In this document: positions 1 through 64,000 of the stretch, one piece after another
How the letters are laid out: each line of letters begins with the position of its first letter
Numbering within the stretch: the first letter of the stretch is position 1
Assembly (NCBI GenBank): GCA_022843305.1
Contig: JALHNX010000002.1
Coordinates: 1 to 64,000 of the forward strand
Source of the DNA: Pyrinomonadaceae bacterium
GTDB taxonomy: Bacteria > Acidobacteriota > Blastocatellia > Pyrinomonadales > Pyrinomonadaceae
Length of the DNA stretch: 64,000 bases
Direction: 5' to 3'
Position numbers and translations under genes: made by a program
Notes under the pieces: model-generated
Databases searched by the model: none
What the model was told of the DNA's origin: nothing
Seen by the model: the letters and a program-made list of their open reading frames with translations, nothing else

Positions 1-1
1 C

Positions 2-394
2 GCTTTCAAAAAGGTGGCGGCAGCGGCAGTTGCTTTAGTAGTTCTGGGCGGCGGGGGCTTCGGAATTTTTACGGTTATGCAGTCCAAATCAACCGAACAG
101 ATGCCGACGATTTCGACCGTCAACGCGGCTATCCCTGCGCCGACGGCGGAAAACAACCCCGCGCCGCCGACGGAAACCGCGCCTGAAACGAACGAACAGG
201 CGACTAGCGAAACCACACAGCCCGCCGATTCCACATCAACGGAAGCAGTTAATCCGGCGGCGTTCAAACCCAAACCTGCCATTGCCACGCCGACCCCGCA
301 AACGGCGCAAGTCAAAAAACCGGCTTCGACTCCTGCCAAAACAGCCGAAACACAAAAGAAAGTAACGCTTGACGATTTACTTAAAGACAACTAG
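2..394 (+). CDS. C-terminal part of a membrane-anchored Pro/Thr/Ala-rich protein (5' truncated by window edge)
   Basis: Frame open to the window edge (AFKKVAAAAVALVVLGGGGFGIFTV... TM helix), then low-complexity P/A/T/E tail, stop at 392-394. Confidence 0.55.
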   Translation, partial: AFKKVAAAAVALVVLGGGGFGIFTVMQSKSTEQMPTISTVNAAIPAPTAENNPAPPTETAPETNEQATSETTQPADSTSTEAVNPAAFKPKPAIATPTPQTAQVKKPASTPAKTAETQKKVTLDDLLKDN

Positions 395-475
395 GCGAAG
401 CTGTCGGATAGCTCGCCCGCCGTCCGCTTTGCCGGAAAATTAAGATAATTTATCGAATATCAAGGAACTAAATAT

Positions 476-1585
476 ATGAACTTCGTATCTTTCCCCCGAA
501 TCGGACTAAAACATCTGAAATTTTTCTCGCTTTTGCTTTTAACGCCGCTGATTTTTTCGTTCGGCGTGATGGCGCAGCAGCAGCAGCTCACTCTGGTAGA
601 TATTATTACCGTTCTGCGCTCGAAAAAAGTTACGCAAGCCGAGAAAAATCAATTATTGACCGAAGGCGTTCGGCAGCGCGGAATCACGTTTGCGCTCAAC
701 GCCGATCTTGAAAAAGAGCTTCGATTGGCGGGCGCGGACGACGCATTGGTTGCCGCGATCCGTGAAAAAAGCCCGGTCATGAAGGTCAGCGCGACGCCCC
801 AGCCGAAGATCGAAGCGTCGCCCGTTCCGACACAGAAAACGCCGGATTTCGCGTTTTACCAAAACCGTGCGAACGCCAATTTCGTGATGGGCGAATACGA
901 CACGGCGATTACCGATTACAACAAGGCAATCGAACTGAATCCGAAAGAACCGGATGTTTATTTCAGCCGCGGGCTGGCGCATTTCAACAAAGCAAGCTAC
1001 ACGCCGGCGATTGCGGATTTCGACAAAGTTATCGAAATCGACCCGAAAGAAGCGATGGCTTATTTCAAACGCGGCAACGCTCTGGAAAAAACGGGCAATT
1101 TCGAAAAGGCTCTGAGCGATTATCAAAAAGCCGTCGAACTCGACCCCGACAACGACCCCGCCAAAGCCGCCTTGCAAAAACTGCAAGCCGCTCTGCCGAA
1201 ACCCGTTCCGCCGACCACAACGAATACCGCCGTCGTTCAAAAGACCGAACCCGTTCCGCAAAACACACCGGCAGCCGCGACGACCGAAACTGCCGCGACA
1301 AACGAACCGGGAAATTTCGGCGCGTTAAACCGTTTTGCGACCCGATTGGCAATTCCCGTCTATCCGATGGTCGAACGGCAAAGAAACACGGAAGGTTTGG
1401 TGACGGTTGAGGTAAGTTTGGACGAAGAAGGAAAGGTCGTCTCAGCAAAAGCGATTTCCGGACCGAGAGGTCTGCGCCAATCCGCCGAAGACGCGATTCG
1501 CAAATCGAAATTCAAACCGGTTATCGTCGGCGACAAAGCCGTCAAAGCGACCGGCTACATCAACTTTAATTTCAAAGTCGGCTGA
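476..1585 (+). CDS. TPR protein with C-terminal TonB-type domain (energy transducer TonB-like)
   Basis: Signal peptide; TPR motifs (ANFVMGEYDTAITDYNKAIELNP); C-term GLVTVEVSLDEEGKVVSAKAISGPRGLRQSAEDAIRKSKFKP typical of TonB_C. Confidence 0.85.
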   Translation: MNFVSFPRIGLKHLKFFSLLLLTPLIFSFGVMAQQQQLTLVDIITVLRSKKVTQAEKNQLLTEGVRQRGITFALNADLEKELRLAGADDALVAAIREKSPVMKVSATPQPKIEASPVPTQKTPDFAFYQNRANANFVMGEYDTAITDYNKAIELNPKEPDVYFSRGLAHFNKASYTPAIADFDKVIEIDPKEAMAYFKRGNALEKTGNFEKALSDYQKAVELDPDNDPAKAALQKLQAALPKPVPPTTTNTAVVQKTEPVPQNTPAAATTETAATNEPGNFGALNRFATRLAIPVYPMVERQRNTEGLVTVEVSLDEEGKVVSAKAISGPRGLRQSAEDAIRKSKFKPVIVGDKAVKATGYINFNFKVG

Positions 1586-1617
1586 AATCCGGCAGTTTCT
1601 TAAAAACCCGGTCAAAA

Positions 1618-1684
1618 AAAACCGCTGAATCACGCGAAACGCTGCAGGACAAATGCCTTGTTTCCTACCTGATTCGGCGGTTTT
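1618..1684. terminator. Bidirectional terminator candidate between convergent genes
   Basis: AAAACCGCTGAATCA (1618-1632) pairs with TGATTCGGCGGTTTT (1670-1684), one wobble/mismatch, between convergent stops. Confidence 0.5.
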
Positions 1685-1692
1685 GATTTTCG

Positions 1693-2562
1693 TTAATAAC
1701 TTCCTGCGACGATTGTTGATTTTACGCCGCTCGCTTCCTGGGCGATTTTTACGCCGACCGATGCGCCGATTCTCGTCGCGCCGGCTTCAAACATTGCGCG
1801 TGCGTCGTCAATGCCTTTGACACCACCGCTTGCTTTGACACCTAAACCTGCGCCGACTGTCCGGCGCATTAGCGAAACATCGTCGGCAGTCGCGCCGCCT
1901 TTGGCAAATCCGGTCGAGGTTTTGACAAAATCCGCGCCGGCATTTTTTGAGGCAAGACAGGCGCGGACTTTTTCTTCGTCGGTCAAAAGCGCGGTTTCGA
2001 TGATAACTTTTAATAAAACGCCGTTTTCGTGCGCGGCTTCCGATACGGCGCGGATGTCGTCTTCGACCGTGCAGTCGTCGCCCGATTTGAGTGCGCCGAT
2101 GTTGATGACCATATCAACTTCGCGCGCGCCGTTAAAAATCGCGCGTCTGGCTTCGTAGGCTTTCACGTCCGAAAGTGTTGCGCCCAAAGGAAATCCGATG
2201 ACCGTGCAAACCGGAACATTTGAACCGCTCAAAAATTCCGCCGCCTTTTTCACCCACGCGGGATTGACGCAAACCGACGCAAAGCCGAACTGAATCGCTT
2301 CGTTGCAGAGTTTTTTAATATCCGATTCGGTCGCTTCGGGTTTCAGAAGCGTGTGGTCAATCAGACTCGCCCAATCGTGCGCCGTCGCGGTTTCGCCCAA
2401 GACAATTCCGATGCGCGACGCGCCCGCGTCAACGATTCTTTCAACATCGGCGCGGCAAAACGACGGACAATAAGCATCTTCGCCGATCTTCGACAAAACC
2501 AAATCGGTAATCTGTTCGACAAGTTTTTCGTAATTTCCGTTAGCCAAGTTTGTCATTTCCAT
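1693..2562 (-). CDS. deoC: Deoxyribose-phosphate aldolase
   Basis: [28 protein letters not shown] and VKASGGVKG motifs. The longer ORF start at 2652 overlaps the upstream gene; MEMTNLANG (2562) preferred. Confidence 0.92.
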
Positions 2563-3091
2563 ATAAATCAGACCACATCTCTTGATACTTTTTCTTGAAT
2601 AAGTTCTCAGAATCTTTTGGGAAAGGAAATCCTTTAGGACCGACAAAAACAAATCGTGTTTCCAAATTAGGCTTTTCAGTATTTCTCAGTCTGTCAAATT
2701 CTTCTAGCCAAATATCATAATGCTCAATCAATTTTCCTGCATCTTCCTGTAATTCCGGCGGTATTAAATGGCTTTTGGTCAATAGTAAATCCCGAATTAC
2801 CATATTACCTTGCATAATAACTTTTGCTTCCAAGAATAAGTTTTGGGTTCTCCAACGGCGAGAAGCTCTGGATGTTCGCTCAAGCTGAATATTGATAGGT
2901 CCTAAAAGTTCGGAAACCGATTGTTCTTTCCATAAACGATTAGATTGAAAAATTGCTAAATTCCTATCGTATTGACTTTTAATTTCTGCCTCTATTTGTT
3001 TTGCTCTACGAAGAAGAATACTCCCTAAAACCGCAGAAATAACAGCTCCACTTAAAAGACCGGCTATCATTAAATTGAAAAAGTTTTCCAT
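2540..3091 (-). CDS. Hypothetical protein with N-terminal TM helix
   Basis: 183 aa [32 protein letters not shown] then coiled-coil-like region; lower GC than neighbours. Confidence 0.6.
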
Positions 3092-3129
3092 TGATTCTTA
3101 GTTTGCCTTAAATGAATGAATTTATATCT

Positions 3130-3774
3130 TTAGATAAGTTTCCATTCCTTCAAAACATCCATCAAATTCGGCAGTTCTTCTTGCCAGAGCCAATCAATTT
3201 TGAGCCAAAGTCCTTGCAAAACGCGGCTTTCAAACTTTCCATCAACTGAAATCGGAAGCATTTTGTATTTTCCTTTTTCATCATAACCGTAAAAAATCGC
3301 GGTGCGCCGATTCGGGTTGATTATCCAATATTCTTTCACGCCTGCCGCTTCGTATTCTTCAAATTTATCTTCCGTATCACGGACAACGCTTTCGGGCGAA
3401 ATGACTTCGATAACCAAATCCGCCGCACCTTCAAAATATTTTTCGTGCAGACGGTGAAAATTTTCGTTCGCAACAAAGAAAATATCCGGCTCGCGCCCTT
3501 TTGTTTTATCGCCGAAATCCATCCTCATTTGATAAGGTTCGCCGTGTATTTTGCCAAGTTTTTTTGCTTCAACAAAAAATCTTAAAAGAGCCTGCAAAAA
3601 GCGTGTCAAATCATCGTGTGTTTGGGTAACTGACATATCTTTAACAACATCCCCGTCAACGTATTCGGCGTATTGCCCGTCATATTCGCGCAAAAATTCT
3701 TCGTATGTCATTTTTGATGAAGAAACAATCGGCGTTGAGGTTTGAGTCGAAATTTCGGTAGTCGTGTTTTCCAT
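3130..3774 (-). CDS. Uma2 family (DUF820) endonuclease-like protein
   Basis: MTYEEFLREYDGQYAEYVDGDVV; EPDIFFVANENFHRLHEKYFEGAADLVIEVISPESVVRDTEDKFEEYEAAGVKEYWIINP. Confidence 0.88.
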   Translation of the reverse strand: MENTTTEISTQTSTPIVSSSKMTYEEFLREYDGQYAEYVDGDVVKDMSVTQTHDDLTRFLQALLRFFVEAKKLGKIHGEPYQMRMDFGDKTKGREPDIFFVANENFHRLHEKYFEGAADLVIEVISPESVVRDTEDKFEEYEAAGVKEYWIINPNRRTAIFYGYDEKGKYKMLPISVDGKFESRVLQGLWLKIDWLWQEELPNLMDVLKEWKLI

Positions 3775-3815
3775 AATGCACCTCGGTTAGCAAAGATTTT
3801 AGCACTAAAAACTAA

Positions 3816-3904
3816 AAATCAGTATAGCGAGCGGCAGCGAACACTTCCGCCAATCGGAAATTTTGAATATGAATCTAACTCGCTGCCGCTCGCTATACTG
3901 ATTT
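3816..3904. repeat. Long inverted repeat, 25-nt perfect arms
   Basis: AAATCAGTATAGCGAGCGGCAGCGA (3816-3840) / TCGCTGCCGCTCGCTATACTGATTT (3880-3904). Confidence 0.9.
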
Positions 3905-3908
3905 GAAA

Positions 3909-5009
3909 TCAGACATTGAAACGAAAATCCACAACATCGCCGTCGCGCATCACGTATTCTTTGCCTTCGAGTCTGGTCAAACCTTTTTCGCTCGCGGCTT
4001 TGCGCGAACCGCATTCGACCAAATCTTTGTATGAAACGATTTCGGCGCGAATGAATCCGCGTTCGATGTCGGTGTGAATTTCGCCCGCCGCCGCCGGCGC
4101 TTTCGTGCCGATGGGAATCGTCCAGGCGCGGACTTCTTTTTCGCCGGCGGTTAAAAAGCTCATTAAACCGAGCATTTTGTAAGCCGCTTTGATGAGTTTA
4201 TCAACGCCGCTCGATGTCACGCCCAGATCGGCGAGAAATTCTTTGCGCTCGTCTTCTTCGAGCGCGACGAGTTCGGCTTCGAGTTTGGCGCAGATCAAAA
4301 CGACTTCGGCTTTTTCCTTTTCAGCGTGATCACGAACGGCTTGAACGTGGCTGTTTTCCGATTCGTCCATCAAAGTATCTTCGTCAACATTCGCCGCGTA
4401 AATTGTCGGTTTCGACGAAAGCAAAAACCAGGTTTTAACAACGGCGCGTTCATCGTCCGACAAATCAGCCGAGCGAACGGGGCGACCTTCTTCCAAAACA
4501 GGCAGAATTTTTTCGATAATCGCGATGTCGCGTTTTGCGTCTTTATCGCCCGATTTTGCGCCGCGCTGCGCTTTGTCGCGGCGTTTTTCGAGGCTTTGAA
4601 GGTCTGCCAGCGCGAGTTCGATCTGAATCGTTTCAATATCGCGCACGGGATTCACCGAACCTTCGACGTGAATAATATTTTCATCCTCAAAACAGCGGAC
4701 GACCTGAATGACGGCATCGGTTTCGCGGATGTTTGCGAGGAATTGATTGCCCAAACCTTCGCCCTTCGACGCGCCGCGCACGAGTCCCGCAATATCAACA
4801 AATTCGACGGTCGCGGGAACAACGCGCTGCGCCTTGTTCAATTTTTCCAAAACCGCAAGGCGTTCGTCCGGCACGGCGACGATGCCGACATTCGGCTCAA
4901 TCGTCGCAAACGGATAATTTGCCGCGAGCGCGGCTTCCTGCGCGGTCAAAGCATTAAAAAGTGTAGATTTTCCAACGTTGGGCAAACCAACGATTCCGGC
5001 TTGTAACAT
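3909..5009 (-). CDS. ychF: Redox-regulated ATPase / ribosome-binding GTPase-like YchF
   Basis: MLQAGIVGLPNVGKSTLFNALT, DIAGLVRGASKGEGLGNQFLANIRE, C-term TGS-like domain (FIRAEIVSYKDLVECGS...GKEYVMRDGDVVDFRFNV). Confidence 0.96.
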   Translation of the reverse strand: MLQAGIVGLPNVGKSTLFNALTAQEAALAANYPFATIEPNVGIVAVPDERLAVLEKLNKAQRVVPATVEFVDIAGLVRGASKGEGLGNQFLANIRETDAVIQVVRCFEDENIIHVEGSVNPVRDIETIQIELALADLQSLEKRRDKAQRGAKSGDKDAKRDIAIIEKILPVLEEGRPVRSADLSDDERAVVKTWFLLSSKPTIYAANVDEDTLMDESENSHVQAVRDHAEKEKAEVVLICAKLEAELVALEEDERKEFLADLGVTSSGVDKLIKAAYKMLGLMSFLTAGEKEVRAWTIPIGTKAPAAAGEIHTDIERGFIRAEIVSYKDLVECGSRKAASEKGLTRLEGKEYVMRDGDVVDFRFNV

Positions 5010-5012
5010 AAT

Positions 5013-5046
5013 AATTTCAAATTGCAGATTTCAAATTTCAAATTGG
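5013..5046. repeat. TTTCAAATT word repeat
   Basis: AATTTCAAATTGCAGATTTCAAATTTCAAATTGG just upstream of ychF; related to 24333-24362. Confidence 0.6.
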
Positions 5047-5277
5047 TTATTCTACCTTTTATGTTCGATTTTGAGAAATAAGTAATGAAAGTCCGCCCGA
5101 TTTTATCTTTCGCACTGACTTTCTTTATCTATAAATCGGATTAAATCAAACTTTTCTGAAAATCTTGTCGCCTGCACGGATAGTATTTTCTTTTCTTGAG
5201 GTAATATTTTTCTGAAAATTTTAGATTTTTTTGCGACGGCAATGAGATTTATCAAAGTTTTTGCTATAAATGAGTGA

Positions 5278-7302
5278 ATGATTCTGACCTTTCTGGTAAT
5301 TTTTCTGATAACCTGCGGCGGAACGGCTCTGACTTATCTTTATGAAAAGGAAGATTCCGTGCTGACGCGTCTGGCAACGGGCTGCGTTGTCGGTTCGGCG
5401 ATTTTTGCGACCGCCGGATTTCTGCTGGCGTGCTTTTTCGGGCTTTCAGTCGTGACGGTTTTGATCGCGCTTTTGCTCACGCTTTCGCCTTTGATTTTGT
5501 TCCGGCGGAAAAATTTCAAGCACCGATGGCGGCTCGATTGGCAGAAGGCGCGCAGCCGGACGCACGGCATCAGTCCGAAAAAATTCTGGCGCGTCGCTTA
5601 TTACGTTTTCGTTTTTCTGGTGCTGGCTTTCTTTTTCGACCGCGCGATGCTCGACCGACCGGACGGGATCTTTACGGGCGGTTCGCAGAATCTTGGCGAT
5701 CTGCCGTTTCATCTCGGCGCGATTTTCAGCTTCACGGAAGGCAATAATTTTCCGCCCGAAAACCCGTCGTTTGCAAACGCAAAATTTACATATCCTTTTT
5801 TGGCGGATTTCGTCACGGCATGTTTCGTCAAGCTCGGCGCGTCGGTGCGCGACGCGATGTTTACGCAGAATGTTTTTCTCGGCTTTTCGCTCGTTATTCT
5901 GCTCGAAAAATTCACCTTCAAACTGACGAACAACAAAACGGCGGGAAAGATCGCGCCGCTTTTACTGCTTTTCAGCGGCGGACTCGGTTTCCTCTGGTTT
6001 TTCCGTCATTACGGGCAAAGCGGGCAATCCTTAACGGAAATTTTATGGAATCTGCCCACAGATTTGACCATCGGCGGAGAATTTCGCTGGGGAAATTCGC
6101 TCGTCGTGCTGTTTCTGACGCAGAGAAGTCTGCTTTTCGGAATGCCGCTGGCACTGATCGCGCTGATGAAGATTTGGGAGATTTTTTCAAGTGGAAAAGT
6201 GGAAAAAATAGAAGGTGAAAAAGTGAAAACGTCCAAAAGTGAAAAAGCCGATGAAATCTCAGACCGAAACTTTTTCACTTTTTCACCTTTTCACTTTTCC
6301 ACTTTTTTAGTCGGTCTGCTCGCCGGAATGCTCGTCCTGATTCACGTGCATTCTCTGGCGGCATTGTTTGTCGTCTGCGCGATATTGTTTTTCTTTCGCT
6401 TTGATAAATGGCGCGAATGGATCGCGTTTGCGGTCGGCGTTTCGCTCGTTGCCGTGCCGGAACTCGTCTGGTCATTGGCGGGCAGCGCAAGCAATCTGAG
6501 CAAATTTATCGAGCCGCATTTCGGTTGGGATTCAAAAGACGAGAATTTTATCGTCTTCTGGGCAAAAAACATCGGACTTTTCGCGCCGGTTTTGATTGGC
6601 GGGCTGATTCTACTCTTAATGCGAAAAGACCGCGGCAACGATTCAAATCCAAAATCCAAAATCCAAAATCCAAAATCGGATGATCTTTTAATTTTTTATC
6701 TGCCGTTCGCGTTTCTTTTTCTGATCTCGAACACGTTTAAGCTTGCGCCGTGGGAATGGGATAATATCAAGGTTTTGATCTACTGGTTTGTCGGGTCATT
6801 GCCGTTTGCCGCGCTTTTTCTGGCGTGGCTCTGGGAAAAGAATTGGGGCTTGAAAATCGTTGCCGCCGCCTGTTTCATCGCTTTGACACTGTCGGGCGCA
6901 TTGGATGTCTGGCGGACGATGTCGGGGCAGATCAATTACAAGATTTTCGACAAGGACGCGGTCAGAATCGCCGAATTGATTAAAATCAGAACCGCGCCGA
7001 ACGCTTTGTTTCTTAACGCGCCGACGTATAATTCAGCGGTCGTTCTCTCGGGCAGACGTTCGCTGATGCGCTACAGCGGGCATCTTTCGTCTTACGGCAT
7101 TGATTACGAATCACGCGAATCGGAAGTCAAAAGAATTTATGAGGGAACCGCGCTTGCCGAACGGCTTTTGCAGAAAAATAATATCGAATATGTCATAATT
7201 TCGCCTGAAGAGAAGGCGAACATTACCGTCAGGGAAGAATTTTTCTCTAAATATCCGATAATTGCCGAAGCCGGCGAGTATAAAGTTTTAAAGGTGAAAT
7301 AA
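5278..7302 (+). CDS. Large multi-pass membrane protein, GT-C/dolichyl-phosphate mannosyltransferase-like
   Basis: 674 aa, many TM helices, soluble C-term; adjacent to an Agl23-like gene. Confidence 0.7.
   Translation: MILTFLVIFLITCGGTALTYLYEKEDSVLTRLATGCVVGSAIFATAGFLLACFFGLSVVTVLIALLLTLSPLILFRRKNFKHRWRLDWQKARSRTHGISPKKFWRVAYYVFVFLVLAFFFDRAMLDRPDGIFTGGSQNLGDLPFHLGAIFSFTEGNNFPPENPSFANAKFTYPFLADFVTACFVKLGASVRDAMFTQNVFLGFSLVILLEKFTFKLTNNKTAGKIAPLLLLFSGGLGFLWFFRHYGQSGQSLTEILWNLPTDLTIGGEFRWGNSLVVLFLTQRSLLFGMPLALIALMKIWEIFSSGKVEKIEGEKVKTSKSEKADEISDRNFFTFSPFHFSTFLVGLLAGMLVLIHVHSLAALFVVCAILFFFRFDKWREWIAFAVGVSLVAVPELVWSLAGSASNLSKFIEPHFGWDSKDENFIVFWAKNIGLFAPVLIGGLILLLMRKDRGNDSNPKSKIQNPKSDDLLIFYLPFAFLFLISNTFKLAPWEWDNIKVLIYWFVGSLPFAALFLAWLWEKNWGLKIVAAACFIALTLSGALDVWRTMSGQINYKIFDKDAVRIAELIKIRTAPNALFLNAPTYNSAVVLSGRRSLMRYSGHLSSYGIDYESRESEVKRIYEGTALAERLLQKNNIEYVIISPEEKANITVREEFFSKYPIIAEAGEYKVLKVK
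6183..6310. repeat. Word-type inverted repeat inside a CDS
   Basis: AAGTGGAAAAGTGGAAAAAATAGAAGGTGAAAAAGTGAAAAC near-complementary to ACTTTTTCACTTTTTCACCTTTTCACTTTTCCACTTTTTTAG; encodes SSGKVEKIEGEKVKTSKSEK...NFFTFSPFHFSTF in frame. Confidence 0.85.
6641..6679. repeat. ATCCAAAATCC tandem word repeat inside a CDS
   Basis: ATTCAAATCCAAAATCCAAAATCCAAAATCCAAAATCGGA, encoding NSNPKSKIQNPKSD. Confidence 0.85.
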
Positions 7303-7305
7303 AAT

Positions 7306-7380
7306 GTTCAGAGTCCACGCTTCAGCGTGCAAATCGAAGGCTGTGCGCGACGAAAACAATCTAAAGATTGAACTCTAAAC
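7306..7380. repeat. Degenerate IR of the GTTCAGAGT...CTTCAGCGTG word class
   Basis: GTTCAGAGTCCACGCTTCAGCGTGC (7306-7330) vs right arm ATTGAACTCTAAAC; related to 11016-11040. Confidence 0.45.
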
Positions 7381-7387
7381 CAAGAAA

Positions 7388-9754
7388 ATGAACGAAGAAC
7401 TCAAAACAACGGACAACGGACAACGGACAACGGACTATCTTTGGCTATTGTGTTGCGGCTTAATCACCGCCGTTGCCTCGTTCGTGCGATTTTTCTGGCT
7501 CGAATTAAAACCGCTGCATCACGACGAAGGCGTGAACGGTTACTTTCTGACCACTCTCTTTCGCAGCGGCGAATATAAATACGACCCGGCAAATTATCAC
7601 GGTCCCGACCTTTATTATCTGGCACTCGGCTTTACGAAAATCTTCGGTCTCAATACTTTGAGCATTCGCTGGAGCGTGGCGATCTTCGGCGTTTTGACGG
7701 TTGTGCTGGCGTTCTTTTTGAGAAAATACATCGGCAAAACCGGCAGTCTTTTCGCCGCTTTTTTTCTCGCGCTGTCGCCCGGAATGACTTATATTTCGCG
7801 CTATTTCATCCACGAAATCCTGTTCATTTTTTTCAGCCTCGGCATCGTCGCGGCGATTCTGTTTTTTATCGAACGGCGCAAGGCGGGCATCGGCGCGATT
7901 ATCTGGACTTCCCTGCTTTTGTTCGTCTGTTTTCTGCCGTCGGCGCTCAATCTGGCGGGCGTGATCGAAAATTCTCTGAAAGTCCGGGAAATTATTTCGG
8001 TTGAAAACACGGCGGTTTTATGGGTTCTGTATATCCTGTTTTTCCTTGTCGAAGCGGCATTGGTCTTTTTCGTGATGCGGATGCTTTTGGCGTGGAACGA
8101 AGGTCAGCCGATCTATCTGATTTTGGCTTCGGCTTCCGCCGTTCTGCTGTTTGCGACCAAGGAAACGGCTTTTATCACCATCGGCACGATGCTGATTGCC
8201 GTCGTCTGTGTCTGGATTTGGCGGAAAATCAATGCTTCCGAAGGCTATTCGATTAATAAGTTCTGGATTTTTCTGACACCGAGCATTATCGCGCTGACCG
8301 CTGTTTTACTTAGTGTTTTTTTTGAACGGGCGGAAGTTTATGAAAGTCTTGAAAAAATTTCGTTTTATCAGGGATTGAAAACCATCTACGAAAATTTCTC
8401 ATCGCCGGAGGTCGGGCAGACATTTTTATTTTACGGAATCGCCGCGCTCGCTGCACTGAGCGCAATCGCGTGGCTCGCGTTTCTCATTATAAATCCCAAA
8501 CAAACCGACACCGATCTAGCCGATGACGCGCAGCTTTCGTGGACAAACTTTCGTGCGAAAACGGCGGCGGCGGACAACTGGGAATTCGTGCTTGTCAAAA
8601 GCGCGATTCTCGGCGCGGTGATGGCGATCGTCTGGTTTTTCGTGCGCTACGCGATTGAAATTTTAACCGCCTGGAAATCCGCTAAAAGCATTTCGGCAAC
8701 GCTCAATAAGATTGATCTGACAAAGGTTGATTTCTGGATTTTGGCGACCGCGTTTTTCCTTTTAGCCTTAGCCGCCGTCATCTGGTTTTGGAAAAAGCCC
8801 GAAAAAATTTCGACGGATTTTGCTTTAATGACGGCGGCGGTCTTCATCGTTTTTCTCTATGTCGGCGCGTTGTTTTTCTCGTCGTTTTTCACCTACCCGG
8901 AAGGCTTGCGCGGCGCGTTCGAGGCTTACGCGATCTGGACGAAAACGGGCAAAACCGACCATACGCAGAACGGTTTCTGGGCTTACGTCCGCTGGGGAAT
9001 GATTATCGAATCACCGCTTTTGATTCTTTCCGCGCTCGGAACTTTGATCGCATTTTACAAAGCACGGCATCGGTTTGCGATGTTCACGGGACTTTGGGCA
9101 TTCGGGCTTTTCGCGGCTTACACCTTGATTCCGTATAAAACGCCGTGGCTCGCGCTCTCGTTTCTTTTACCGATGTGCATCGTCGCGGGCTACGCCGTCA
9201 ACGAGCTGATCTCGTCCAAACAAATCATCGAAAAAATCGCGGGCGCGGTGCTGGCGGTCGGTGCGACCGTCATTCTCGCTTTTCAAACCTACGACATCAA
9301 TTTCGTGCGTTACGACGACGACCGGATGCCGTATATCTACGCGCACACGAAACGCGGCTTTCTGGATATGATCCGGCAGATCGAATATTACGCCGACAAA
9401 AGCGGGCAGGGCAAAAAGGCGAAAATCGAGATCGTTTCGCCCGATTACTGGTCAATGCCGTGGTATATGAACGATTATCCGAACGCGGTTTTTCATGGGA
9501 AACCCGTTGACGCGAACAGTGCCGAGATGATCGTTGCGAAAAAAGACGAACAGGACGCGGAAATCGTTTCGCGTTACGGCATTCGCTACAAGCTCGCCGG
9601 CGAATATCCTTTGCGTCCCGGCGTTGATCTGGTTCTGCTGGTGCGGCGCGATTTAGCCGATTCGGATGCGAAAGACATCTATTCGGTTTTCGGCGACCCG
9701 CTGACTATTGCGCCTGATGATTCTCCGTTGACGGGAACAGAAGACAAGGAGTAA
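7388..9754 (+). CDS. TIGR03663 / Agl23-like flippase-associated membrane protein
   Basis: LHHDEGVNGYFLTTLFRSGEYKYDPANYHGPDLYYLALGFTKIFGLNTLSIRWSVAIFGVLTV; multi-pass GT-C type protein. Confidence 0.82.
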   Translation: MNEELKTTDNGQRTTDYLWLLCCGLITAVASFVRFFWLELKPLHHDEGVNGYFLTTLFRSGEYKYDPANYHGPDLYYLALGFTKIFGLNTLSIRWSVAIFGVLTVVLAFFLRKYIGKTGSLFAAFFLALSPGMTYISRYFIHEILFIFFSLGIVAAILFFIERRKAGIGAIIWTSLLLFVCFLPSALNLAGVIENSLKVREIISVENTAVLWVLYILFFLVEAALVFFVMRMLLAWNEGQPIYLILASASAVLLFATKETAFITIGTMLIAVVCVWIWRKINASEGYSINKFWIFLTPSIIALTAVLLSVFFERAEVYESLEKISFYQGLKTIYENFSSPEVGQTFLFYGIAALAALSAIAWLAFLIINPKQTDTDLADDAQLSWTNFRAKTAAADNWEFVLVKSAILGAVMAIVWFFVRYAIEILTAWKSAKSISATLNKIDLTKVDFWILATAFFLLALAAVIWFWKKPEKISTDFALMTAAVFIVFLYVGALFFSSFFTYPEGLRGAFEAYAIWTKTGKTDHTQNGFWAYVRWGMIIESPLLILSALGTLIAFYKARHRFAMFTGLWAFGLFAAYTLIPYKTPWLALSFLLPMCIVAGYAVNELISSKQIIEKIAGAVLAVGATVILAFQTYDINFVRYDDDRMPYIYAHTKRGFLDMIRQIEYYADKSGQGKKAKIEIVSPDYWSMPWYMNDYPNAVFHGKPVDANSAEMIVAKKDEQDAEIVSRYGIRYKLAGEYPLRPGVDLVLLVRRDLADSDAKDIYSVFGDPLTIAPDDSPLTGTEDKE
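7406..7435. repeat. ACAACGG tandem word repeat in 5' end of CDS
   Basis: ACAACGGACAACGGACAACGGACAACGGAC encoding TTDNGQRTTD. Confidence 0.85.
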
Positions 9755-9800
9755 TTTTAAACTTTATTTAACCCGGAGCGGTTAAAGTTTGCATATACGG

Positions 9801-9896
9801 GTCAGAACCGCCTGCGGTAGCGGGCGGGTTTTCTCGGTTAATTGAAAAGCCTCTCTGCCGACGCTTGACCCGCCCGCTACCGCAGGCGGTTCTGAC
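9801..9896. repeat. Long inverted repeat, 29-nt perfect arms
   Basis: GTCAGAACCGCCTGCGGTAGCGGGCGGGT (9801-9829) / ACCCGCCCGCTACCGCAGGCGGTTCTGAC (9868-9896); a third arm copy at 20019-20047. Confidence 0.95.
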
Positions 9897-9940
9897 AACT
9901 CGCCCAAACCATATATTGATTCCGTAATTGCTGTAAGTCT

Positions 9941-11011
9941 TCAGTTAGTGTCGAAACACGTGTTGGCGATAGTGATAAAATCCGAACTCTCTTTAAAGCC
10001 GTAATCCGCGCCGTCCCAGAGCTTTAATTTTTCAGAAGTTTCGGCAAAATCTGTCTGCGTGAGATTCGGGAATTCTTTTCGCCATTGCGGACAGGCTCGT
10101 TTTTTGACCGTTTTGCGAACATTTGAGCGAAAGCCGAAAAGGCTGACGAAAACCGACGGATTCAACGCCTCGTTGAGATGATTCGAGATAAACGGTTTGA
10201 GCAAAGATTCGCGCAGGTTTACGTTTTCGTTAAACTCCCAAACGCCTCGTTTCAAAACCAGAATCGGCGCAAACGTTTTTTCGCCGATTCTGATTTCCCG
10301 CGTCAGGTTTTCGTAAAACTTCATTCCGGCAAAATTCGCCGCCAAGTCCGCATTGGAATACACGCCCGAAGCCCAATAGCCGTAATATGTTTTCTCGGTC
10401 ATTTTGCCCCAGTTGACCGCCTTGCGAACGCCTTCCCGATACGATATTTTTTTCGCTTTGGCGCGTTCGACCGTTTGGTAATAGGTGTAGCCCTGCTGAA
10501 AAAGATGCGCGATTTTGTCGGTGCCGAGTTCGATGCCGTAGAGTCTGACCGTGTCGCTGATGGTCAGATAAAGAACCGGCGATGTGCGGTAGATTGATTT
10601 CCCGAACGAGGTTTTAAAGCGCGCCGGCTGTGCCTTAAACCTGTGCGATTCCATCCACGTTCCCGAATTCGTAAACGGCGGAATTCCGCCGCCGAGCGGT
10701 TTAAAGACGGCACGGACAATTGCCGCATCCGAACGTAAGTAGTCGAGCTTGGCGCGTTCTTTTTCCGGCGAACCGCAATTTGATTCAACCGGATTTTTCT
10801 CAAGACAATTTTGATGTTTAATGATTTGCGCGTTTATTTTACCGATTGCTTTCGTGATATTTTCCCGCGTGTAATCCGCAACTTCGTCGCCGATGTCGGC
10901 AAGCGGTTTTTCGGGCAGATTATACTGATCGGTTTCAAAAGCCCGCGCCGAAAAAGACTGCATCGCCAAAACGGCGCATAAAAAAACGGCGGCGATCTTT
11001 TTCCCATTCAT
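9941..11011 (-). CDS. Hypothetical secreted protein
   Basis: Signal peptide MNGKKIAAVFLCAVLAMQSFSARAFE; 356 aa. Confidence 0.7.
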   Translation of the reverse strand: MNGKKIAAVFLCAVLAMQSFSARAFETDQYNLPEKPLADIGDEVADYTRENITKAIGKINAQIIKHQNCLEKNPVESNCGSPEKERAKLDYLRSDAAIVRAVFKPLGGGIPPFTNSGTWMESHRFKAQPARFKTSFGKSIYRTSPVLYLTISDTVRLYGIELGTDKIAHLFQQGYTYYQTVERAKAKKISYREGVRKAVNWGKMTEKTYYGYWASGVYSNADLAANFAGMKFYENLTREIRIGEKTFAPILVLKRGVWEFNENVNLRESLLKPFISNHLNEALNPSVFVSLFGFRSNVRKTVKKRACPQWRKEFPNLTQTDFAETSEKLKLWDGADYGFKESSDFITIANTCFDTN

Positions 11012-11015
11012 AAAA

Positions 11016-11121
11016 GTTCAGAGTAACGGCTTCAGCCGTCAAAACACGTTCTCACTATCCAACTCGAACGATAACCCGAAACCCGTCTGAAAACAAACGT
11101 TTATCGCGCCTAAAGACGCAA
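11016..11121. repeat. Degenerate IR of the GTTCAGAGT word class
   Basis: GTTCAGAGTAACGGCTTCAGCCGTC (11016-11040); partner-like GCGCCTAAAGACGCAACTCTTAC near 11106-11128. Confidence 0.4.
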
Positions 11122-11124
11122 CTC

Positions 11125-11655
11125 TTACTCGACGCTTTCGGACGGCGCACCATCCTTTTTGAAAAAACGCAGTTCCATCGAACCGATAATCGCCAGCACG
11201 AGCATCGTCAGAATCGTCGCCAGCAGTGCCAGCCCGAGACCACCCAAACCGACCGCGACACCGATTGCCGCCGAAATCCAGATACTCGCGGCAGTCGTCA
11301 AACCTTTGATGTCGCGCTTGTCGTCCAGCTTCAAAATCGCCCCCGCGCCCAAAAACCCGATGCCCGTGACAATTCCCTGAATGACGCGCGATAAACCGTC
11401 CGAACTCATCCCGTAACCCGCGCAGGCAAGCACAAACACGGTCGTCCCCAATGTCGCAAGAATATGCGTCTTGATGCCCGCCGGTTTGCCCGCCCTTTCT
11501 CTCTGCAAACCGATCACCGCCCCGAGCAAAGCCGCCGCAACCATCCGAATCAAAACCTGCGTAAACTGCCGCGCATCCGGAAAACCACGCGTCAATTCTT
11601 CCCAAATAATATCCATCTTCTTCCCCCTTGATGTTAAATCCATGTTAAATTTCAA
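11125..11655 (-). CDS. MgtC/SapB family protein
   Basis: VLIRMVAAALLGAVIGLQRERAGKPAGIKTHILATLGTTVFVL...GIVTGIGFLGAGAILK. Confidence 0.92.
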   Translation of the reverse strand: MKFNMDLTSRGKKMDIIWEELTRGFPDARQFTQVLIRMVAAALLGAVIGLQRERAGKPAGIKTHILATLGTTVFVLACAGYGMSSDGLSRVIQGIVTGIGFLGAGAILKLDDKRDIKGLTTAASIWISAAIGVAVGLGGLGLALLATILTMLVLAIIGSMELRFFKKDGAPSESVE

Positions 11656-11896
11656 TCCTAAAGGTTGAAATCTTTACAGGCAAAGGAACAATTGAAAATC
11701 TTCGGAAAAAATTATTCGGAAACGCGTTTCAAGTCGCTGAAAGCGTCGAATAAACTGCCGATTGATTGTTGCTCGCCGTCAGCGAGCTATTGAAATATTT
11801 TCTGCTTTTTTAGCTTTAAAAAGGTTATAATGCTGTTGTTTTTGCAAGTTTTATTTCTCTAAAATTGATTTAAATCCAATTCATCATTTTTTTATT

Positions 11897-13369
11897 ATGA
11901 AACGTAAACGAAATTCTCAACCAATAACCTCAATTCGATTTTCTGATTATTTCAAACTTGGAAAATCACAAGCTGAACTTGATTTTGTAGATATTCCTTT
12001 GGACACAGATATAAGTTTATTTGTCGATCCTTATGCTTTGAGTATTGAAAATGATTTGTGGTTTATAGAATGCAATAATCTTGTTGTTGATTATTTTCAA
12101 CTTGTTATTAGCAGTATCATGAGCAAGGAACTTCAAACTGCCAGAATACTACTTTCTAATTTACACGAACCGAATGATACGCATTTGGGTTTATCAAGAG
12201 GCAAGCCTTCTGGACGTGGAGTTGGTTCTGTTCAAGCTGGAGCTATTTACAATCAGTTAAAAGACAGTAAAGCTGCTCTTACTGGAAAACTTCAAGATTT
12301 ATCTGATTGTGAATTGCTAATTCCCGGAATCAGTAATGACAAAATATCGGATATTACAATAAATATTATCCGTAGCAAGTTAGTCGAATACACAGAAACT
12401 CAATGCCAACTTCACGATATTGCTACAAGGCAAGTTGCATCAGGTTTATATTGGGATTCCGAAAGTTCCAAGTGGAGAAATCGTTATGCAAATTTACCTG
12501 TTTATAATGGAAGACGAATAATATTAATTCCAAAAGCAGCAGTTCGAGTTCATCTGACAACAGACTATCAACAATATTACAAACATTTTGTGCTTGAATA
12601 TTTACAAGCCGAACATTTAAATGCTGGTTCGTCTTTGGTTGAAATCTTAAAGAATGGTAAACGTAAAGTGTATAAAAAAACGCTTCAAGAAGAATATCCA
12701 TTATCGAAAGAGTTCTTGTTTGAATTCTCAGAGGAACATCCAGAAGTTTTAGAACAATATAAAGAATCATTGCCCAAAAATCCTATCTACACTACTGACG
12801 AGGAAATTGAGAGAAAACAACCTGAACCAAGAAGAATCAATCTTGAAAAACTTACCGACGATTTAGATGAAATTGAAGAAGGAACAGATTCAGCAAATTT
12901 ATTTCACAATTTTATAATTGGCGCGTTAGAAACTATTTTCTATCCTGCGCTTCGTAAACCTGTCAAAGAACAAAAAATTCACGAAGGTAGAAAAAGAGTT
13001 GATATAGTTTTTAATAATGGTTCTGACAGAGGCTTTTTCTTTGATTTAACCGCAAAACATAAAATCAAATGTCCTTACATTTTCTTTGAGTGTAAAAATT
13101 ATTCCAGCGATCTAAAAAATCCTGAGTTTGACCAACTAAGCGGAAGATTTAGCGATAAAAGAGGAAATTTTGGTATTCTTGTTTGTCGAAAAAACAAAGA
13201 TAAAGATTTGATGTTGAAAAGACAAAAAGACATCTTAAATGACAACAGAGGTTTTGTTCTCGTTCTTGATGACGAGGATATAAAAGCCTTAATTCAACTC
13301 AAATCTAAAAAGGAACGAAACGGAATTGATGATTATTTAGATAATCGTTTCAGACAAATAGTTATGTGA
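11897..13369 (+). CDS. Hypothetical protein with putative C-terminal PD-(D/E)XK-type nuclease domain
   Basis: C-term KRVDIVFNN...YIFFECKNYSSDLKNPEFDQLSGRFSDKRGNFGILVCR (D-x(n)-ExK pattern); visibly AT-richer than neighbours. Confidence 0.6.
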   Translation: MKRKRNSQPITSIRFSDYFKLGKSQAELDFVDIPLDTDISLFVDPYALSIENDLWFIECNNLVVDYFQLVISSIMSKELQTARILLSNLHEPNDTHLGLSRGKPSGRGVGSVQAGAIYNQLKDSKAALTGKLQDLSDCELLIPGISNDKISDITINIIRSKLVEYTETQCQLHDIATRQVASGLYWDSESSKWRNRYANLPVYNGRRIILIPKAAVRVHLTTDYQQYYKHFVLEYLQAEHLNAGSSLVEILKNGKRKVYKKTLQEEYPLSKEFLFEFSEEHPEVLEQYKESLPKNPIYTTDEEIERKQPEPRRINLEKLTDDLDEIEEGTDSANLFHNFIIGALETIFYPALRKPVKEQKIHEGRKRVDIVFNNGSDRGFFFDLTAKHKIKCPYIFFECKNYSSDLKNPEFDQLSGRFSDKRGNFGILVCRKNKDKDLMLKRQKDILNDNRGFVLVLDDEDIKALIQLKSKKERNGIDDYLDNRFRQIVM

Positions 13370-13375
13370 ATTATT

Positions 13376-13588
13376 CTATCTAATTTTTCTGAAACGATAC
13401 CTGTTTTTAATATAACTCGAAAAATATCTTCCTTTTGACGAAGCATTCATTAATGACTCGAATCTTTCTAAAGGAACATTGAAATACTGATAGATTCCGC
13501 CGCTATGAAATTTAATTTCCAATACTTCATCGTTAGCATCATAACCAACAGATTCAAGATTTGATGATGAAACACGCTGTCTTTCCAT
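13376..13588 (-). CDS. KTSC domain protein
   Basis: MERQRVSSSNLESVGYDANDEVLEIKFHSGGIYQYFNVPLERFESLMNASSKGRYFSSYIKNRYRF. Confidence 0.85.
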   Translation of the reverse strand: MERQRVSSSNLESVGYDANDEVLEIKFHSGGIYQYFNVPLERFESLMNASSKGRYFSSYIKNRYRFRKIR

Positions 13589-13606
13589 AATACTTAACTC
13601 CCCAAA

Positions 13607-15301
13607 TTAAATCCTAATATTTCCGATTTTTTCAGGCTTTTTGTCTGAACCCGGTTTTAAGTAAGGCGAATCGGTCATCGTGCGTTTGTCCTGTTCGCCA
13701 GTGGAATGCCATTTGAGCCATTCGGAAGGCGCGTCGAAGGTTTCGCCGCCGTGTTTTGTCAGGCGCGGGCGGATGCGGCACATGACGGGCGTGTTGATGC
13801 CGACACCGCTGATGACGGCTTGACCTTTGGTGAGCGCGGGCAATTCGGCGAGCATTGCGCGTCCTGCTCCTTCGACCGATTGGGCGACGGTTTGCTGGTC
13901 AATCGGGTTGACGATGCGCATAATGATCTGCGTCATACATTGTGAAAGAACGTCCTGATCGAGTTTGCCCGGTCTTTGCGTAATCAAGCCGATGCCGACA
14001 CCGAATTTGCGACCTTCAGCGAGAATTTGCTTTAAGATATTGGTCGAAACGACGCTCGTTCCGGCGGGCGCGAAGCGGTGCGCTTCTTCCAAAAGCGTAA
14101 AGACGGGATACGGCAGATAATTTTCGCCCGTCGAGGCTTCTTCGCGGACGGTCAGCATTCGCGCTTTGTTGACGCGGCGCAAAAGCGTGCCGACGATGAC
14201 CTGCTGTTCGTGCTGTTCGATGTCGGATAATTGCAAAACCGTACAGCGTCCGGGTTTGAAAAGGTCTTGGAGCGGTATGTGGTCGGATGCCGAAAAAATG
14301 CTGTCGGGTTTGTCGAAACGCGAATCGAGCCGCCACAGCAAACCTTCGATTGACGAAACGTTTCCGCCGTCGCTCTTTCCTTCCGAGCCGTATTTCTGCG
14401 CGACGACTTCATCGCGCAAATCGTGATAGGCGTAGGCGTAATCCTGCCGCCGCTCGACACGCTGTTTGTCCTGTAAAGAGCGAAACGCTTGCGCAAGAAA
14501 ATGAAGCATTTTGTCGCTCGTGCCTTCGGGCAAAAGATATTTCACGTCGGCTTCGGTGAGCGTCGAAAACCTGACTTTTATCTTTTCGGGCGTAAAGATT
14601 TTGACTTCCGGTTTATAGCCGTTTTCGCCCGCAAACTGCGCGTCGCCCATAATTGACTGCATCGTGTGATATTCGCCGTGCGGGTCAACGATCAAAACCG
14701 CCGCGCCGTTATACGGGCGCATCATTTCCTCGATCAAAACGCCCGCCGTGTAGGATTTTCCCGAGCCGGTCGAAGCGAGGATCGCGAGATGAGTCGAAAC
14801 GACTTCCCTGATCGAAAGCACGACCGGAACTTCGCCTTTTTTGCGCGTCAGCAGACTTCCGATATGCGCCGAGCCGAGTTCCTGCGCTTTTTTCGGACTG
14901 AGCATTTCCGCCAGAGTTTCCGACGATGCGAGATAACACGCGTCGCCCGGATTCGGCGGAATGCGCGGGTTGTTAAAATCCTTGACCAATTTATCGTAAA
15001 AACCGATCGTTTCCACCGTTATCTCGTAAATTTCACAGCCTTCGGAATCTAAACCAATCAATGAAGAAACAAGCGACGGCGGCGTGTTCGGGTCTGACAG
15101 AAAAGTGTCGGGCAGATTGCGCACCAATTTTCTGCCCTTAATCGTGCCGACGATCTGGCGCACTTCGTCGCCGTCTTTCGCTTCGTAATAGACGAATTCG
15201 CCGATGCGCGTTTTTTTATTGTCCTTGGTGATAAAAAGATATTCGTGCGGCAATTCGCCCGGACCTTTGACCGTGCCGGTCAGGAAATCTGCTTTTGTCA
15301 T
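13607..15301 (-). CDS. HerA-like ATPase (DUF87/HAS-barrel)
   Basis: Walker A ILASTGSGKSYTAGVLIEE, AAVLIVDPHGEYHTM, TLLEEAHRFAP, ITQRPGKLDQDVLSQCMTQIIMRI. Confidence 0.92.
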   Translation of the reverse strand: MTKADFLTGTVKGPGELPHEYLFITKDNKKTRIGEFVYYEAKDGDEVRQIVGTIKGRKLVRNLPDTFLSDPNTPPSLVSSLIGLDSEGCEIYEITVETIGFYDKLVKDFNNPRIPPNPGDACYLASSETLAEMLSPKKAQELGSAHIGSLLTRKKGEVPVVLSIREVVSTHLAILASTGSGKSYTAGVLIEEMMRPYNGAAVLIVDPHGEYHTMQSIMGDAQFAGENGYKPEVKIFTPEKIKVRFSTLTEADVKYLLPEGTSDKMLHFLAQAFRSLQDKQRVERRQDYAYAYHDLRDEVVAQKYGSEGKSDGGNVSSIEGLLWRLDSRFDKPDSIFSASDHIPLQDLFKPGRCTVLQLSDIEQHEQQVIVGTLLRRVNKARMLTVREEASTGENYLPYPVFTLLEEAHRFAPAGTSVVSTNILKQILAEGRKFGVGIGLITQRPGKLDQDVLSQCMTQIIMRIVNPIDQQTVAQSVEGAGRAMLAELPALTKGQAVISGVGINTPVMCRIRPRLTKHGGETFDAPSEWLKWHSTGEQDKRTMTDSPYLKPGSDKKPEKIGNIRI

Positions 15302-15422
15302 AAATTGAATCCGATAGAGTAAATTTTCTAACCGATTATAACACGATTTTTTTGCGATTCACGGGAACAAATCCTGCGAACACGGTGTCTAAGCGATTAC
15401 CAATTTAAGGGAGGCAACAAAA

Positions 15423-15764
15423 ATGAAATTTAAAATAGGTCTGAAGCAAATCTGGCTCGCGGTCGGTATTTTTTCGCTGATTCTTCCCGTTTTTCTGCCG
15501 TCCGAAGCCGACTCGAACAACGCGTTTCTAAACATCGTCGGCATCGTCAATATCGTGATGTTTATCCTGTCTCTGCCGTGCAGTCTGTTCGGTCTGCCGC
15601 TCGTCTTTTTCGCGTGGTATGCGCTCGAAATGAACCCGAATTCGATTCAAGGCGCGTATCTCAACACGATCCTGTTTTTCGCTCTCGGCTTCGTCCAATG
15701 GTTCTGGATCGCGCGTTTCTGGTCGCCGACCGAACCGATCCTTCAGGAAATAAAGCTAACGTGA
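15423..15764 (+). CDS. Small hydrophobic membrane protein
   Basis: 113 aa, several TM helices; AAGGGAGG RBS-like upstream. Confidence 0.65.
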   Translation: MKFKIGLKQIWLAVGIFSLILPVFLPSEADSNNAFLNIVGIVNIVMFILSLPCSLFGLPLVFFAWYALEMNPNSIQGAYLNTILFFALGFVQWFWIARFWSPTEPILQEIKLT

Positions 15765-15777
15765 TTTTAGGGTTATT

Positions 15778-15860
15778 TTTTGCCCACGAAACACACGAAA
15801 GACACTAAAAAATTTAAAGGTTTATTCATTTCGTTTATTTCGTGTGTTTCGTGGGCAAAA
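15778..15860. repeat. GCCCACGAAACACACGAAA-class inverted repeat (copy 1)
   Basis: TTTTGCCCACGAAACACACGAAA (15778-15800) / TTTCGTGTGTTTCGTGGGCAAAA (15838-15860). Confidence 0.95.
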
Positions 15861-15877
15861 TTCGGTTGTTAACGGAT

Positions 15878-18205
15878 TTAATAGCTCTTCGTCAATTCGA
15901 TCCCGCTGTAATAATGTTTGAGAATCGCGTCGAATTTGATGCCCATTTTGCCCATTCCGTATGCGCCATACTGGCACATTCCAACGCCGTGTCCCCAGCC
16001 GCGTCCGGTGAAGGAATATGAGATAACGCGCCCGTTTCCGTCGTAGCGTTTGTTCATCACGAAAAGCTGTTCTCTAAGCCGCAGGGCGGAACGGATTTTG
16101 CCGCCTTTTAAGGTTTTAACACCGTTTGAACCGATGATTTCGAGTTCCGTCGCACGACGCGAATAGCCTTTTTGTTTGATCTTCACATCGTAAAGCGTAC
16201 CGATTCCGCGCACGTAACGCGACAAGCGCGATTGAACGGCGGAAGCCGTCAGATTCGCATTCCACATCGTGAACGGCGACATTTTTTCGGCGACGGTCGG
16301 CTGTGCGGTCGGTTTAATTTCGAGATAAATGACCGCGCCCGTCGCGTCGGTTTGAAAATTGACGGTTTCGCCGCCGACGAGCGCGGTTTCCTTGACCTGA
16401 TAAAAATCTTCCCCGAATTGGCGGAACAGAAAAACGTCTTGTCGAAGCGCGAAAGTGCGTTTAGATTTGCCTTGTTTGATATTCAAACTGCCGTTCTCAG
16501 ACGCTTCCGTAACACCGCTTTGCAGCGCGGGCAACCATTTCTTTTTATCGTAAATTTGCTGGATCAGCCGCAGCATTTTGGCGCGTGAAAAAGCCTTTTG
16601 CGGTTTTAAGGTCAGATCGGGATAGATCGTAAAATAACCGTCGCGCAGAAGAATGGCGATGTTGGCGCGGGCATCTTTCGGGATTTCCGCCGCGTCGTCG
16701 AAAGAAAGCTGATAACTGATGTCGGAATCGCTCAAAAGCGTGTCGGCGTAGGCTTCGGGATAAACGTAGCTGACCAGTAGTTTTGCTAATTCCGCCGGTT
16801 TTGCCGTGTCTTTGGTGACGTTCGGATAGGTTTTGCCGAATTTCGAGGCGAGATTATTCATCCAGTTTGAAATCTCGCTCTGCGTCGGCGCGTCTTCAAA
16901 CCAATCGTCGGTCATCGGGTTCGCGTTGAGCTGAAAATTGTTGACGGCGAGCCGCGACATCAGACGAACGAGCTGCAGATTTTGCTCATCGCGCAAACGA
17001 GCGGGTGCGCGCTGTGTTTTTATCAGAAACGGCGCGAAAAACTTGCGGCTTTCAAACGAACATTCGACACCGCGCAGATATGGTTCGTTAAACTCGAAAA
17101 TATTGCCCGAATTTTCTGTCCGCCCGCCGCAGGTCGAAGTGTAAAGCGCGTTGATCGGTTTGCCGTTGTGCGTCGCGACGATGCCGCGCGTCTGCTGAAC
17201 GGCTTGCGTCGCCATCTGGTTTTCCGCCGAAACGCCGTCGTAAACCTGCGACCAGACGGTCGGCAGAAGATCGAAGCCCTGCGAAGCGAAACCGTCTTTA
17301 TTGGCAATCGCGTAAGTGCGCGCCGCAATCGCCTGCGCCTTTTGCGCTTCGAGCGACGGCAGACTCAATTCGCGCGGCACAACGCCCAGCAGATAATCTT
17401 CCATCGAAACGGCATTAACAACTGTCAGAGTTCCGCGCGAATTGACGAAAACTTCGATCTTTCCGCGATACGCTTTGCCGTTTAATCTGACCGGCACGGC
17501 GCGTTCATTGAGCGAGCCGAAAGCGAGCGGTTTAAACGACGAAAATTTTGCCGATTCGCTTGAACCCGAAACTAAAATTTCCTTTAAATTCACGTCAACC
17601 GGCACGTTTGTCGTCGGCTGGGTCGAGCCGGTCGTTTTTATCAAACTGCGCACTTCCGATTTTCCGCCGGTTTTTAATTGCTGCGAAAGCGCGACCGCGT
17701 CTTCCGACGGCTGAATTCTTTTTTCCGTGATGATGACGACATCTTCAAAACCTTTTTCGGCAAGATCGGCTTTGTATTGATTCGCGTCTTCGATAGTTTC
17801 TTTCGTGTCGCCGATGATCACGCGCCACGTGTTCGGCGCGATTCCGAGCAGCGTAAACGCCTTTTCGCCGCCCGCGCGAATATCGGCGGCAACCTGGTCG
17901 GCAACCGTCTGCGATTCGAGATTTTGAATCTCGAATTTATAAAACTCGATTTCGGGCGGGCGATACGCGCGCGGCGCGATGAAAACTTTATTTGTCGCCA
18001 GAAATTTATTCGGCTCGTTGGGACTAACCGCGACGAGCGACGAATCGGTTGTCGTGATCGAAACCGAACGCGCGTTTGTCGCCAGACCGATGCGGACGGT
18101 CGGCTCGCTTGCCAGATAAAAAAGTCCGGTTTCTTCGGCGGTAACGGTTTTGAAACTGATAAATACAAGGAAGAGCGCGAACAACACAAGGGGTCGCAGA
18201 TTCAT
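15878..18205 (-). CDS. SpoIID/LytB domain protein with SPOR-like segment
   Basis: YRGKIEVFVNSRGTLTVVNAVSMEDYLLGVVPRELSLPSLEAQKAQAIAARTYAI...YTSTCGGRTE; C-term GRGWGHGVGMCQYGAYGMG. Confidence 0.9.
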   Translation of the reverse strand: MNLRPLVLFALFLVFISFKTVTAEETGLFYLASEPTVRIGLATNARSVSITTTDSSLVAVSPNEPNKFLATNKVFIAPRAYRPPEIEFYKFEIQNLESQTVADQVAADIRAGGEKAFTLLGIAPNTWRVIIGDTKETIEDANQYKADLAEKGFEDVVIITEKRIQPSEDAVALSQQLKTGGKSEVRSLIKTTGSTQPTTNVPVDVNLKEILVSGSSESAKFSSFKPLAFGSLNERAVPVRLNGKAYRGKIEVFVNSRGTLTVVNAVSMEDYLLGVVPRELSLPSLEAQKAQAIAARTYAIANKDGFASQGFDLLPTVWSQVYDGVSAENQMATQAVQQTRGIVATHNGKPINALYTSTCGGRTENSGNIFEFNEPYLRGVECSFESRKFFAPFLIKTQRAPARLRDEQNLQLVRLMSRLAVNNFQLNANPMTDDWFEDAPTQSEISNWMNNLASKFGKTYPNVTKDTAKPAELAKLLVSYVYPEAYADTLLSDSDISYQLSFDDAAEIPKDARANIAILLRDGYFTIYPDLTLKPQKAFSRAKMLRLIQQIYDKKKWLPALQSGVTEASENGSLNIKQGKSKRTFALRQDVFLFRQFGEDFYQVKETALVGGETVNFQTDATGAVIYLEIKPTAQPTVAEKMSPFTMWNANLTASAVQSRLSRYVRGIGTLYDVKIKQKGYSRRATELEIIGSNGVKTLKGGKIRSALRLREQLFVMNKRYDGNGRVISYSFTGRGWGHGVGMCQYGAYGMGKMGIKFDAILKHYYSGIELTKSY

Positions 18206-18449
18206 AATGATAAAGTTTAACACTTATCGAAAAGCGCGGACAAGAATTTCGCGCGAGATTCTTGTCCGCGTCCGGATGTTCGGCGATTTTCCTTTATTTC
18301 GCCTGACTCAAAGGCGGCAGATTAATCCCGTTTGAGAAAAAAAGAACAAACCTTTATTTATTTTATAAGCATCAGAAACATTGCGGTTCGTGAAATTTTT
18401 CAAATCGCAAATTATTTTAACAAGGGTAGTTTACAAGGAGGGTAGTTTA

Positions 18450-18707
18450 GTGAGAACAGCAACAATCAGATTTCCGAGTATTGACAGCGAAACGCGATTT
18501 AAATCGGTTTTGGGGCGCGTCGGCGTAATGGCAAAGATTTTGCGCGACAGTGAGCAGGTAACGCTCGCCATTCGTCCGAAGGATATTCAAAATTTCAGGG
18601 AAAATTTAAGCATCAGAGGCTTGGGGCATTGTCCCGTAACGAAAGCCGTCCTGCAGTATCTGCAGGAGAATCCGACCGAATTTTTGCAATTCCAGTATAA
18701 AGTTTAG
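18450..18707 (+). CDS. Small hypothetical protein
   Basis: GTG start after AAGGAGG; VRTATIRFPSIDSETRFKSVLGRVGVMAKILRDSEQVTLAIRPKD. Confidence 0.55.
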   Translation: MRTATIRFPSIDSETRFKSVLGRVGVMAKILRDSEQVTLAIRPKDIQNFRENLSIRGLGHCPVTKAVLQYLQENPTEFLQFQYKV

Positions 18708-18728
18708 TTTTCTTTACTGAGCGGAGAT

Positions 18729-18801
18729 AGTTGGCGGTTGGCAGCAGCAGTTGGCAGTCAGAAGTATTTCATCTTCTGCCAACTGTAGCTGCCTGTTGCC
18801 A
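18729..18801. repeat. TTGGCAGT/TGCCAACT word-type imperfect inverted repeat
   Basis: GTTGGCGGTTGGCAGCAGCAGTTGGCAGTCAGAAG ... CTTCTGCCAACTGTAGCTGCCTGTTGCC. Confidence 0.65.
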
Positions 18802-18853
18802 TTCGGTCTGTCGTTTAGCAATTGCCGGTTCAAAATAAGCACAGCCGCTAAAA

Positions 18854-19429
18854 TTAGTGAGCGCAATTTTGGCACGCCTCGTTTTGCGGTTTATATTCGA
18901 CGATGCGCCCCGCCCGGTTGAATTCCAGATGACAGCATTCGAGCAAAGCCTCTTTGAGTTTTTCGCGTCCTCTCTGGACGCGCGATTTTGCGCCCGAAAG
19001 CGAAATGTCCAATTTTTCGGACAATTGCTTTTGCGTCAATCCCTGAATATCGGTCATCAGCAACGCTTCGCGGTATTTTTCGGGAAGCTCGCCGACCATC
19101 GGTTCGAGCCACCGCAGAACTTCTTCCTCGACATTTTTTTCGGACGGTTCAAAGACTATTTCATTTAGAATCTCGTCGGAGGATTCGACCGCCGGTTCGC
19201 GCTCGCGGTAATAATCAATTATCGCGTTTCGCGTTGTTTGAAAAACCCACGGATAAAGTTTATCCGGGTCTTTTAAGCCCGAAATATTCTGATGAATCTT
19301 GATAAAGACATTTTGCAGAACGTCTTCGGCATCCGATTCATTAACGATTCGTTTGGCGATAAATCCCTTGAGCCGATTTTTCGATTCATACCAGATTCGG
19401 GAAACAATTTCACCCGTTTCGATCTGCAT
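18854..19429 (-). CDS. sigZ: RNA polymerase sigma factor, SigZ-like (ECF)
   Basis: IWYESKNRLKGFIAKRIVNESDAEDVLQNVFIKIHQNI...LTQKQLSEKLDISLSGAKSRVQRGREKLKEALLECCHLEFNRAGRIVEY...CQNC. Confidence 0.85.
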   Translation of the reverse strand: MQIETGEIVSRIWYESKNRLKGFIAKRIVNESDAEDVLQNVFIKIHQNISGLKDPDKLYPWVFQTTRNAIIDYYREREPAVESSDEILNEIVFEPSEKNVEEEVLRWLEPMVGELPEKYREALLMTDIQGLTQKQLSEKLDISLSGAKSRVQRGREKLKEALLECCHLEFNRAGRIVEYKPQNEACQNCAH

Positions 19430-19597
19430 AATTTTTCACCTCAAAAAAATTTTCGTTTATTTTCCGTCAACCCGATTCTCTCGCGTCTTAAATCCGAAAT
19501 CCTTTTCATATACGCACAGCCGTAAATGATTTAGAAATATTAAACCTCTTCATCAAATATGTCAACCCGTATTTGAGTATGCTATAATATTTTCGTC

Positions 19598-20011
19598 ATG
19601 AGCAAAGAAAGATTATTTGATATGGAATTGTTTTTTTCGGCACTATCGGACCGGACGCGGCTTCGGCTTCTTAATTTAATGAGCGAGGAAGAGATCTGCG
19701 TCTGTTATTTTCCCGAGGTGATCGGCACGAACCAGCCGAAAATTTCGCGGCATCTGGCATATTTGAGAAAAGCCGGTCTGGTCAGCGTCCGGCGCGAGTG
19801 GAAATGGGCGCATTACCGCCTGACCGAACCCGAAAACGCGCGCGCGGCAAAGGTTTTCCGCGAAATTCTGGAATGGCTCAAGGAAGACGAAGAAATGCGG
19901 CGCGACCGCGTTCAGATGATGCAAATGTGCTGCGCTCCCGTGCAGCAGCAACCTGTCAGCATTCAGGGTGCGCCGCGTCCCAAAAAAATTCTGGAGCAAG
20001 CCGAAGCTTGA
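19598..20011 (+). CDS. ArsR/SmtB family metalloregulator
   Basis: LFFSALSDRTRLRLLNLMSEEEICVCYFPEVIGTNQPKISRHLAYLRKAGLV; Cys motif ICVC and C-terminal CC. Confidence 0.9.
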   Translation: MSKERLFDMELFFSALSDRTRLRLLNLMSEEEICVCYFPEVIGTNQPKISRHLAYLRKAGLVSVRREWKWAHYRLTEPENARAAKVFREILEWLKEDEEMRRDRVQMMQMCCAPVQQQPVSIQGAPRPKKILEQAEA

Positions 20012-20018
20012 TAGACAG

Positions 20019-20047
20019 GTCAGAACCGCCTGCGGTAACGGGCGGGT
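20019..20047. repeat. Solo arm of the 9801 IR family
   Basis: GTCAGAACCGCCTGCGGTAACGGGCGGGT, 28/29 identical to 9801-9829. Confidence 0.9.
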
Positions 20048-20053
20048 AATGCG

Positions 20054-20213
20054 TTGGTTGGCAGTCGGCGGTCAAAATTCTGATGATAACTGCTTTTCGC
20101 CAACCGCCAGCTGCCGGTTGAAACAAAAACCATCCGCTTGCGGCAGCACCTTCTTCTGACTTGTCACTGAAAATGATAGCTGACAGATAACAGATAAATC
20201 TATCAGTTATCAT
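20054..20213. repeat. Cluster of two further word-type imperfect IRs
   Basis: TTGGTTGGCAGTCGGCGGT / CCAACCGCCAGCTGCCGGTTGA; then GATAGCTGACAGATAACAGAT / ATCTATCAGTTATCAT. Confidence 0.55.
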
Positions 20214-20420
20214 CTTTGATCTCTCATCTATTCCGAATCCGTATTTCGATTTCCACCGCTTCCCGTTTCCAACAAAAAACCGCTGCCGCCAACGAAATCC
20301 CGCCTCTTTCACAACATTTTAATTTCTTCCGAAAAAAAGTTTGCGTCCTTTTTCCGAATCGCCCGTCTTTAAGAGCGAAACCCGCAAGGGAAAAGTCAAT
20401 AAAAAACAGGAGATTAAAAA

Positions 20421-21329
20421 ATGAACACGCATACTTTTAGATACGGAAATTTTTTTGCCGCTTTGATAATTATTTTTGTCACGGTTTTCAATTCTTTCGG
20501 AGTCGCGGGCGACACGGAAAACATTCGCCTGCCGGAAACGGCGCATTACGCCAAATTCGCGCAGCTTGACGGCAAACCGCAGGCGGGAAATGAAACGCTC
20601 GACGCATTAACCTTTCCGCTTGCCGAATGGGGACCGCTGATGAGCTGGAAGCTTTTCAGAACCTATTACGCCGACAAACCGCTCGGCGCCTTTCAAAAAT
20701 ACGAGATGCCGGCGAACAGCTCCAAACGAACACGCGCCGAACTCGATTATCTGCTCGAACTGCAGCGCACGCGCACGCCCGAAGAACTGGCGTGGAGTTT
20801 GAAGATCGCCGATATTTACTACAATCCGATGCTGATCAACCCGGCTGATAAAAAATACGCGGCGAACCGCGAAAACCTGTTTTATGTCGGACGCGGTCTC
20901 GGCGAATGGTATCGGAGCGAAAATCTTCCGCAGACGACCGAGCTTTTAAGCCGCGTGATTCACGATTCGATGGTTTATATGGTCGAGTTCAAGCTGAAAT
21001 ACGCGCGCCCGCGCCCGTATGTTGTCGAACCGAATCTGAAAGTCGCGCAGCCATTGCCGCACGGCGCTTTTCCGAGCGGGCATTCGTTCGGAAGTTTTGT
21101 TAATGCCGAAATAGCGGCGCGGCTCGCGCCCGACCGCCGCGACGATCTGATGAACGCGGCGCAGGAATTCGCGTGGTCGCGCGAACTGCTCGGCGTGCAT
21201 TACCCGTCGGATTCCGAAGCGGGCAGAATCTGGGCGGCGGAATTCGTAAAATTTCTTTTTGAAAACAAAAAGTTCGTCAAGGATTTCGAAGCCGTTAAAA
21301 AAGAATGGGCGCAGAAACGTCCGAAATAA
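20421..21329 (+). CDS. PAP2 family (class A-like) acid phosphatase
   Basis: KLKYARPRPYVVEPNL, GAFPSGHSFGS, SRELLGVHYPSDSEAG catalytic motifs; signal peptide. Confidence 0.93.
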   Translation: MNTHTFRYGNFFAALIIIFVTVFNSFGVAGDTENIRLPETAHYAKFAQLDGKPQAGNETLDALTFPLAEWGPLMSWKLFRTYYADKPLGAFQKYEMPANSSKRTRAELDYLLELQRTRTPEELAWSLKIADIYYNPMLINPADKKYAANRENLFYVGRGLGEWYRSENLPQTTELLSRVIHDSMVYMVEFKLKYARPRPYVVEPNLKVAQPLPHGAFPSGHSFGSFVNAEIAARLAPDRRDDLMNAAQEFAWSRELLGVHYPSDSEAGRIWAAEFVKFLFENKKFVKDFEAVKKEWAQKRPK

Positions 21330-21344
21330 AACGATAAAACCCAA

Positions 21345-21368
21345 TGCCGGAGGAAAAATCCTCCGGCA
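21345..21368. terminator. Stem-loop between PAP2 and DoxX genes (terminator/attenuator candidate)
   Basis: TGCCGGAGGA-AAAA-TCCTCCGGCA, 10-bp perfect stem. Confidence 0.5.
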
Positions 21369-21388
21369 CTTTTAAAAGGAGAAACGCT

Positions 21389-21910
21389 ATGCGGCAGACA
21401 ATAACAAGTTCGCTAAACAAAGAAATATTCGTTAAACCTTTCGCGGGAATCAGCAATTTTCTGGGCGCATTTTTCGCCGCGTCCGAAGTTTGCGAGCGTG
21501 AAAAGATAAATTGGCGCGTCAATATTCTGCGTTGGGGATTGGGTTTTATCTATCTCTGGTTCGGCGCGCTGAAGTTTTTTCCCGATCTGAGTTCGGCGGA
21601 ACAAATCGCCGGAACGACCGTCGAAATGATGAGCTTCGGCTACTTAACGCCCGCTGTTTCGCTGCCGCTGCTCGCTTTTTGGGAAACATTGATCGGTTTG
21701 TCGCTGCTGACCGGAAAATTTCAGCGGGCGGCGATCTTTTCGCTTTATTTTCACATTGCCGGAACGCTGACGCCGCTTGTTTTACTGCCCGAACAAACGT
21801 GGCGGACGCCGCTCATCGCCGCTTCGCTCGAAGGTCAGTATATTTTTAAGAATCTCGTTTCTTTCGGCGCGGCGCTGGTCATCAATTCCGCGCCAAGCTG
21901 CCGGAAATAA
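21389..21910 (+). CDS. DoxX-like membrane protein
   Basis: LRWGLGFIYLWFGALKFFPDLSSAEQIAGTTVEMMSFGYL...LAFWETLIGLSLLTGKF; AAAAGGAG RBS before ATG 21389. Confidence 0.75.
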   Translation: MRQTITSSLNKEIFVKPFAGISNFLGAFFAASEVCEREKINWRVNILRWGLGFIYLWFGALKFFPDLSSAEQIAGTTVEMMSFGYLTPAVSLPLLAFWETLIGLSLLTGKFQRAAIFSLYFHIAGTLTPLVLLPEQTWRTPLIAASLEGQYIFKNLVSFGAALVINSAPSCRK

Positions 21911-21927
21911 GAGTTGGTCAACAATTC

Positions 21928-24291
21928 TTATTTTTCCAAAGCGTTAAAAATAAACGGAAACGTCGCCCACGATTGCCCGCGATGCTGCGGGCGAAAGGCA
22001 AAAAGTATGATCTTGCCTTTGCCGTAATCGGTTTCGGCGAGCGCAGTTTTGCCGTTCATAAATTTTTCGCCCAACGTCCAGCCCGATAAAAGCGAATCTT
22101 TATCGGCATAGCGCGCGACGGTTTTGACCCGCGTTTCATCGGCGATCTCATACGCCGAACTGTTTGTAAAATACGCGGCGGTTTCTTCGCGTAAACCTTT
22201 GGCTAAAGAAAAGGTTTTATCAACTTTCAATTTGACGATTGAACCCGGATTGTAAAATTCCGACCGTTTTAAGCCATTCAGGACATTCTTCATCGGCAGG
22301 TTAAACCGCTTGATAACCATCTCACAACTGTCATCAAAACATATCAGTTTGCCGCCCGCTTCGACGAATTTCTTTAGATTTTCAACGCCCTGTTCGGTGA
22401 TTCCGCCCGCAAATTCCGCCGGGTAGCGATCGGTGTTCAAGCCTCTGACAATTATGTTTTCGTTATCGGCAGGCAGAATCATCGCGTCGAAATTCAGATT
22501 GTTGTTGCGAAAATCCGCGTCCTTAACCGACGTGAAAGGAATTTGGAAATTATCGAAAACAAGCCGCGTCCAGCCTTCGTCCATCGAACTCGTAAACCCG
22601 CGATAAAGCCCGATCTTCGGATTTGTTTTCAAAGGATTCGGTATTTTCCCGAACGGTTCTTTATTCGGAGATAAATTCAAAACTGCCCGCGCCTGATTGA
22701 TGTTTTCGACCTTTTTGAGTGTCGTTCTGAACCGCTCCAAATCGCGCGTGTCCCAAACCGCTTCCGCTTCGACACCCATCTGCAAAGGCAGCGTCCAGCC
22801 CGCGACATCATAAGGAACTTCCGCTTCGCCGTTTGCCGTCAGACGATTCGGGTAAACCTGTTTTTCAAAAAGGCTCAGAATATTGTTTTTCTGCGGCTGA
22901 TTGACGAAAACCAAAAACGAGCCAAGCGGCATTTCGTGAAATTCGCCGCGTTTTGCCGATTCCATCGCGAAATAACCTTCGTTGGTCATCTGATGAACTT
23001 CGATTCCCTGCCACATCAAAATTTCGAGAAATCGGGAAATCGTTTCCGTGTTCGGTTGTCCTGCCGTGATGACAAAAGCCTGCGGTTCGTTCCGTTTCCG
23101 CTCAAGATTGGCTTTACCCAGACCATAAAAATTCCGCAAATAGCGCGGACGAAATTTTGCTGCCAGCTCCAGAAGTCCGCGCGAGGCGATCATTTCGATA
23201 TTGGCAATATCCGCCGGTCGCCACGTGCCGCCTTGCCATGCGTCGGGAAAATTCGTCGCGGTTTCAAGCAGACTCGGAAGCCCGCGCACATTGCGCGTTC
23301 TGCGTAAATCTTCCTCCGTCACGGTAATCGGCGACATCAGATTCGCGCTCGCGGCTTCGGACAAAATGCCGATCGAGTTGTGATAATACGGCGCGGAGCG
23401 AAAACCGCCGTGCCACCACGTATCGTAAGCCGCGTTAGTCGCCACGCCCGCGATGTTTTTTGATTGCAGATCAGCCGCCATTTTGTAGCCGATCAATCCG
23501 ACTTCGCGCAGAATCGAAGGCGCGAGACGCGGATTCGGCGGGTCGAAAAAAGGCGGGATCGTAAAACGCGAAGAAAATTGCCCCTGCTGATGAACGTCGT
23601 AAACAATCTGCGGAAACCATTCCTGCCAGTAAAGTTTCGTGATTGCCTGCGTTTCGCGCAGATTCATCATAAACCAGTCGCGGTTGTTGTCGTGTCCGGC
23701 GTAATGATGATAAAGTTCGGGCGGCGCGCTGCCTTCGGATTTCGTTCCCAGAGTTTTGCGATACCAATCGGCGACAATGTCAATGCCGTCGGGATTTGAC
23801 GAAGGAATCAGCAGCAGAATCGTGTTGTCGAGAATCTCTTTTGTCGTTTCGTCCGTCGCCGTTGCAAGTTCATACGCCAAGTTCATTGACATTTGCGAGG
23901 CGACGATCTCGGTCGAGTGAATCGAACACGAAATCGAAACGATCGCTTTGCCCTGTTTGATAAGATTTTCAAATTCCGCCGCGTCTTTGACTAAATTCGG
24001 ATTAGCGAGTTTGGCGTTGATTTGCCGCAGTTTTTCGAGATTCTTGATATTTTCCGCCGATGAAATAAAGGCGACAATCAAAGGTTTGCCGAGCGTCGTT
24101 TTGCCGATTTCGCGCACCGTAACCTTATCGCTTTTGGCATCGAGTTTGGCAAAATAATCCGTAATCTGCGACCAATCGGCGATGGTTTTGTCATCGGTCG
24201 GCTGAAAACCCAAAACCGATTTCGGAGTCGGCGCCTGCGCTTTAACAGTGGTCAGTGTGCAGTGGACAGTGGTCAGCAAAAGAAAACTCAT
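21928..24291 (-). CDS. M14 family zinc carboxypeptidase
   Basis: SCSIHSTEIVASQ (HxxE-like), NPDGIDIVADWYR, HNNRDWFMMNLRETQAI; start chosen at MSFLLLTTVHCTLTTVKAQ (24291), upstream ORF extension is word-repeat DNA. Confidence 0.82.
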   Translation of the reverse strand: MSFLLLTTVHCTLTTVKAQAPTPKSVLGFQPTDDKTIADWSQITDYFAKLDAKSDKVTVREIGKTTLGKPLIVAFISSAENIKNLEKLRQINAKLANPNLVKDAAEFENLIKQGKAIVSISCSIHSTEIVASQMSMNLAYELATATDETTKEILDNTILLLIPSSNPDGIDIVADWYRKTLGTKSEGSAPPELYHHYAGHDNNRDWFMMNLRETQAITKLYWQEWFPQIVYDVHQQGQFSSRFTIPPFFDPPNPRLAPSILREVGLIGYKMAADLQSKNIAGVATNAAYDTWWHGGFRSAPYYHNSIGILSEAASANLMSPITVTEEDLRRTRNVRGLPSLLETATNFPDAWQGGTWRPADIANIEMIASRGLLELAAKFRPRYLRNFYGLGKANLERKRNEPQAFVITAGQPNTETISRFLEILMWQGIEVHQMTNEGYFAMESAKRGEFHEMPLGSFLVFVNQPQKNNILSLFEKQVYPNRLTANGEAEVPYDVAGWTLPLQMGVEAEAVWDTRDLERFRTTLKKVENINQARAVLNLSPNKEPFGKIPNPLKTNPKIGLYRGFTSSMDEGWTRLVFDNFQIPFTSVKDADFRNNNLNFDAMILPADNENIIVRGLNTDRYPAEFAGGITEQGVENLKKFVEAGGKLICFDDSCEMVIKRFNLPMKNVLNGLKRSEFYNPGSIVKLKVDKTFSLAKGLREETAAYFTNSSAYEIADETRVKTVARYADKDSLLSGWTLGEKFMNGKTALAETDYGKGKIILFAFRPQHRGQSWATFPFIFNALEK

Positions 24292-24330
24292 TAAAAAATA
24301 ACTGACCACCGACCACTGACCACTGACCAC
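24246..24330. repeat. GTGGTCAGTGG word-type inverted repeat overlapping M14 signal peptide
   Basis: CAGTGGTCAGTGTGCAGTGGACAGTGGTCAG (24246-24276) vs CTGACCACCGACCACTGACCACTGACCAC (24302-24330); 4 mismatches over 29. Confidence 0.85.
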
Positions 24331-24332
24331 AA

Positions 24333-24362
24333 ACTTTGAAATTTGAAATTTGAAATTTGAAA
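24333..24362. repeat. TTTGAAATTTGAAA word tandem repeat
   Basis: CTTTGAAATTTGAAATTTGAAATTTGAAATA. Confidence 0.8.
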
Positions 24363-24391
24363 TAAACGATTTTGATTTTAGACTATTAAGC

Positions 24392-25180
24392 ATGCAAAAC
24401 ATTTCCCTTGAAGCAATTCGAGATAATAAAAAATTGACCTTTCCTGTCAAAGAGTCTAACAAATCAAAAATCATCGGCAAACTGCGTTACTGGTGGAGTT
24501 TATCGTTCGCCGGGTTTTTACTTCTTTTTATCGCTTTGCCCGCGATGATTATTTTGCAGCTTATCAATCGCCGGATGGGATTTTATCCGCTGTGTTTGTG
24601 GGGCGCGAAACTTTGGATTCGCGGTTCGGGCATTGATGTCAAGGTTTCGGGCAGAGAAAATTTAGAAAAGGATAAATCATATATTTTTATCGCCAATCAT
24701 CGTTCATATATTGACACGACCGCGCTTTTTGCGTATGCCGGAAAAAAAATCGGTTTAATCGCTAAAAAGGAAGTTTTGAAAGTTCCGGTTCTGGGTCAGG
24801 GAATCAGTTTTATAAATTTTGTGACGATTGACCGTTCAAATCCGCAAAAGGCAATCCAAACGATGAACAGAGTTCGTGAAATTGTTGACAGCGGTTATTC
24901 ATTCGGTGTTTTTGCCGAAGGAACGCGCGCGATGCCGGGCGATCTTTTGCCGTTCAAGAAAGGCGCGTTTCATCTCGCAATGCAAACCGGCGCGGCGATC
25001 ATTCCGGTCGCCATTAAAAATACCGATTATTTAATGGGCAAAAAAACGGGTGTTGTAAATCCGGGAACGATGGAAATAGTTCTGCTTCCGCCGATTGAAA
25101 CAAAAGATGCCGGTGCCGAAGATTTGATGGAATTACTGAGAAAAACACGCGAAGCGATTGCCGAAGAGTTGGGAAAGTAA
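24392..25180 (+). CDS. plsC: 1-acyl-sn-glycerol-3-phosphate acyltransferase (PlsC-like)
   Basis: FIANHRSYIDTTALFAYAGKKIGLIAKKEVLKVPVLG, FAEGTRAMPGDLLPFKKGAFHLA; start M at 24392 preferred. Confidence 0.88.
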   Translation: MQNISLEAIRDNKKLTFPVKESNKSKIIGKLRYWWSLSFAGFLLLFIALPAMIILQLINRRMGFYPLCLWGAKLWIRGSGIDVKVSGRENLEKDKSYIFIANHRSYIDTTALFAYAGKKIGLIAKKEVLKVPVLGQGISFINFVTIDRSNPQKAIQTMNRVREIVDSGYSFGVFAEGTRAMPGDLLPFKKGAFHLAMQTGAAIIPVAIKNTDYLMGKKTGVVNPGTMEIVLLPPIETKDAGAEDLMELLRKTREAIAEELGK

Positions 25181-25212
25181 AAAGTAAAAAGTAAAAAGTA
25201 AAAAGTAAAAAA

Positions 25213-25815
25213 TTATCCTTTTGTTTTGACGATAATAGTTCCGATTATGCTGGCAATTTCTAAAGATTCAATTTCTAATTCTCGAATTCCTTTGGCTAAC
25301 GTGAATTCGGGATAAGAGATTCAGCGAACGGAACGCCGTCATCCTGACGGCACACGTCGCTGAAAGCGGCGTTCAAGCGCCTCGATATTCTTAAAACTTT
25401 CAAATAAATGAAGCGTTGAGCGTTTTTCAAACGCTGTGCCGCGCGTGATGACGGCGTTCCATTTTTATCCGGAATTGACATTTTGGCTACGTTTTCGTCA
25501 AATTCGGAAGTGGCGAGAATTAATCGCAGCCAATAATTCGACTCTCTCGCTTCTATTAACGAAATAGAGTTTTTATGAACAAAATCTGCTTTACTTTGTC
25601 CGGCAACAGATTCTTCCAGAATGGCACCAACAGTAAGTTCCGGCATCAAGTAGTTGATTCAAAACTGATTTGCCGACATCGGAATTTCTCGCCAAAAACC
25701 TGCAGAGTTTGATAATTCTAACTGCAAAAGCAAATGCTCTCTCACGAATGTCAAATATTTTCTTGCTCACCTTTTCAACATTAGCAATTTCTTCAACATT
25801 CTTTTCAGCTTTCAT
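25213..25815 (-). pseudogene. Decayed four-helix-bundle protein gene (23S rRNA IVS / TIGR02436-like)
   Basis: N-part KKIFDIRERAFAFAVRIIKLCRFLARNSDVGKSVLNQLLDAGT, frameshift, VGAILEESVAGQSKADFVHKNSISLIEARESNYWLRLILATSEFDENVAK, insertion, LAKGIRELEIESLEIASIIGTIIVKTKG* (stop 25213-25215). Confidence 0.8.
25303..25492. mobile_element. ~190-bp hairpin insert within the four-helix-bundle pseudogene
   Basis: Inner IR GGAACGCCGTCATC (25330-25343)/GATGACGGCGTTCC (25447-25460); outer AATTCGGGATAA/TTATCCGGAATT; near-duplicate flanks TTTGGCTAACGT (25291-25302) and TTTGGCTACGT (25482-25492). Confidence 0.65.
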
Positions 25816-25846
25816 TTTTACTTTTTACTTTTTACTTTTTACTTAC

Positions 25847-26695
25847 CTACGGCTTTTTCGGCGTTGGAGTCGGAGTCGGCTTGGGTTCTTCTTTAACTTC
25901 CTGTTCGTCATCGAGAATCTTCACATCGGTTCTGCCGACGCGGTAGTTTTTATACTTAACACGAAATCTTATTTTAACGACCTGTCCGCTGCTGAAAACC
26001 AATTCGTCGTCGGAAGTAGATAAAACGGGAAACCAGTATTTTCCGTCAATGCTGTCGCGCCACGTTTCGACGACCGGAAAACGCTGTTCGATGCCGTTCA
26101 TATCCTTGCCTTCGGGAAGGGCTTTACCCTTTGATTTGACGATCATCAAATCGCGGTCGTCAACCCATATCCGTCCGCTGAAAAATTTCTCATTGCTTTT
26201 TCTCGAATTCGGCAGGGTTTTCGGCGCAACGTCGAAAACATATAGATCGAGTTCGTCAATTTTTTCCTTTCCGACGAATGTAAAATTATAATTACTAACA
26301 TATTTCGGCTCGATGGCAAACGGGTTGACCCCGCCGAGATTTTCAATATCTTCGGGCGAAACCTGAATTCCCTTGAGAGTCGAAATCGGCGCGAAAAGAA
26401 TTCTTTCAAAACGCGTTCCGTTTTCACTGAAGGTCATAAAGGAATTTCGGATAAAAATGCCCGTTGTTTGTCCGCCGAGTCCGATGGATTCAACTTTGAC
26501 ATCCCGGTTAAAGGCGTAATCGCCGAGGGCTTGCCGGAAATTAAACTCGTTTTCCGAAAATTGTTTGACGATTCTGTCAATTTCCGATTGTCCTAAATCG
26601 GTTTTGACGACATTCGAGGTCTGCTGTGCGAAGACACCGATTAACGAAAAACAGAAAACAAACAGGCTAAATAAAATTATTCGCGTTTTATTCAT
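25847..26695 (-). CDS. Hypothetical secreted protein, LolA-fold-like
   Basis: Signal peptide; KYVSNYNFTFVGKEKIDELDLYVFDVAPKTLP...GRIWVDDRDLMIVKSKGKALP; PTPTPTP C-term. Confidence 0.65.
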   Translation of the reverse strand: MNKTRIILFSLFVFCFSLIGVFAQQTSNVVKTDLGQSEIDRIVKQFSENEFNFRQALGDYAFNRDVKVESIGLGGQTTGIFIRNSFMTFSENGTRFERILFAPISTLKGIQVSPEDIENLGGVNPFAIEPKYVSNYNFTFVGKEKIDELDLYVFDVAPKTLPNSRKSNEKFFSGRIWVDDRDLMIVKSKGKALPEGKDMNGIEQRFPVVETWRDSIDGKYWFPVLSTSDDELVFSSGQVVKIRFRVKYKNYRVGRTDVKILDDEQEVKEEPKPTPTPTPKKP

Positions 26696-26776
26696 AATAA
26701 TTTCTCCTGGCTGAATAGCTAACGAAATAGATGCAAATATTTTTCAAAAAGATGTTACCAGTTACGGATAAAATAA

Positions 26777-26814
26777 AAAAGAAACGCGCTTTTCAACAAA
26801 AACGCGTTTCTTTT
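26777..26814 (-). terminator. Rho-independent terminator candidate downstream of 26844-27902 gene
   Basis: AAAAGAAACGCG (26777-26788) / CGCGTTTCTTTT (26803-26814), 12-bp stem with T-run on the minus strand. Confidence 0.6.
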
Positions 26815-26843
26815 AACCGAACCGTAAACCTGTCGAAATAAGT

Positions 26844-27902
26844 TTACCGGGTATAATCAATGCGCTCGCCGTTGTCGAGCCGCGTCGTGCGGATACCGTT
26901 GTTAAGGCGGGTCACGCGCGAGGTAACGCCGCCGCTCGTTAAGCGGTCGCCGTTCATCGTCGCACGAAAAGTCGTGCCGTCTTCAAACGTGATCTGAACT
27001 CTGCCGTTGCGATTGATTTCCATGGTGATCAAGCCGCCGGTTTGCGGGTTGCGACCATAGAATCTGCCGAGCGCCCAGTTCGGCACGTTTCCGCCGCCGC
27101 CGTCATTGTCGTCGTCGTCATCGTTCCAACCGCCGCCGCCGCTACGCTGGCTGAAATAATCGATTCTTTCGCCCGTATCGGTTCTGGTCGTGCGGATGCC
27201 GTTATTAAGACGCGTCACGCGCGAAGTAATGCCGCCGTTGTTCAGGTTCGTGCCGTTCATCGTCGCACGAAAAGTCGTGCCGTCTTCAAACGTGATCTGG
27301 ACTCCGCCGTTGCGGTTAATATCCAGGGTGATCGTGCCGCCGGTCTGCGGGTTGCGACCGTAAAAAGTTCCGACCGCCCACGACGGGACATTTCCGCCGC
27401 CGCCGTTATTGTTGCCGCCGCCCGTTCCGTCGAGGCGCGGAAGATTGTAGGTTTCTGCTAATGTATTGATGTCGCGGCGCATCTGATTCCACTGACGCTC
27501 CAGGCGACGGGCAAAAGACAGCCTGTTCATCATATTATTGACCTGACGGGCTTCGTCCATTACGCTCTGGACGTTGTTGCGGCTTCGCCACCAGTTGTCG
27601 TTATTATCGAAGTTGCGGCGCAGACCGTCTAAAGCGTTCTCATAGCTCTCCACGATTCTGGTCAGACGGGAGCGATCGTTGTTGCTCACCGAACGATTTC
27701 TGACATAGGTATTAAAATCAGTCCGAAACGTGTCGCTGCTCTGCTCGAGACGCGTAATGATCGTGCCGACATCGCGCCGGTTATACCTGCGGCTATAGAC
27801 GGATTCGTCATCCTGCGCGAACGAAAAAACCGGCAGCGCGATTGTAATCAGCCCTAAACCCAAAAATGCTAAAGCGAATAAATTAAATTTCCCTTTTTTC
27901 AT
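26844..27902 (-). CDS. Secreted protein with two near-identical ~81-aa repeats
   Basis: Signal peptide MKKGKFNLFALAFLGLGLITIALPVFSFAQ; repeats NVPSWAVGTFYGRNPQTGG... and NVPNWALGRFYGRNPQTGG... Confidence 0.75.
   Translation of the reverse strand: MKKGKFNLFALAFLGLGLITIALPVFSFAQDDESVYSRRYNRRDVGTIITRLEQSSDTFRTDFNTYVRNRSVSNNDRSRLTRIVESYENALDGLRRNFDNNDNWWRSRNNVQSVMDEARQVNNMMNRLSFARRLERQWNQMRRDINTLAETYNLPRLDGTGGGNNNGGGGNVPSWAVGTFYGRNPQTGGTITLDINRNGGVQITFEDGTTFRATMNGTNLNNGGITSRVTRLNNGIRTTRTDTGERIDYFSQRSGGGGWNDDDDDNDGGGGNVPNWALGRFYGRNPQTGGLITMEINRNGRVQITFEDGTTFRATMNGDRLTSGGVTSRVTRLNNGIRTTRLDNGERIDYTR
26847..27392. repeat. Direct duplication of an ~243-bp domain-coding segment separated by a GGGGWNDDDDDNDGGGG linker
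   Basis: Copies 26847-27089 and 27150-27392, highly similar at protein and DNA level. Confidence 0.85.
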
Positions 27903-28133
27903 ATTTCCTCCTTTTTCTGACAAATGACCTTCCGAAACCGTATTTGTTTTGTTAGTCCAACTGAGTTTAATTTCAATAATTCAATCTTACACCTTATCTT
28001 TAAATTCACTCAATAATTTACTAAATCTTTAAGCGGCGATTTTGATTTCAAACAAAAAAGCCGGACATTGGATTGCCGACTTCTGAATTTAGTTTCCTTT
28101 TTTATTTACTTTTTGAAAAAATGTAAATATTTA

Positions 28134-28994
28134 TTATTCGACAAAATCCACTTCGACATGGTTTTTGATAATCCCTTTATCGAAGCCTTCCTGCAGAAGA
28201 CGCTTGACGCCTTCTTTGCCGCGTTCGCCGTAATCCAAAGTCAGGTCGTTAACCCACATCGCGACGAAACGGTCGGCGAGTTCGGGCGGCATATCGCGGG
28301 CAAACTGCATCGCGTAGGCAAGCGCGTCTTCGCGGTTTTCCATCGAATAGACGATTGAGCGGTGAAGATGCTTTGAAATCTGCCGCATCAAATCTTCGCC
28401 CAGCTCGCGCCGGATCGCGTTTCCGCCCATCGGCAGCGGCAAACCCGTGCGCTCGTGCCACCATTCGCCGAGGTCGAGAACTTTGCTCAAGCCCATCTGT
28501 TTGTAGAAAAGCTGTCCTTCATGAATCAGGAGTCCGGCATCGGCTTTGCCTTTTTGAACGTAATCAATGATTTCGTCAAACGGCACGACCGTATATTCAA
28601 AATCCTGATTATAGATTCTCAGCGCGAGAAAAGCGCTCGTCAATTCGCCCGGAATGGCGATTTTTAAGTTCGGGATGTCTTCGGGTTTATATTGTTCCTT
28701 TGAAACGAGAATCGGACCGTATTTATCGCCGATGCTCGCGCCGTGCGGCAAAAGCGCGTATTTATCCGAAATATATGCGTAAGCGTGAAAGCTGACGGCG
28801 GTTACGTCATAAACTCCGTTTTTTGCGTCCTCGTTCAGCGTTTGAATGTCTTTTAAGGCGTGTACAAATTTTAATCCTTCGGTTTCGAGCTTGTTCGTTG
28901 CCAATCCGTAAAACATAAATGCGTCGTCGGAATCGGGTGAGTGAGCAACGGTAATTGTTCTAATTTCGGGCTTTACTTCAGTTTTTGCGTCCAT
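28134..28994 (-). CDS. mqnD: MqnD-type 1,4-dihydroxy-6-naphthoate synthase (futalosine menaquinone pathway)
   Basis: [86 protein letters not shown]. Confidence 0.82.
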
Positions 28995-29751
28995 ATAATA
29001 ATCGGGTGTAAAAAATATTCGTGCTATATAAAATCTGTATTTTACCGCTTTCGGCGTATTTATCAAAGAGGTGATGAAGTTCGGCAATCATCGGCTCGAA
29101 ACGCGCATCGGTTTCCGACGGCATATAGGACGACGAGAGCAATCTGCCTTTTAACCCGTCAAAATCGAGCGTTTGCACATTTAAGAAGGTTTTCAGGGAA
29201 AATTCGGCTTGAAAAGATTTTTCAAAAATTTCTTTTTCAAGATTGTCGTGGCGCACTTTTTCGTAATCCGTGCCGTATTTTTTCAAAAGCTCTTCATACG
29301 CGCGCAAAAAGTCATTCGTGTCCAATTGCCGTTCGTTCCAGATCAGCGCGGCAAAACCGTCTTCGCGCAAAATCCGCCTGAATTCCGATGGCGTTTTATC
29401 TTTATCAAACCAGTGAAACGCCTGCGCCGCGATGACAAAATCAACCGAATTATCGGGCAAATTAGTGTTTTCGGCAGTTCCTTCGACGCTCGTAAATTGC
29501 GGGAAATCTTTTAAAAATTCTTCCGCCGCTTCGCGCATCGCCGCATTCGGTTCAACGCCGAAAACCGCGTTGCCGTTTTCGAGAAAAATTTTTGCTGAAA
29601 TGCCCGTTCCCGAACCGATGTCGGCAACGACGCTGTTTTCGGTTAAATCCATTTCGTCACGGAAAACTTCCAGAATCTCCTTCGGATAACCGGGACGATA
29701 TTTCACGTAATTTTCGACGCGATTTGAAAATCTTTCGACCGTATTGCTCAT
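28978..29751 (-). CDS. Class I SAM-dependent methyltransferase
   Basis: [40 protein letters not shown]...[14 protein letters not shown]. Confidence 0.88.
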
Positions 29752-29757
29752 AAAATA

Positions 29758-30426
29758 TTAATCTCCGGCAAGAAAAAACGTCATTTTCCATTTGCCGTTT
29801 TTCTTCTCAAAACCGGCGCGGTAATCAATCGGACTGCGGACGAATTCGGCTTTGACAAATCCTTTCTTGCCGCCGAGAGTTTTGATTTCATACCAATCGT
29901 CTTTTTCGGCATTACTTTTATCTTTAATGCTGTTCGTGATTTCAACGATATTGTAAGAAAGTTTTCCGACAACCGCCGCATTCATTTCGGGCTTTTCGCG
30001 CAGATTTACGTTGTTTCCGAAAATAATACTGTAGCTGAACGCGTCCAGCTCGTCGGGAAAGCCTTGAAAAGAATATGGCGCGATAAAAAGTTCGGTTTTG
30101 CCGCCGCCTTCCCTGAAAAATTTCCCGCCGTTCGTGATAACCGGCAGAAATTCGCTCCAGAATTTACTTTTTGAACTTTCGATTTTCCACGATTTCTTAA
30201 ATTCCGCAATTCCGTCATTGCCGCCGAAGCTGTTTTTTATATCCTTATCAACGACGCTCAAAATATATTTCGCATCGCGCCGTTTCGCCGCCGCGATCAA
30301 TTTCGTCCGAAACGCAAGAAACGACGCATCTTTTTTCGCTTCGTCAACAGGTTTAACGTAGCGTTCCTGCGCCGAAATTCCGATAAATCCAACGAAAATA
30401 AAACAGCAAAGAAGTAACGTTTTCAT
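29758..30426 (-). CDS. Secreted protein with SH3-like domain
   Basis: Signal peptide MKTLLLCCFIFVGFIGISAQ; NVNLREKPEMNAAVVGKLSYNIVEI...WYEIKTLGGKKGFVKAEFV. Confidence 0.75.
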   Translation of the reverse strand: MKTLLLCCFIFVGFIGISAQERYVKPVDEAKKDASFLAFRTKLIAAAKRRDAKYILSVVDKDIKNSFGGNDGIAEFKKSWKIESSKSKFWSEFLPVITNGGKFFREGGGKTELFIAPYSFQGFPDELDAFSYSIIFGNNVNLREKPEMNAAVVGKLSYNIVEITNSIKDKSNAEKDDWYEIKTLGGKKGFVKAEFVRSPIDYRAGFEKKNGKWKMTFFLAGD

Positions 30427-30455
30427 AGTAATTCTCCTAAAAAATTTATTTTCCC

Positions 30456-31067
30456 TTATGAAACTTCTTCCCCTGTCCACTCGGATTTTTTTGAATGCGG
30501 AATATCGAATTGGTCTAAAATTCGAAAACACAGATGTTCGACCAATTCTTCAATCGTTTTCGGGCGATGATAAAACCCCGGACTGGCGGGCAAAATCCGC
30601 GCTCCGGCACGCGAAAGTTTCAGCATATTTTCGAGATGAATCGAATTATACGGCGTTTCGCGCGGAACGATAACGAGTTTTCTGCCTTCCTTTAAGCAAA
30701 CATCCGCCGCGCGATGAATCAGATTCGCGCCCGCGCCCGAAGCAATCGCGCCGAGCGTTCCCATCGAACACGGCACGATGATCATTCCCGCCTGTTTGTT
30801 TGAACCCGACGAAGGTTTTGCCGCGAGATTGTCGAGCCGCCAGAAGCGTATGATTTTCGAATCTTTCGGCAAACCGAGCCATTCATTGATTTTTTCGGCG
30901 TTCACATCTTTTAAATTCGCGCCCATCTCGACCTGCGCAACCGTTGCCGAAGTTCCCGACATCACCAGATTTATCGTTTCGACCGCGCCGCTCGCCGCCA
31001 GCAGCTGCAAAGTCCGGTAAGCGTAGATCGTCCCCGAAGCCCCCGTGATTCCGACTGTCAATTCCAT
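30456..31067 (-). CDS. ubiX: UbiX family flavin prenyltransferase
   Basis: VGITGASGTIYAYRTLQLL; GMIIVPCSMGTLGAIASGAGANLIHRAADVCLKEGRKLVIVPRETPYNSIHLENMLKLSRAGARILPASPGFYHRPKT. Confidence 0.95.
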   Translation of the reverse strand: MELTVGITGASGTIYAYRTLQLLAASGAVETINLVMSGTSATVAQVEMGANLKDVNAEKINEWLGLPKDSKIIRFWRLDNLAAKPSSGSNKQAGMIIVPCSMGTLGAIASGAGANLIHRAADVCLKEGRKLVIVPRETPYNSIHLENMLKLSRAGARILPASPGFYHRPKTIEELVEHLCFRILDQFDIPHSKKSEWTGEEVS

Positions 31068-31455
31068 ATAAAAATAACTCTACACCGCGCGGAATCTTTC
31101 TGCCAACTTGGATTTGTATGATTTTAACGCAATCGCAGTGAATAAATTTAATTCATTTTTGCCATTTCACATCTTTCGGCTTTTTTGATCCAAAATTACA
31201 AAAAAACGCGCGTTTATTGATGAAAGCGGAATTTTTCCGCACTCGGAAGGAATATAAAAACAAGCGGCACGGATGTTGCTTGAATATCAAGCGGAGTTAG
31301 GTAATGAGTCGGAGAATACTGGAAAACGAGGTTTTACTAAATTTGATGAGCCACAGCGCGGTTTCTTGGGCATTTATAAAACTGTCTGCGGCGAGCAAAT
31401 TCGTTCGCTTGTTTGTCTGACTTTTTGATTTTTTTCATTTGTCTTCTTTAAAGCT

Positions 31456-31485
31456 AAACGGCGATCCACCTCGCCGTTTTTCAAT
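31456..31485 (+). terminator. Orphan terminator-like hairpin upstream of larB
   Basis: AAACGGCGA-TCCACC-TCGCCGTTTTT. Confidence 0.5.
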
Positions 31486-31533
31486 TTTAAAGCGATTTTG
31501 CCGAAAACCCGTTTGAAGGCATAGAATACAAAT

Positions 31534-32289
31534 ATGAATTCAAACGACATTGAAGAGATTTTAAATGCTCATTCAAAAGGAAATCTTTCGACGACCGAAG
31601 CAACCGACCGCCTGAAAAACCTGTCATACGAAAATATCGGCTACGCGCGCGTTGACCACGCGCGCGCCGTCCGGCAAGGTTTTCCCGAAGTAATTTTCGG
31701 GCAAGGGAAAACAAAAGAGCAGATCATCGGAATCTTTGAAAAGCTCGTCGCGCGTTCGCCGAATGTTTTGATAACGCGCACGACGGCGGAAGTTTACGGC
31801 GAAATCCGCAACGTTTTTACTGAAGCAGAATGGCACGCCGACGCGCGAATTATCCGCATTTTTCGTGATAAAACCGAACTCGGCGCGGGCGAAATCGCGA
31901 TCGTCACCGCCGGCACGAGCGATATTCCCGTGGCGGAAGAAGCCGCTCTGACGGCAGAAACGATGGGCAACCGCGTCAAAAGAATCTGGGACGCGGGCGT
32001 TGCCGGAATCCATCGAATCTTATCCGAACGCGAAATTCTGCAAAACTCGCGCGTCGTCGTGGTCGTCGCCGGAATGGAAGGCGCGTTGCCGTCGGTCGTT
32101 GGCGGTTTGGTCAAAGTTCCCGTCATCGCCGTGCCGACTTCGATCGGTTACGGCGCAAGTTTCGGCGGAATCGCCGCGCTTTTGGGAATGCTCAATTCGT
32201 GTGCGTCAAACGTCACGGTCGTCAATATTGACAACGGCTTCGGCGCAGGCTTTGTCGCCGGTTTAGTAAATCGAAAGTTTGAAGAGTAA
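31534..32289 (+). CDS. larB: Nickel pincer cofactor biosynthesis protein LarB
   Basis: [88 protein letters not shown]. Confidence 0.9.
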
Positions 32290-32366
32290 TTGACCACCAA
32301 GCCGCGAAGAACACAAAGAAATTTATATTTAATAACTTTGTGTTCTTCGCGGCTTGGCGGTCAATT
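32288..32366. repeat. Word-type IR, 31-nt arms, abutting larB stop
   Basis: AATTGACCACCAAGCCGCGAAGAACACAAAG (32288-32318) / CTTTGTGTTCTTCGCGGCTTGGCGGTCAATT (32336-32366), 1 mismatch. Confidence 0.95.
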
Positions 32367-32372
32367 AAAAGA

Positions 32373-33806
32373 TCAGGGATTCAGCAGAACGTAAAGTTTA
32401 TCAGCCCAATCGGATTTCGCGCTTCTGAGAATTTCGTACTGCACTGCCGCCGAATCGCGGTCGCCGAGTTTTAAGTATGCGCGACCGAGATTGTAGCGCG
32501 CTTTTCCGAAATCGGGATTATAGCCGACGGCGTTGTTGAAAGATTCGACGGCTTCTTCGGTTTTGCCGAGTTCGAAATAGCTTTCGCCGAGATAATTATA
32601 GGTTTTCGCGTCGGGTTTGTAGGTTTTTAATTGCTCGAAAGCCGCGATCGCGTCAGCGTAGCGTTTTTGTTTGAAATACGCCGCGCCGAGTTGTTCGAAA
32701 GCGCCGGCGTGATCGGGTTTGAGCGCGACGGCGCGTTTGTAGGCGAGAATTTCTTCGTCCGTGCGGTTTAATCTGCCGAGGCTTAAACCTAAAGCATACT
32801 GCGCGTCCGGGTTGTCGTCATCGAGTCTGGTCGCTTGCCGGTAGGCTTCGACCGCCTCTTTGAATTGTCCGAGCGCAAAGCTCGACGCGCCGATATTGAT
32901 AAAAGTTTCCGCCCATTCGGGACGCAGACGCGCGGCTTGTTTCGACGCTTTCAAAGCGTCCTGATGGCGACCGAGCATTCCGTAGGAAAATCCCGCCTGA
33001 TACCACGCTTCGGCGTAATTCGGATCGGTTTCCGCCGCTTTTTCAAAAAACTGCACGGCGCGCGCATAATCGTCGCGTGAAAGATGCGCCAAACCCTGCG
33101 AATAAAAACTCTGTGCGGCGGAACGTTTATTTTTCTGCGTTTCGTTATTGAGCGTCGCAAAAGTTTGCAGTTCGCCGATTTTCATCCGCGCGATGCGCTC
33201 GGACGGCACGGCAAAATTCAAACTTTGCCCTTCCGCCGCCTGCAAAGTGGCGATGCCGATGACCTGCCCGAACATATTGACGACCGGACTTCCGCTCGAA
33301 CCGGGCGAAATCGGCGCGGTGATCTGGATGATCTTGCCGTAACCCGAAATTTCCCGGACGGCGGAAACGATGCCGTTCGAGACCGAACCTTCCAAACCGT
33401 ATGGATTGCCGATCACGACGATTGATTCGCCTTCCTGCGGAACGCGCTGAATGATCGGCAACGGAATCGCCATTCCCGGCGGAACGTCAACCTGCAACAA
33501 AGCCAGATCGCCTTCGCCGTCAATCGCCAAAACGCCTTTGACGGGAAATTTTTTGCCGTTCGCCAGATGAATTTCGGCGCGGCTCGATTTTTCGATGACG
33601 TGACGGTTGGTAATGATCTTGTCGGTCGCAACGAAAAAACCGCTGCCGCGCGAAATCGTATTCCCGCGCGCGTCGAAGGTTTCGATGGCGACCGCCGAAG
33701 GCTTGATGCGTTTGACGAGTTCGGGCAGAAAGTCCTGCGCCGCGCCGAATAACGGGCAAAAGCACAAAATCGTGAACAGGAAAATTATTTTAACGGCAAT
33801 TTTCAT
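32373..33806 (-). CDS. Trypsin-like (S1C/DegP-like) serine protease with C-terminal TPRs
   Basis: GSGFFVATDKIITNRHVI, DGEGDLALLQVD, ITAPISPGSSGSPVVNMFGQVIGIAT; multiple TPRs. Confidence 0.9.
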   Translation of the reverse strand: MKIAVKIIFLFTILCFCPLFGAAQDFLPELVKRIKPSAVAIETFDARGNTISRGSGFFVATDKIITNRHVIEKSSRAEIHLANGKKFPVKGVLAIDGEGDLALLQVDVPPGMAIPLPIIQRVPQEGESIVVIGNPYGLEGSVSNGIVSAVREISGYGKIIQITAPISPGSSGSPVVNMFGQVIGIATLQAAEGQSLNFAVPSERIARMKIGELQTFATLNNETQKNKRSAAQSFYSQGLAHLSRDDYARAVQFFEKAAETDPNYAEAWYQAGFSYGMLGRHQDALKASKQAARLRPEWAETFINIGASSFALGQFKEAVEAYRQATRLDDDNPDAQYALGLSLGRLNRTDEEILAYKRAVALKPDHAGAFEQLGAAYFKQKRYADAIAAFEQLKTYKPDAKTYNYLGESYFELGKTEEAVESFNNAVGYNPDFGKARYNLGRAYLKLGDRDSAAVQYEILRSAKSDWADKLYVLLNP

Positions 33807-33876
33807 TTTTCGGCGCGGTTTCTCTTGGGAATTATAAAGTTTTTATCGAATTCAAACAAATTCTTTCGCACAATAA

Positions 33877-33919
33877 AACGGTATCGCCAAATCAGATGCC
33901 GAGATTTGGCGATACCGTT
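33877..33919. repeat. Perfect 17-bp stem-loop
   Basis: AACGGTATCGCCAAATC (33877-33893) / GATTTGGCGATACCGTT (33903-33919). Confidence 0.9.
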
Positions 33920-33960
33920 GGAAGTTTTATAAATGATGGAAGATTTTACTGGCGAAGAAG

Positions 33961-34034
33961 CAGAAGCCCGCGCGTGAGCAAGGGCGGATAATGTTTCATC
34001 AAGAAATCCGCCCTTGCTCACGCGTGGGCTTCTG
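33961..34034. repeat. Long inverted repeat, 28-nt arms
   Basis: CAGAAGCCCGCGCGTGAGCAAGGGCGGA (33961-33988) / TCCGCCCTTGCTCACGCGTGGGCTTCTG (34007-34034), 1 mismatch. Confidence 0.95.
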
Positions 34035-34048
34035 TTTATTGATTCAAA

Positions 34049-35335
34049 TCACTTTATGATCCCGTTGCCGTCAAGCGCGGTGTAAACGTCCGTGTTGTAA
34101 AGACCGAGCCATTTGTCGGAATCGGGCGTTTTGAAAAGCTCGGCGTAAACCCGTGAATTAAAACTTTCAATTTCGAGCGGTTTGGCGCTTCGTGCGTTGA
34201 GCCATTCGTAAAGTTTCGTGTGAAAAAGAAAATCGTTGCGCGTCGTGTCGAGCGCGACATAATTCGTCAGATTCGACAAAAGGCTCGCAAACTGCGCGTC
34301 GGTCAAACCGGTTTGCCTGTTCTGCCGTTTGATAAAAGCCACGCTCGCGTCATCGAATTTCGTGCCGCCCGCGTAAAGTTTGGCGAGTTTTTTCCAATCG
34401 TCGAGATTGATCTGCGGCTCGAAACGCGAAAAATCGTCGCTGAAATCGCGTAAGATCGAAGCTTCGGTCAACATTTTCGTTACGGCTCGCGGCGCGACTT
34501 CCAAAGCGCCCGTGCCGTCTTTCGGTTCGGTCAGATTAACTTTTGCCGCCGCGACCGAATTGTTGCGGTGGCGGACGATCTCGTTAAACATCGCGCGGCG
34601 ATAACGAAGCATCGCCGTTTCTCTCGGTGCGCCGGTCAAAGCGACGAGCGTTTTGTTGATTTCATTGGATTTTGTGAGATATTTCAAAAAATCCGAAGGC
34701 GCGTAAAGTCCGGGCAAAGCGTCAACAATTTCGCCGTTTTCGTCCAAAATGTAATGAATGCTGTTGCCCGTCAAAGTGCGTTCGAGCTTGCGACCGTCGC
34801 CGAAATCAATCGTCACACGGGGCGCGGGACGAACCGATTTCCAATGCAGAACGTAATTTTCGCGCAGGTATTTTGAAATTTCCGCGTTTGAATAAAGCAA
34901 AGCGCGGAAAAATCTGGAATTCGCGCAGGAGAATTCTTCGTTCAGATTGCCTAAAAGTCTTAAAGATAAAATCGGTTTGTTCGATTTTTCGGCTTCGCTT
35001 TTGGCTTCTTCAAAATCGGTGAACCAGAAAAGATTCGAAGCGTAACTGTCCTTTTGCATCGCCACCGAATCGAGCGCGAACGCGATGCGTTTCCAGTCGT
35101 CGGTCGCTTCGCCCATCGCAGAAAATTTTGCGATTGCGGCGGAATAAGTCTGCACGAGCGCGTCCAACCCGTCTTTGCCCATCGCGCGAAGATTTTTGAC
35201 CGCTTCCGAAGAAACGGCGGAATCGGCGGAAACCGCCATCTGCGCGAGTTTTTCTTTCGACTTTGTTTCCGCAAATACCGAAACGACGGAAAATAAAGCG
35301 ACCAACACGGCAAGCCAAATTGTTTTGATTTTCAT
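34049..35335 (-). CDS. Secreted protein with thioredoxin-like N-terminal region
   Basis: Signal peptide MKIKTIWLAVLVALFSVVSVFAE; FWFTDFEEAKSEAEKSNKPILSLRLLGNLNEEFSCANSRFFRALLYSNAEISKYLRENYVLHW. Confidence 0.6.
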   Translation of the reverse strand: MKIKTIWLAVLVALFSVVSVFAETKSKEKLAQMAVSADSAVSSEAVKNLRAMGKDGLDALVQTYSAAIAKFSAMGEATDDWKRIAFALDSVAMQKDSYASNLFWFTDFEEAKSEAEKSNKPILSLRLLGNLNEEFSCANSRFFRALLYSNAEISKYLRENYVLHWKSVRPAPRVTIDFGDGRKLERTLTGNSIHYILDENGEIVDALPGLYAPSDFLKYLTKSNEINKTLVALTGAPRETAMLRYRRAMFNEIVRHRNNSVAAAKVNLTEPKDGTGALEVAPRAVTKMLTEASILRDFSDDFSRFEPQINLDDWKKLAKLYAGGTKFDDASVAFIKRQNRQTGLTDAQFASLLSNLTNYVALDTTRNDFLFHTKLYEWLNARSAKPLEIESFNSRVYAELFKTPDSDKWLGLYNTDVYTALDGNGIIK

Positions 35336-35437
35336 AATTTCTCCTTCAGGCAGTAAAAGAACGCTTGTTATTTGGAGATTTTGCAAGGATTTTTGGTTGC
35401 TTTCCGGCAGGCTTTCGATTATTTTAGACAAGAAAAA

Positions 35438-35516
35438 GTTCATAGAGTTTATAGAGTTCTTAGAGTTTAAGGATTTTTACTCTAAAAACCCTACGAACTC
35501 TATAAACTCTATGAAC
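35438..35516. repeat. GAGTTTATAGAGTTC word-type IR, 22-nt perfect arms
   Basis: GTTCATAGAGTTTATAGAGTTC (35438-35459) / GAACTCTATAAACTCTATGAAC (35495-35516). Confidence 0.95.
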
Positions 35517-35529
35517 TCTTCTTTGTAAA

Positions 35530-35748
35530 TCGTTATCAGGAATTGCGGCGCGAAGCGACCGTTTTGGCGGGTGAACCGACGAACGCATCCGCAACGCGCA
35601 CGAATGTTTCGAGATCGCCGAACACGTCGGCTGGACGCGGGTTTTCGCATCGCTCGAAAATACCGGGTTCTCGACCGCGATTTTTTTCAACCAGCCGCTC
35701 GATTTCGCCCGCAATCTAAGAGAAAAACTTTTACTGCTAAATGCCTGA
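35530..35748 (+). pseudogene. Frameshifted C-terminal gene remnant
   Basis: RYQELRREATVLAGEP then frameshift to RIRNAHECFEIAEHVGWTRVFASLENTGFSTAIFFNQPLDFARNLREKLLLLNA* (35584-35748); no start codon. Confidence 0.4.
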
Positions 35749-35790
35749 AAGCTAATCTAAATCGCCAAATTGAGTTAGAATAAATTTGGA

Positions 35791-37008
35791 ATGATACAGA
35801 CGCTTTCGATAACCGACAATCCCCTGGAAAAACGCGTTTCGATTACGGAAGGCGAGCATCTGATCGGTGAATTTATCGGCGACGATAAAGGCGCGACGCT
35901 GATCGTTTTCGGAAGCGTTCACGGCAACGAAGCCGCCGGTGCGCTGGCTTTGCAAAAGATTGCCGCCCGTTTGCCGGATTTTGCGCCGAAACTTCGCGGC
36001 AGAGTTTATTTTCTGGCGGGAAACACGCGGGCAATCGCCACCGGCGCAAGATTTATTGATTCGGATCTGAATCGTCATTGGACGACGGAAAATATTAAAA
36101 ATAACCGTCCCGATTCGCCGATCAAAACGAAACGCGCCGAAGACCTCGAACAAACCGAGCTTTCGGCGATTCTCGAAAAAATCCTGCAAACTGCAAAATC
36201 AGAAGTTTACGCGATGGATTTGCATTCGACATCGGCTGACGGCGTGCCGTTTGCGACCGTCGGCGACACGCTTCGCAACCGCGATTTTGCACAAAAATTC
36301 CCCGTTACGATCCTGCTCGGCATCGAAGAACAGCTCGAAGGCACGATTCTCGAATATCTCAACAACGCGGGCGCGGTCACGTTCGGCTACGAAGGCGGAC
36401 AGCATTTTTCGGGAAAAACGCTTCTGACGCATGAAGCATTGGTCTGGCTCGCGCTCGTTCATTCGGGAATTCTCGAAAAAGAAGATTTGCCGGATTTTGA
36501 AAAACACGAAGAATTTTTACGGGAAACGACCGGCAAGCCGCGGATCGTCGAAATCCGCTATCGCCACGCGATTACCGAAGCGGACGAATTTAAGATGGAA
36601 TTCGGGTTCGAGAATTTCCAGCCCGTCCGGCGCGGCGAGCTTCTCGCGCAGCAGAAAAGCGGTGCGATTTATGCCGGTGAAACGGGATTGATCTTGATGC
36701 CGCTTTATCAAAAATTGGGCGAGGACGGATTTTTTCTCGGACGCGAAATCGCGCCGTTCTGGTTAAAACTTTCGGGCGTTTTGCGAAAACTGCGCGTCGG
36801 CAATTTGATGCATCTGCTTCCGGGCGTGAAAAAATCCGCGTATGACGAAGACGTTTTCGAGATCAACACACGCGTCGCCAGATTTTTTCCTTTGCAGATT
36901 TTTCACCTTCTCGGTTTTCGCAAACGCCGGCAGCGCGGCGATAAACTAATCGTCAGCCGACGACGGCACGACACGAAAAGTCCTTTTAAATCAAATTCGC
37001 AGGGATAA
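35791..37008 (+). CDS. Succinylglutamate desuccinylase/aspartoacylase family protein
   Basis: LIVFGSVHGNEAAGALALQKIAARL; FIDSDLNRHW; AMDLHSTSADGVPFATVG. Confidence 0.88.
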   Translation: MIQTLSITDNPLEKRVSITEGEHLIGEFIGDDKGATLIVFGSVHGNEAAGALALQKIAARLPDFAPKLRGRVYFLAGNTRAIATGARFIDSDLNRHWTTENIKNNRPDSPIKTKRAEDLEQTELSAILEKILQTAKSEVYAMDLHSTSADGVPFATVGDTLRNRDFAQKFPVTILLGIEEQLEGTILEYLNNAGAVTFGYEGGQHFSGKTLLTHEALVWLALVHSGILEKEDLPDFEKHEEFLRETTGKPRIVEIRYRHAITEADEFKMEFGFENFQPVRRGELLAQQKSGAIYAGETGLILMPLYQKLGEDGFFLGREIAPFWLKLSGVLRKLRVGNLMHLLPGVKKSAYDEDVFEINTRVARFFPLQIFHLLGFRKRRQRGDKLIVSRRRHDTKSPFKSNSQG

Positions 37009-37023
37009 AAACTGAAGAATTCC

Positions 37024-37105
37024 GCCCGCGAAACACACGAAAAAAACGAAAATAAAAACAGGAACTGAAAATTCTTTTTTCGTTTCTTTCGTGTGTTTCG
37101 CGGGC
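37024..37105. repeat. GCCCRCGAAACACACGAAA-class IR (copy 2)
   Basis: GCCCGCGAAACACACGAAA (37024-37042) / TTTCGTGTGTTTCGCGGGC (37087-37105). Confidence 0.95.
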
Positions 37106-37122
37106 AATCTCTAATCAGTTTT

Positions 37123-37170
37123 AAAAATGCTTCGAAAATGTGATGTAAATCATATTTTTGAAGCATTTTT
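37123..37170. repeat. AT-rich hairpin upstream of GCS2 gene
   Basis: AAAAATGCTTCGAAAATGTGAT...ATCATATTTTTGAAGCATTTTT, imperfect. Confidence 0.5.
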
Positions 37171-37220
37171 TGAGAGATAATATGCTTGAACTAAAATAAA
37201 CTATAAATCGGCAGTAATAG

Positions 37221-39143
37221 ATGGGCGAAAAGAAAGTTACAACTCAAACCGACGAATCGCAGATGCGGCAATTTACGAAAGCCGTTTTGAACGATTTGCA
37301 GGCACTCGAAAAAATGTTTGCCGGCGGGCAGATGGAATCCGGCGTTTTGCGAATCGGCGCGGAGCAAGAGATGTTTCTTGTTGATTCGTCGTTTCATCCC
37401 GCGCCGCTCGTGCTGGAAATTATCGAAGCCGCGAAAGACGGGCGGCTGACGACCGAGATCGGGCGTTTTAATCTCGAAGCCAACCTGACACCGCTTGATT
37501 TTACGGGCGATTGTCTTGGAAAACTCGAAACCGAGCTTAACGAAATTATCGGCATCGTCAAAAACGCGGCGAAAAAGTTTGATGCCGATACGGTTTTGTG
37601 CGGAATTTTGCCGACGATTCAGATGTCGGATTTAGCCGAGAAAAATTTAACCCCAAGCCCGCGTTATAAGGAACTGAACCGTGTTTTGACCGCGCTGCAC
37701 GGCGAAGAACGCATCGTTCACATCAAAGGTCTGGACGAAATAAAACTGCATCTGCAGGATACTTTCACCGAATTCTGCAACACGAGCTTTCAGATTCATC
37801 TGCAGGTTTCAAACGACGAATTCGCGCGGTATTACAACTGGGCGCAGGCGATCACCGCGCCGGTTCTGGCTTCGGCGGTCAATTCGCCGATTCTTTTGGG
37901 GCATCGTTTGTGGCACGAAACGCGGCTCGCGCTTTTTCAGCACGCGACCGACGAACGCTCGACTGTTCAGCAGGAACGAAGCCGTCCGGCGCGCGTTACG
38001 TTCGGCAGAGATTGGGTGAAAGATTCGATTCTCGAAATCTTTCACGAAGATGTCGCGCGTTTCCGCATTATTTTAACGCGCGAATTAGAGGAAAATTCGC
38101 TCGAAGTTTTGGAGCAGGGAAAAATTCCGGGCTTGCACGCGTGGCGGATGCACAACGGCACAATCTGGCGTTGGAATCGCGCCTGTTACGGCGTGATGAA
38201 CGGCAAACCGAGCCTGCGCATTGAAGCCCGTTTTTTGCCGTCGGGTCCGACCGTCGCCGACGAAATGGCAAATTCGGCGTTTTTTCTCGGTTTGATGACC
38301 GCGTTGCCGGAAGAATTCTGCGATGTTACAAGGACGAAACTTTCTTTTGACAACGCGAAGATCAATTTTTTCACCGCCGCGCGTTACGGTTTGAAATCGC
38401 AGATCGCATGGATTGACGGCAAAAATTATCCGGCGCAAAAACTGATTTTAGAAGACCTTCTGCCGCGCGCGCGGCACGGCTTGCGTTCGGCAAACATTGA
38501 CGCGGCGGACATCGAAAAATATCTCGGGATTTTGGAAGAACGCGTTTCGATGGAAAAAACCGGCGCACAATGGATGCTCGATTCGCTTGCCAATATGGAC
38601 AAAGCCGCGAAACCGAACGTGCGACTGCGGACGCTGACCGAAGCGATGCTCAAAAATCAGGAAACAGGCGCGCCGCTTCATCAATGGAGTCTCGCGGAAA
38701 TCGAAGAAAAGACCGACTGGATTGACAATTATCTGACGGTCGAGCAGTTTATGTCGCGTGATCTGTTCACCGTGCGCCCCGAAGATATTGTCGAACTGGC
38801 GGCGAATCTGATGCAGTGGCGGCACATTCGCCACGTTCCGGTCGAAAACGAAAAAGGCGATCTCCTCGGCATCGTCTCGCACCGCGATCTGCTCAAACTT
38901 TTTGCCGAAGAGCGCGAACATATTTTCCGTGAAATCATCGTCAAAGACGTGATGCAAACGAATCTGACAACTGTTTCGCCCGAAACCAGAACGCTCGACG
39001 CGCTTTATATGATGCGCGAAAAAAACATCGGCTGTCTGCCGGTCGTTAAAAATAAAAAGCTCGTCGGACTGATCACGGCGCACGATTTTCTGACGGTTTC
39101 GACGCGGCTTTTCGAGGAAAGATTGAAAAAGCAGACGAAGTAA
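37221..39143 (+). CDS. GCS2-family glutamate-cysteine ligase-like / carboxylate-amine ligase fused to a CBS-domain pair
   Basis: RIGAEQEMFLVDSSFHPAPLVLEIIE, LTTEIGRFNLEANLTPLDF, LRIEARFLPSGPTVADEMANSAFFLGLM; C-term VEQFMSRDLFTVRPEDIVELAANLMQWRHIRHVPVENEKGDLLGIVSHRDLLK and second CBS. Confidence 0.85.
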   Translation: MGEKKVTTQTDESQMRQFTKAVLNDLQALEKMFAGGQMESGVLRIGAEQEMFLVDSSFHPAPLVLEIIEAAKDGRLTTEIGRFNLEANLTPLDFTGDCLGKLETELNEIIGIVKNAAKKFDADTVLCGILPTIQMSDLAEKNLTPSPRYKELNRVLTALHGEERIVHIKGLDEIKLHLQDTFTEFCNTSFQIHLQVSNDEFARYYNWAQAITAPVLASAVNSPILLGHRLWHETRLALFQHATDERSTVQQERSRPARVTFGRDWVKDSILEIFHEDVARFRIILTRELEENSLEVLEQGKIPGLHAWRMHNGTIWRWNRACYGVMNGKPSLRIEARFLPSGPTVADEMANSAFFLGLMTALPEEFCDVTRTKLSFDNAKINFFTAARYGLKSQIAWIDGKNYPAQKLILEDLLPRARHGLRSANIDAADIEKYLGILEERVSMEKTGAQWMLDSLANMDKAAKPNVRLRTLTEAMLKNQETGAPLHQWSLAEIEEKTDWIDNYLTVEQFMSRDLFTVRPEDIVELAANLMQWRHIRHVPVENEKGDLLGIVSHRDLLKLFAEEREHIFREIIVKDVMQTNLTTVSPETRTLDALYMMREKNIGCLPVVKNKKLVGLITAHDFLTVSTRLFEERLKKQTK

Positions 39144-39146
39144 TGT

Positions 39147-39476
39147 TTCACCACAGAGACACAAAGGACATAGAATTTTATTATGATTTTCGTTAGTGAA
39201 CTAAAAGTAATGTTTTGATAAATTGCCTCCAACTTTAGTTGGAGGAGCGATTTGATGAGTTTTCCGGCTTGAGCCGAAAATCAGAAAAATATCAATCATC
39301 CGATCAGCTTGAGCTAAAGCAATTCGGAATTTATTTAATATTATTATTCGGCTGAAGCCGTTTTTTCCATTGCTCTTAACCTCCAACTAAAGTTGGAGGC
39401 AATTGAAAAACACCCGTCAGCATTACTTTTAATTCACTATCAGATTTTCTTTGTAATCTTTGTGTTTTGTGATGAA
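39147..39476. repeat. Concentric nested inverted repeats (at least three layers)
   Basis: Outer TTCACCACAGAGACACAAAGGACATAGAA / TTCTTTGTAATCTTTGTGTTTTGTGATGAA (degenerate); middle TAGTGAACTAAAAGTAATG (39194-39212)/CATTACTTTTAATTCACTA (39421-39439); inner AATTGCCTCCAACT (39221-39234)/AGTTGGAGGCAATT (39391-39404). Confidence 0.85.
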
Positions 39477-39556
39477 TTCCATCGGTTCGTCAAATAATTT
39501 TAGCTTTTCATCACAGATTTGTTGCCGAAATTTCAATTTTGGGTTTCAATGAGAAA

Positions 39557-40663
39557 ATGACCGAAGAACCGCTTTTCAAGCGCAGATGGGTTAAATGGAG
39601 TACGATCTGGGCAATCTGGACGCTGTTCGGATTCTTTTTTACCAGCCAATTTGCCTTACAAAATCAGCTTTCAAGAAATCCCGTGCCGTTCTGGCAAATC
39701 CTGACGTGGCAGATGGTTTCCGGCTACGTCTGGTTTGCAATGAGTCCGTTGCTTTTGTGGCTCGCGCAAAAGTTTCCGTTTGAAGCGAACAAGTGGCAAA
39801 AATCCGTGCTGGTTCATCTTGTCGCCAGCGTCGTGCTTGCCTTTTTTCAACAGGCGATTGACACGTTTTTACTGACGCGGCTCGGTTATCCGCCGAATCG
39901 CCAGTTTGCGAATTTCCTCGAAGCCTATAAATATTTTATTTTCATCAACCTGCATCTGAGCATTTTGATCTACTGGGGCGTGGTCGGCATCAGATCGGCA
40001 TACAGTTATTATCAAAAATACCGCGAACGCGAGCTGATAACTTCTAAATTAGAAGCACGGCTCGCCACTTCGCGGCTGCAGGTTTTAAAAATGCAGCTTC
40101 ACCCGCACTTTCTTTTCAACACTTTAAACGCGATCTCCGAGTTGATCTACAAAGACCCCGAATCCGCCGAACGGATGATCGGCGATCTGAGCGATCTGCT
40201 GCGAATGTCGTTTGAAAAATTGGAAGTGCAGGAAATTTCGCTCAAACAGGAACTCGAATTTCTGCGGAAATATCTCGAAATCGAACAGATGCGTTTTCAG
40301 GATCGTTTACGGGTCGAGATGGAAATTTCGCCCGACACTCTGGACGCGAGCGTGCCGAATATGATCTTGCAGCCTTTGGTCGAAAACGCCATCAAACACG
40401 GCATCGCGCCGCGTTCGACGGGCGGAAAAATTCAAATCGAAGCGCATCGAAATAACGGCAGTCTTGAATTGACCGTTTCGGATAACGGCATCGGCGTGCC
40501 GTTCAAAGACGTGGAACATCTTTCGGAAGGTGTCGGGCTGTCGAACACGCGCCGCCGTCTGAAACATCTCTACGGCGACAAACATAAATTCGATCTGACA
40601 AATGCCGAAACGAGCGGTTTGCGGGTTAATTTAACAATTCCGTTCCGAGAAGTGGAAAACTAA
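39557..40663 (+). CDS. LytS/YehU-type sensor histidine kinase
   Basis: LQVLKMQLHPHFLFNTLNAISELIYKDPESAERMIGDLSDLLRMSFEK; N-box LQPLVENAIKHGIAPRSTGG; SDNGIGVP. Confidence 0.92.
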   Translation: MTEEPLFKRRWVKWSTIWAIWTLFGFFFTSQFALQNQLSRNPVPFWQILTWQMVSGYVWFAMSPLLLWLAQKFPFEANKWQKSVLVHLVASVVLAFFQQAIDTFLLTRLGYPPNRQFANFLEAYKYFIFINLHLSILIYWGVVGIRSAYSYYQKYRERELITSKLEARLATSRLQVLKMQLHPHFLFNTLNAISELIYKDPESAERMIGDLSDLLRMSFEKLEVQEISLKQELEFLRKYLEIEQMRFQDRLRVEMEISPDTLDASVPNMILQPLVENAIKHGIAPRSTGGKIQIEAHRNNGSLELTVSDNGIGVPFKDVEHLSEGVGLSNTRRRLKHLYGDKHKFDLTNAETSGLRVNLTIPFREVEN

Positions 40664-40664
40664 A

Positions 40665-40754
40665 TTTGCCCACGAAACACACGAAAAGAACGAAAATAAA
40701 ACAAAATTTTTAAGATTTCTTTTTTTCGTTTCTTTCGTGTGTTTCGTGGGCAAA
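40665..40754. repeat. GCCCACGAAACACACGAAA-class IR (copy 3) between HK and RR genes
   Basis: TTTGCCCACGAAACACACGAAA (40665-40686) / TTTCGTGTGTTTCGTGGGCAAA (40733-40754), 22 nt perfect. Confidence 0.95.
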
Positions 40755-40765
40755 AAATCTTAAAA

Positions 40766-41533
40766 ATGAAAATCAGAACATTAATCGTTGATGACGAACC
40801 TTTGGCGCGTGACCGCGTGAAGCGGCTTTTGCGCGATGAAACCGACATTACGATCATCGGCGAATGCGGCAACGGCGCGGAAGCAATCAAAACCATCAAA
40901 GCGGAAAAGCCCGATCTGGTTTTTCTCGATATTCAAATGCCCGAAAAAAACGGCTTTGAAGTCATCAAAGCACTCGACGAGAAAACCGTTCCGACCGTGA
41001 TTTTCGTGACGGCTTACGACCAATACGCGCTGCAGGCGTTTGACGTTCACGCGCTCGATTATCTCCTGAAACCTTTTAACCGCGAGCGTCTGCACCGCGC
41101 CGTCACCCGCGCACGCGAACTGATCGAAAACAAAAATCGCGGGAATCTCGATGAAAGATTGGCATCCCTGATCGCCGATCTGAAAATGGAGAAAAAATAT
41201 CTCGAACGCTTGGTCGTCAAATCCGTCGGACGCGTTTTCTTTTTGAAAATTGATGAGATTGACTGGATCGAAGCCGCCGGAAATTATCTGAAACTGCACG
41301 TCGGACGCGAATCGCATCTGATCCGCGAAACGATGAATTCTATCGAAGCGAAATTAAATCCCGACAAATTCCTGCGCATTCACCGCTCGACGGTCGTCAA
41401 CATTGACCGAATCAAGGAACTCCACCCGATGTTCAGCGGCGATTACGCCGTTATCCTCAGAAACGGCGCGGAACTGACGCTTTCCCGAAACTACCGCGAA
41501 AGATTTTTAGAGCTTTTCGAGAATCAAACCTGA
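40766..41533 (+). CDS. LytTR family response regulator
   Basis: MKIRTLIVDDEPLARDRVKRLL, DLVFLDIQMPEKNGFEV, FVTAYDQYALQAFDVHALDYLLKPF, LytTR C-term (FLRIHRSTVVNIDRIKEL). Confidence 0.95.
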   Translation: MKIRTLIVDDEPLARDRVKRLLRDETDITIIGECGNGAEAIKTIKAEKPDLVFLDIQMPEKNGFEVIKALDEKTVPTVIFVTAYDQYALQAFDVHALDYLLKPFNRERLHRAVTRARELIENKNRGNLDERLASLIADLKMEKKYLERLVVKSVGRVFFLKIDEIDWIEAAGNYLKLHVGRESHLIRETMNSIEAKLNPDKFLRIHRSTVVNIDRIKELHPMFSGDYAVILRNGAELTLSRNYRERFLELFENQT

Positions 41534-41534
41534 A

Positions 41535-41624
41535 AGTTTTGAGTCCCGCCTTCAGGCGGCAAATGTTTCATCAGAAGTTAAATTTGTTCGACGCAAAAGC
41601 CGCCTCAAGGCGGGACTCAAAACT
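41535..41624. repeat. Word-type IR, 26-nt arms, abutting RR stop
   Basis: AGTTTTGAGTCCCGCCTTCAGGCGGC (41535-41560) / GCCGCCTCAAGGCGGGACTCAAAACT (41599-41624), 1 mismatch. Confidence 0.95.
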
Positions 41625-41739
41625 GATTTCTAAACCGTTCATCACTTCCCTTTTTCGTTTCATCACAAAACTGTTTTCAATTAAATCCAAACCATCTAAC
41701 CTTAAAATTGTAATAAGTTCATCGTCGGAGTCTAAATAA

Positions 41740-42762
41740 ATGTCGAACAAATTCTTCAAATTTAAAGCTATTTTTCTGCTGTGTTTTTCGTTGTGTTTCG
41801 GAATCGTGATCGTCTGGCGCAATTATGTGATCGTGATCGGTCAAACGGCGAAACCCGTTTTGGTTGCGCTCAATAAAGCCGAAGGCAGTTTAACCATAAT
41901 TGACCCGAACGATATGAAAGTTCTCGGCAAAGTGCCGACCGGCGAAGGTCCGCACGAGGTAGTGCTGTTGGCGGACGGCAAGACGGCGATTGTCGCCAAT
42001 TACGGCAACCAAACGCCGGGAAGCTCGTTTTCGGTGATTGATCTGGAAGCGAAAAAGGAATTGCGGCGCGTTGATCTGATGCCGCTGATGCGCCCGCACG
42101 GACTGCAGGAAGTCGGCGGCAAAATTTATTTTACATCGGAAACAAATCGTCTTATCGGGCGTTACGACCCGGCAACAAATCGTGTGGATTGGCTGATGGG
42201 AACAGGACAGAACGCTACACACATGATCGTCGTAACGCCCGACCAAAAAAGAATTTATACCGCCAATATCGGCTCGGATTCAGTAACGGCTTTTGAAGCC
42301 CAGCCGAACCCGAACAACCCCTGGAAAATGACGCACGTCGCAGTCGGCAAACAGCCCGAAGCGATTGACGTTTCGCCCGACGGCAAAGAAGTTTGGGTCG
42401 GATTGAACAACGAAGGCGCGGTTGACGTGATTGATACGGCAACCAATAAAGTCAGCGGCAAAGTAGATTTGGGCGGACGACCATACCGCGTGAAATTTTC
42501 GCCCGACGGCAGACAGGTTTTTATGACGATGCCGAATACCAAAGAAATTCTGGTCATAGATTCGGCAACCAAAAAGGAATTGAAACGTTTAAAACTGGAA
42601 AGCGTGCCGCTTGGCATTGTTTTCTCGAAAGACGGAAAAACCGCTTTCGTTTCCGCCGTGCAGGCAGATTTCGTTTTGAAAATTGATCTGGAAAAAGGCG
42701 AAGTTACGGGCAAAGCCGTCAGCGGAACAGCACCGGACGGCGTGGCACTGGCGGGAATCTAG
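41740..42762 (+). CDS. YncE/YVTN-type beta-propeller secreted protein
   Basis: Repeats such as GSLTIIDPNDMKVLGKVPTGEGPHEVVLLADGKTAIVANYG; PEAIDVSPDGKEVWVGLNNEGAVDVIDTATNKV. Confidence 0.85.
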   Translation: MSNKFFKFKAIFLLCFSLCFGIVIVWRNYVIVIGQTAKPVLVALNKAEGSLTIIDPNDMKVLGKVPTGEGPHEVVLLADGKTAIVANYGNQTPGSSFSVIDLEAKKELRRVDLMPLMRPHGLQEVGGKIYFTSETNRLIGRYDPATNRVDWLMGTGQNATHMIVVTPDQKRIYTANIGSDSVTAFEAQPNPNNPWKMTHVAVGKQPEAIDVSPDGKEVWVGLNNEGAVDVIDTATNKVSGKVDLGGRPYRVKFSPDGRQVFMTMPNTKEILVIDSATKKELKRLKLESVPLGIVFSKDGKTAFVSAVQADFVLKIDLEKGEVTGKAVSGTAPDGVALAGI

Positions 42763-42771
42763 ATATTTAAC

Positions 42772-42900
42772 AACTTCGGGTTAAGAGCAGGAAAATTCGT
42801 AAAATAAAACGGGTAAAAGCGAAATCAATGTCTTTTCATGCAACCTCCTCATATCATTGATTATTCGTTAGATTTGCAGTTTTCTGCCTTACCCCGAACC
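42772..42900. repeat. Imperfect nested IR between beta-propeller and M28 genes
   Basis: AACTTCGGGTTAAGAGCAGGAAAA / TTTCTGCCTTACCCCGAACC; inner GAAATCAATG / CATTGATTAT. Confidence 0.5.
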
Positions 42901-42926
42901 CCATAATTTTTTAATAGAGGAAAACA

Positions 42927-44588
42927 ATGAGAAAATTTTTGGCACTTATACTGCTTTTATTCATTCTTTCGGGCGTTCCCGCAATTTCTGCCCAAACAAA
43001 ATCCAGAAACAGCAAAAACAATTCGACAAATACCGCCGCCGCGACCGCCGCAAGATTCGGCAACACGGACGGAATCACCGCCGTGCAGATGCGCGCCTTT
43101 CTCGAATTTATCGCGTCGGACGAACTCGAAGGACGCGACACGCCTTCGCGCGGACTCGACATCGCCGCGATGTATATCGCCCAACACCTGAAAAATTGGG
43201 GCATCAAACCGGCGGGCGACGGCGGCACTTATTTTCAAAAATTCCCGCTCAAACGCAGTAAGATTGTCGCGCAAAACACGAATCTCAGCTTAAATAATCA
43301 GGCTTTTACATACGGCGAAGATTTTCTGACGACTTACACAAACGCAAATGTTCCCGCAAGCAATATCGTTTATGTCGGTCACGGCTGGGTTATCAAATCG
43401 AAAAATATCAACGCATTTCAGGGAATTGACGTGAAGGATAAAATCGTCATCGCCACGGGCGGTTTGCCGAAAGGCTTAAATTTTAACGATTTGCAGGGCA
43501 AAATGGGTGAAGATTGGTCATCGCCGGCAATTTACGGAAATGCGAACGGTGCGCGCGCTGTCATTACCTTCGCCAGTTTCGGCGGTCTGGCAAATATAAA
43601 AGCGAACCGCTGGACGCAGACCGAAAAAGGCGACCTCGAATTCAAAGCGCCGCAGTTTCAGGTAAAAATTCCGACCATCACCGCCACGCCGCGCCTTATC
43701 AACGCGCTTTTTCAAGGCGAAAAAACAAACGGCGCGACTGTTTACAACAAAGCTATCACGCAGGATTACGTCGAGCCTTTCGAATTAAATCCGAATAAAA
43801 AAATCAGTCTGAATGTGGCAGTCAAAACCGAAGCCACGCATTCGCAAAACGTTATCGGCATTCTCGAAGGTTCAGACCCGGTTTTGAAAAACGAATACGT
43901 CGCCATCGGTGCGCATTACGACCACGTCGGGATGAATCCGTTCGCGGCGGGCGAAGACAAGATATGGAACGGCGCGGACGACGACGGTTCGGGGACGGTC
44001 GCCGTGATGGCGATGGCGGAAGCATTTTCAAAAGGCGCAGTGCGACCGAAACGCTCGATTCTGTTTATATGGGTCGCGGGCGAGGAAAAAGGTTTGTGGG
44101 GCAGCGAGTATTTTACCGACAATCCGACCGTGCCGCTCGGCTCGATCATCACGCAGCTTAATATTGATATGATCGGTCGCGCCCAACAGGACGGCGACGA
44201 AAATCCGCAAAACAAAGCACTCCCGAAACCGGGTGAAGTTTTCGTCATCGGCTCGAAATTGATGAGCAGCGAACTCGGCGAACTGAGCGAAGCGACGAAT
44301 AAATCGTTCTTGAATATGACGTTTAATTACAAATACGACGACCCGAACGACCCCGAACAGTTTTTCTATCGCTCGGATCATTACAATTTCGCCCGCAAAG
44401 GCATTCCAATCATTTTTTATATGGACGGCAGCCATGCGGATTATCATCAGGTCACGGATTCAATCGAAAAAATTGATTTCGTCAATATGGAGCGCATTGC
44501 GCGGACGATTTTTGCAACCGGATGGGAACTGGCAAACCGCCCGACGCGCCCGAAGGTCGATAAACCTTTTCAGCTCGGTGCGAATTAA
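42927..44588 (+). CDS. M28 family peptidase
   Basis: IGAHYDHVGMNP, NGADDDGSGTVAVMAMAEAF, WVAGEEKGLWGSEYF, NIDMIGR; signal peptide. Confidence 0.9.
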   Translation: MRKFLALILLLFILSGVPAISAQTKSRNSKNNSTNTAAATAARFGNTDGITAVQMRAFLEFIASDELEGRDTPSRGLDIAAMYIAQHLKNWGIKPAGDGGTYFQKFPLKRSKIVAQNTNLSLNNQAFTYGEDFLTTYTNANVPASNIVYVGHGWVIKSKNINAFQGIDVKDKIVIATGGLPKGLNFNDLQGKMGEDWSSPAIYGNANGARAVITFASFGGLANIKANRWTQTEKGDLEFKAPQFQVKIPTITATPRLINALFQGEKTNGATVYNKAITQDYVEPFELNPNKKISLNVAVKTEATHSQNVIGILEGSDPVLKNEYVAIGAHYDHVGMNPFAAGEDKIWNGADDDGSGTVAVMAMAEAFSKGAVRPKRSILFIWVAGEEKGLWGSEYFTDNPTVPLGSIITQLNIDMIGRAQQDGDENPQNKALPKPGEVFVIGSKLMSSELGELSEATNKSFLNMTFNYKYDDPNDPEQFFYRSDHYNFARKGIPIIFYMDGSHADYHQVTDSIEKIDFVNMERIARTIFATGWELANRPTRPKVDKPFQLGAN

Positions 44589-44592
44589 AAAT

Positions 44593-44672
44593 TAGCCGCA
44601 GATGAACGCGGATAAACGCGGATTTTTAATTCAAGTTTTTATCCGCGAAATCCGCGTTCATCTGCGGCTAAG
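44593..44672. repeat. Word-type IR, 23-nt perfect arms
   Basis: TTAGCCGCAGATGAACGCGGATaaacgcggat (44593-44624) / atccgcgaaATCCGCGTTCATCTGCGGCTAA (44642-44672). Confidence 0.95.
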
Positions 44673-44679
44673 AAATCTT

Positions 44680-46017
44680 ATGAAAGTTTTATTCATTTTA
44701 TTTTTGATCGTGCTGACCGGAGCATTTTCCGTCTTTTCCCAAAATGCTCCGATTGCGGGCTTTTGGGAGGGCGCGGTCGAAAAAGACGGCAAACCCTGGC
44801 GCGTTAATCTGAACATTATCGAAGATAAGGCTTTCGTGGATTTTATTGATGTTGACGCGCACGGTTTGGAATTTTCAGTTAAACAAACAGGTGAAATTTG
44901 GCGCATCGAAAGACCGCAGCCGAATGGCAAACCGATAGTTTTTGAAGGAAAAATCGAAGGCAATATTTTTAGCGGCAGCTGGAGCGGCACGAATACGACC
45001 GCCGTTTTCAGCCTGAAACGCGGCAAATCACCCCCGATTTTTTTCCGCGAAGAAGAGGTTTCGTTCAAAAACGGCGATGTTACGCTCGCGGGAAGTCTGC
45101 TTCTGCCGCTGACGAAAAATAAATTTCCGGCGGTCGTTTTCACGCACGGAAGCGGCGCGGAAACGCGTGTGCCGTCGCGCTCGCTGGCGATGCGTTTTGT
45201 CAAAAAAGGCATCGCCGCGCTCGTCTATGACAAACGCGGAACGGGCAGATCGAACGGCAATTATCGGGCGGCGAGTATGGAAGATTTGGCGCGCGACGCG
45301 CTTGCCGGAATCGAATTTTTAAAGACGCGCACGGAAATCAACGGGCAAAAAATCGGCGTTTCCGGTCATAGCCAGGGCGGATGGATCGCGCCTTTGACTT
45401 CAACGATGTCAAAGACGGTCGCTTTCGTCATTGCGAGCGCGGCTTCGGGCGTGAGTCCCGACAAACAAAGTATTTATCACCGCGCAGGCGTAATGCGCGA
45501 GATGGGATTTTCCGAGGGCGACATAAAAATTGCGACCGATCTGCGCGAAAAACTTTACGCCAGCGGCAGATTGCTTCTGGAAAACAAACCGAATGCCGCC
45601 GAGGAACGCCGCAAAGTTTCCGTCGAACTCGCCAAATACGCGAAAGAACCGTGGTTTGAACGCGGCGCGGAATTGCCGCCGAATCTCGATAACGACAATC
45701 CGCCGCGCGGTGCGCTCGAACTTTTGTTTTTCGAACCCGCGCCGATGTGGGAACGGGTTAAAGTTCCCGTTCTGCTTATTTGGGGCGACAAAGACACGGT
45801 TGTGCCAGTCGCGCAAAGTAGAACAATTATCGAAAACGCTCTCAAAAAAGGCGGCAATCAAAACTTTACGACGAAGATTTTTCCGAACGTCGATCACGGC
45901 GTAGTCATCTTTCGTGATGATAAATCGTGGGATTTTCCGCGTGTTGATCTGAGTTATTACGAGGCAATGGTCGAATGGCTCGAAGCCGAATTAAAGAAAA
46001 ATAAAAAGGACAAATAA
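44680..46017 (+). CDS. Secreted alpha/beta hydrolase
   Basis: VVFTHGSGAETR, GVSGHSQGGWIAP, WGDKDTVVPV; start placed at MKVLFILFLIVLTG, since the ORF-track N-term (MNADKRGFLIQVFIREIRVHLRL) is repeat-encoded. Confidence 0.87.
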   Translation: MKVLFILFLIVLTGAFSVFSQNAPIAGFWEGAVEKDGKPWRVNLNIIEDKAFVDFIDVDAHGLEFSVKQTGEIWRIERPQPNGKPIVFEGKIEGNIFSGSWSGTNTTAVFSLKRGKSPPIFFREEEVSFKNGDVTLAGSLLLPLTKNKFPAVVFTHGSGAETRVPSRSLAMRFVKKGIAALVYDKRGTGRSNGNYRAASMEDLARDALAGIEFLKTRTEINGQKIGVSGHSQGGWIAPLTSTMSKTVAFVIASAASGVSPDKQSIYHRAGVMREMGFSEGDIKIATDLREKLYASGRLLLENKPNAAEERRKVSVELAKYAKEPWFERGAELPPNLDNDNPPRGALELLFFEPAPMWERVKVPVLLIWGDKDTVVPVAQSRTIIENALKKGGNQNFTTKIFPNVDHGVVIFRDDKSWDFPRVDLSYYEAMVEWLEAELKKNKKDK

Positions 46018-46021
46018 CAAA

Positions 46022-46531
46022 ATGAAAAAATTATTTCTGATCATTTCAATTATGACAATTTTCGCCGGCGCGGCGTTCGCGCAAAAGGCTGACGACTCGA
46101 AAGACGCAATCGCGGTCGTCAACAAAATGTTCGATATGATGGCGGCGCATAAACCGTCGGAGATCGTCGCGCTTCACACGGCAGAAGCGCAGCTCGTCGC
46201 GCTTAACAAAAACAAGGAAGGCAAATCCGTCATTCGGACATTCAAAGCCGAAGAGTTTTCCAAATTTTTCGCCGAAAAAAAAGCCGAAATATTTGAAGAT
46301 ATGTACGCGCCGAAAGCGGAAATCACGGGCGATTTCGCGCAGGTTTGGGGCAGATACGTGTTTTACGTCAACGGCAAAATTTCGCACTGCGGCGTGAACG
46401 CGTTTCATCTCGTCAGAACCGACGCGGGCTGGCGCATTGCGGGCGCGGCTTCGACGATGGAACCGCAAGGCTGTACGGAACAGGAAAAAGCGATGAAACC
46501 GCCGACACCTACGCCGACAAAACAGCAGTAA
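46022..46531 (+). CDS. Secreted NTF2/SnoaL-like protein
   Basis: MFDMMAAHKPSEIVALHTAEAQLVALNKN...GRYVFYVNGKISHCGVNAFHLVRTDAGWRIAGAAST. Confidence 0.7.
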   Translation: MKKLFLIISIMTIFAGAAFAQKADDSKDAIAVVNKMFDMMAAHKPSEIVALHTAEAQLVALNKNKEGKSVIRTFKAEEFSKFFAEKKAEIFEDMYAPKAEITGDFAQVWGRYVFYVNGKISHCGVNAFHLVRTDAGWRIAGAASTMEPQGCTEQEKAMKPPTPTPTKQQ

Positions 46532-46561
46532 ATTTTCAAGAAACTGTTTGAAAGCGCGAAA

Positions 46562-46665
46562 AATTTATCATTTATCAACTTTCAAATATCAATTAAATTC
46601 AAAGGTTCAAATCGTTTAGAACCTGACAAAATAATTGACAATTGAGATTTGATAATTGATAAATT
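46562..46665. repeat. AATTTATCA/TGATAAATT word-type imperfect IR
   Basis: AATTTATCATTTATCAACTTTCAAATATCAATTA / ATAATTGACAATTGAGATTTGATAATTGATAAATT. Confidence 0.75.
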
Positions 46666-46734
46666 CGGCTTTTGTTTTCCAACATTTTTATCGAACAAGG
46701 GCAATTATTTTAAATCCGTCTAAGGAGAACGCAG

Positions 46735-47232
46735 ATGAAAAATCAGCGAAAAATTGCCCTTGTTTTAACAATTACGGCGTTAACTTTGTTCGGCGTCGTT
46801 AATTTAAACGATTCGCAACGTTTCGCGTCGGCACAAACGACTGCGACGCCGACGCCTGCGGAATTTAATCAGGCGGACGCGCTTGCCAAATTAAAAGAGC
46901 AGATCAAAGGCAAGGAACAAGAGCCTGCCGAGAAGGTTTTTAAAAATATTCAGTCATTGAAAGGAGTTCCGGCGGGCAGGCTTTTGGCAATTATGGAGAT
47001 GGGCTACGCGCGTTCTTTGGGCGTCAACTGCACGCATTGTCACACGCCCGAAAAATGGGAAGCCGAAGATAAAAACACGAAACAAATTGCCCGCGAAATG
47101 TCGGCGATGGTCGGAACGATTAATAATTCGCTTTTGAAAAACATCAAAAATCTGAAAAGCGCGACGCCGACCGTCAACTGCACGACCTGTCATCGCGGAC
47201 AGATCAAACCGGCTTTGAATTTGCCGAATTAA
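46735..47232 (+). CDS. c-type cytochrome, two CxxCH motifs (reaction-centre cytochrome subunit-like)
   Basis: SLGVNCTHCHTPEKWEAEDKNTKQIAREMSAMV...TVNCTTCHRGQIKPAL. Confidence 0.85.
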   Translation: MKNQRKIALVLTITALTLFGVVNLNDSQRFASAQTTATPTPAEFNQADALAKLKEQIKGKEQEPAEKVFKNIQSLKGVPAGRLLAIMEMGYARSLGVNCTHCHTPEKWEAEDKNTKQIAREMSAMVGTINNSLLKNIKNLKSATPTVNCTTCHRGQIKPALNLPN

Positions 47233-47237
47233 AATTT

Positions 47238-48593
47238 ATGAAACATATTTTTTCAATATTTGCGGTGGCGATTTTTGCGTTTTCGGTTCCGGCGCAAACG
47301 AAGCCGTTTGATTTTGCCGAACTCGAAAAGACAATCGAAGCCGAGCTTGCCGCGACTAAAACGCCGGGTGCATCTTTTGCGATAGTTTCCGGCGATAAAG
47401 TGATTTTCGCCAAAGGATTCGGCACGACGAGCGCGGAAGGCGGAAATCCGGTTCTCGCCGACACGCTTTTCCGGATGGGTTCGACGACGAAAATGTTTAC
47501 CGCCGCTGCGCTTCTCAATTTAGCCGACGCAGGAAAAGTCAAGCTCGACGCGCCGCTCGGCAATTATCTGAAAAATCTTCCGCCGAAAGTCGCAAACTTA
47601 ACCGCGCATCAACTGCTTTCCCAATCTTCGGGTTTGCGCGATTTGCCGCCGACCGTTTTTTCAAATGACGACGCGGGTTTGGGACAAAACATCCGGCTTT
47701 GGAACACGGACGTTTTCTTTACCGAACCGAACAAAATTTATTCGTATTCGAGTGCGAATTACTGGCTTGCGGGATTTTTGTCCGAGGAAATTTACGGTAA
47801 ACCTTACGCAGATGTACTGGCGGAAATAATTTTCAAACCGCTTGGCATGAATCGTTCCGGCGTTCGCCCGACCGAAGCGATGACGTTTCCGCTCGCGCTC
47901 GGTCATCAGGTGCAGAACAGCGCGGCAAATGTCGTCCGACCGATTGACAACAATTCGGCAAAATATCCGGGCGGTTCGATGTTCTCGTCCGCGAACGAAT
48001 TATCGCGTTTTGCGATTGCGATGCTGAATAACGGAAAAATTGACGGCAAACAGGTTTTGCCCGTCGCAGTTGTCGAAAATCTGCAAAAACCGCAGTTTTA
48101 TCTGCCCGCCGAAGAAAAAGTTTTTTACGGTTACGGGCTTTTGGGTTACACGGACAGCGGCGTGAAAACCGTTTCGCACGGCGGCGCGGCGCGCGGTTAC
48201 GGTTCGACGATTTTTTTCGCCCCCGAACAAAAAATCGCCATCGTCGTCCTCGCCAATACGAGCGGGCAAACACTGCCGAAATCGCGCCGCAAAGCGATGG
48301 AAATGCTGCTGCCTTTGAAAGCACCGGCAAATCAAACGAACGCGGAAACCGCCGCAACAGCCGAAGAATTAAAACGTTACGCGGGAAAATACGAACACGC
48401 GCCGCAAATGTGGGAATTTTTTATTAAAGACGCAAAACTTTTCGTCAAACAAGACGGCAAAGAGTTCGAGCTGAAAAAAACCGGCAAAGACACGTTCGGT
48501 TTCGAACAGGGCGCGTTTCTTTTCGTGCCGAACGAAAAAGGCAACATCGAACATATTTTTATGGGCTTATACGCGGCGCGGAAAGTTTCTTAA
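47238..48593 (+). CDS. Serine hydrolase (class C beta-lactamase/PBP-like)
   Basis: FRMGSTTKMFTAAALLNL (SxxK), YSSANYWLAG (YxN), HGGAARGYGSTI. Confidence 0.88.
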   Translation: MKHIFSIFAVAIFAFSVPAQTKPFDFAELEKTIEAELAATKTPGASFAIVSGDKVIFAKGFGTTSAEGGNPVLADTLFRMGSTTKMFTAAALLNLADAGKVKLDAPLGNYLKNLPPKVANLTAHQLLSQSSGLRDLPPTVFSNDDAGLGQNIRLWNTDVFFTEPNKIYSYSSANYWLAGFLSEEIYGKPYADVLAEIIFKPLGMNRSGVRPTEAMTFPLALGHQVQNSAANVVRPIDNNSAKYPGGSMFSSANELSRFAIAMLNNGKIDGKQVLPVAVVENLQKPQFYLPAEEKVFYGYGLLGYTDSGVKTVSHGGAARGYGSTIFFAPEQKIAIVVLANTSGQTLPKSRRKAMEMLLPLKAPANQTNAETAATAEELKRYAGKYEHAPQMWEFFIKDAKLFVKQDGKEFELKKTGKDTFGFEQGAFLFVPNEKGNIEHIFMGLYAARKVS

Positions 48594-48675
48594 AGATTAG
48601 CCGGATCGGTTTCAGGAAATGTCATAAAATTTCGCGGCGCGGTGTTTTTGTTAGTATGATTCTCTCTCAAAGCTA

Positions 48676-48720
48676 AAAAAGTCTTGCGGAAACGATTTTT
48701 CCGCAAGACTTTTTCTTTTA
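48676..48720 (+). terminator. Rho-independent terminator
   Basis: AAAAAGTCTTGCGGA (48676-48690) / TCCGCAAGACTTTTT (48700-48714), 15-bp perfect stem plus T-rich tail. Confidence 0.85.
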
Positions 48721-48995
48721 TAAGAGAAGTAAAACTTCCCTGCCTGTTTTTCGGCGATTTGCCCCTTATTTTTTACGTCTCATCACAATTTCGTTGCTGC
48801 CGCGTAAAAATTGACCGAAAATTATATTTAGTCAAACGATTAGAGTAAAACCTTAGTTTTCAAATACTGTGAATTCGAATCGGTAATTCATTGGCGGAAA
48901 ACGCGCTGTTTACGGCATAAAATGACGGTTTTCAAAACCTCGTTTTTCTGCCCGCGACCGCCGCATTTAATTAATTGACGGAAAATAAATAAAGT

Positions 48996-49475
48996 ATGAA
49001 ACGAAAATGGATTCAAAAATGCGACGTTGACGAAAAACTTTTGCCGATTCCGACGCAGATCGTTTCCAACGAAGAATTCGCGCCGATTGACCAGACCGAA
49101 GAGCAAAAACGGGTCGAGCATCGTTTGATCGAAATCGCTTCGGAAAGCTCGAAAAAGCTAGGAATTTCGCGCCGGAGATTTTTAGCGACCTCGGGCGGAA
49201 TGGCGGCGGCTTTTCTGGCTTTAAATTCGGTTTTCGGGCGATTTTTCGACGTTGACGAAGCAGAGCTTTTCGAATTCGCGGCGGGCGATGAAAAATTTCC
49301 CAAGAAACCTTTTATTTTCGACATTCATACGCATCACGTCGCCGCGCCGAAAATTATAAAGGTTCCCGCGCTTTTGGGCGAAAACAATTTATATAATTTT
49401 TGTACTTCTGCTTTCGGCGGCAGAAAGGAAATCGCTAAAATTCGCAATCTTCCAATACGCCTGGAAAAGATTAAA
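48996..49475 (+). pseudogene. Truncated Tat-dependent amidohydrolase N-terminus fused in frame to the following gene
   Basis: SRRRFLATSGGMAAAFLALNSVFGRFFDVDEAELF...FIFDIHTHHVAAPKIIKVPALLG then unrelated sequence. Confidence 0.6.
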
Positions 49476-51179
49476 ATGTTGAGGTTAAAAGCTAAAAATA
49501 AACTTACGATTTGCCTGATTTTGCTTGGTTTGGTTTATCAGGCAAATGCCCAGCATCAGCATCAAACGCCGGATTATTCTTCGGCGGTTAATTTCTCGAC
49601 TTTGCCCGCGCCGCCTTTGATGAAAAATATCGGTACGAGCGAGATAAAAATCACCACAAAATCGGAAACGGCGCAGAAATATTTCAATCAGGGATTGAAT
49701 CTGATGCACGCATTTTGGGACTTGGAAGCCTATCGCGCTTTTCGTGAAGCCGTACGAAATGACGAAAACTGCGCGATGTGTTACTGGGGAATTTACAACG
49801 CGCTCGGGCAAAATTCGCAGGAAATGGCGGAAGAAAGAAATGCCGCGCTGAAAAAATCGGTCGAACTTTCCCGAAGCGTTTCCGATCACGAGCAGTTTTA
49901 CATTCGCGCTATTCAGGCGCTCGCCGAACCGGGAAAGGGACGCGCCGCGTGGATTTCGGAAATGGAAGCGTTGATTGACAAATATCCGAACGATATTGAA
50001 GCAAAACTGCTTTTAGCCAATTCGCTTTCGACGCCGGCGGGAAGTTATCTGCCCGACGGACGACCGCGCGACGGGAAAATTTACGGGCAGATGATTTTGC
50101 GAAATCTGTTAAAAACGCATCCCGAAAATCTGGCGGTTCATCATTACTGGATTCACGCCGTCGAAAACGGTTCGCGACCGGAAGAAGCTCTGCCGAGCTG
50201 CGAAAAACTCGAAAAACTCGCGCCGAATTCCGGTCATCTGCTTCATATGCCGGGACATATTTACTATCGCCTCGGAATGTATGAAAAGGCGCGCAAGGCG
50301 TTTCTCGTCTCGCTCGAATTCGACCTTAAATATATGAAAGAGCAGAAAATTCACCCGATAAATAACTGGAATTACACGCATAATCTCGATTATCTGGTGG
50401 CGAATTCGGCAGAAGAAGGTCGTTATAAAGAAGCCGCAAATTACGCGGAAATGCTGGCGGAAGTGCCGTCGGACAACGAGCGTCTGAAAGCGACGGGCTT
50501 GGGTTATCTGCTCTACGGCGGCTACACGGCGCTGACGCGTTTGCAGATGCGTTTCGGATTTTGGGACGACGCGATCAAGGATTTACAAACTTCAAACAAT
50601 CCGCCGCTGACGCTTTCGGAAAAATATCAGTCAGGAATTTTAAGCTATCTGAAAGGAATGAGCGCGGTTGAAAAAAATAATGCGATCGATGCCGAAAAAA
50701 ACGCGTCGGAACTCGAAAAAATAATTGCCGACCTTGCGGCGCAAAAAGTGCAGCAGGCTTCGGATTGGTACTTCGGTTACGCAAACCGGATTTTGGCGGT
50801 TCATATTCTGGATTTGCGCGGATCGATCTCGAGCGTCGAGGGAAAACACGACGCAGCCTTTCGATTACTTAACGAAGCCATCGAAAAAGAAAAAAATCTC
50901 GGCTACTGGGAACCGCCGCATTACACGCGCCCGGTTTTGGAAAGTCTCGGCGCGGCTTACCTGAGAGCGGGAAAATATGCGGAAGCACGGGCGGCGTTTG
51001 AAAGAATTTTGAAGGCGCGTCCGAACAGCGGTTTTGCTTTTTTGGCAATTGCCGAAACTTACGCCAGGTCTGACGAAAAAGCGAAATCGAGTGAATTTTA
51101 CAAGCGGTTTTTGAAAATTTGGGTCAACGCGGATAGAGATTTACCGCAAATCAAGGAAGCCGAAAAACGGCTTCGATAG
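49476..51179 (+). CDS. Secreted TPR protein
   Basis: Own signal peptide MLRLKAKNKLTICLILLGLVYQANAQHQ; KSETAQKYFNQGLNLMHAFWDLEAYRAFREAVRNDENCAMCYWGIYNALG. Confidence 0.8.
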   Translation: MLRLKAKNKLTICLILLGLVYQANAQHQHQTPDYSSAVNFSTLPAPPLMKNIGTSEIKITTKSETAQKYFNQGLNLMHAFWDLEAYRAFREAVRNDENCAMCYWGIYNALGQNSQEMAEERNAALKKSVELSRSVSDHEQFYIRAIQALAEPGKGRAAWISEMEALIDKYPNDIEAKLLLANSLSTPAGSYLPDGRPRDGKIYGQMILRNLLKTHPENLAVHHYWIHAVENGSRPEEALPSCEKLEKLAPNSGHLLHMPGHIYYRLGMYEKARKAFLVSLEFDLKYMKEQKIHPINNWNYTHNLDYLVANSAEEGRYKEAANYAEMLAEVPSDNERLKATGLGYLLYGGYTALTRLQMRFGFWDDAIKDLQTSNNPPLTLSEKYQSGILSYLKGMSAVEKNNAIDAEKNASELEKIIADLAAQKVQQASDWYFGYANRILAVHILDLRGSISSVEGKHDAAFRLLNEAIEKEKNLGYWEPPHYTRPVLESLGAAYLRAGKYAEARAAFERILKARPNSGFAFLAIAETYARSDEKAKSSEFYKRFLKIWVNADRDLPQIKEAEKRLR

Positions 51180-51199
51180 ATATTTTTGTGAGAAATTTT

Positions 51200-52618
51200 A
51201 TGATGAAAAATTTGATTTTTGTTTTGGTTTTTATAATGTCGGGAATTTTTGCGGTTTCGGCGCAGACGGTCGCTTTTACGAACGTCAACGTGATTCCGAT
51301 GGACAAAGAGCGCGTTTTGCAGAATCAGACCGTTTTGATAAAAGACGGCGTGATTTCGGAAATCGGCACGAAGGTGAAAATCCCGAAAGACGCGCAAATT
51401 ATTAATGCAAAAGGCAAATACCTGATTCCGGGCTTGGTTGATATGCACACACATCTGCTGTCGGACGGCGACGATTATCCTGATTCGATTGCCGAAGATG
51501 AACTTCGCGTAATGGTCGCCAACGGCGTAACGACGATTCGCTTTATGATCGGCACACCCGAACAGCTTGTTTTACGCGCCAAATCGGCGAAAGGCGAAAT
51601 CATCGCGCCGATCATTTATTCGGCAAGCCCGCATCTGACCGGACGCGAACAAGGCAATAATTTCGTCGTCAACACGCCGGAAGAAGCGCGCGAAGCCGTC
51701 CGCAAATCGAAGGCGGCGGGTTACGATTTCATCAAAGTCACGACCTTTATCAAGGCGGAAGTTTACGAAGCGGCGGTTGACGAAGCCGCGAAGCAAAATA
51801 TCCGCGTCGTCGGACACGCCGACAGCCGCTTTGTCGGCGTTGAACGCGCCTTAAAAGCGCGTCAGCAAATCGAACATCTCGACGGTTATCTGGAAATGAT
51901 CTTAAAGACGGATGCGCCGATGAAGGGTTCGATTTCCGACCTGTATATTTCCAATCCGAAAAACTGGGAAAGCCTTGATTATGTTGACGAAAGCAAAATT
52001 CCGGCGTTGGCGCGGGCGACGGTCGAAGCCAATCCGTTCGTCAATCCGACGCAGCATTTTATGAAAAACAGTTTCGGTCTGCCGCGCAGCGAAGAATCGA
52101 TCCGCGCCCAGCCGGACTTTAAGTTTTATCCGAAAACGGTGCAGGAAAATTGGTTTAATTTCTATAAAAAAGCGCGTTTTATTAACGAAGTTCCGGCGGA
52201 AAAACGCGCCCGCTGGGTCGAGATTCGCAACAAGATCATCAAAGCGATCTACGATGCCGGCGGCAAAATTATGACGGGTTCGGACACGCCCGAATTTCTT
52301 TTTCTTTACGGTTTTTCGATGCACCGCGAACTGAAAGCGCTCGCCGACGCGGGACTTTCAAATTACGCCGCATTGGAAGCCGCAACGAAAAATCCCTCAA
52401 TGTTTTTCGGCACGCTTGAAAAAGTCGGAACGATTGAAAAAGGCAGACGCGCCGATTTGATTCTTTTGGATGCGAATCCGCTCGAAAATATTTCAAACAC
52501 CGAACGGCGTTCGGGCGTAATGCTCAAAGGAAAATATTACACGCAAACGGAAATGAACCGCTGGCTCGACGAAATCGCGCCGCGCATCGCCGGTTCGCAT
52601 ATCGAGAAGAAACCATAA
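51200..52618 (+). CDS. Secreted amidohydrolase family protein
   Basis: KYLIPGLVDMHTHLLSDGDDYPDSIAEDELRVMVANGVTTIRFM; GHADSRF; GSDTPEF; KGRRADLILLDANPLENI. Confidence 0.92.
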   Translation: MMKNLIFVLVFIMSGIFAVSAQTVAFTNVNVIPMDKERVLQNQTVLIKDGVISEIGTKVKIPKDAQIINAKGKYLIPGLVDMHTHLLSDGDDYPDSIAEDELRVMVANGVTTIRFMIGTPEQLVLRAKSAKGEIIAPIIYSASPHLTGREQGNNFVVNTPEEAREAVRKSKAAGYDFIKVTTFIKAEVYEAAVDEAAKQNIRVVGHADSRFVGVERALKARQQIEHLDGYLEMILKTDAPMKGSISDLYISNPKNWESLDYVDESKIPALARATVEANPFVNPTQHFMKNSFGLPRSEESIRAQPDFKFYPKTVQENWFNFYKKARFINEVPAEKRARWVEIRNKIIKAIYDAGGKIMTGSDTPEFLFLYGFSMHRELKALADAGLSNYAALEAATKNPSMFFGTLEKVGTIEKGRRADLILLDANPLENISNTERRSGVMLKGKYYTQTEMNRWLDEIAPRIAGSHIEKKP

Positions 52619-52622
52619 ATAT

Positions 52623-53570
52623 ATGAACAAAATTTTATTTACCGTCATTTTTATGTTTTTCGTTTCAACCGTTTTCTCGCAAAATCCGAAAAACGAAGAC
52701 GCTAAAGCGGCAGCGGAAATTCCCGACCGGCTTTTCGCGGCGATGAAAGCGAAAAACTTTGAAGAAATCCGCGCCGTGTTCACGCCCGAAGGTCAGCTCG
52801 TGGCGATTGACCAACCGCGCGACGGCAAAGGAATTTCCAAAACGCGCGTTTTTACCGCCGAAGGTTTTGCCAAATCAATTTCCGAAGCGAAGGGCGCGGA
52901 TTTTATCGAAAAAATGTCGAACAAAGACGTGCGCATTGCGGGCGATATGGCGATTGTTTCGGGTCGCTACACGTTCTATGTCGGCGACAAATTTTCGCAT
53001 TGCGGGATGAATACTTTTAATTTGGTGAGAACGGAAACCGGATGGCGCATTGCCAATGCCGCTTCGACTTTGGAATTTCAATGCGAGCGCGATTTGAAAA
53101 CGGTCGAGATCGCGCCAATCGAAGCTAATCCGGCTGACGTTTCAACGATTGACGGAATTATCAAAGCATTTTACGAAACGATTTCGGGCGGCAAAGGCGT
53201 TCCGCGTCAATGGTCGCGCGACAGAACGCTTTATATGCCTGACGTGCGGTTTGTCGGAATGAGCGAGCAAGGCGGAAAAATCCGCGCGTCGGTGATGAAT
53301 CACGATCAATATGTGAACGGCACGAACGAATTTTTCGTCGCCGAAGGTTTTACGGAACGCGAAATCAACCGGGTCGTGCGCAGGTTCGGCAACATCGCGC
53401 ACGTTTTTTCCGTTTACGAATTTTCCACCGCTGACGGCAAGGTAAAAGGACGCGGCGTAAACAGCATACAGCTTTTCTGGGACGGCGCGCGCTGGTGGAT
53501 TTCTGCCGCGAGTTGGGACGAGGAACGCGCCGGAAATCCGATTCCGAAAGAGTTTCTTAATAAACAATAA
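52623..53570 (+). CDS. Secreted protein with two NTF2/SnoaL-like domains
   Basis: AKNFEEIRAVFTPEGQLVAID...GRYTFYVGDKFSHCGMNTFNLVRTETGWRIANAAST; C-term second domain with VFSVYEFSTADGKVKGRGVNSIQLFWDGARWWISAASWDEE. Confidence 0.75.
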   Translation: MNKILFTVIFMFFVSTVFSQNPKNEDAKAAAEIPDRLFAAMKAKNFEEIRAVFTPEGQLVAIDQPRDGKGISKTRVFTAEGFAKSISEAKGADFIEKMSNKDVRIAGDMAIVSGRYTFYVGDKFSHCGMNTFNLVRTETGWRIANAASTLEFQCERDLKTVEIAPIEANPADVSTIDGIIKAFYETISGGKGVPRQWSRDRTLYMPDVRFVGMSEQGGKIRASVMNHDQYVNGTNEFFVAEGFTEREINRVVRRFGNIAHVFSVYEFSTADGKVKGRGVNSIQLFWDGARWWISAASWDEERAGNPIPKEFLNKQ

Positions 53571-53607
53571 AAAATAGGGCGGCAAAAATGAGAATCGAGT
53601 TAATTAG

Positions 53608-54444
53608 ATGAAATTCAGGAGCAAAATTATGACAACAATTAAAACTATGATCGTCTTTGCATTATTCGCAATTCTTTCGATCAACACGGTAAATGGACAA
53701 GACAACGCCGTTGCCGAAAACTTGCTGAAAACCGCCGATGACTTTAAGAACAAATCAATTCCCGAGAGCGCAATCGTTTATTACGAAAAATCAGCAATAG
53801 AATTCAATAAAACCGGAAATACGGAAAAGGCGATCGGCTCATACAATCAAATAGGCACGATTTTAAATCGACAGGATAAATATGAACAGGCAAAAAGCTA
53901 TCTGGAAAAGGCTTTGGCAATCGGACTTTCTTCAAATGACGCAAATAGCTTAGCCGTCGCGACAACTTATATCACTTTAGGCGTTACATACGGCGCTGAA
54001 AATCAGTTTGAAAAATCTTTAATTTATCATCACAAAGCACTTTCAATTCGACTTTTGAAACTGGGCAAGAACAATGCCGACGTGGCGACCAGCTATGGAA
54101 ACATCGGAAACGTCTATTTTCGCAAAAAAGATTTTGATAAATCCATCGAAGCCCATCTCAAAGCAAAACAAATCAGAGAGAAAATTTTCGGTAAAAATAG
54201 TGTTGAAGTAATTCAATCTTATACATTTTTGGGGAATGCTTATAAGGAGAAAAAGAATTATAAGAAATCATTAAACTACTATGAAAAAGCATTGGTAAAT
54301 AAAATCGAACAATTGGGACAGGCTCATAAAGATTTGATCAAATATTACCAAAACATCAGTGAAGTCTATAACTTAATGGGCAATAAATTGAAATCTGACG
54401 AATACAGAATTAAAGGGGAAGAAATTGAAAAACAATCGAAATAA
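53608..54444 (+). CDS. Secreted TPR (kinesin-light-chain-like) protein
   Basis: Signal peptide; AKSYLEKALAIGLSSNDANSLAVATTYITLGVTYGAENQFEKSLIYHHKALSI. Confidence 0.8.
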   Translation: MKFRSKIMTTIKTMIVFALFAILSINTVNGQDNAVAENLLKTADDFKNKSIPESAIVYYEKSAIEFNKTGNTEKAIGSYNQIGTILNRQDKYEQAKSYLEKALAIGLSSNDANSLAVATTYITLGVTYGAENQFEKSLIYHHKALSIRLLKLGKNNADVATSYGNIGNVYFRKKDFDKSIEAHLKAKQIREKIFGKNSVEVIQSYTFLGNAYKEKKNYKKSLNYYEKALVNKIEQLGQAHKDLIKYYQNISEVYNLMGNKLKSDEYRIKGEEIEKQSK

Positions 54445-54474
54445 CAAGCCGAAACCCTATGAGGAAATAAAGTT

Positions 54475-55155
54475 ATGAAAAGGCGAGATTTTTTACAGCA
54501 GACGGGGTTCGGTTTGGCGATGATCGGCGCGTCCGGTCTGGTCTTGCGTTCCGATGCGCGACCGACGCCGCGCAGTTTGGACGCTCTGGAAGCGGAAACG
54601 CTTTTCAGCGAAATTTCGGGTGTAAATTTGGATGATAAAACAAACTTAAAACCAACGGTTTCGCGCGACATTGGACCGTTTTACCGCAGCGGTGCGCCGT
54701 TTCGCGCCAAGCTCACGCTGCCGTTCGAGCCGGGATCGGTTTTGGTCGTGACGGGCAGAATCTGGTCGTTTGAAACGAAAAAGCCTTTGCCGAACGCCGC
54801 GCTCGATCTGTGGCAGGTTGATAATCAAACCGCCGATTATTCCGCCGGAAACGGCGATTTCAAAAACCGTGCGCGGCTCGTGACGGACGAATCGGGCGCG
54901 TTTGAATTTGAAACCGTTCATCCGATTCCCTACACGCCGGGTGCGAATTTCTGGCGTTCGCCGCACATTCATTTCATCGCGACCGCCGCGAAACATAAGC
55001 GTTTGGTGAGCGAATTGTTTTTCAAAGGCGATGCGAAACAGGACATTGACCGATTGTTTCACCCGTCGCTCGCCGTCGCCGTCGAAAAGAAAAAGATCAA
55101 CGGCAAGGATTACGAAACAGCGGTTTTCGACATCGTTCTCGAAGCCGAAAAATAG
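54475..55155 (+). CDS. Intradiol ring-cleavage dioxygenase-like protein, Tat-type signal
   Basis: MKRRDFLQQTGFGLAMIG; SRDIGPFYRSGAPFRAKLTLPFEPGSVLVVTGRIWS; ALDLWQVDNQTADYS; IPYTPGANFWRSPHIHFIATA. Confidence 0.88.
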   Translation: MKRRDFLQQTGFGLAMIGASGLVLRSDARPTPRSLDALEAETLFSEISGVNLDDKTNLKPTVSRDIGPFYRSGAPFRAKLTLPFEPGSVLVVTGRIWSFETKKPLPNAALDLWQVDNQTADYSAGNGDFKNRARLVTDESGAFEFETVHPIPYTPGANFWRSPHIHFIATAAKHKRLVSELFFKGDAKQDIDRLFHPSLAVAVEKKKINGKDYETAVFDIVLEAEK

Positions 55156-55166
55156 GAGATTTATTT

Positions 55167-56597
55167 ATGAAAAAAACAGCATTATTCATATTAATTTTTA
55201 CATTCGCGCTGAATTCATCCGCCCAGAACACGCCGCAGCGTTCGCCGCTCGACGCGACGAATTGGGGCGTCGTCTATGACATTCCGGCGACGAAAAACGT
55301 TAAAGTGAAAACCGACGTGCCGTATTCGGGCAGTTTGACGATTGACGTTTATTCGCCGCCGAACGCGAAACCGGGCGATAAATTCCCTGCCGTAATTTTC
55401 TTGAACGCCATCGGTGACGCGCCCGGCAATAAGGTTAAAAACTGGGAAATCTACAAATCGTTTCCGCGTCTCGTCGCGGCGCACGGGATGGTCGGGATTT
55501 CGATGGACGCCGACGGCACGAAGATTCAGGAATCTCTGCGCTCGCTGTTCGATTTTCTCGAACGCGACGGCGCGAAACACGGCATTGACGCCTCGCGCTT
55601 GGGAGTTTACGCGGCGTCAGCAAACGTTACGCAGTCAACCGTTTATCTGATGAGCGACGGCGCGGCGAAAGGAATCCGTGCGGCGGCGCTCTTTTACGGC
55701 GGCGCGCCTTCGGCGCAAACGCGAATCCGCAAGGATCTGCCCGTTTTATTTATTCTGGCGGAAGGGGATCTGCCCGGTCTCGGACAGCAATCGGCAAATC
55801 TCTGGCAGAGAGTTTCCGAAGCGCGCGCGCCGTGGACGCTGCTTTTTGCGAGCAATCTGCCGCACGCTTTTGACGCTTTTTCCGACAACGACGAATCACG
55901 CCGCGTAATTCAGCAGGCAATCGCCTTTTGGAAATCGAATCTCGAACCCGTTCCGCAACCCGACTGGAAACCTTCGCCGGCGCGCGCGATCGTCGAAACG
56001 ATCTACTGGAACGACGCGCCGAAAGGTGTCGAGCTTTTAACGAAATACATCGCCGAAAACCCGAACGACGGCGCGGCGTACAACAGTTACGGCAGAATGC
56101 TCGCGCAATTACAGCGTTTTGAAGAAGCGGGCGCGGCGTATGAAAAAGCGCTCGCGCTCGGCGTTCAGCACGGCGGAATTTATAACGGTCTCGGACAAAC
56201 GCGAATGGCGCAGAAGCGTTATGAAGAAGCCGCCGGTTATTTTGCGAAAGCCATCGAACTCGGCGCGCGCAACAGTTTTATGTACGGGCAGCTGGCGCTC
56301 GCGCAGATGTATCTGAACCGCAACGAAGACGCGCTGAAAAGTTACGAAAAAGCCTTTGAAGCGGGAATTCCGCCGGGCGCGAACACGCGCGGGCTTGCCT
56401 TTTACAATATGGCTTGCGCCTACGCTCGTTTGAAGCAAATCGACAAGGCTTTCGAGATGCTGAACAAAACGATTGACGAAGGTTATACCAACCGGCAGAC
56501 GTTCGAGACCGACACCGATCTTGCCCCGCTGCGGGCGGATACGCGGTTTCAGGAACTGCTGAAACGCCTGCCGCCGCCGGCGAGGGCGTCAAATTAA
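55167..56597 (+). CDS. Secreted dienelactone-hydrolase-like alpha/beta hydrolase fused to TPRs
   Basis: KFPAVIFLNAIGD...HGMVGISMDADG...RLGVYAASANVTQS; C-term TPRs. Confidence 0.75.
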   Translation: MKKTALFILIFTFALNSSAQNTPQRSPLDATNWGVVYDIPATKNVKVKTDVPYSGSLTIDVYSPPNAKPGDKFPAVIFLNAIGDAPGNKVKNWEIYKSFPRLVAAHGMVGISMDADGTKIQESLRSLFDFLERDGAKHGIDASRLGVYAASANVTQSTVYLMSDGAAKGIRAAALFYGGAPSAQTRIRKDLPVLFILAEGDLPGLGQQSANLWQRVSEARAPWTLLFASNLPHAFDAFSDNDESRRVIQQAIAFWKSNLEPVPQPDWKPSPARAIVETIYWNDAPKGVELLTKYIAENPNDGAAYNSYGRMLAQLQRFEEAGAAYEKALALGVQHGGIYNGLGQTRMAQKRYEEAAGYFAKAIELGARNSFMYGQLALAQMYLNRNEDALKSYEKAFEAGIPPGANTRGLAFYNMACAYARLKQIDKAFEMLNKTIDEGYTNRQTFETDTDLAPLRADTRFQELLKRLPPPARASN

Positions 56598-56659
56598 ATA
56601 AAACTTGTCATTTAACACTTTTACGCGGTGTTTTCAGATAAAAGGAGATTTTGAAAATT

Positions 56660-58309
56660 ATGAAACGAGTTGCCGGAAATTTATTGAGGAAAGTTGGTTT
56701 TCTGTCGGCATTTTTCGCTTTGCTGCTGATCGGTTTGGGTTCGGTTCAGGCGCAAAATACCGCGCCGCAGATGACCGCCGCGCAGTGGCAGGCAGACGTT
56801 AAGTTTCTGGGCGAGGAAATGCCGAAGCGTCATAAAAATCTTTTTCACCGGATGAAGCGTGAAGATTTTGAGTCGGCGGTCAAACAATTACACGACCGCG
56901 TTCCGCAGATGACCGAAGACGAGATCATCGTCGGTTTGATGAAAATCACGGCGATGGTCAAAGACGGTCACACGAACGTCATTCCGCGCGAGTTTTTCCG
57001 CAGCGGCACGTTTCCGTTCAAACTCTACCAGTTCAGCGACGGGCTTTTCGTGCAGAAAGCCGCGACCGAATACGCGGAGATGGTCGGCGGGCGAGTCGTC
57101 AAAATCGGTAATCTGAACGCCGATGAAGCGTTAAAACAAGTCGGTCAGGCAGCGTTTGCCGACAACGAAATGGGTGTCAGGGAAATCGTGCCGCTGATGC
57201 TGACCGTGCCGGAAATTCTCGCCGGATTCAAAATCATCGGCGACAAACAAAAGCTCAATCTAACGGTCGAAACCGGCGGCAAACAAAAGGTTTTTGAAAT
57301 CAAACCGACCGGCACGCTGGAGAATCTGAACCGGATTCCCGCCGACTGGGTTGATGCCGCGCCGAAAACGAATCAGCCTTTGTATCTGAAGGATCGGGAC
57401 AATATGTATTGGTTTGAATACATTAAAGACCGCCAAATGCTCTACGTTCAGCACAACGGCATCGGCAACAAACCGGACGAGCCGGTCGCGCAGTTTTACA
57501 AGCGCGTAATTGCCTTCGCCGAAGCGAATCCGGTCGAAATCTTCGTCATTGATCTCAGATTCAACGGCGGCGGCAACAACACGCTGAATCGTGCGGTCGT
57601 CATTGATTTAATCAAATCGCGGCTCAACCGGCGCGGGAAATTTTTTGTTATCATCGGCAGAGAAACTTTTTCAGCCGCGCAGAATCTCGTCAATCTGCTC
57701 GAAAGATACACCGAAGCGACATTCGTCGGCGAGCCGACCGCCGCGCATCCGAATCATTACGGCGATAATCGCCCGTTCACTCTGCCGAACAGCAAACTGA
57801 CCGTGCGCGCCTCGACGCTCTGGTGGCAAGACCTCGACCCGCGCGACGAGCGTTTTTGGACCGCGCCGGAAATCGCCGCCGAAACTTCCTCGGAAGATTA
57901 CCGGAAAAATATTGATCCGCCGCTCGAAGCGATTTTGAATTACAAACCGGGAACGACCTTCGCCGATCTGACTGCCGAAGCGACGAGCGGGCGCGATCTT
58001 TCCGTTTTCATCAAAAAATACCGCGAATTCAAGGCGAATCCGCAGCGCAGATTTATCAACACCGAAAGCCCGCTGAATCAATTCGGCTATCAATTATTGA
58101 ACGCCGGACGAATCGACGAGGCTATCGAAATTTTCAAACTGAACGTCGAATATTACCCGAATTCGGCGAATGTTTACGACTCTTTGGGCGACGCGTATCA
58201 AGCCGCCGGAAAAAAGGATGAAGCCGTCAAGGCTTACGAAAAAGCGCTTTCGATCAATCCGAATTATCCGTCGTCGCTCGAGGCTATAAAGAAATTAAAA
58301 GGACAATAA
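56660..58309 (+). CDS. S41-like (C-terminal processing) peptidase with TPR C-terminus
   Basis: VFVIDLRFNGGGNNTLNRAVVIDLIKS...FFVIIGRETFSAAQNLVNLLERYTEATFVGEPT; C-term TPR. Confidence 0.8.
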   Translation: MKRVAGNLLRKVGFLSAFFALLLIGLGSVQAQNTAPQMTAAQWQADVKFLGEEMPKRHKNLFHRMKREDFESAVKQLHDRVPQMTEDEIIVGLMKITAMVKDGHTNVIPREFFRSGTFPFKLYQFSDGLFVQKAATEYAEMVGGRVVKIGNLNADEALKQVGQAAFADNEMGVREIVPLMLTVPEILAGFKIIGDKQKLNLTVETGGKQKVFEIKPTGTLENLNRIPADWVDAAPKTNQPLYLKDRDNMYWFEYIKDRQMLYVQHNGIGNKPDEPVAQFYKRVIAFAEANPVEIFVIDLRFNGGGNNTLNRAVVIDLIKSRLNRRGKFFVIIGRETFSAAQNLVNLLERYTEATFVGEPTAAHPNHYGDNRPFTLPNSKLTVRASTLWWQDLDPRDERFWTAPEIAAETSSEDYRKNIDPPLEAILNYKPGTTFADLTAEATSGRDLSVFIKKYREFKANPQRRFINTESPLNQFGYQLLNAGRIDEAIEIFKLNVEYYPNSANVYDSLGDAYQAAGKKDEAVKAYEKALSINPNYPSSLEAIKKLKGQ

Positions 58310-58322
58310 ATTAAGAGAAAAA

Positions 58323-59543
58323 ATGTTAAGAGAAAATAAACTCAAATTGTTATGCGTGCTTGCCCTGATGGCGGGCTTACTTGCCGGCAGCGCGTCTGCC
58401 CAGACGGTCGCGCCGAAAGTTGAAACCGCCGTTTTGCAGCAAAAACTGCAAGCCGGTCTGAACGAATGGCACAAAGCGGGAAAATTCGCGGGCGCAACCT
58501 TAGGCGTCTGTCTCGCGGACGGAAATTGTTTCGGTTTGGCTGTCGGGTTTTCCGATCTCGAAAAGAAAACTCCGATGAAGCCGACCGACATAATGGCGGC
58601 GGGCAGCGTCGGCAAAACCTACGCGGCGGCAGTCGCTTTGCAGCTTGTCAAAGAAGGCAAAATCAATCTCGACGAAAAGATAGAAAAATATCTCGGAAAA
58701 GAAGCGTGGTTCGCGCGTCTGCCGAATGCCAAAGACATCACCGTTCGCCAATTGATGAATCACACGAGCGGTTTGATCCGCTACGAATTCAAAGACCAAT
58801 TCACGAAGGATCTGACCGCGAATCCCGATAAAGTCTGGCGACCGGAACAACTCGTCGCGTATCTTCTGGACGAAAAAGCGCCGTTCGAAGCCGGAAAGGG
58901 CTGGGATTATTCGGACACGAATTATATCGTTCTCGGGATGATCATCGAGAAAGTGACGGGTAAAAAGTTTTACGACGAAGCAGCGAAACGCGTTTTGAAA
59001 CCCTTGAAATTCGAGCGCACCTTTCCGCAGGACAGACGCGAAATCAAAGGTTTGATTCAGGGCTACGCGGGCGCAAATAATCCGTTCGGCGGAACCGATG
59101 AAATGATAAAAGACGGCAAATTTGCTATCAATCCGCAGTTTGAATGGACGGGCGGCGGCTATGTTTCAAACGCCGAAGACTTAGCGCGTTGGGCAAAAGC
59201 GATGTATGAGGGCAAAGCGTTTGATGCCGCGCTTTTGACGGAAATGCTCGCGGGCGTTCCCGCCAAGCTCGGGCGCGACACGAAATACGGTTTGGGCGTG
59301 ATTATTCGACCGACGGCGGCAGGTTTGGCTTACGGTCACAGCGGATTTTTTCCGGGTTATATGACCGATATGATGTATTTTCCCGAGCATAAAATCGCGG
59401 TCGCCGTGCAGGTCAATTCAAGCGTTCCGCAAAATTTGGGGAAACCGCTCGGGAGAGTTCTGGTCGAAACGGCGGGAACGGTTTTAGGCAAGGAAATACC
59501 GCCGATACCGCAGGCGAGTCCGACACCGGAGAAAAAACAGTAA
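58323..59543 (+). CDS. Serine hydrolase (class C beta-lactamase/PBP-like)
   Basis: MAAGSVGKTYAAAVALQLV (SxxK), YSDTNYIVLG (YxN), GHSGFFPGYMTDM. Confidence 0.9.
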   Translation: MLRENKLKLLCVLALMAGLLAGSASAQTVAPKVETAVLQQKLQAGLNEWHKAGKFAGATLGVCLADGNCFGLAVGFSDLEKKTPMKPTDIMAAGSVGKTYAAAVALQLVKEGKINLDEKIEKYLGKEAWFARLPNAKDITVRQLMNHTSGLIRYEFKDQFTKDLTANPDKVWRPEQLVAYLLDEKAPFEAGKGWDYSDTNYIVLGMIIEKVTGKKFYDEAAKRVLKPLKFERTFPQDRREIKGLIQGYAGANNPFGGTDEMIKDGKFAINPQFEWTGGGYVSNAEDLARWAKAMYEGKAFDAALLTEMLAGVPAKLGRDTKYGLGVIIRPTAAGLAYGHSGFFPGYMTDMMYFPEHKIAVAVQVNSSVPQNLGKPLGRVLVETAGTVLGKEIPPIPQASPTPEKKQ

Positions 59544-59673
59544 TTAAATTTCGACCGCCGGACGGCTTTCCCCGTTCGAGTTTCGAGTTAAATGACAAAT
59601 CTTGAAACTTCCTGTTCATTAAAACGGCGTAAAAAATATTTGTTGCCAAACACACGAAAAAAGGAGCTATGCA

Positions 59674-62448
59674 ATGTTAAAAAAATATTTGATTTTCACG
59701 GTCGTCTTGGGTTTATTCCTGCCGGCGACGTTTGTTTTCGGGCAAAAAGGCGACAAGCTGCCGCCGATAAATATTAAGCAATACGAGTTGAAAAACGGTC
59801 TGCGCGTCGTTTTGCATCACGACAAATCAACGCCGGTGGTCGCCGTCAATCTGTGGTATCACGTCGGTTCGAAAAACGAGGTCACGGGGCGCACGGGCTT
59901 TGCGCATCTTTTCGAACATATGATGTTTCAAGGCTCGAAAAATTACGATTCGCGCTTTTTTACGCCTTTGCAGGAAGCGGGCGGAATCGTCAACGCGACG
60001 ACCGACGAAGACCGCACTTATTATTACAACCTTGTGCCGTCGAATTTTCTCGAACTCGCGCTTTATATGGAAGGCGACCGGCTGAGCGGTCTGCTCGAAG
60101 CGATGACGCAGGAAAAGCTCGACAATCAGCGCGATGTCGTCAAAAACGAAAAACGCCAGCGGCTCGACAACGTGCCGTATAATTCGGTTTTCGAGCGCAT
60201 ACAGGACATTATGTATCCGAAAGGTCATCCGTATAACTGGCTGGCAATCGGTTCGATGGAAGATTTGACCGCCGCTTCGATGGACGATGTGAAATCGTTT
60301 TTCCGTCAATATTACGTGCCGAACAACACGGTTTTGGTTCTCTCGGGCGATTTTGACGAAAAACAGGCGCGCGGCTGGATCGAAAAATATTTCGGCGGTC
60401 TGGCGAAAGGCGCGGAGATCAAACGCCCGAATGTTCAGCAACCGAAACTCGACGGCGAAATTCGTAAAACTTACGAAGAAGCCGTGCCGCTGCCGCGTCT
60501 TTATATGGTCTGGCACAGCAGTCCGCAGTATTCGGCGGATGAATCCGCGCTCGACATCCTAAGCGCGATTCTCTCAAACGGCAGAACTTCGCGCCTGCAA
60601 AGCAATCTGGTTTTCGGTAAGGAAATCGCCCAATCCGCCGGCGCGGGCAACAACACCAGCGAGATCGGCGGAATGTTTCAGATTCAGGTCACGGCGCGAC
60701 CGGGCAAAACGCTCAATGAAATTGAAAAGGAAGTCAATGCCGAAATCGAACACCTCAAACAAACGCCGCCGACCGCCGAAGAAGTGAGCCGCGCCGTCAA
60801 CGGTTTTGAAGCGTCGGCGATTTTCGGTTTGCAGACCGTTCTCGGCAAAGGCGGACAATTGAGTGCTTACGCGGGTTATCTCAAACAGCCGAACTTTTTC
60901 CAAGCCGATCTTGACCGTTACCGCAAAGTTACGCCCGCAGACATTCAGCGCGTGGCTAATAATTATCTGACGAAAAATCGTCTGGTCATCAATTATTTAC
61001 CCGGCAAAGGCGATACGAAAATCAATCCCGACGCAAATCGTCCGACCTCGGTCAAGGAAAAAGAAGTCAACGCCGAACGCCTCGCCGAACAGACGGCGCG
61101 GCTTCCGAAACCCGGCGCGGACCCGAAATTGACGCTGCCGCCGATTGAAAAAGCCAAACTGGCAAACGGCTTGGAAGTCTGGATGGTGCGGCAGACGGAA
61201 CTGCCGATTGTTTCGATGAATCTGGTCGTCAAATCCGGCGCGACATTCGAACCGGAAGGCAAAAACGGCATCGCTTCGATGACGGCGAACCTGCTTGACG
61301 ACGGCACGAAAAACCGTTCGGCGGCGGAAATCTCCAACTCTCTGCAATCAATCGGCGCGTTTATGGGCGCGAATCCGGGTTGGGATTCGACCAACGTCGC
61401 GCTGCAAACTTTGACCAAACATCTCGATTCCGCGCTCGATATTTATGCCGATGTCGTCACGCATCCGTCGTTTCCCGAAAACGAATTGGAAGGTTTGCGC
61501 CGCCGGACTCTGGGCGGGCTTTTACAGCAAAAATCGAACCCGGGCGCGATTTCCAATGCAGTTTATAACCGCGTGCTTTACGGCGAACATCCGTATAGCA
61601 AAAATCTTTCGGGCGACGAACAGACGGTTAAAACGATTAAGCGCGACGACCTCGTAAACTTTTACGAATCGGTATATCGTCCGAATAATTCGACCTTGAT
61701 CATCGTTGGCGACATCAGCCGAAACACACTTTTACCGAAGCTCGAAAAAGCGTTTGCGGGCTGGAAGGAAGGCGAAGTTTCAGACGGCGAAATTCCAAAT
61801 GTTGCGCCGATGGACAAAACCGGAATTTATCTGGTTGACAAACCCGGCGCGCCGCAATCGGTCGTTTCCATCGGGCAAGTCGGCGTTTCGCGCGATAATC
61901 CCGACTTTTTCGCCGTGCAGATTATGAATTCAATCCTCGGCGGCAGCGGCGGCAGACTTTATATGAATCTGCGCGAAACGAAAGGCTACACTTACGGCGC
62001 GTCCAGCAATTTTCAATTCCGGCGCGGCGCGGGACCTTTCACTGCCGGCGCAAATGTTCAAACTTCCGTTACAAAAGAATCCGTGCAGGAATTCTTAAAG
62101 GAATTAAACGGCATTCGCGGCGCAATTCCCGTCACGCAGAAAGAACTCGACGCGCACAAACAAAGGCTGATCCGGCTTTATCCGGCGGGATTTGAAACGG
62201 TCGGTCAGATTTCAAATCAGCTTTCGAATCTGGTCGTTTACGGTTTGCCCGATTCGTATTTCAACGAATACATCGCCAAAGTCGGCGCGGTGAGGATTGA
62301 AGACGTAAATCGCGCGGCAAACAAATATCTCGACCCGTCGAAAATGGCAATCGTCATCGTCGGCGACCGCAAAGAGGTCGAACCGAAACTCAAGGAACTC
62401 GGCTTTTCCGTGACGATTCTCGACGCGGACGGAAAACCCGTATCTTAA
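59674..62448 (+). CDS. M16 family (pitrilysin/insulinase) peptidase, double-domain
   Basis: GRTGFAHLFEHMMFQGSKNYD (HxxEH) with downstream E; second M16 half KLANGLEVWMVRQTELPIVSMNLVVKSGATFE. Confidence 0.95.
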   Translation: MLKKYLIFTVVLGLFLPATFVFGQKGDKLPPINIKQYELKNGLRVVLHHDKSTPVVAVNLWYHVGSKNEVTGRTGFAHLFEHMMFQGSKNYDSRFFTPLQEAGGIVNATTDEDRTYYYNLVPSNFLELALYMEGDRLSGLLEAMTQEKLDNQRDVVKNEKRQRLDNVPYNSVFERIQDIMYPKGHPYNWLAIGSMEDLTAASMDDVKSFFRQYYVPNNTVLVLSGDFDEKQARGWIEKYFGGLAKGAEIKRPNVQQPKLDGEIRKTYEEAVPLPRLYMVWHSSPQYSADESALDILSAILSNGRTSRLQSNLVFGKEIAQSAGAGNNTSEIGGMFQIQVTARPGKTLNEIEKEVNAEIEHLKQTPPTAEEVSRAVNGFEASAIFGLQTVLGKGGQLSAYAGYLKQPNFFQADLDRYRKVTPADIQRVANNYLTKNRLVINYLPGKGDTKINPDANRPTSVKEKEVNAERLAEQTARLPKPGADPKLTLPPIEKAKLANGLEVWMVRQTELPIVSMNLVVKSGATFEPEGKNGIASMTANLLDDGTKNRSAAEISNSLQSIGAFMGANPGWDSTNVALQTLTKHLDSALDIYADVVTHPSFPENELEGLRRRTLGGLLQQKSNPGAISNAVYNRVLYGEHPYSKNLSGDEQTVKTIKRDDLVNFYESVYRPNNSTLIIVGDISRNTLLPKLEKAFAGWKEGEVSDGEIPNVAPMDKTGIYLVDKPGAPQSVVSIGQVGVSRDNPDFFAVQIMNSILGGSGGRLYMNLRETKGYTYGASSNFQFRRGAGPFTAGANVQTSVTKESVQEFLKELNGIRGAIPVTQKELDAHKQRLIRLYPAGFETVGQISNQLSNLVVYGLPDSYFNEYIAKVGAVRIEDVNRAANKYLDPSKMAIVIVGDRKEVEPKLKELGFSVTILDADGKPVS

Positions 62449-62467
62449 AACTTCGGTCGTGATTCAA

Positions 62468-62500
62468 AAAGAAAGGCGCTTGCATTTTTCGCCTTTCTTT
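62468..62500 (+). terminator. Rho-independent terminator candidate after M16 gene
   Basis: AAAGAAAGGCG (62468-62478) / CGCCTTTCTTT (62490-62500). Confidence 0.65.
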
Positions 62501-62532
62501 GCTTTTAACGTGAGAGTTGAAAAAGAAAACCG

Positions 62533-62613
62533 CTGAAATAATTGATATTTGATAAAGTCGCTTCGCTTTATCCAATCTATCAATTATTCATTATCAAATA
62601 TCAATTATTTCAG
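62533..62613. repeat. AATTGATATTTGATAA word-type IR, 23-nt perfect arms with an inner hairpin
   Basis: CTGAAATAATTGATATTTGATAA (62533-62555) / TTATCAAATATCAATTATTTCAG (62591-62613); inner GATAAAG/CTTTATC. Confidence 0.95.
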
Positions 62614-62690
62614 CAGTTAATCAGGTCATAAACGCCGGCATTGTCATAAATTTCAGCTTATCCAATGCCGCCATATTTCAAGGAGAAATT

Positions 62691-64000
62691 ATGAAAAAAG
62701 CTATTTACCTGTTCGTTTTAGTTTTATTCTTTGTTCAAGTCAATTTTTCGCAGAATATTACAAAACAATCCTACGAAAAAGCGCGTGAAGTGTTGGATAA
62801 AGCCGTTGCGGCTTACGGCGGTTTGGAAAACCTGCGCGGGATTCAAAATTTTACTTTGCGCGCGGTCGGCGAGACGGTTCAGCGCAATCAGAGCCGCAAG
62901 ACTTTTACGGCGGATCGCACAGCGTATCAGATTGACGTGACGGTTGATATGAAAAACAACCGTTTCGTTCAGATCGTCAAAGGCGGTTATCCGGGCGGCT
63001 TTTCCTATCACAACGGTTTTGCGGTTGATAAAACCGACGGCGTAACTTTCGATCTGGTGCGCAATACTTTTGTCGTCAGACCGAATATTCAAGCTGCCGC
63101 GATTCGTTTCCGACAGCGTTGGATTCCGCAGTATTGGGTTTTAAATGCCGTCGAACGTGCTTCGCGTCTGCGCTATGCCGGCAAAACGGAATTCGACCGG
63201 CGACCGCATCACGCCGTCAGTTATGCGAACGAAGACGGCGCGGAAAACACGCTTTATTTTGACGAAAAAACCGGTCTGCTCTCGAAATTCGAAGGACTCG
63301 GCTCGGATCGTTTTTTCGGCGATTCGGTTTTTGAAATGATCTATCCGGCGTATCGAACCGAAAACGGACAGCCGATTCCGACGGGCAGAATTTCAAAGAT
63401 CAACGACGAATTGACCGAAGAACTGCGCTTTGAACAGCTCGCGTTCAATACGTCTTTGACCGATGATAAATTTAAAGTTCCGGGCGGAATGAAGGAAGTT
63501 ACTTTTCCTGCGCCGCAGCCTTTTAATAAGATTTCCGAAACTGTCTATACGGTCAACGCGGGCGGCTACAATGTTCTTGCCGTCGGTTTTAAAGACTACG
63601 TTTTCGTGATGGAAGCACCGGGCGGCGACCAGATTTCGCGGCAGGCAATCGAGCAGATCAAAAAGATCTTTCCCGATAAACCGATTCGCTACATCGCCGT
63701 TACGCATCATCACGACGACCACGCGGGCGGGCTTCGGACATACATTGCCGAAGGCGCGACCGTCATCGCCGCGCCGGGTGAGAAAACGTTTTTCGAGCGC
63801 ATCGTGAAAAGCAAATTTACGATTGAACCCGATCCTTTGGCACTTAATCCGAAAGAGTTGAAAATCGAAACGATTCAAAACGGCAGACGCGTTTTGACCG
63901 ACGGCACAACGACGGTCGAAATTCTCGACATCGGCGCGGGACCGCACGCCGAAGAAATGCTTGTCGCTTATCTGCCGAACGAAAAAATGATCTTTCAGGG
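62691..64000 (+). CDS. Secreted MBL-fold metallo-hydrolase (3' truncated by window edge)
   Basis: AAGGAG RBS then MKKAIYLFVLVLFFVQVNFSQNITKQSYEKA; AVTHHHDDHAGGLRTYIAEGATVIA; frame open to window end, hence missing from the ORF track. Confidence 0.85.
   Translation, partial: MKKAIYLFVLVLFFVQVNFSQNITKQSYEKAREVLDKAVAAYGGLENLRGIQNFTLRAVGETVQRNQSRKTFTADRTAYQIDVTVDMKNNRFVQIVKGGYPGGFSYHNGFAVDKTDGVTFDLVRNTFVVRPNIQAAAIRFRQRWIPQYWVLNAVERASRLRYAGKTEFDRRPHHAVSYANEDGAENTLYFDEKTGLLSKFEGLGSDRFFGDSVFEMIYPAYRTENGQPIPTGRISKINDELTEELRFEQLAFNTSLTDDKFKVPGGMKEVTFPAPQPFNKISETVYTVNAGGYNVLAVGFKDYVFVMEAPGGDQISRQAIEQIKKIFPDKPIRYIAVTHHHDDHAGGLRTYIAEGATVIAAPGEKTFFERIVKSKFTIEPDPLALNPKELKIETIQNGRRVLTDGTTTVEILDIGAGPHAEEMLVAYLPNEKMIFQ

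Follow-up and report, generated by a model that had tools for sequence, protein, structure and literature searches.

The 64-kb window (the whole stretch of DNA analyzed) contains, between a gene that the first-pass annotation named GCS2-CBS and one whose product, judging from its sequence, is a LytS-like histidine kinase, a single long nested hairpin (39149-39474) with three concentric inverted-repeat layers (Table 1). These layers, described in that annotation as sharing one center, were all recovered there by arm alignment and folding, and its finer details were borne out as well: each inner arm is a CCTCCAACT(TT/AA)AGTTGGAGG palindrome, and the small GGCTTGAGCC and GGCTGAAGCC hairpins are present in the inner layer. 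The RNA fold reached -122.8 kcal/mol versus -66.0 ± 4.8 for shuffles (z = -11.8) and the DNA fold gave z = -11.9; the minimum-energy structure was the concentric nest, and no shuffle equalled the native RNA or DNA fold. Arm similarity rises inwards, from about 70% complementarity in the outer layer (30 aligned columns, gaps included) to 86% in the middle layer (18/21 over the full terminal repeat and 18/19 over arms 39194-39212 and 39421-39439) and 93% in the inner layer (25/27 columns, terminal palindromes included).

Table 1. Features of the nested hairpin and its neighboring genes (window coordinates; TIR, terminal repeat; TSD, target duplication)
Feature	Coordinates	Strand	Evidence
GCS2-CBS gene (name from first-pass annotation), upstream	37221..39143	+	ORF; order kept in relatives
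Outer layer, left arm (CACCACAGAGACACAAAG), octamer-type quasi-palindrome	39149..39166	.	family recurrence in genome
TSD, left copy TGATTTTC	39184..39191	.	7/8 identical to right copy
Middle layer, 250-bp MITE (shell A) with IS1-family TIRs, carrying the inner unit	39192..39441	.	recurrence, TSDs, autonomous IS1 in G008/G001
Shell A, left TIR	39192..39212	+	arm match, recurrence, TSD boundaries
Inner layer (P1), putative transposase-less IS200/IS605-like derivative, inverted palindrome doublet	39221..39404	.	comparison with intact elements
P1, left terminal palindrome CCTCCAACTTTAGTTGGAGG	39226..39245	.	recurrence, covariation
P1, internal hairpin CGGCTTGAGCCGAA	39265..39278	.	corresponds to subterminal GGCTTTAGCC hairpins of intact IS
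P1, central hairpin AGCTTGAGCTAAAGC	39306..39320	.	
P1, internal hairpin TTCGGCTGAAGCCG	39347..39360	.	
P1, right terminal palindrome CCTCCAACTAAAGTTGGAGG	39380..39399	.	recurrence, covariation
Shell A, right TIR	39421..39441	-	arm match, recurrence, TSD boundaries
TSD, right copy AGATTTTC	39442..39449	.	7/8 identical to left copy
Outer layer, right arm (CTTTGTGTTTTGTGATG)	39458..39474	.	fold, arm alignment
Putative LytS-like histidine kinase gene (from sequence), downstream	39539..40663	+	ORF; relatives
LytTR-type response regulator ORF, after kinase gene	40739-41533		ORF

A search of the host's own genome (G000; an incomplete assembly of 5.72 Mb in 322 contigs, 95% complete) with positions 39140-39500 gave 90 matches that separated cleanly by layer, and the census of layers draws on such searches and on retrieved stretches of this assembly. 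Each layer recurs elsewhere in the genome, which together with the concentric pairing is what the first-pass annotation had made its reading depend on. Middle and inner layers together (query positions 55-300) were found at C28, C188, C170, and C64 (92-95% identity) and, interrupted and matched in two pieces, at C35 (87-91%); the inner layer alone (query about 75-265) was present at roughly twenty further places, mostly at 69-77%; and the middle arm enclosed a different interior at C229, C39, C168, C182, and C37. The family of the outer layer has 19 half-sites, compared with 0 for a reversed control, and six complete outer-type palindromes carry no insert (C100, C77, C163, C223, C70, and C107). 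Within the window, the inner palindrome and middle arm had no other occurrence, and shuffles yielded 0.

The intergenic DNA of the window has about 16 strong palindromes, many with octamer periodicity and of no named family (e.g., 35423-35529, 37008-37122, 32287-32367, 15778-15860, 44592-44671, and 6195-6306). The octamer motif, as a string, was found in the literature in two unrelated animal-biology papers only. Another octamer palindrome occupies the kinase/response regulator junction (40665-40754), where a different octamer, GTGAAAAAG, makes up the palindrome present in the genomes G002 and G001; it looks as if this site had been refilled by different repeats.

The middle layer, shell A, was delimited by its target duplications. 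Many other copies have perfect TSDs of 8-9 bp, while that of the window copy matches at 7/8 positions; because both this duplication and the terminal repeats (18/21) have decayed, the insertion does not seem to be recent. Shell A encodes no ORF of note and no transposase. When up to 2 mismatches were allowed, its terminal repeat was detected in 15 genomes out of the 162 from the class. In two of them, G008 and the same-genus genome G001, a pair of shell A-type repeats encloses a 253-amino-acid IS1-family transposase (the G008 protein scores 195 bits with NF033558, and both proteins score 78-81 bits with PF03400). These autonomous elements, about 0.84 kb long (about 0.85 kb in G008 and 0.83 kb in G001), have GTAGTGAAC[T/C]AAAAGTAATG at both ends, as in shell A, and that of G008 (L198) is flanked by an 8-bp duplication, AAATGTTC. 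An IS1 transposase (PF03400) was not matched in the 95%-complete assembly of the host itself, so that the mobilizer is deduced from the relatives: an IS1 transposase would have moved the element in trans. Shell A thus resembles IS1-family MITEs in being short and non-coding, with the TIRs of an autonomous IS1 and 8-9 bp TSDs. It differs from them in that its interior, past the terminal ~30 bp, is not IS1-derived and consists of palindromic cargo of another repeat family, which varies between copies and genomes.

In the window copy that cargo is P1, which starts with AATTGCC plus a palindrome and ends with the inverted form. Its palindrome has 46 sites in the host genome, weak ones included, most of them paired about 150-170 bp apart, and P1-type sequences flank Y1 transposase genes at C25 and C8 and in several relatives. 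The intact element, about 640 bp long in G025, G008, and G076, has one P1 half on either side of the gene. When the P1 halves were compared with the ends of four intact IS200-like elements, three (L245, L246, and L249) gave scores that summed to 86-216, whereas shuffles peaked at about 50-62; the ends of the fourth, a more distant element from G011 (L250), did not match P1. The C25 protein scores 65.9 bits with NF033573 (IS200/IS605 family; cut-off 55) and has IS200-type transposases among its PDB relatives. Variation in the P1 hairpins is compensated, with 96% of cells paired and 41 double-sided changes, a level that no shuffle attained. Going by these comparisons, P1 is best described as a transposase-less IS200/IS605-like unit with a REPIN-like arrangement. 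It shares with REPINs/RAYTs (PMC3116915, PMC2817692) the inverted palindrome doublet, the long hairpin with compensatory changes, and the flanking of a Y1 transposase gene. A canonical REPIN/RAYT label was nevertheless rejected on the grounds of foot sequence and transposase score: the P1 palindromes have no GT[AG]G foot, the foot being AATTGCC in the copies compared, and the P1-linked transposase belongs by score to IS200/IS605, reaching only 28.5 bits with the RAYT model NF047646 (cut-off 80). Also unlike REPINs, P1 is present in tens of copies, not hundreds.

Comparison of the loci L243, L244, L273, and L274 showed the IS200-like transposases of two genera of the family to be 89% identical to each other and 62-63% identical to proteins of Flavobacterium and Algoriphagus (Bacteroidota), similarities that suggest horizontal spread. 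Doublets are also found elsewhere in the window. One at 9801-9896 (GTCAGAACCGCCTGCGGTAGCGGGCGGGT, inverted) is of a type also flanking the Y1 transposase genes of C4 and C78 in the same genome; another at 3816-3904 (AATCAGTATAGCGAGCGG..) is of the P3 type, which flanks a Y1 gene at C143 and is shell A cargo at C133.

It is scarcely credible that replication errors (template switching or hairpin-templated repair), and not insertion, generated the palindromes of the nest on the spot. Octamer-type quasi-palindromes could grow in that way, and this genome is rich in strong palindromes, the window alone having 16, but the TSDs, the termini matching complete insertion sequences, and the near-identical dispersed copies require transposition for the middle and inner layers. 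The outer layer may have formed in place.

The first-pass annotation had read the nest as successive insertions of hairpin units, each into the loop of an older one. In part this holds, since independently recurring hairpin units are indeed nested and the TSD of the middle layer lies inside the outer loop. The inner unit, however, is already inside the middle shell in five other copies in the genome, which have the same shell, cargo, and junctions as the window composite and 8-9 bp duplications, and which lie in different sequence surroundings. P1 sequences, clustered in consistent orientation given that the units are near-palindromic, are 93-97% identical within shell A of this genome (five copies compared) and 70-84% identical between shell A and a second shell type, shell B. 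The clustering by shell and the identical junctions indicate that shell and cargo were joined before arrival at the window locus, and the clustering points to capture followed by joint amplification. A series of three insertions at the locus itself, i.e., an outer hairpin, an empty middle element into its loop, and the inner unit into the loop of the latter, is accordingly highly improbable: although the arms become more alike inwards and the layers recur independently, this sequence of events is already contradicted by the shared composite, the P1 units of shell A in this genome form one tight cluster, and no empty shell was found among 45 shells A and B.

The locus is thus, in all likelihood, a nest of three mobile or repetitive families in which a composite inserted into the outer palindrome, and very probably it preserves the trace of two insertions instead of three: that of the outer palindrome, followed by that of a ready-made composite. 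This would best account for the recurrence of the layers, the TSDs, the autonomous IS1 elements with the same ends, the IS200-like parents whose ends match P1, and the junction of relatives, which is uninterrupted (see below). An octamer-type palindrome would have arisen or inserted just past the GCS2-CBS stop codon, and its AT-rich loop would then have received an IS1-ended MITE in one transposition event that duplicated 8-9 bp of target. Earlier, in an ancestor and elsewhere, this MITE would have gained a transposase-less IS200/IS605-like unit (the REPIN-like doublet) as its interior, the composite of both then amplifying as one unit. No duplication was seen at the P1/shell junctions of the copies compared; this would be expected for IS200-type insertion and leaves the entry of P1 into the shell to be deduced by comparison. 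We infer that a pair of IS1 ends existed first and was entered by the inner unit, and not that ends were added around P1.

Four relatives (G002, G003, G025, and G029) keep the order GCS2-CBS then kinase with a short junction that has none of the three layers; G002 is of the same genus, and its kinase is 84% identical. The proposal that the outermost layer is the oldest finds support in the recurrence of the layers, the TSD, and this uninterrupted junction; the divergence of its arms, which had been put forward as the sign of age, does not by itself show the order of insertion because octamer palindromes can start imperfect. The same junctions bear on a regulatory reading, in which selection favors the nest, placed between GCS2-CBS and the kinase operon, as a regulatory RNA or an attenuator of transcription and mobility is secondary. 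The fold is very stable, the P1 hairpins show compensatory changes, and the nest splits a gene order that relatives conserve, but it is absent from the junction in 4/4 relatives compared, its other copies have different sequence surroundings, and the P1 covariation fits recognition by a transposase equally well. Moreover, a scan of the nest for intrinsic terminators and promoters found nothing clearly above shuffles (no terminator-like site; 3 promoter-like sites versus 1.4), and an Rfam search returned only chance matches under the gathering scores. We regard a regulatory origin as very unlikely, and the nest as presumably selfish rather than adaptive.

Shells and cargoes occur in many combinations. 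Shell A contains P1 in the window family, a variant (CCACTAGC) in genera g6 and g4, and in G002 a P1 that itself contains a further palindrome doublet; its other cargoes are P2 (CGCCGGGAGCGCACGC), P3, another doublet in G016, and octamer palindromes in G079 and G029. Shell B (AGGGCTTTCCTATAAAA), with duplications of about 11 bp, carries P1, other doublets, or octamer palindromes. Two further shells, C and D, also carry P1, and in Flavobacterium P1-type units lie within another small inverted-repeat shell (GTAACTATTCAG). Across genomes, the IS1-type shells and the second shell type carry cargoes of at least seven types. The order of nesting can also reverse, octamer palindromes being the host in the window and the guest in other genomes. 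In 44 of the 45 A and B shells, the palindromic character of the interior equalled or exceeded that of the top 1% of shuffles; the sole exception (L033) has an assembly gap there. Given the 44/45 palindromic cargoes, the cargo diversity, the reversed orders, and the Flavobacterium shell, we tentatively raise a broader reading, which we consider rather less probable than not: palindromic elements that work by unrelated mechanisms (DDE-type MITEs, IS200-like doublets, octamer repeats) might systematically nest in each other's hairpin centers, with DDE terminal-repeat pairs amplifying only with hairpin cargo and cargo capture hence being the normal way in which MITEs form in these bacteria.

The ingredients are already known: IS1 MITEs, IS200-derived palindromes, REP dimers in palindromes (PMC3733652), and insertion sequences in REPs (PMC1525189). 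Section 7 of PMC3733652 mentions REP dimers inside larger palindromes for A. variabilis, H. neapolitanus, and T. roseum; in the first two species, no large palindrome devoid of REP sequences was found (PMC3733652). The likeness lies in doublets within a larger palindrome, as P1 in its shell; that paper, however, takes the palindromes to be targets, without identifying them, whereas the shells described here, with transposon ends and duplications, have been mobile, the pair moving together. Insertion sequences targeting REPs (PMC1525189) are similarly mobile DNA landing in or near extragenic palindromes, but those are whole insertion sequences with specific targets, while here a MITE with cargo lands and the enrichment for palindromes is only moderate. 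We found no description in open papers of a cargo set shared combinatorially among the shells of different transposons. Palindromes captured between terminal repeats and then co-amplified would provide a simple origin for MITEs whose interiors are unrelated to their own transposase, and a possible explanation for the 2013 report of REP dimers within larger palindromes that never occur without them (PMC3733652).

With dozens of TSD-bearing insertions in one bacterial family, attraction to hairpin loops becomes testable. Leaving out the element and one copy of the duplication, and taking a score of 16 or more as a palindrome, 11/45 insertion sites (6/28 for shell A, 5/17 for shell B) were inside a pre-existing palindrome; the corresponding proportion for the window was 8.5% of its intergenic positions (P = 0.001) and 11% of the AT-rich ones (P = 0.008). 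The strong loop targeting expected at first was rejected on this count: enrichment is moderate, most insertions are elsewhere, and part of the enrichment may be due to the loops being AT-rich and to palindromes being abundant in intergenic DNA.

Nests of greater depth were also observed. In G002 (L231, L232, and L241), shell A lies within octamer palindromes and contains P1 remnants with another doublet inside, i.e., four or more layers. A further hairpin element (CTACCGTTTATACACA.. / ..TGTGTATAAACGATAG) has inserted in or beside a P1 terminal palindrome in one shell A copy and two shell B copies (L049 630-760 at C35, L046 130-260 at C15, and L047 550-670 at C85); the C35 copy has the duplication ACTTTAGTT.
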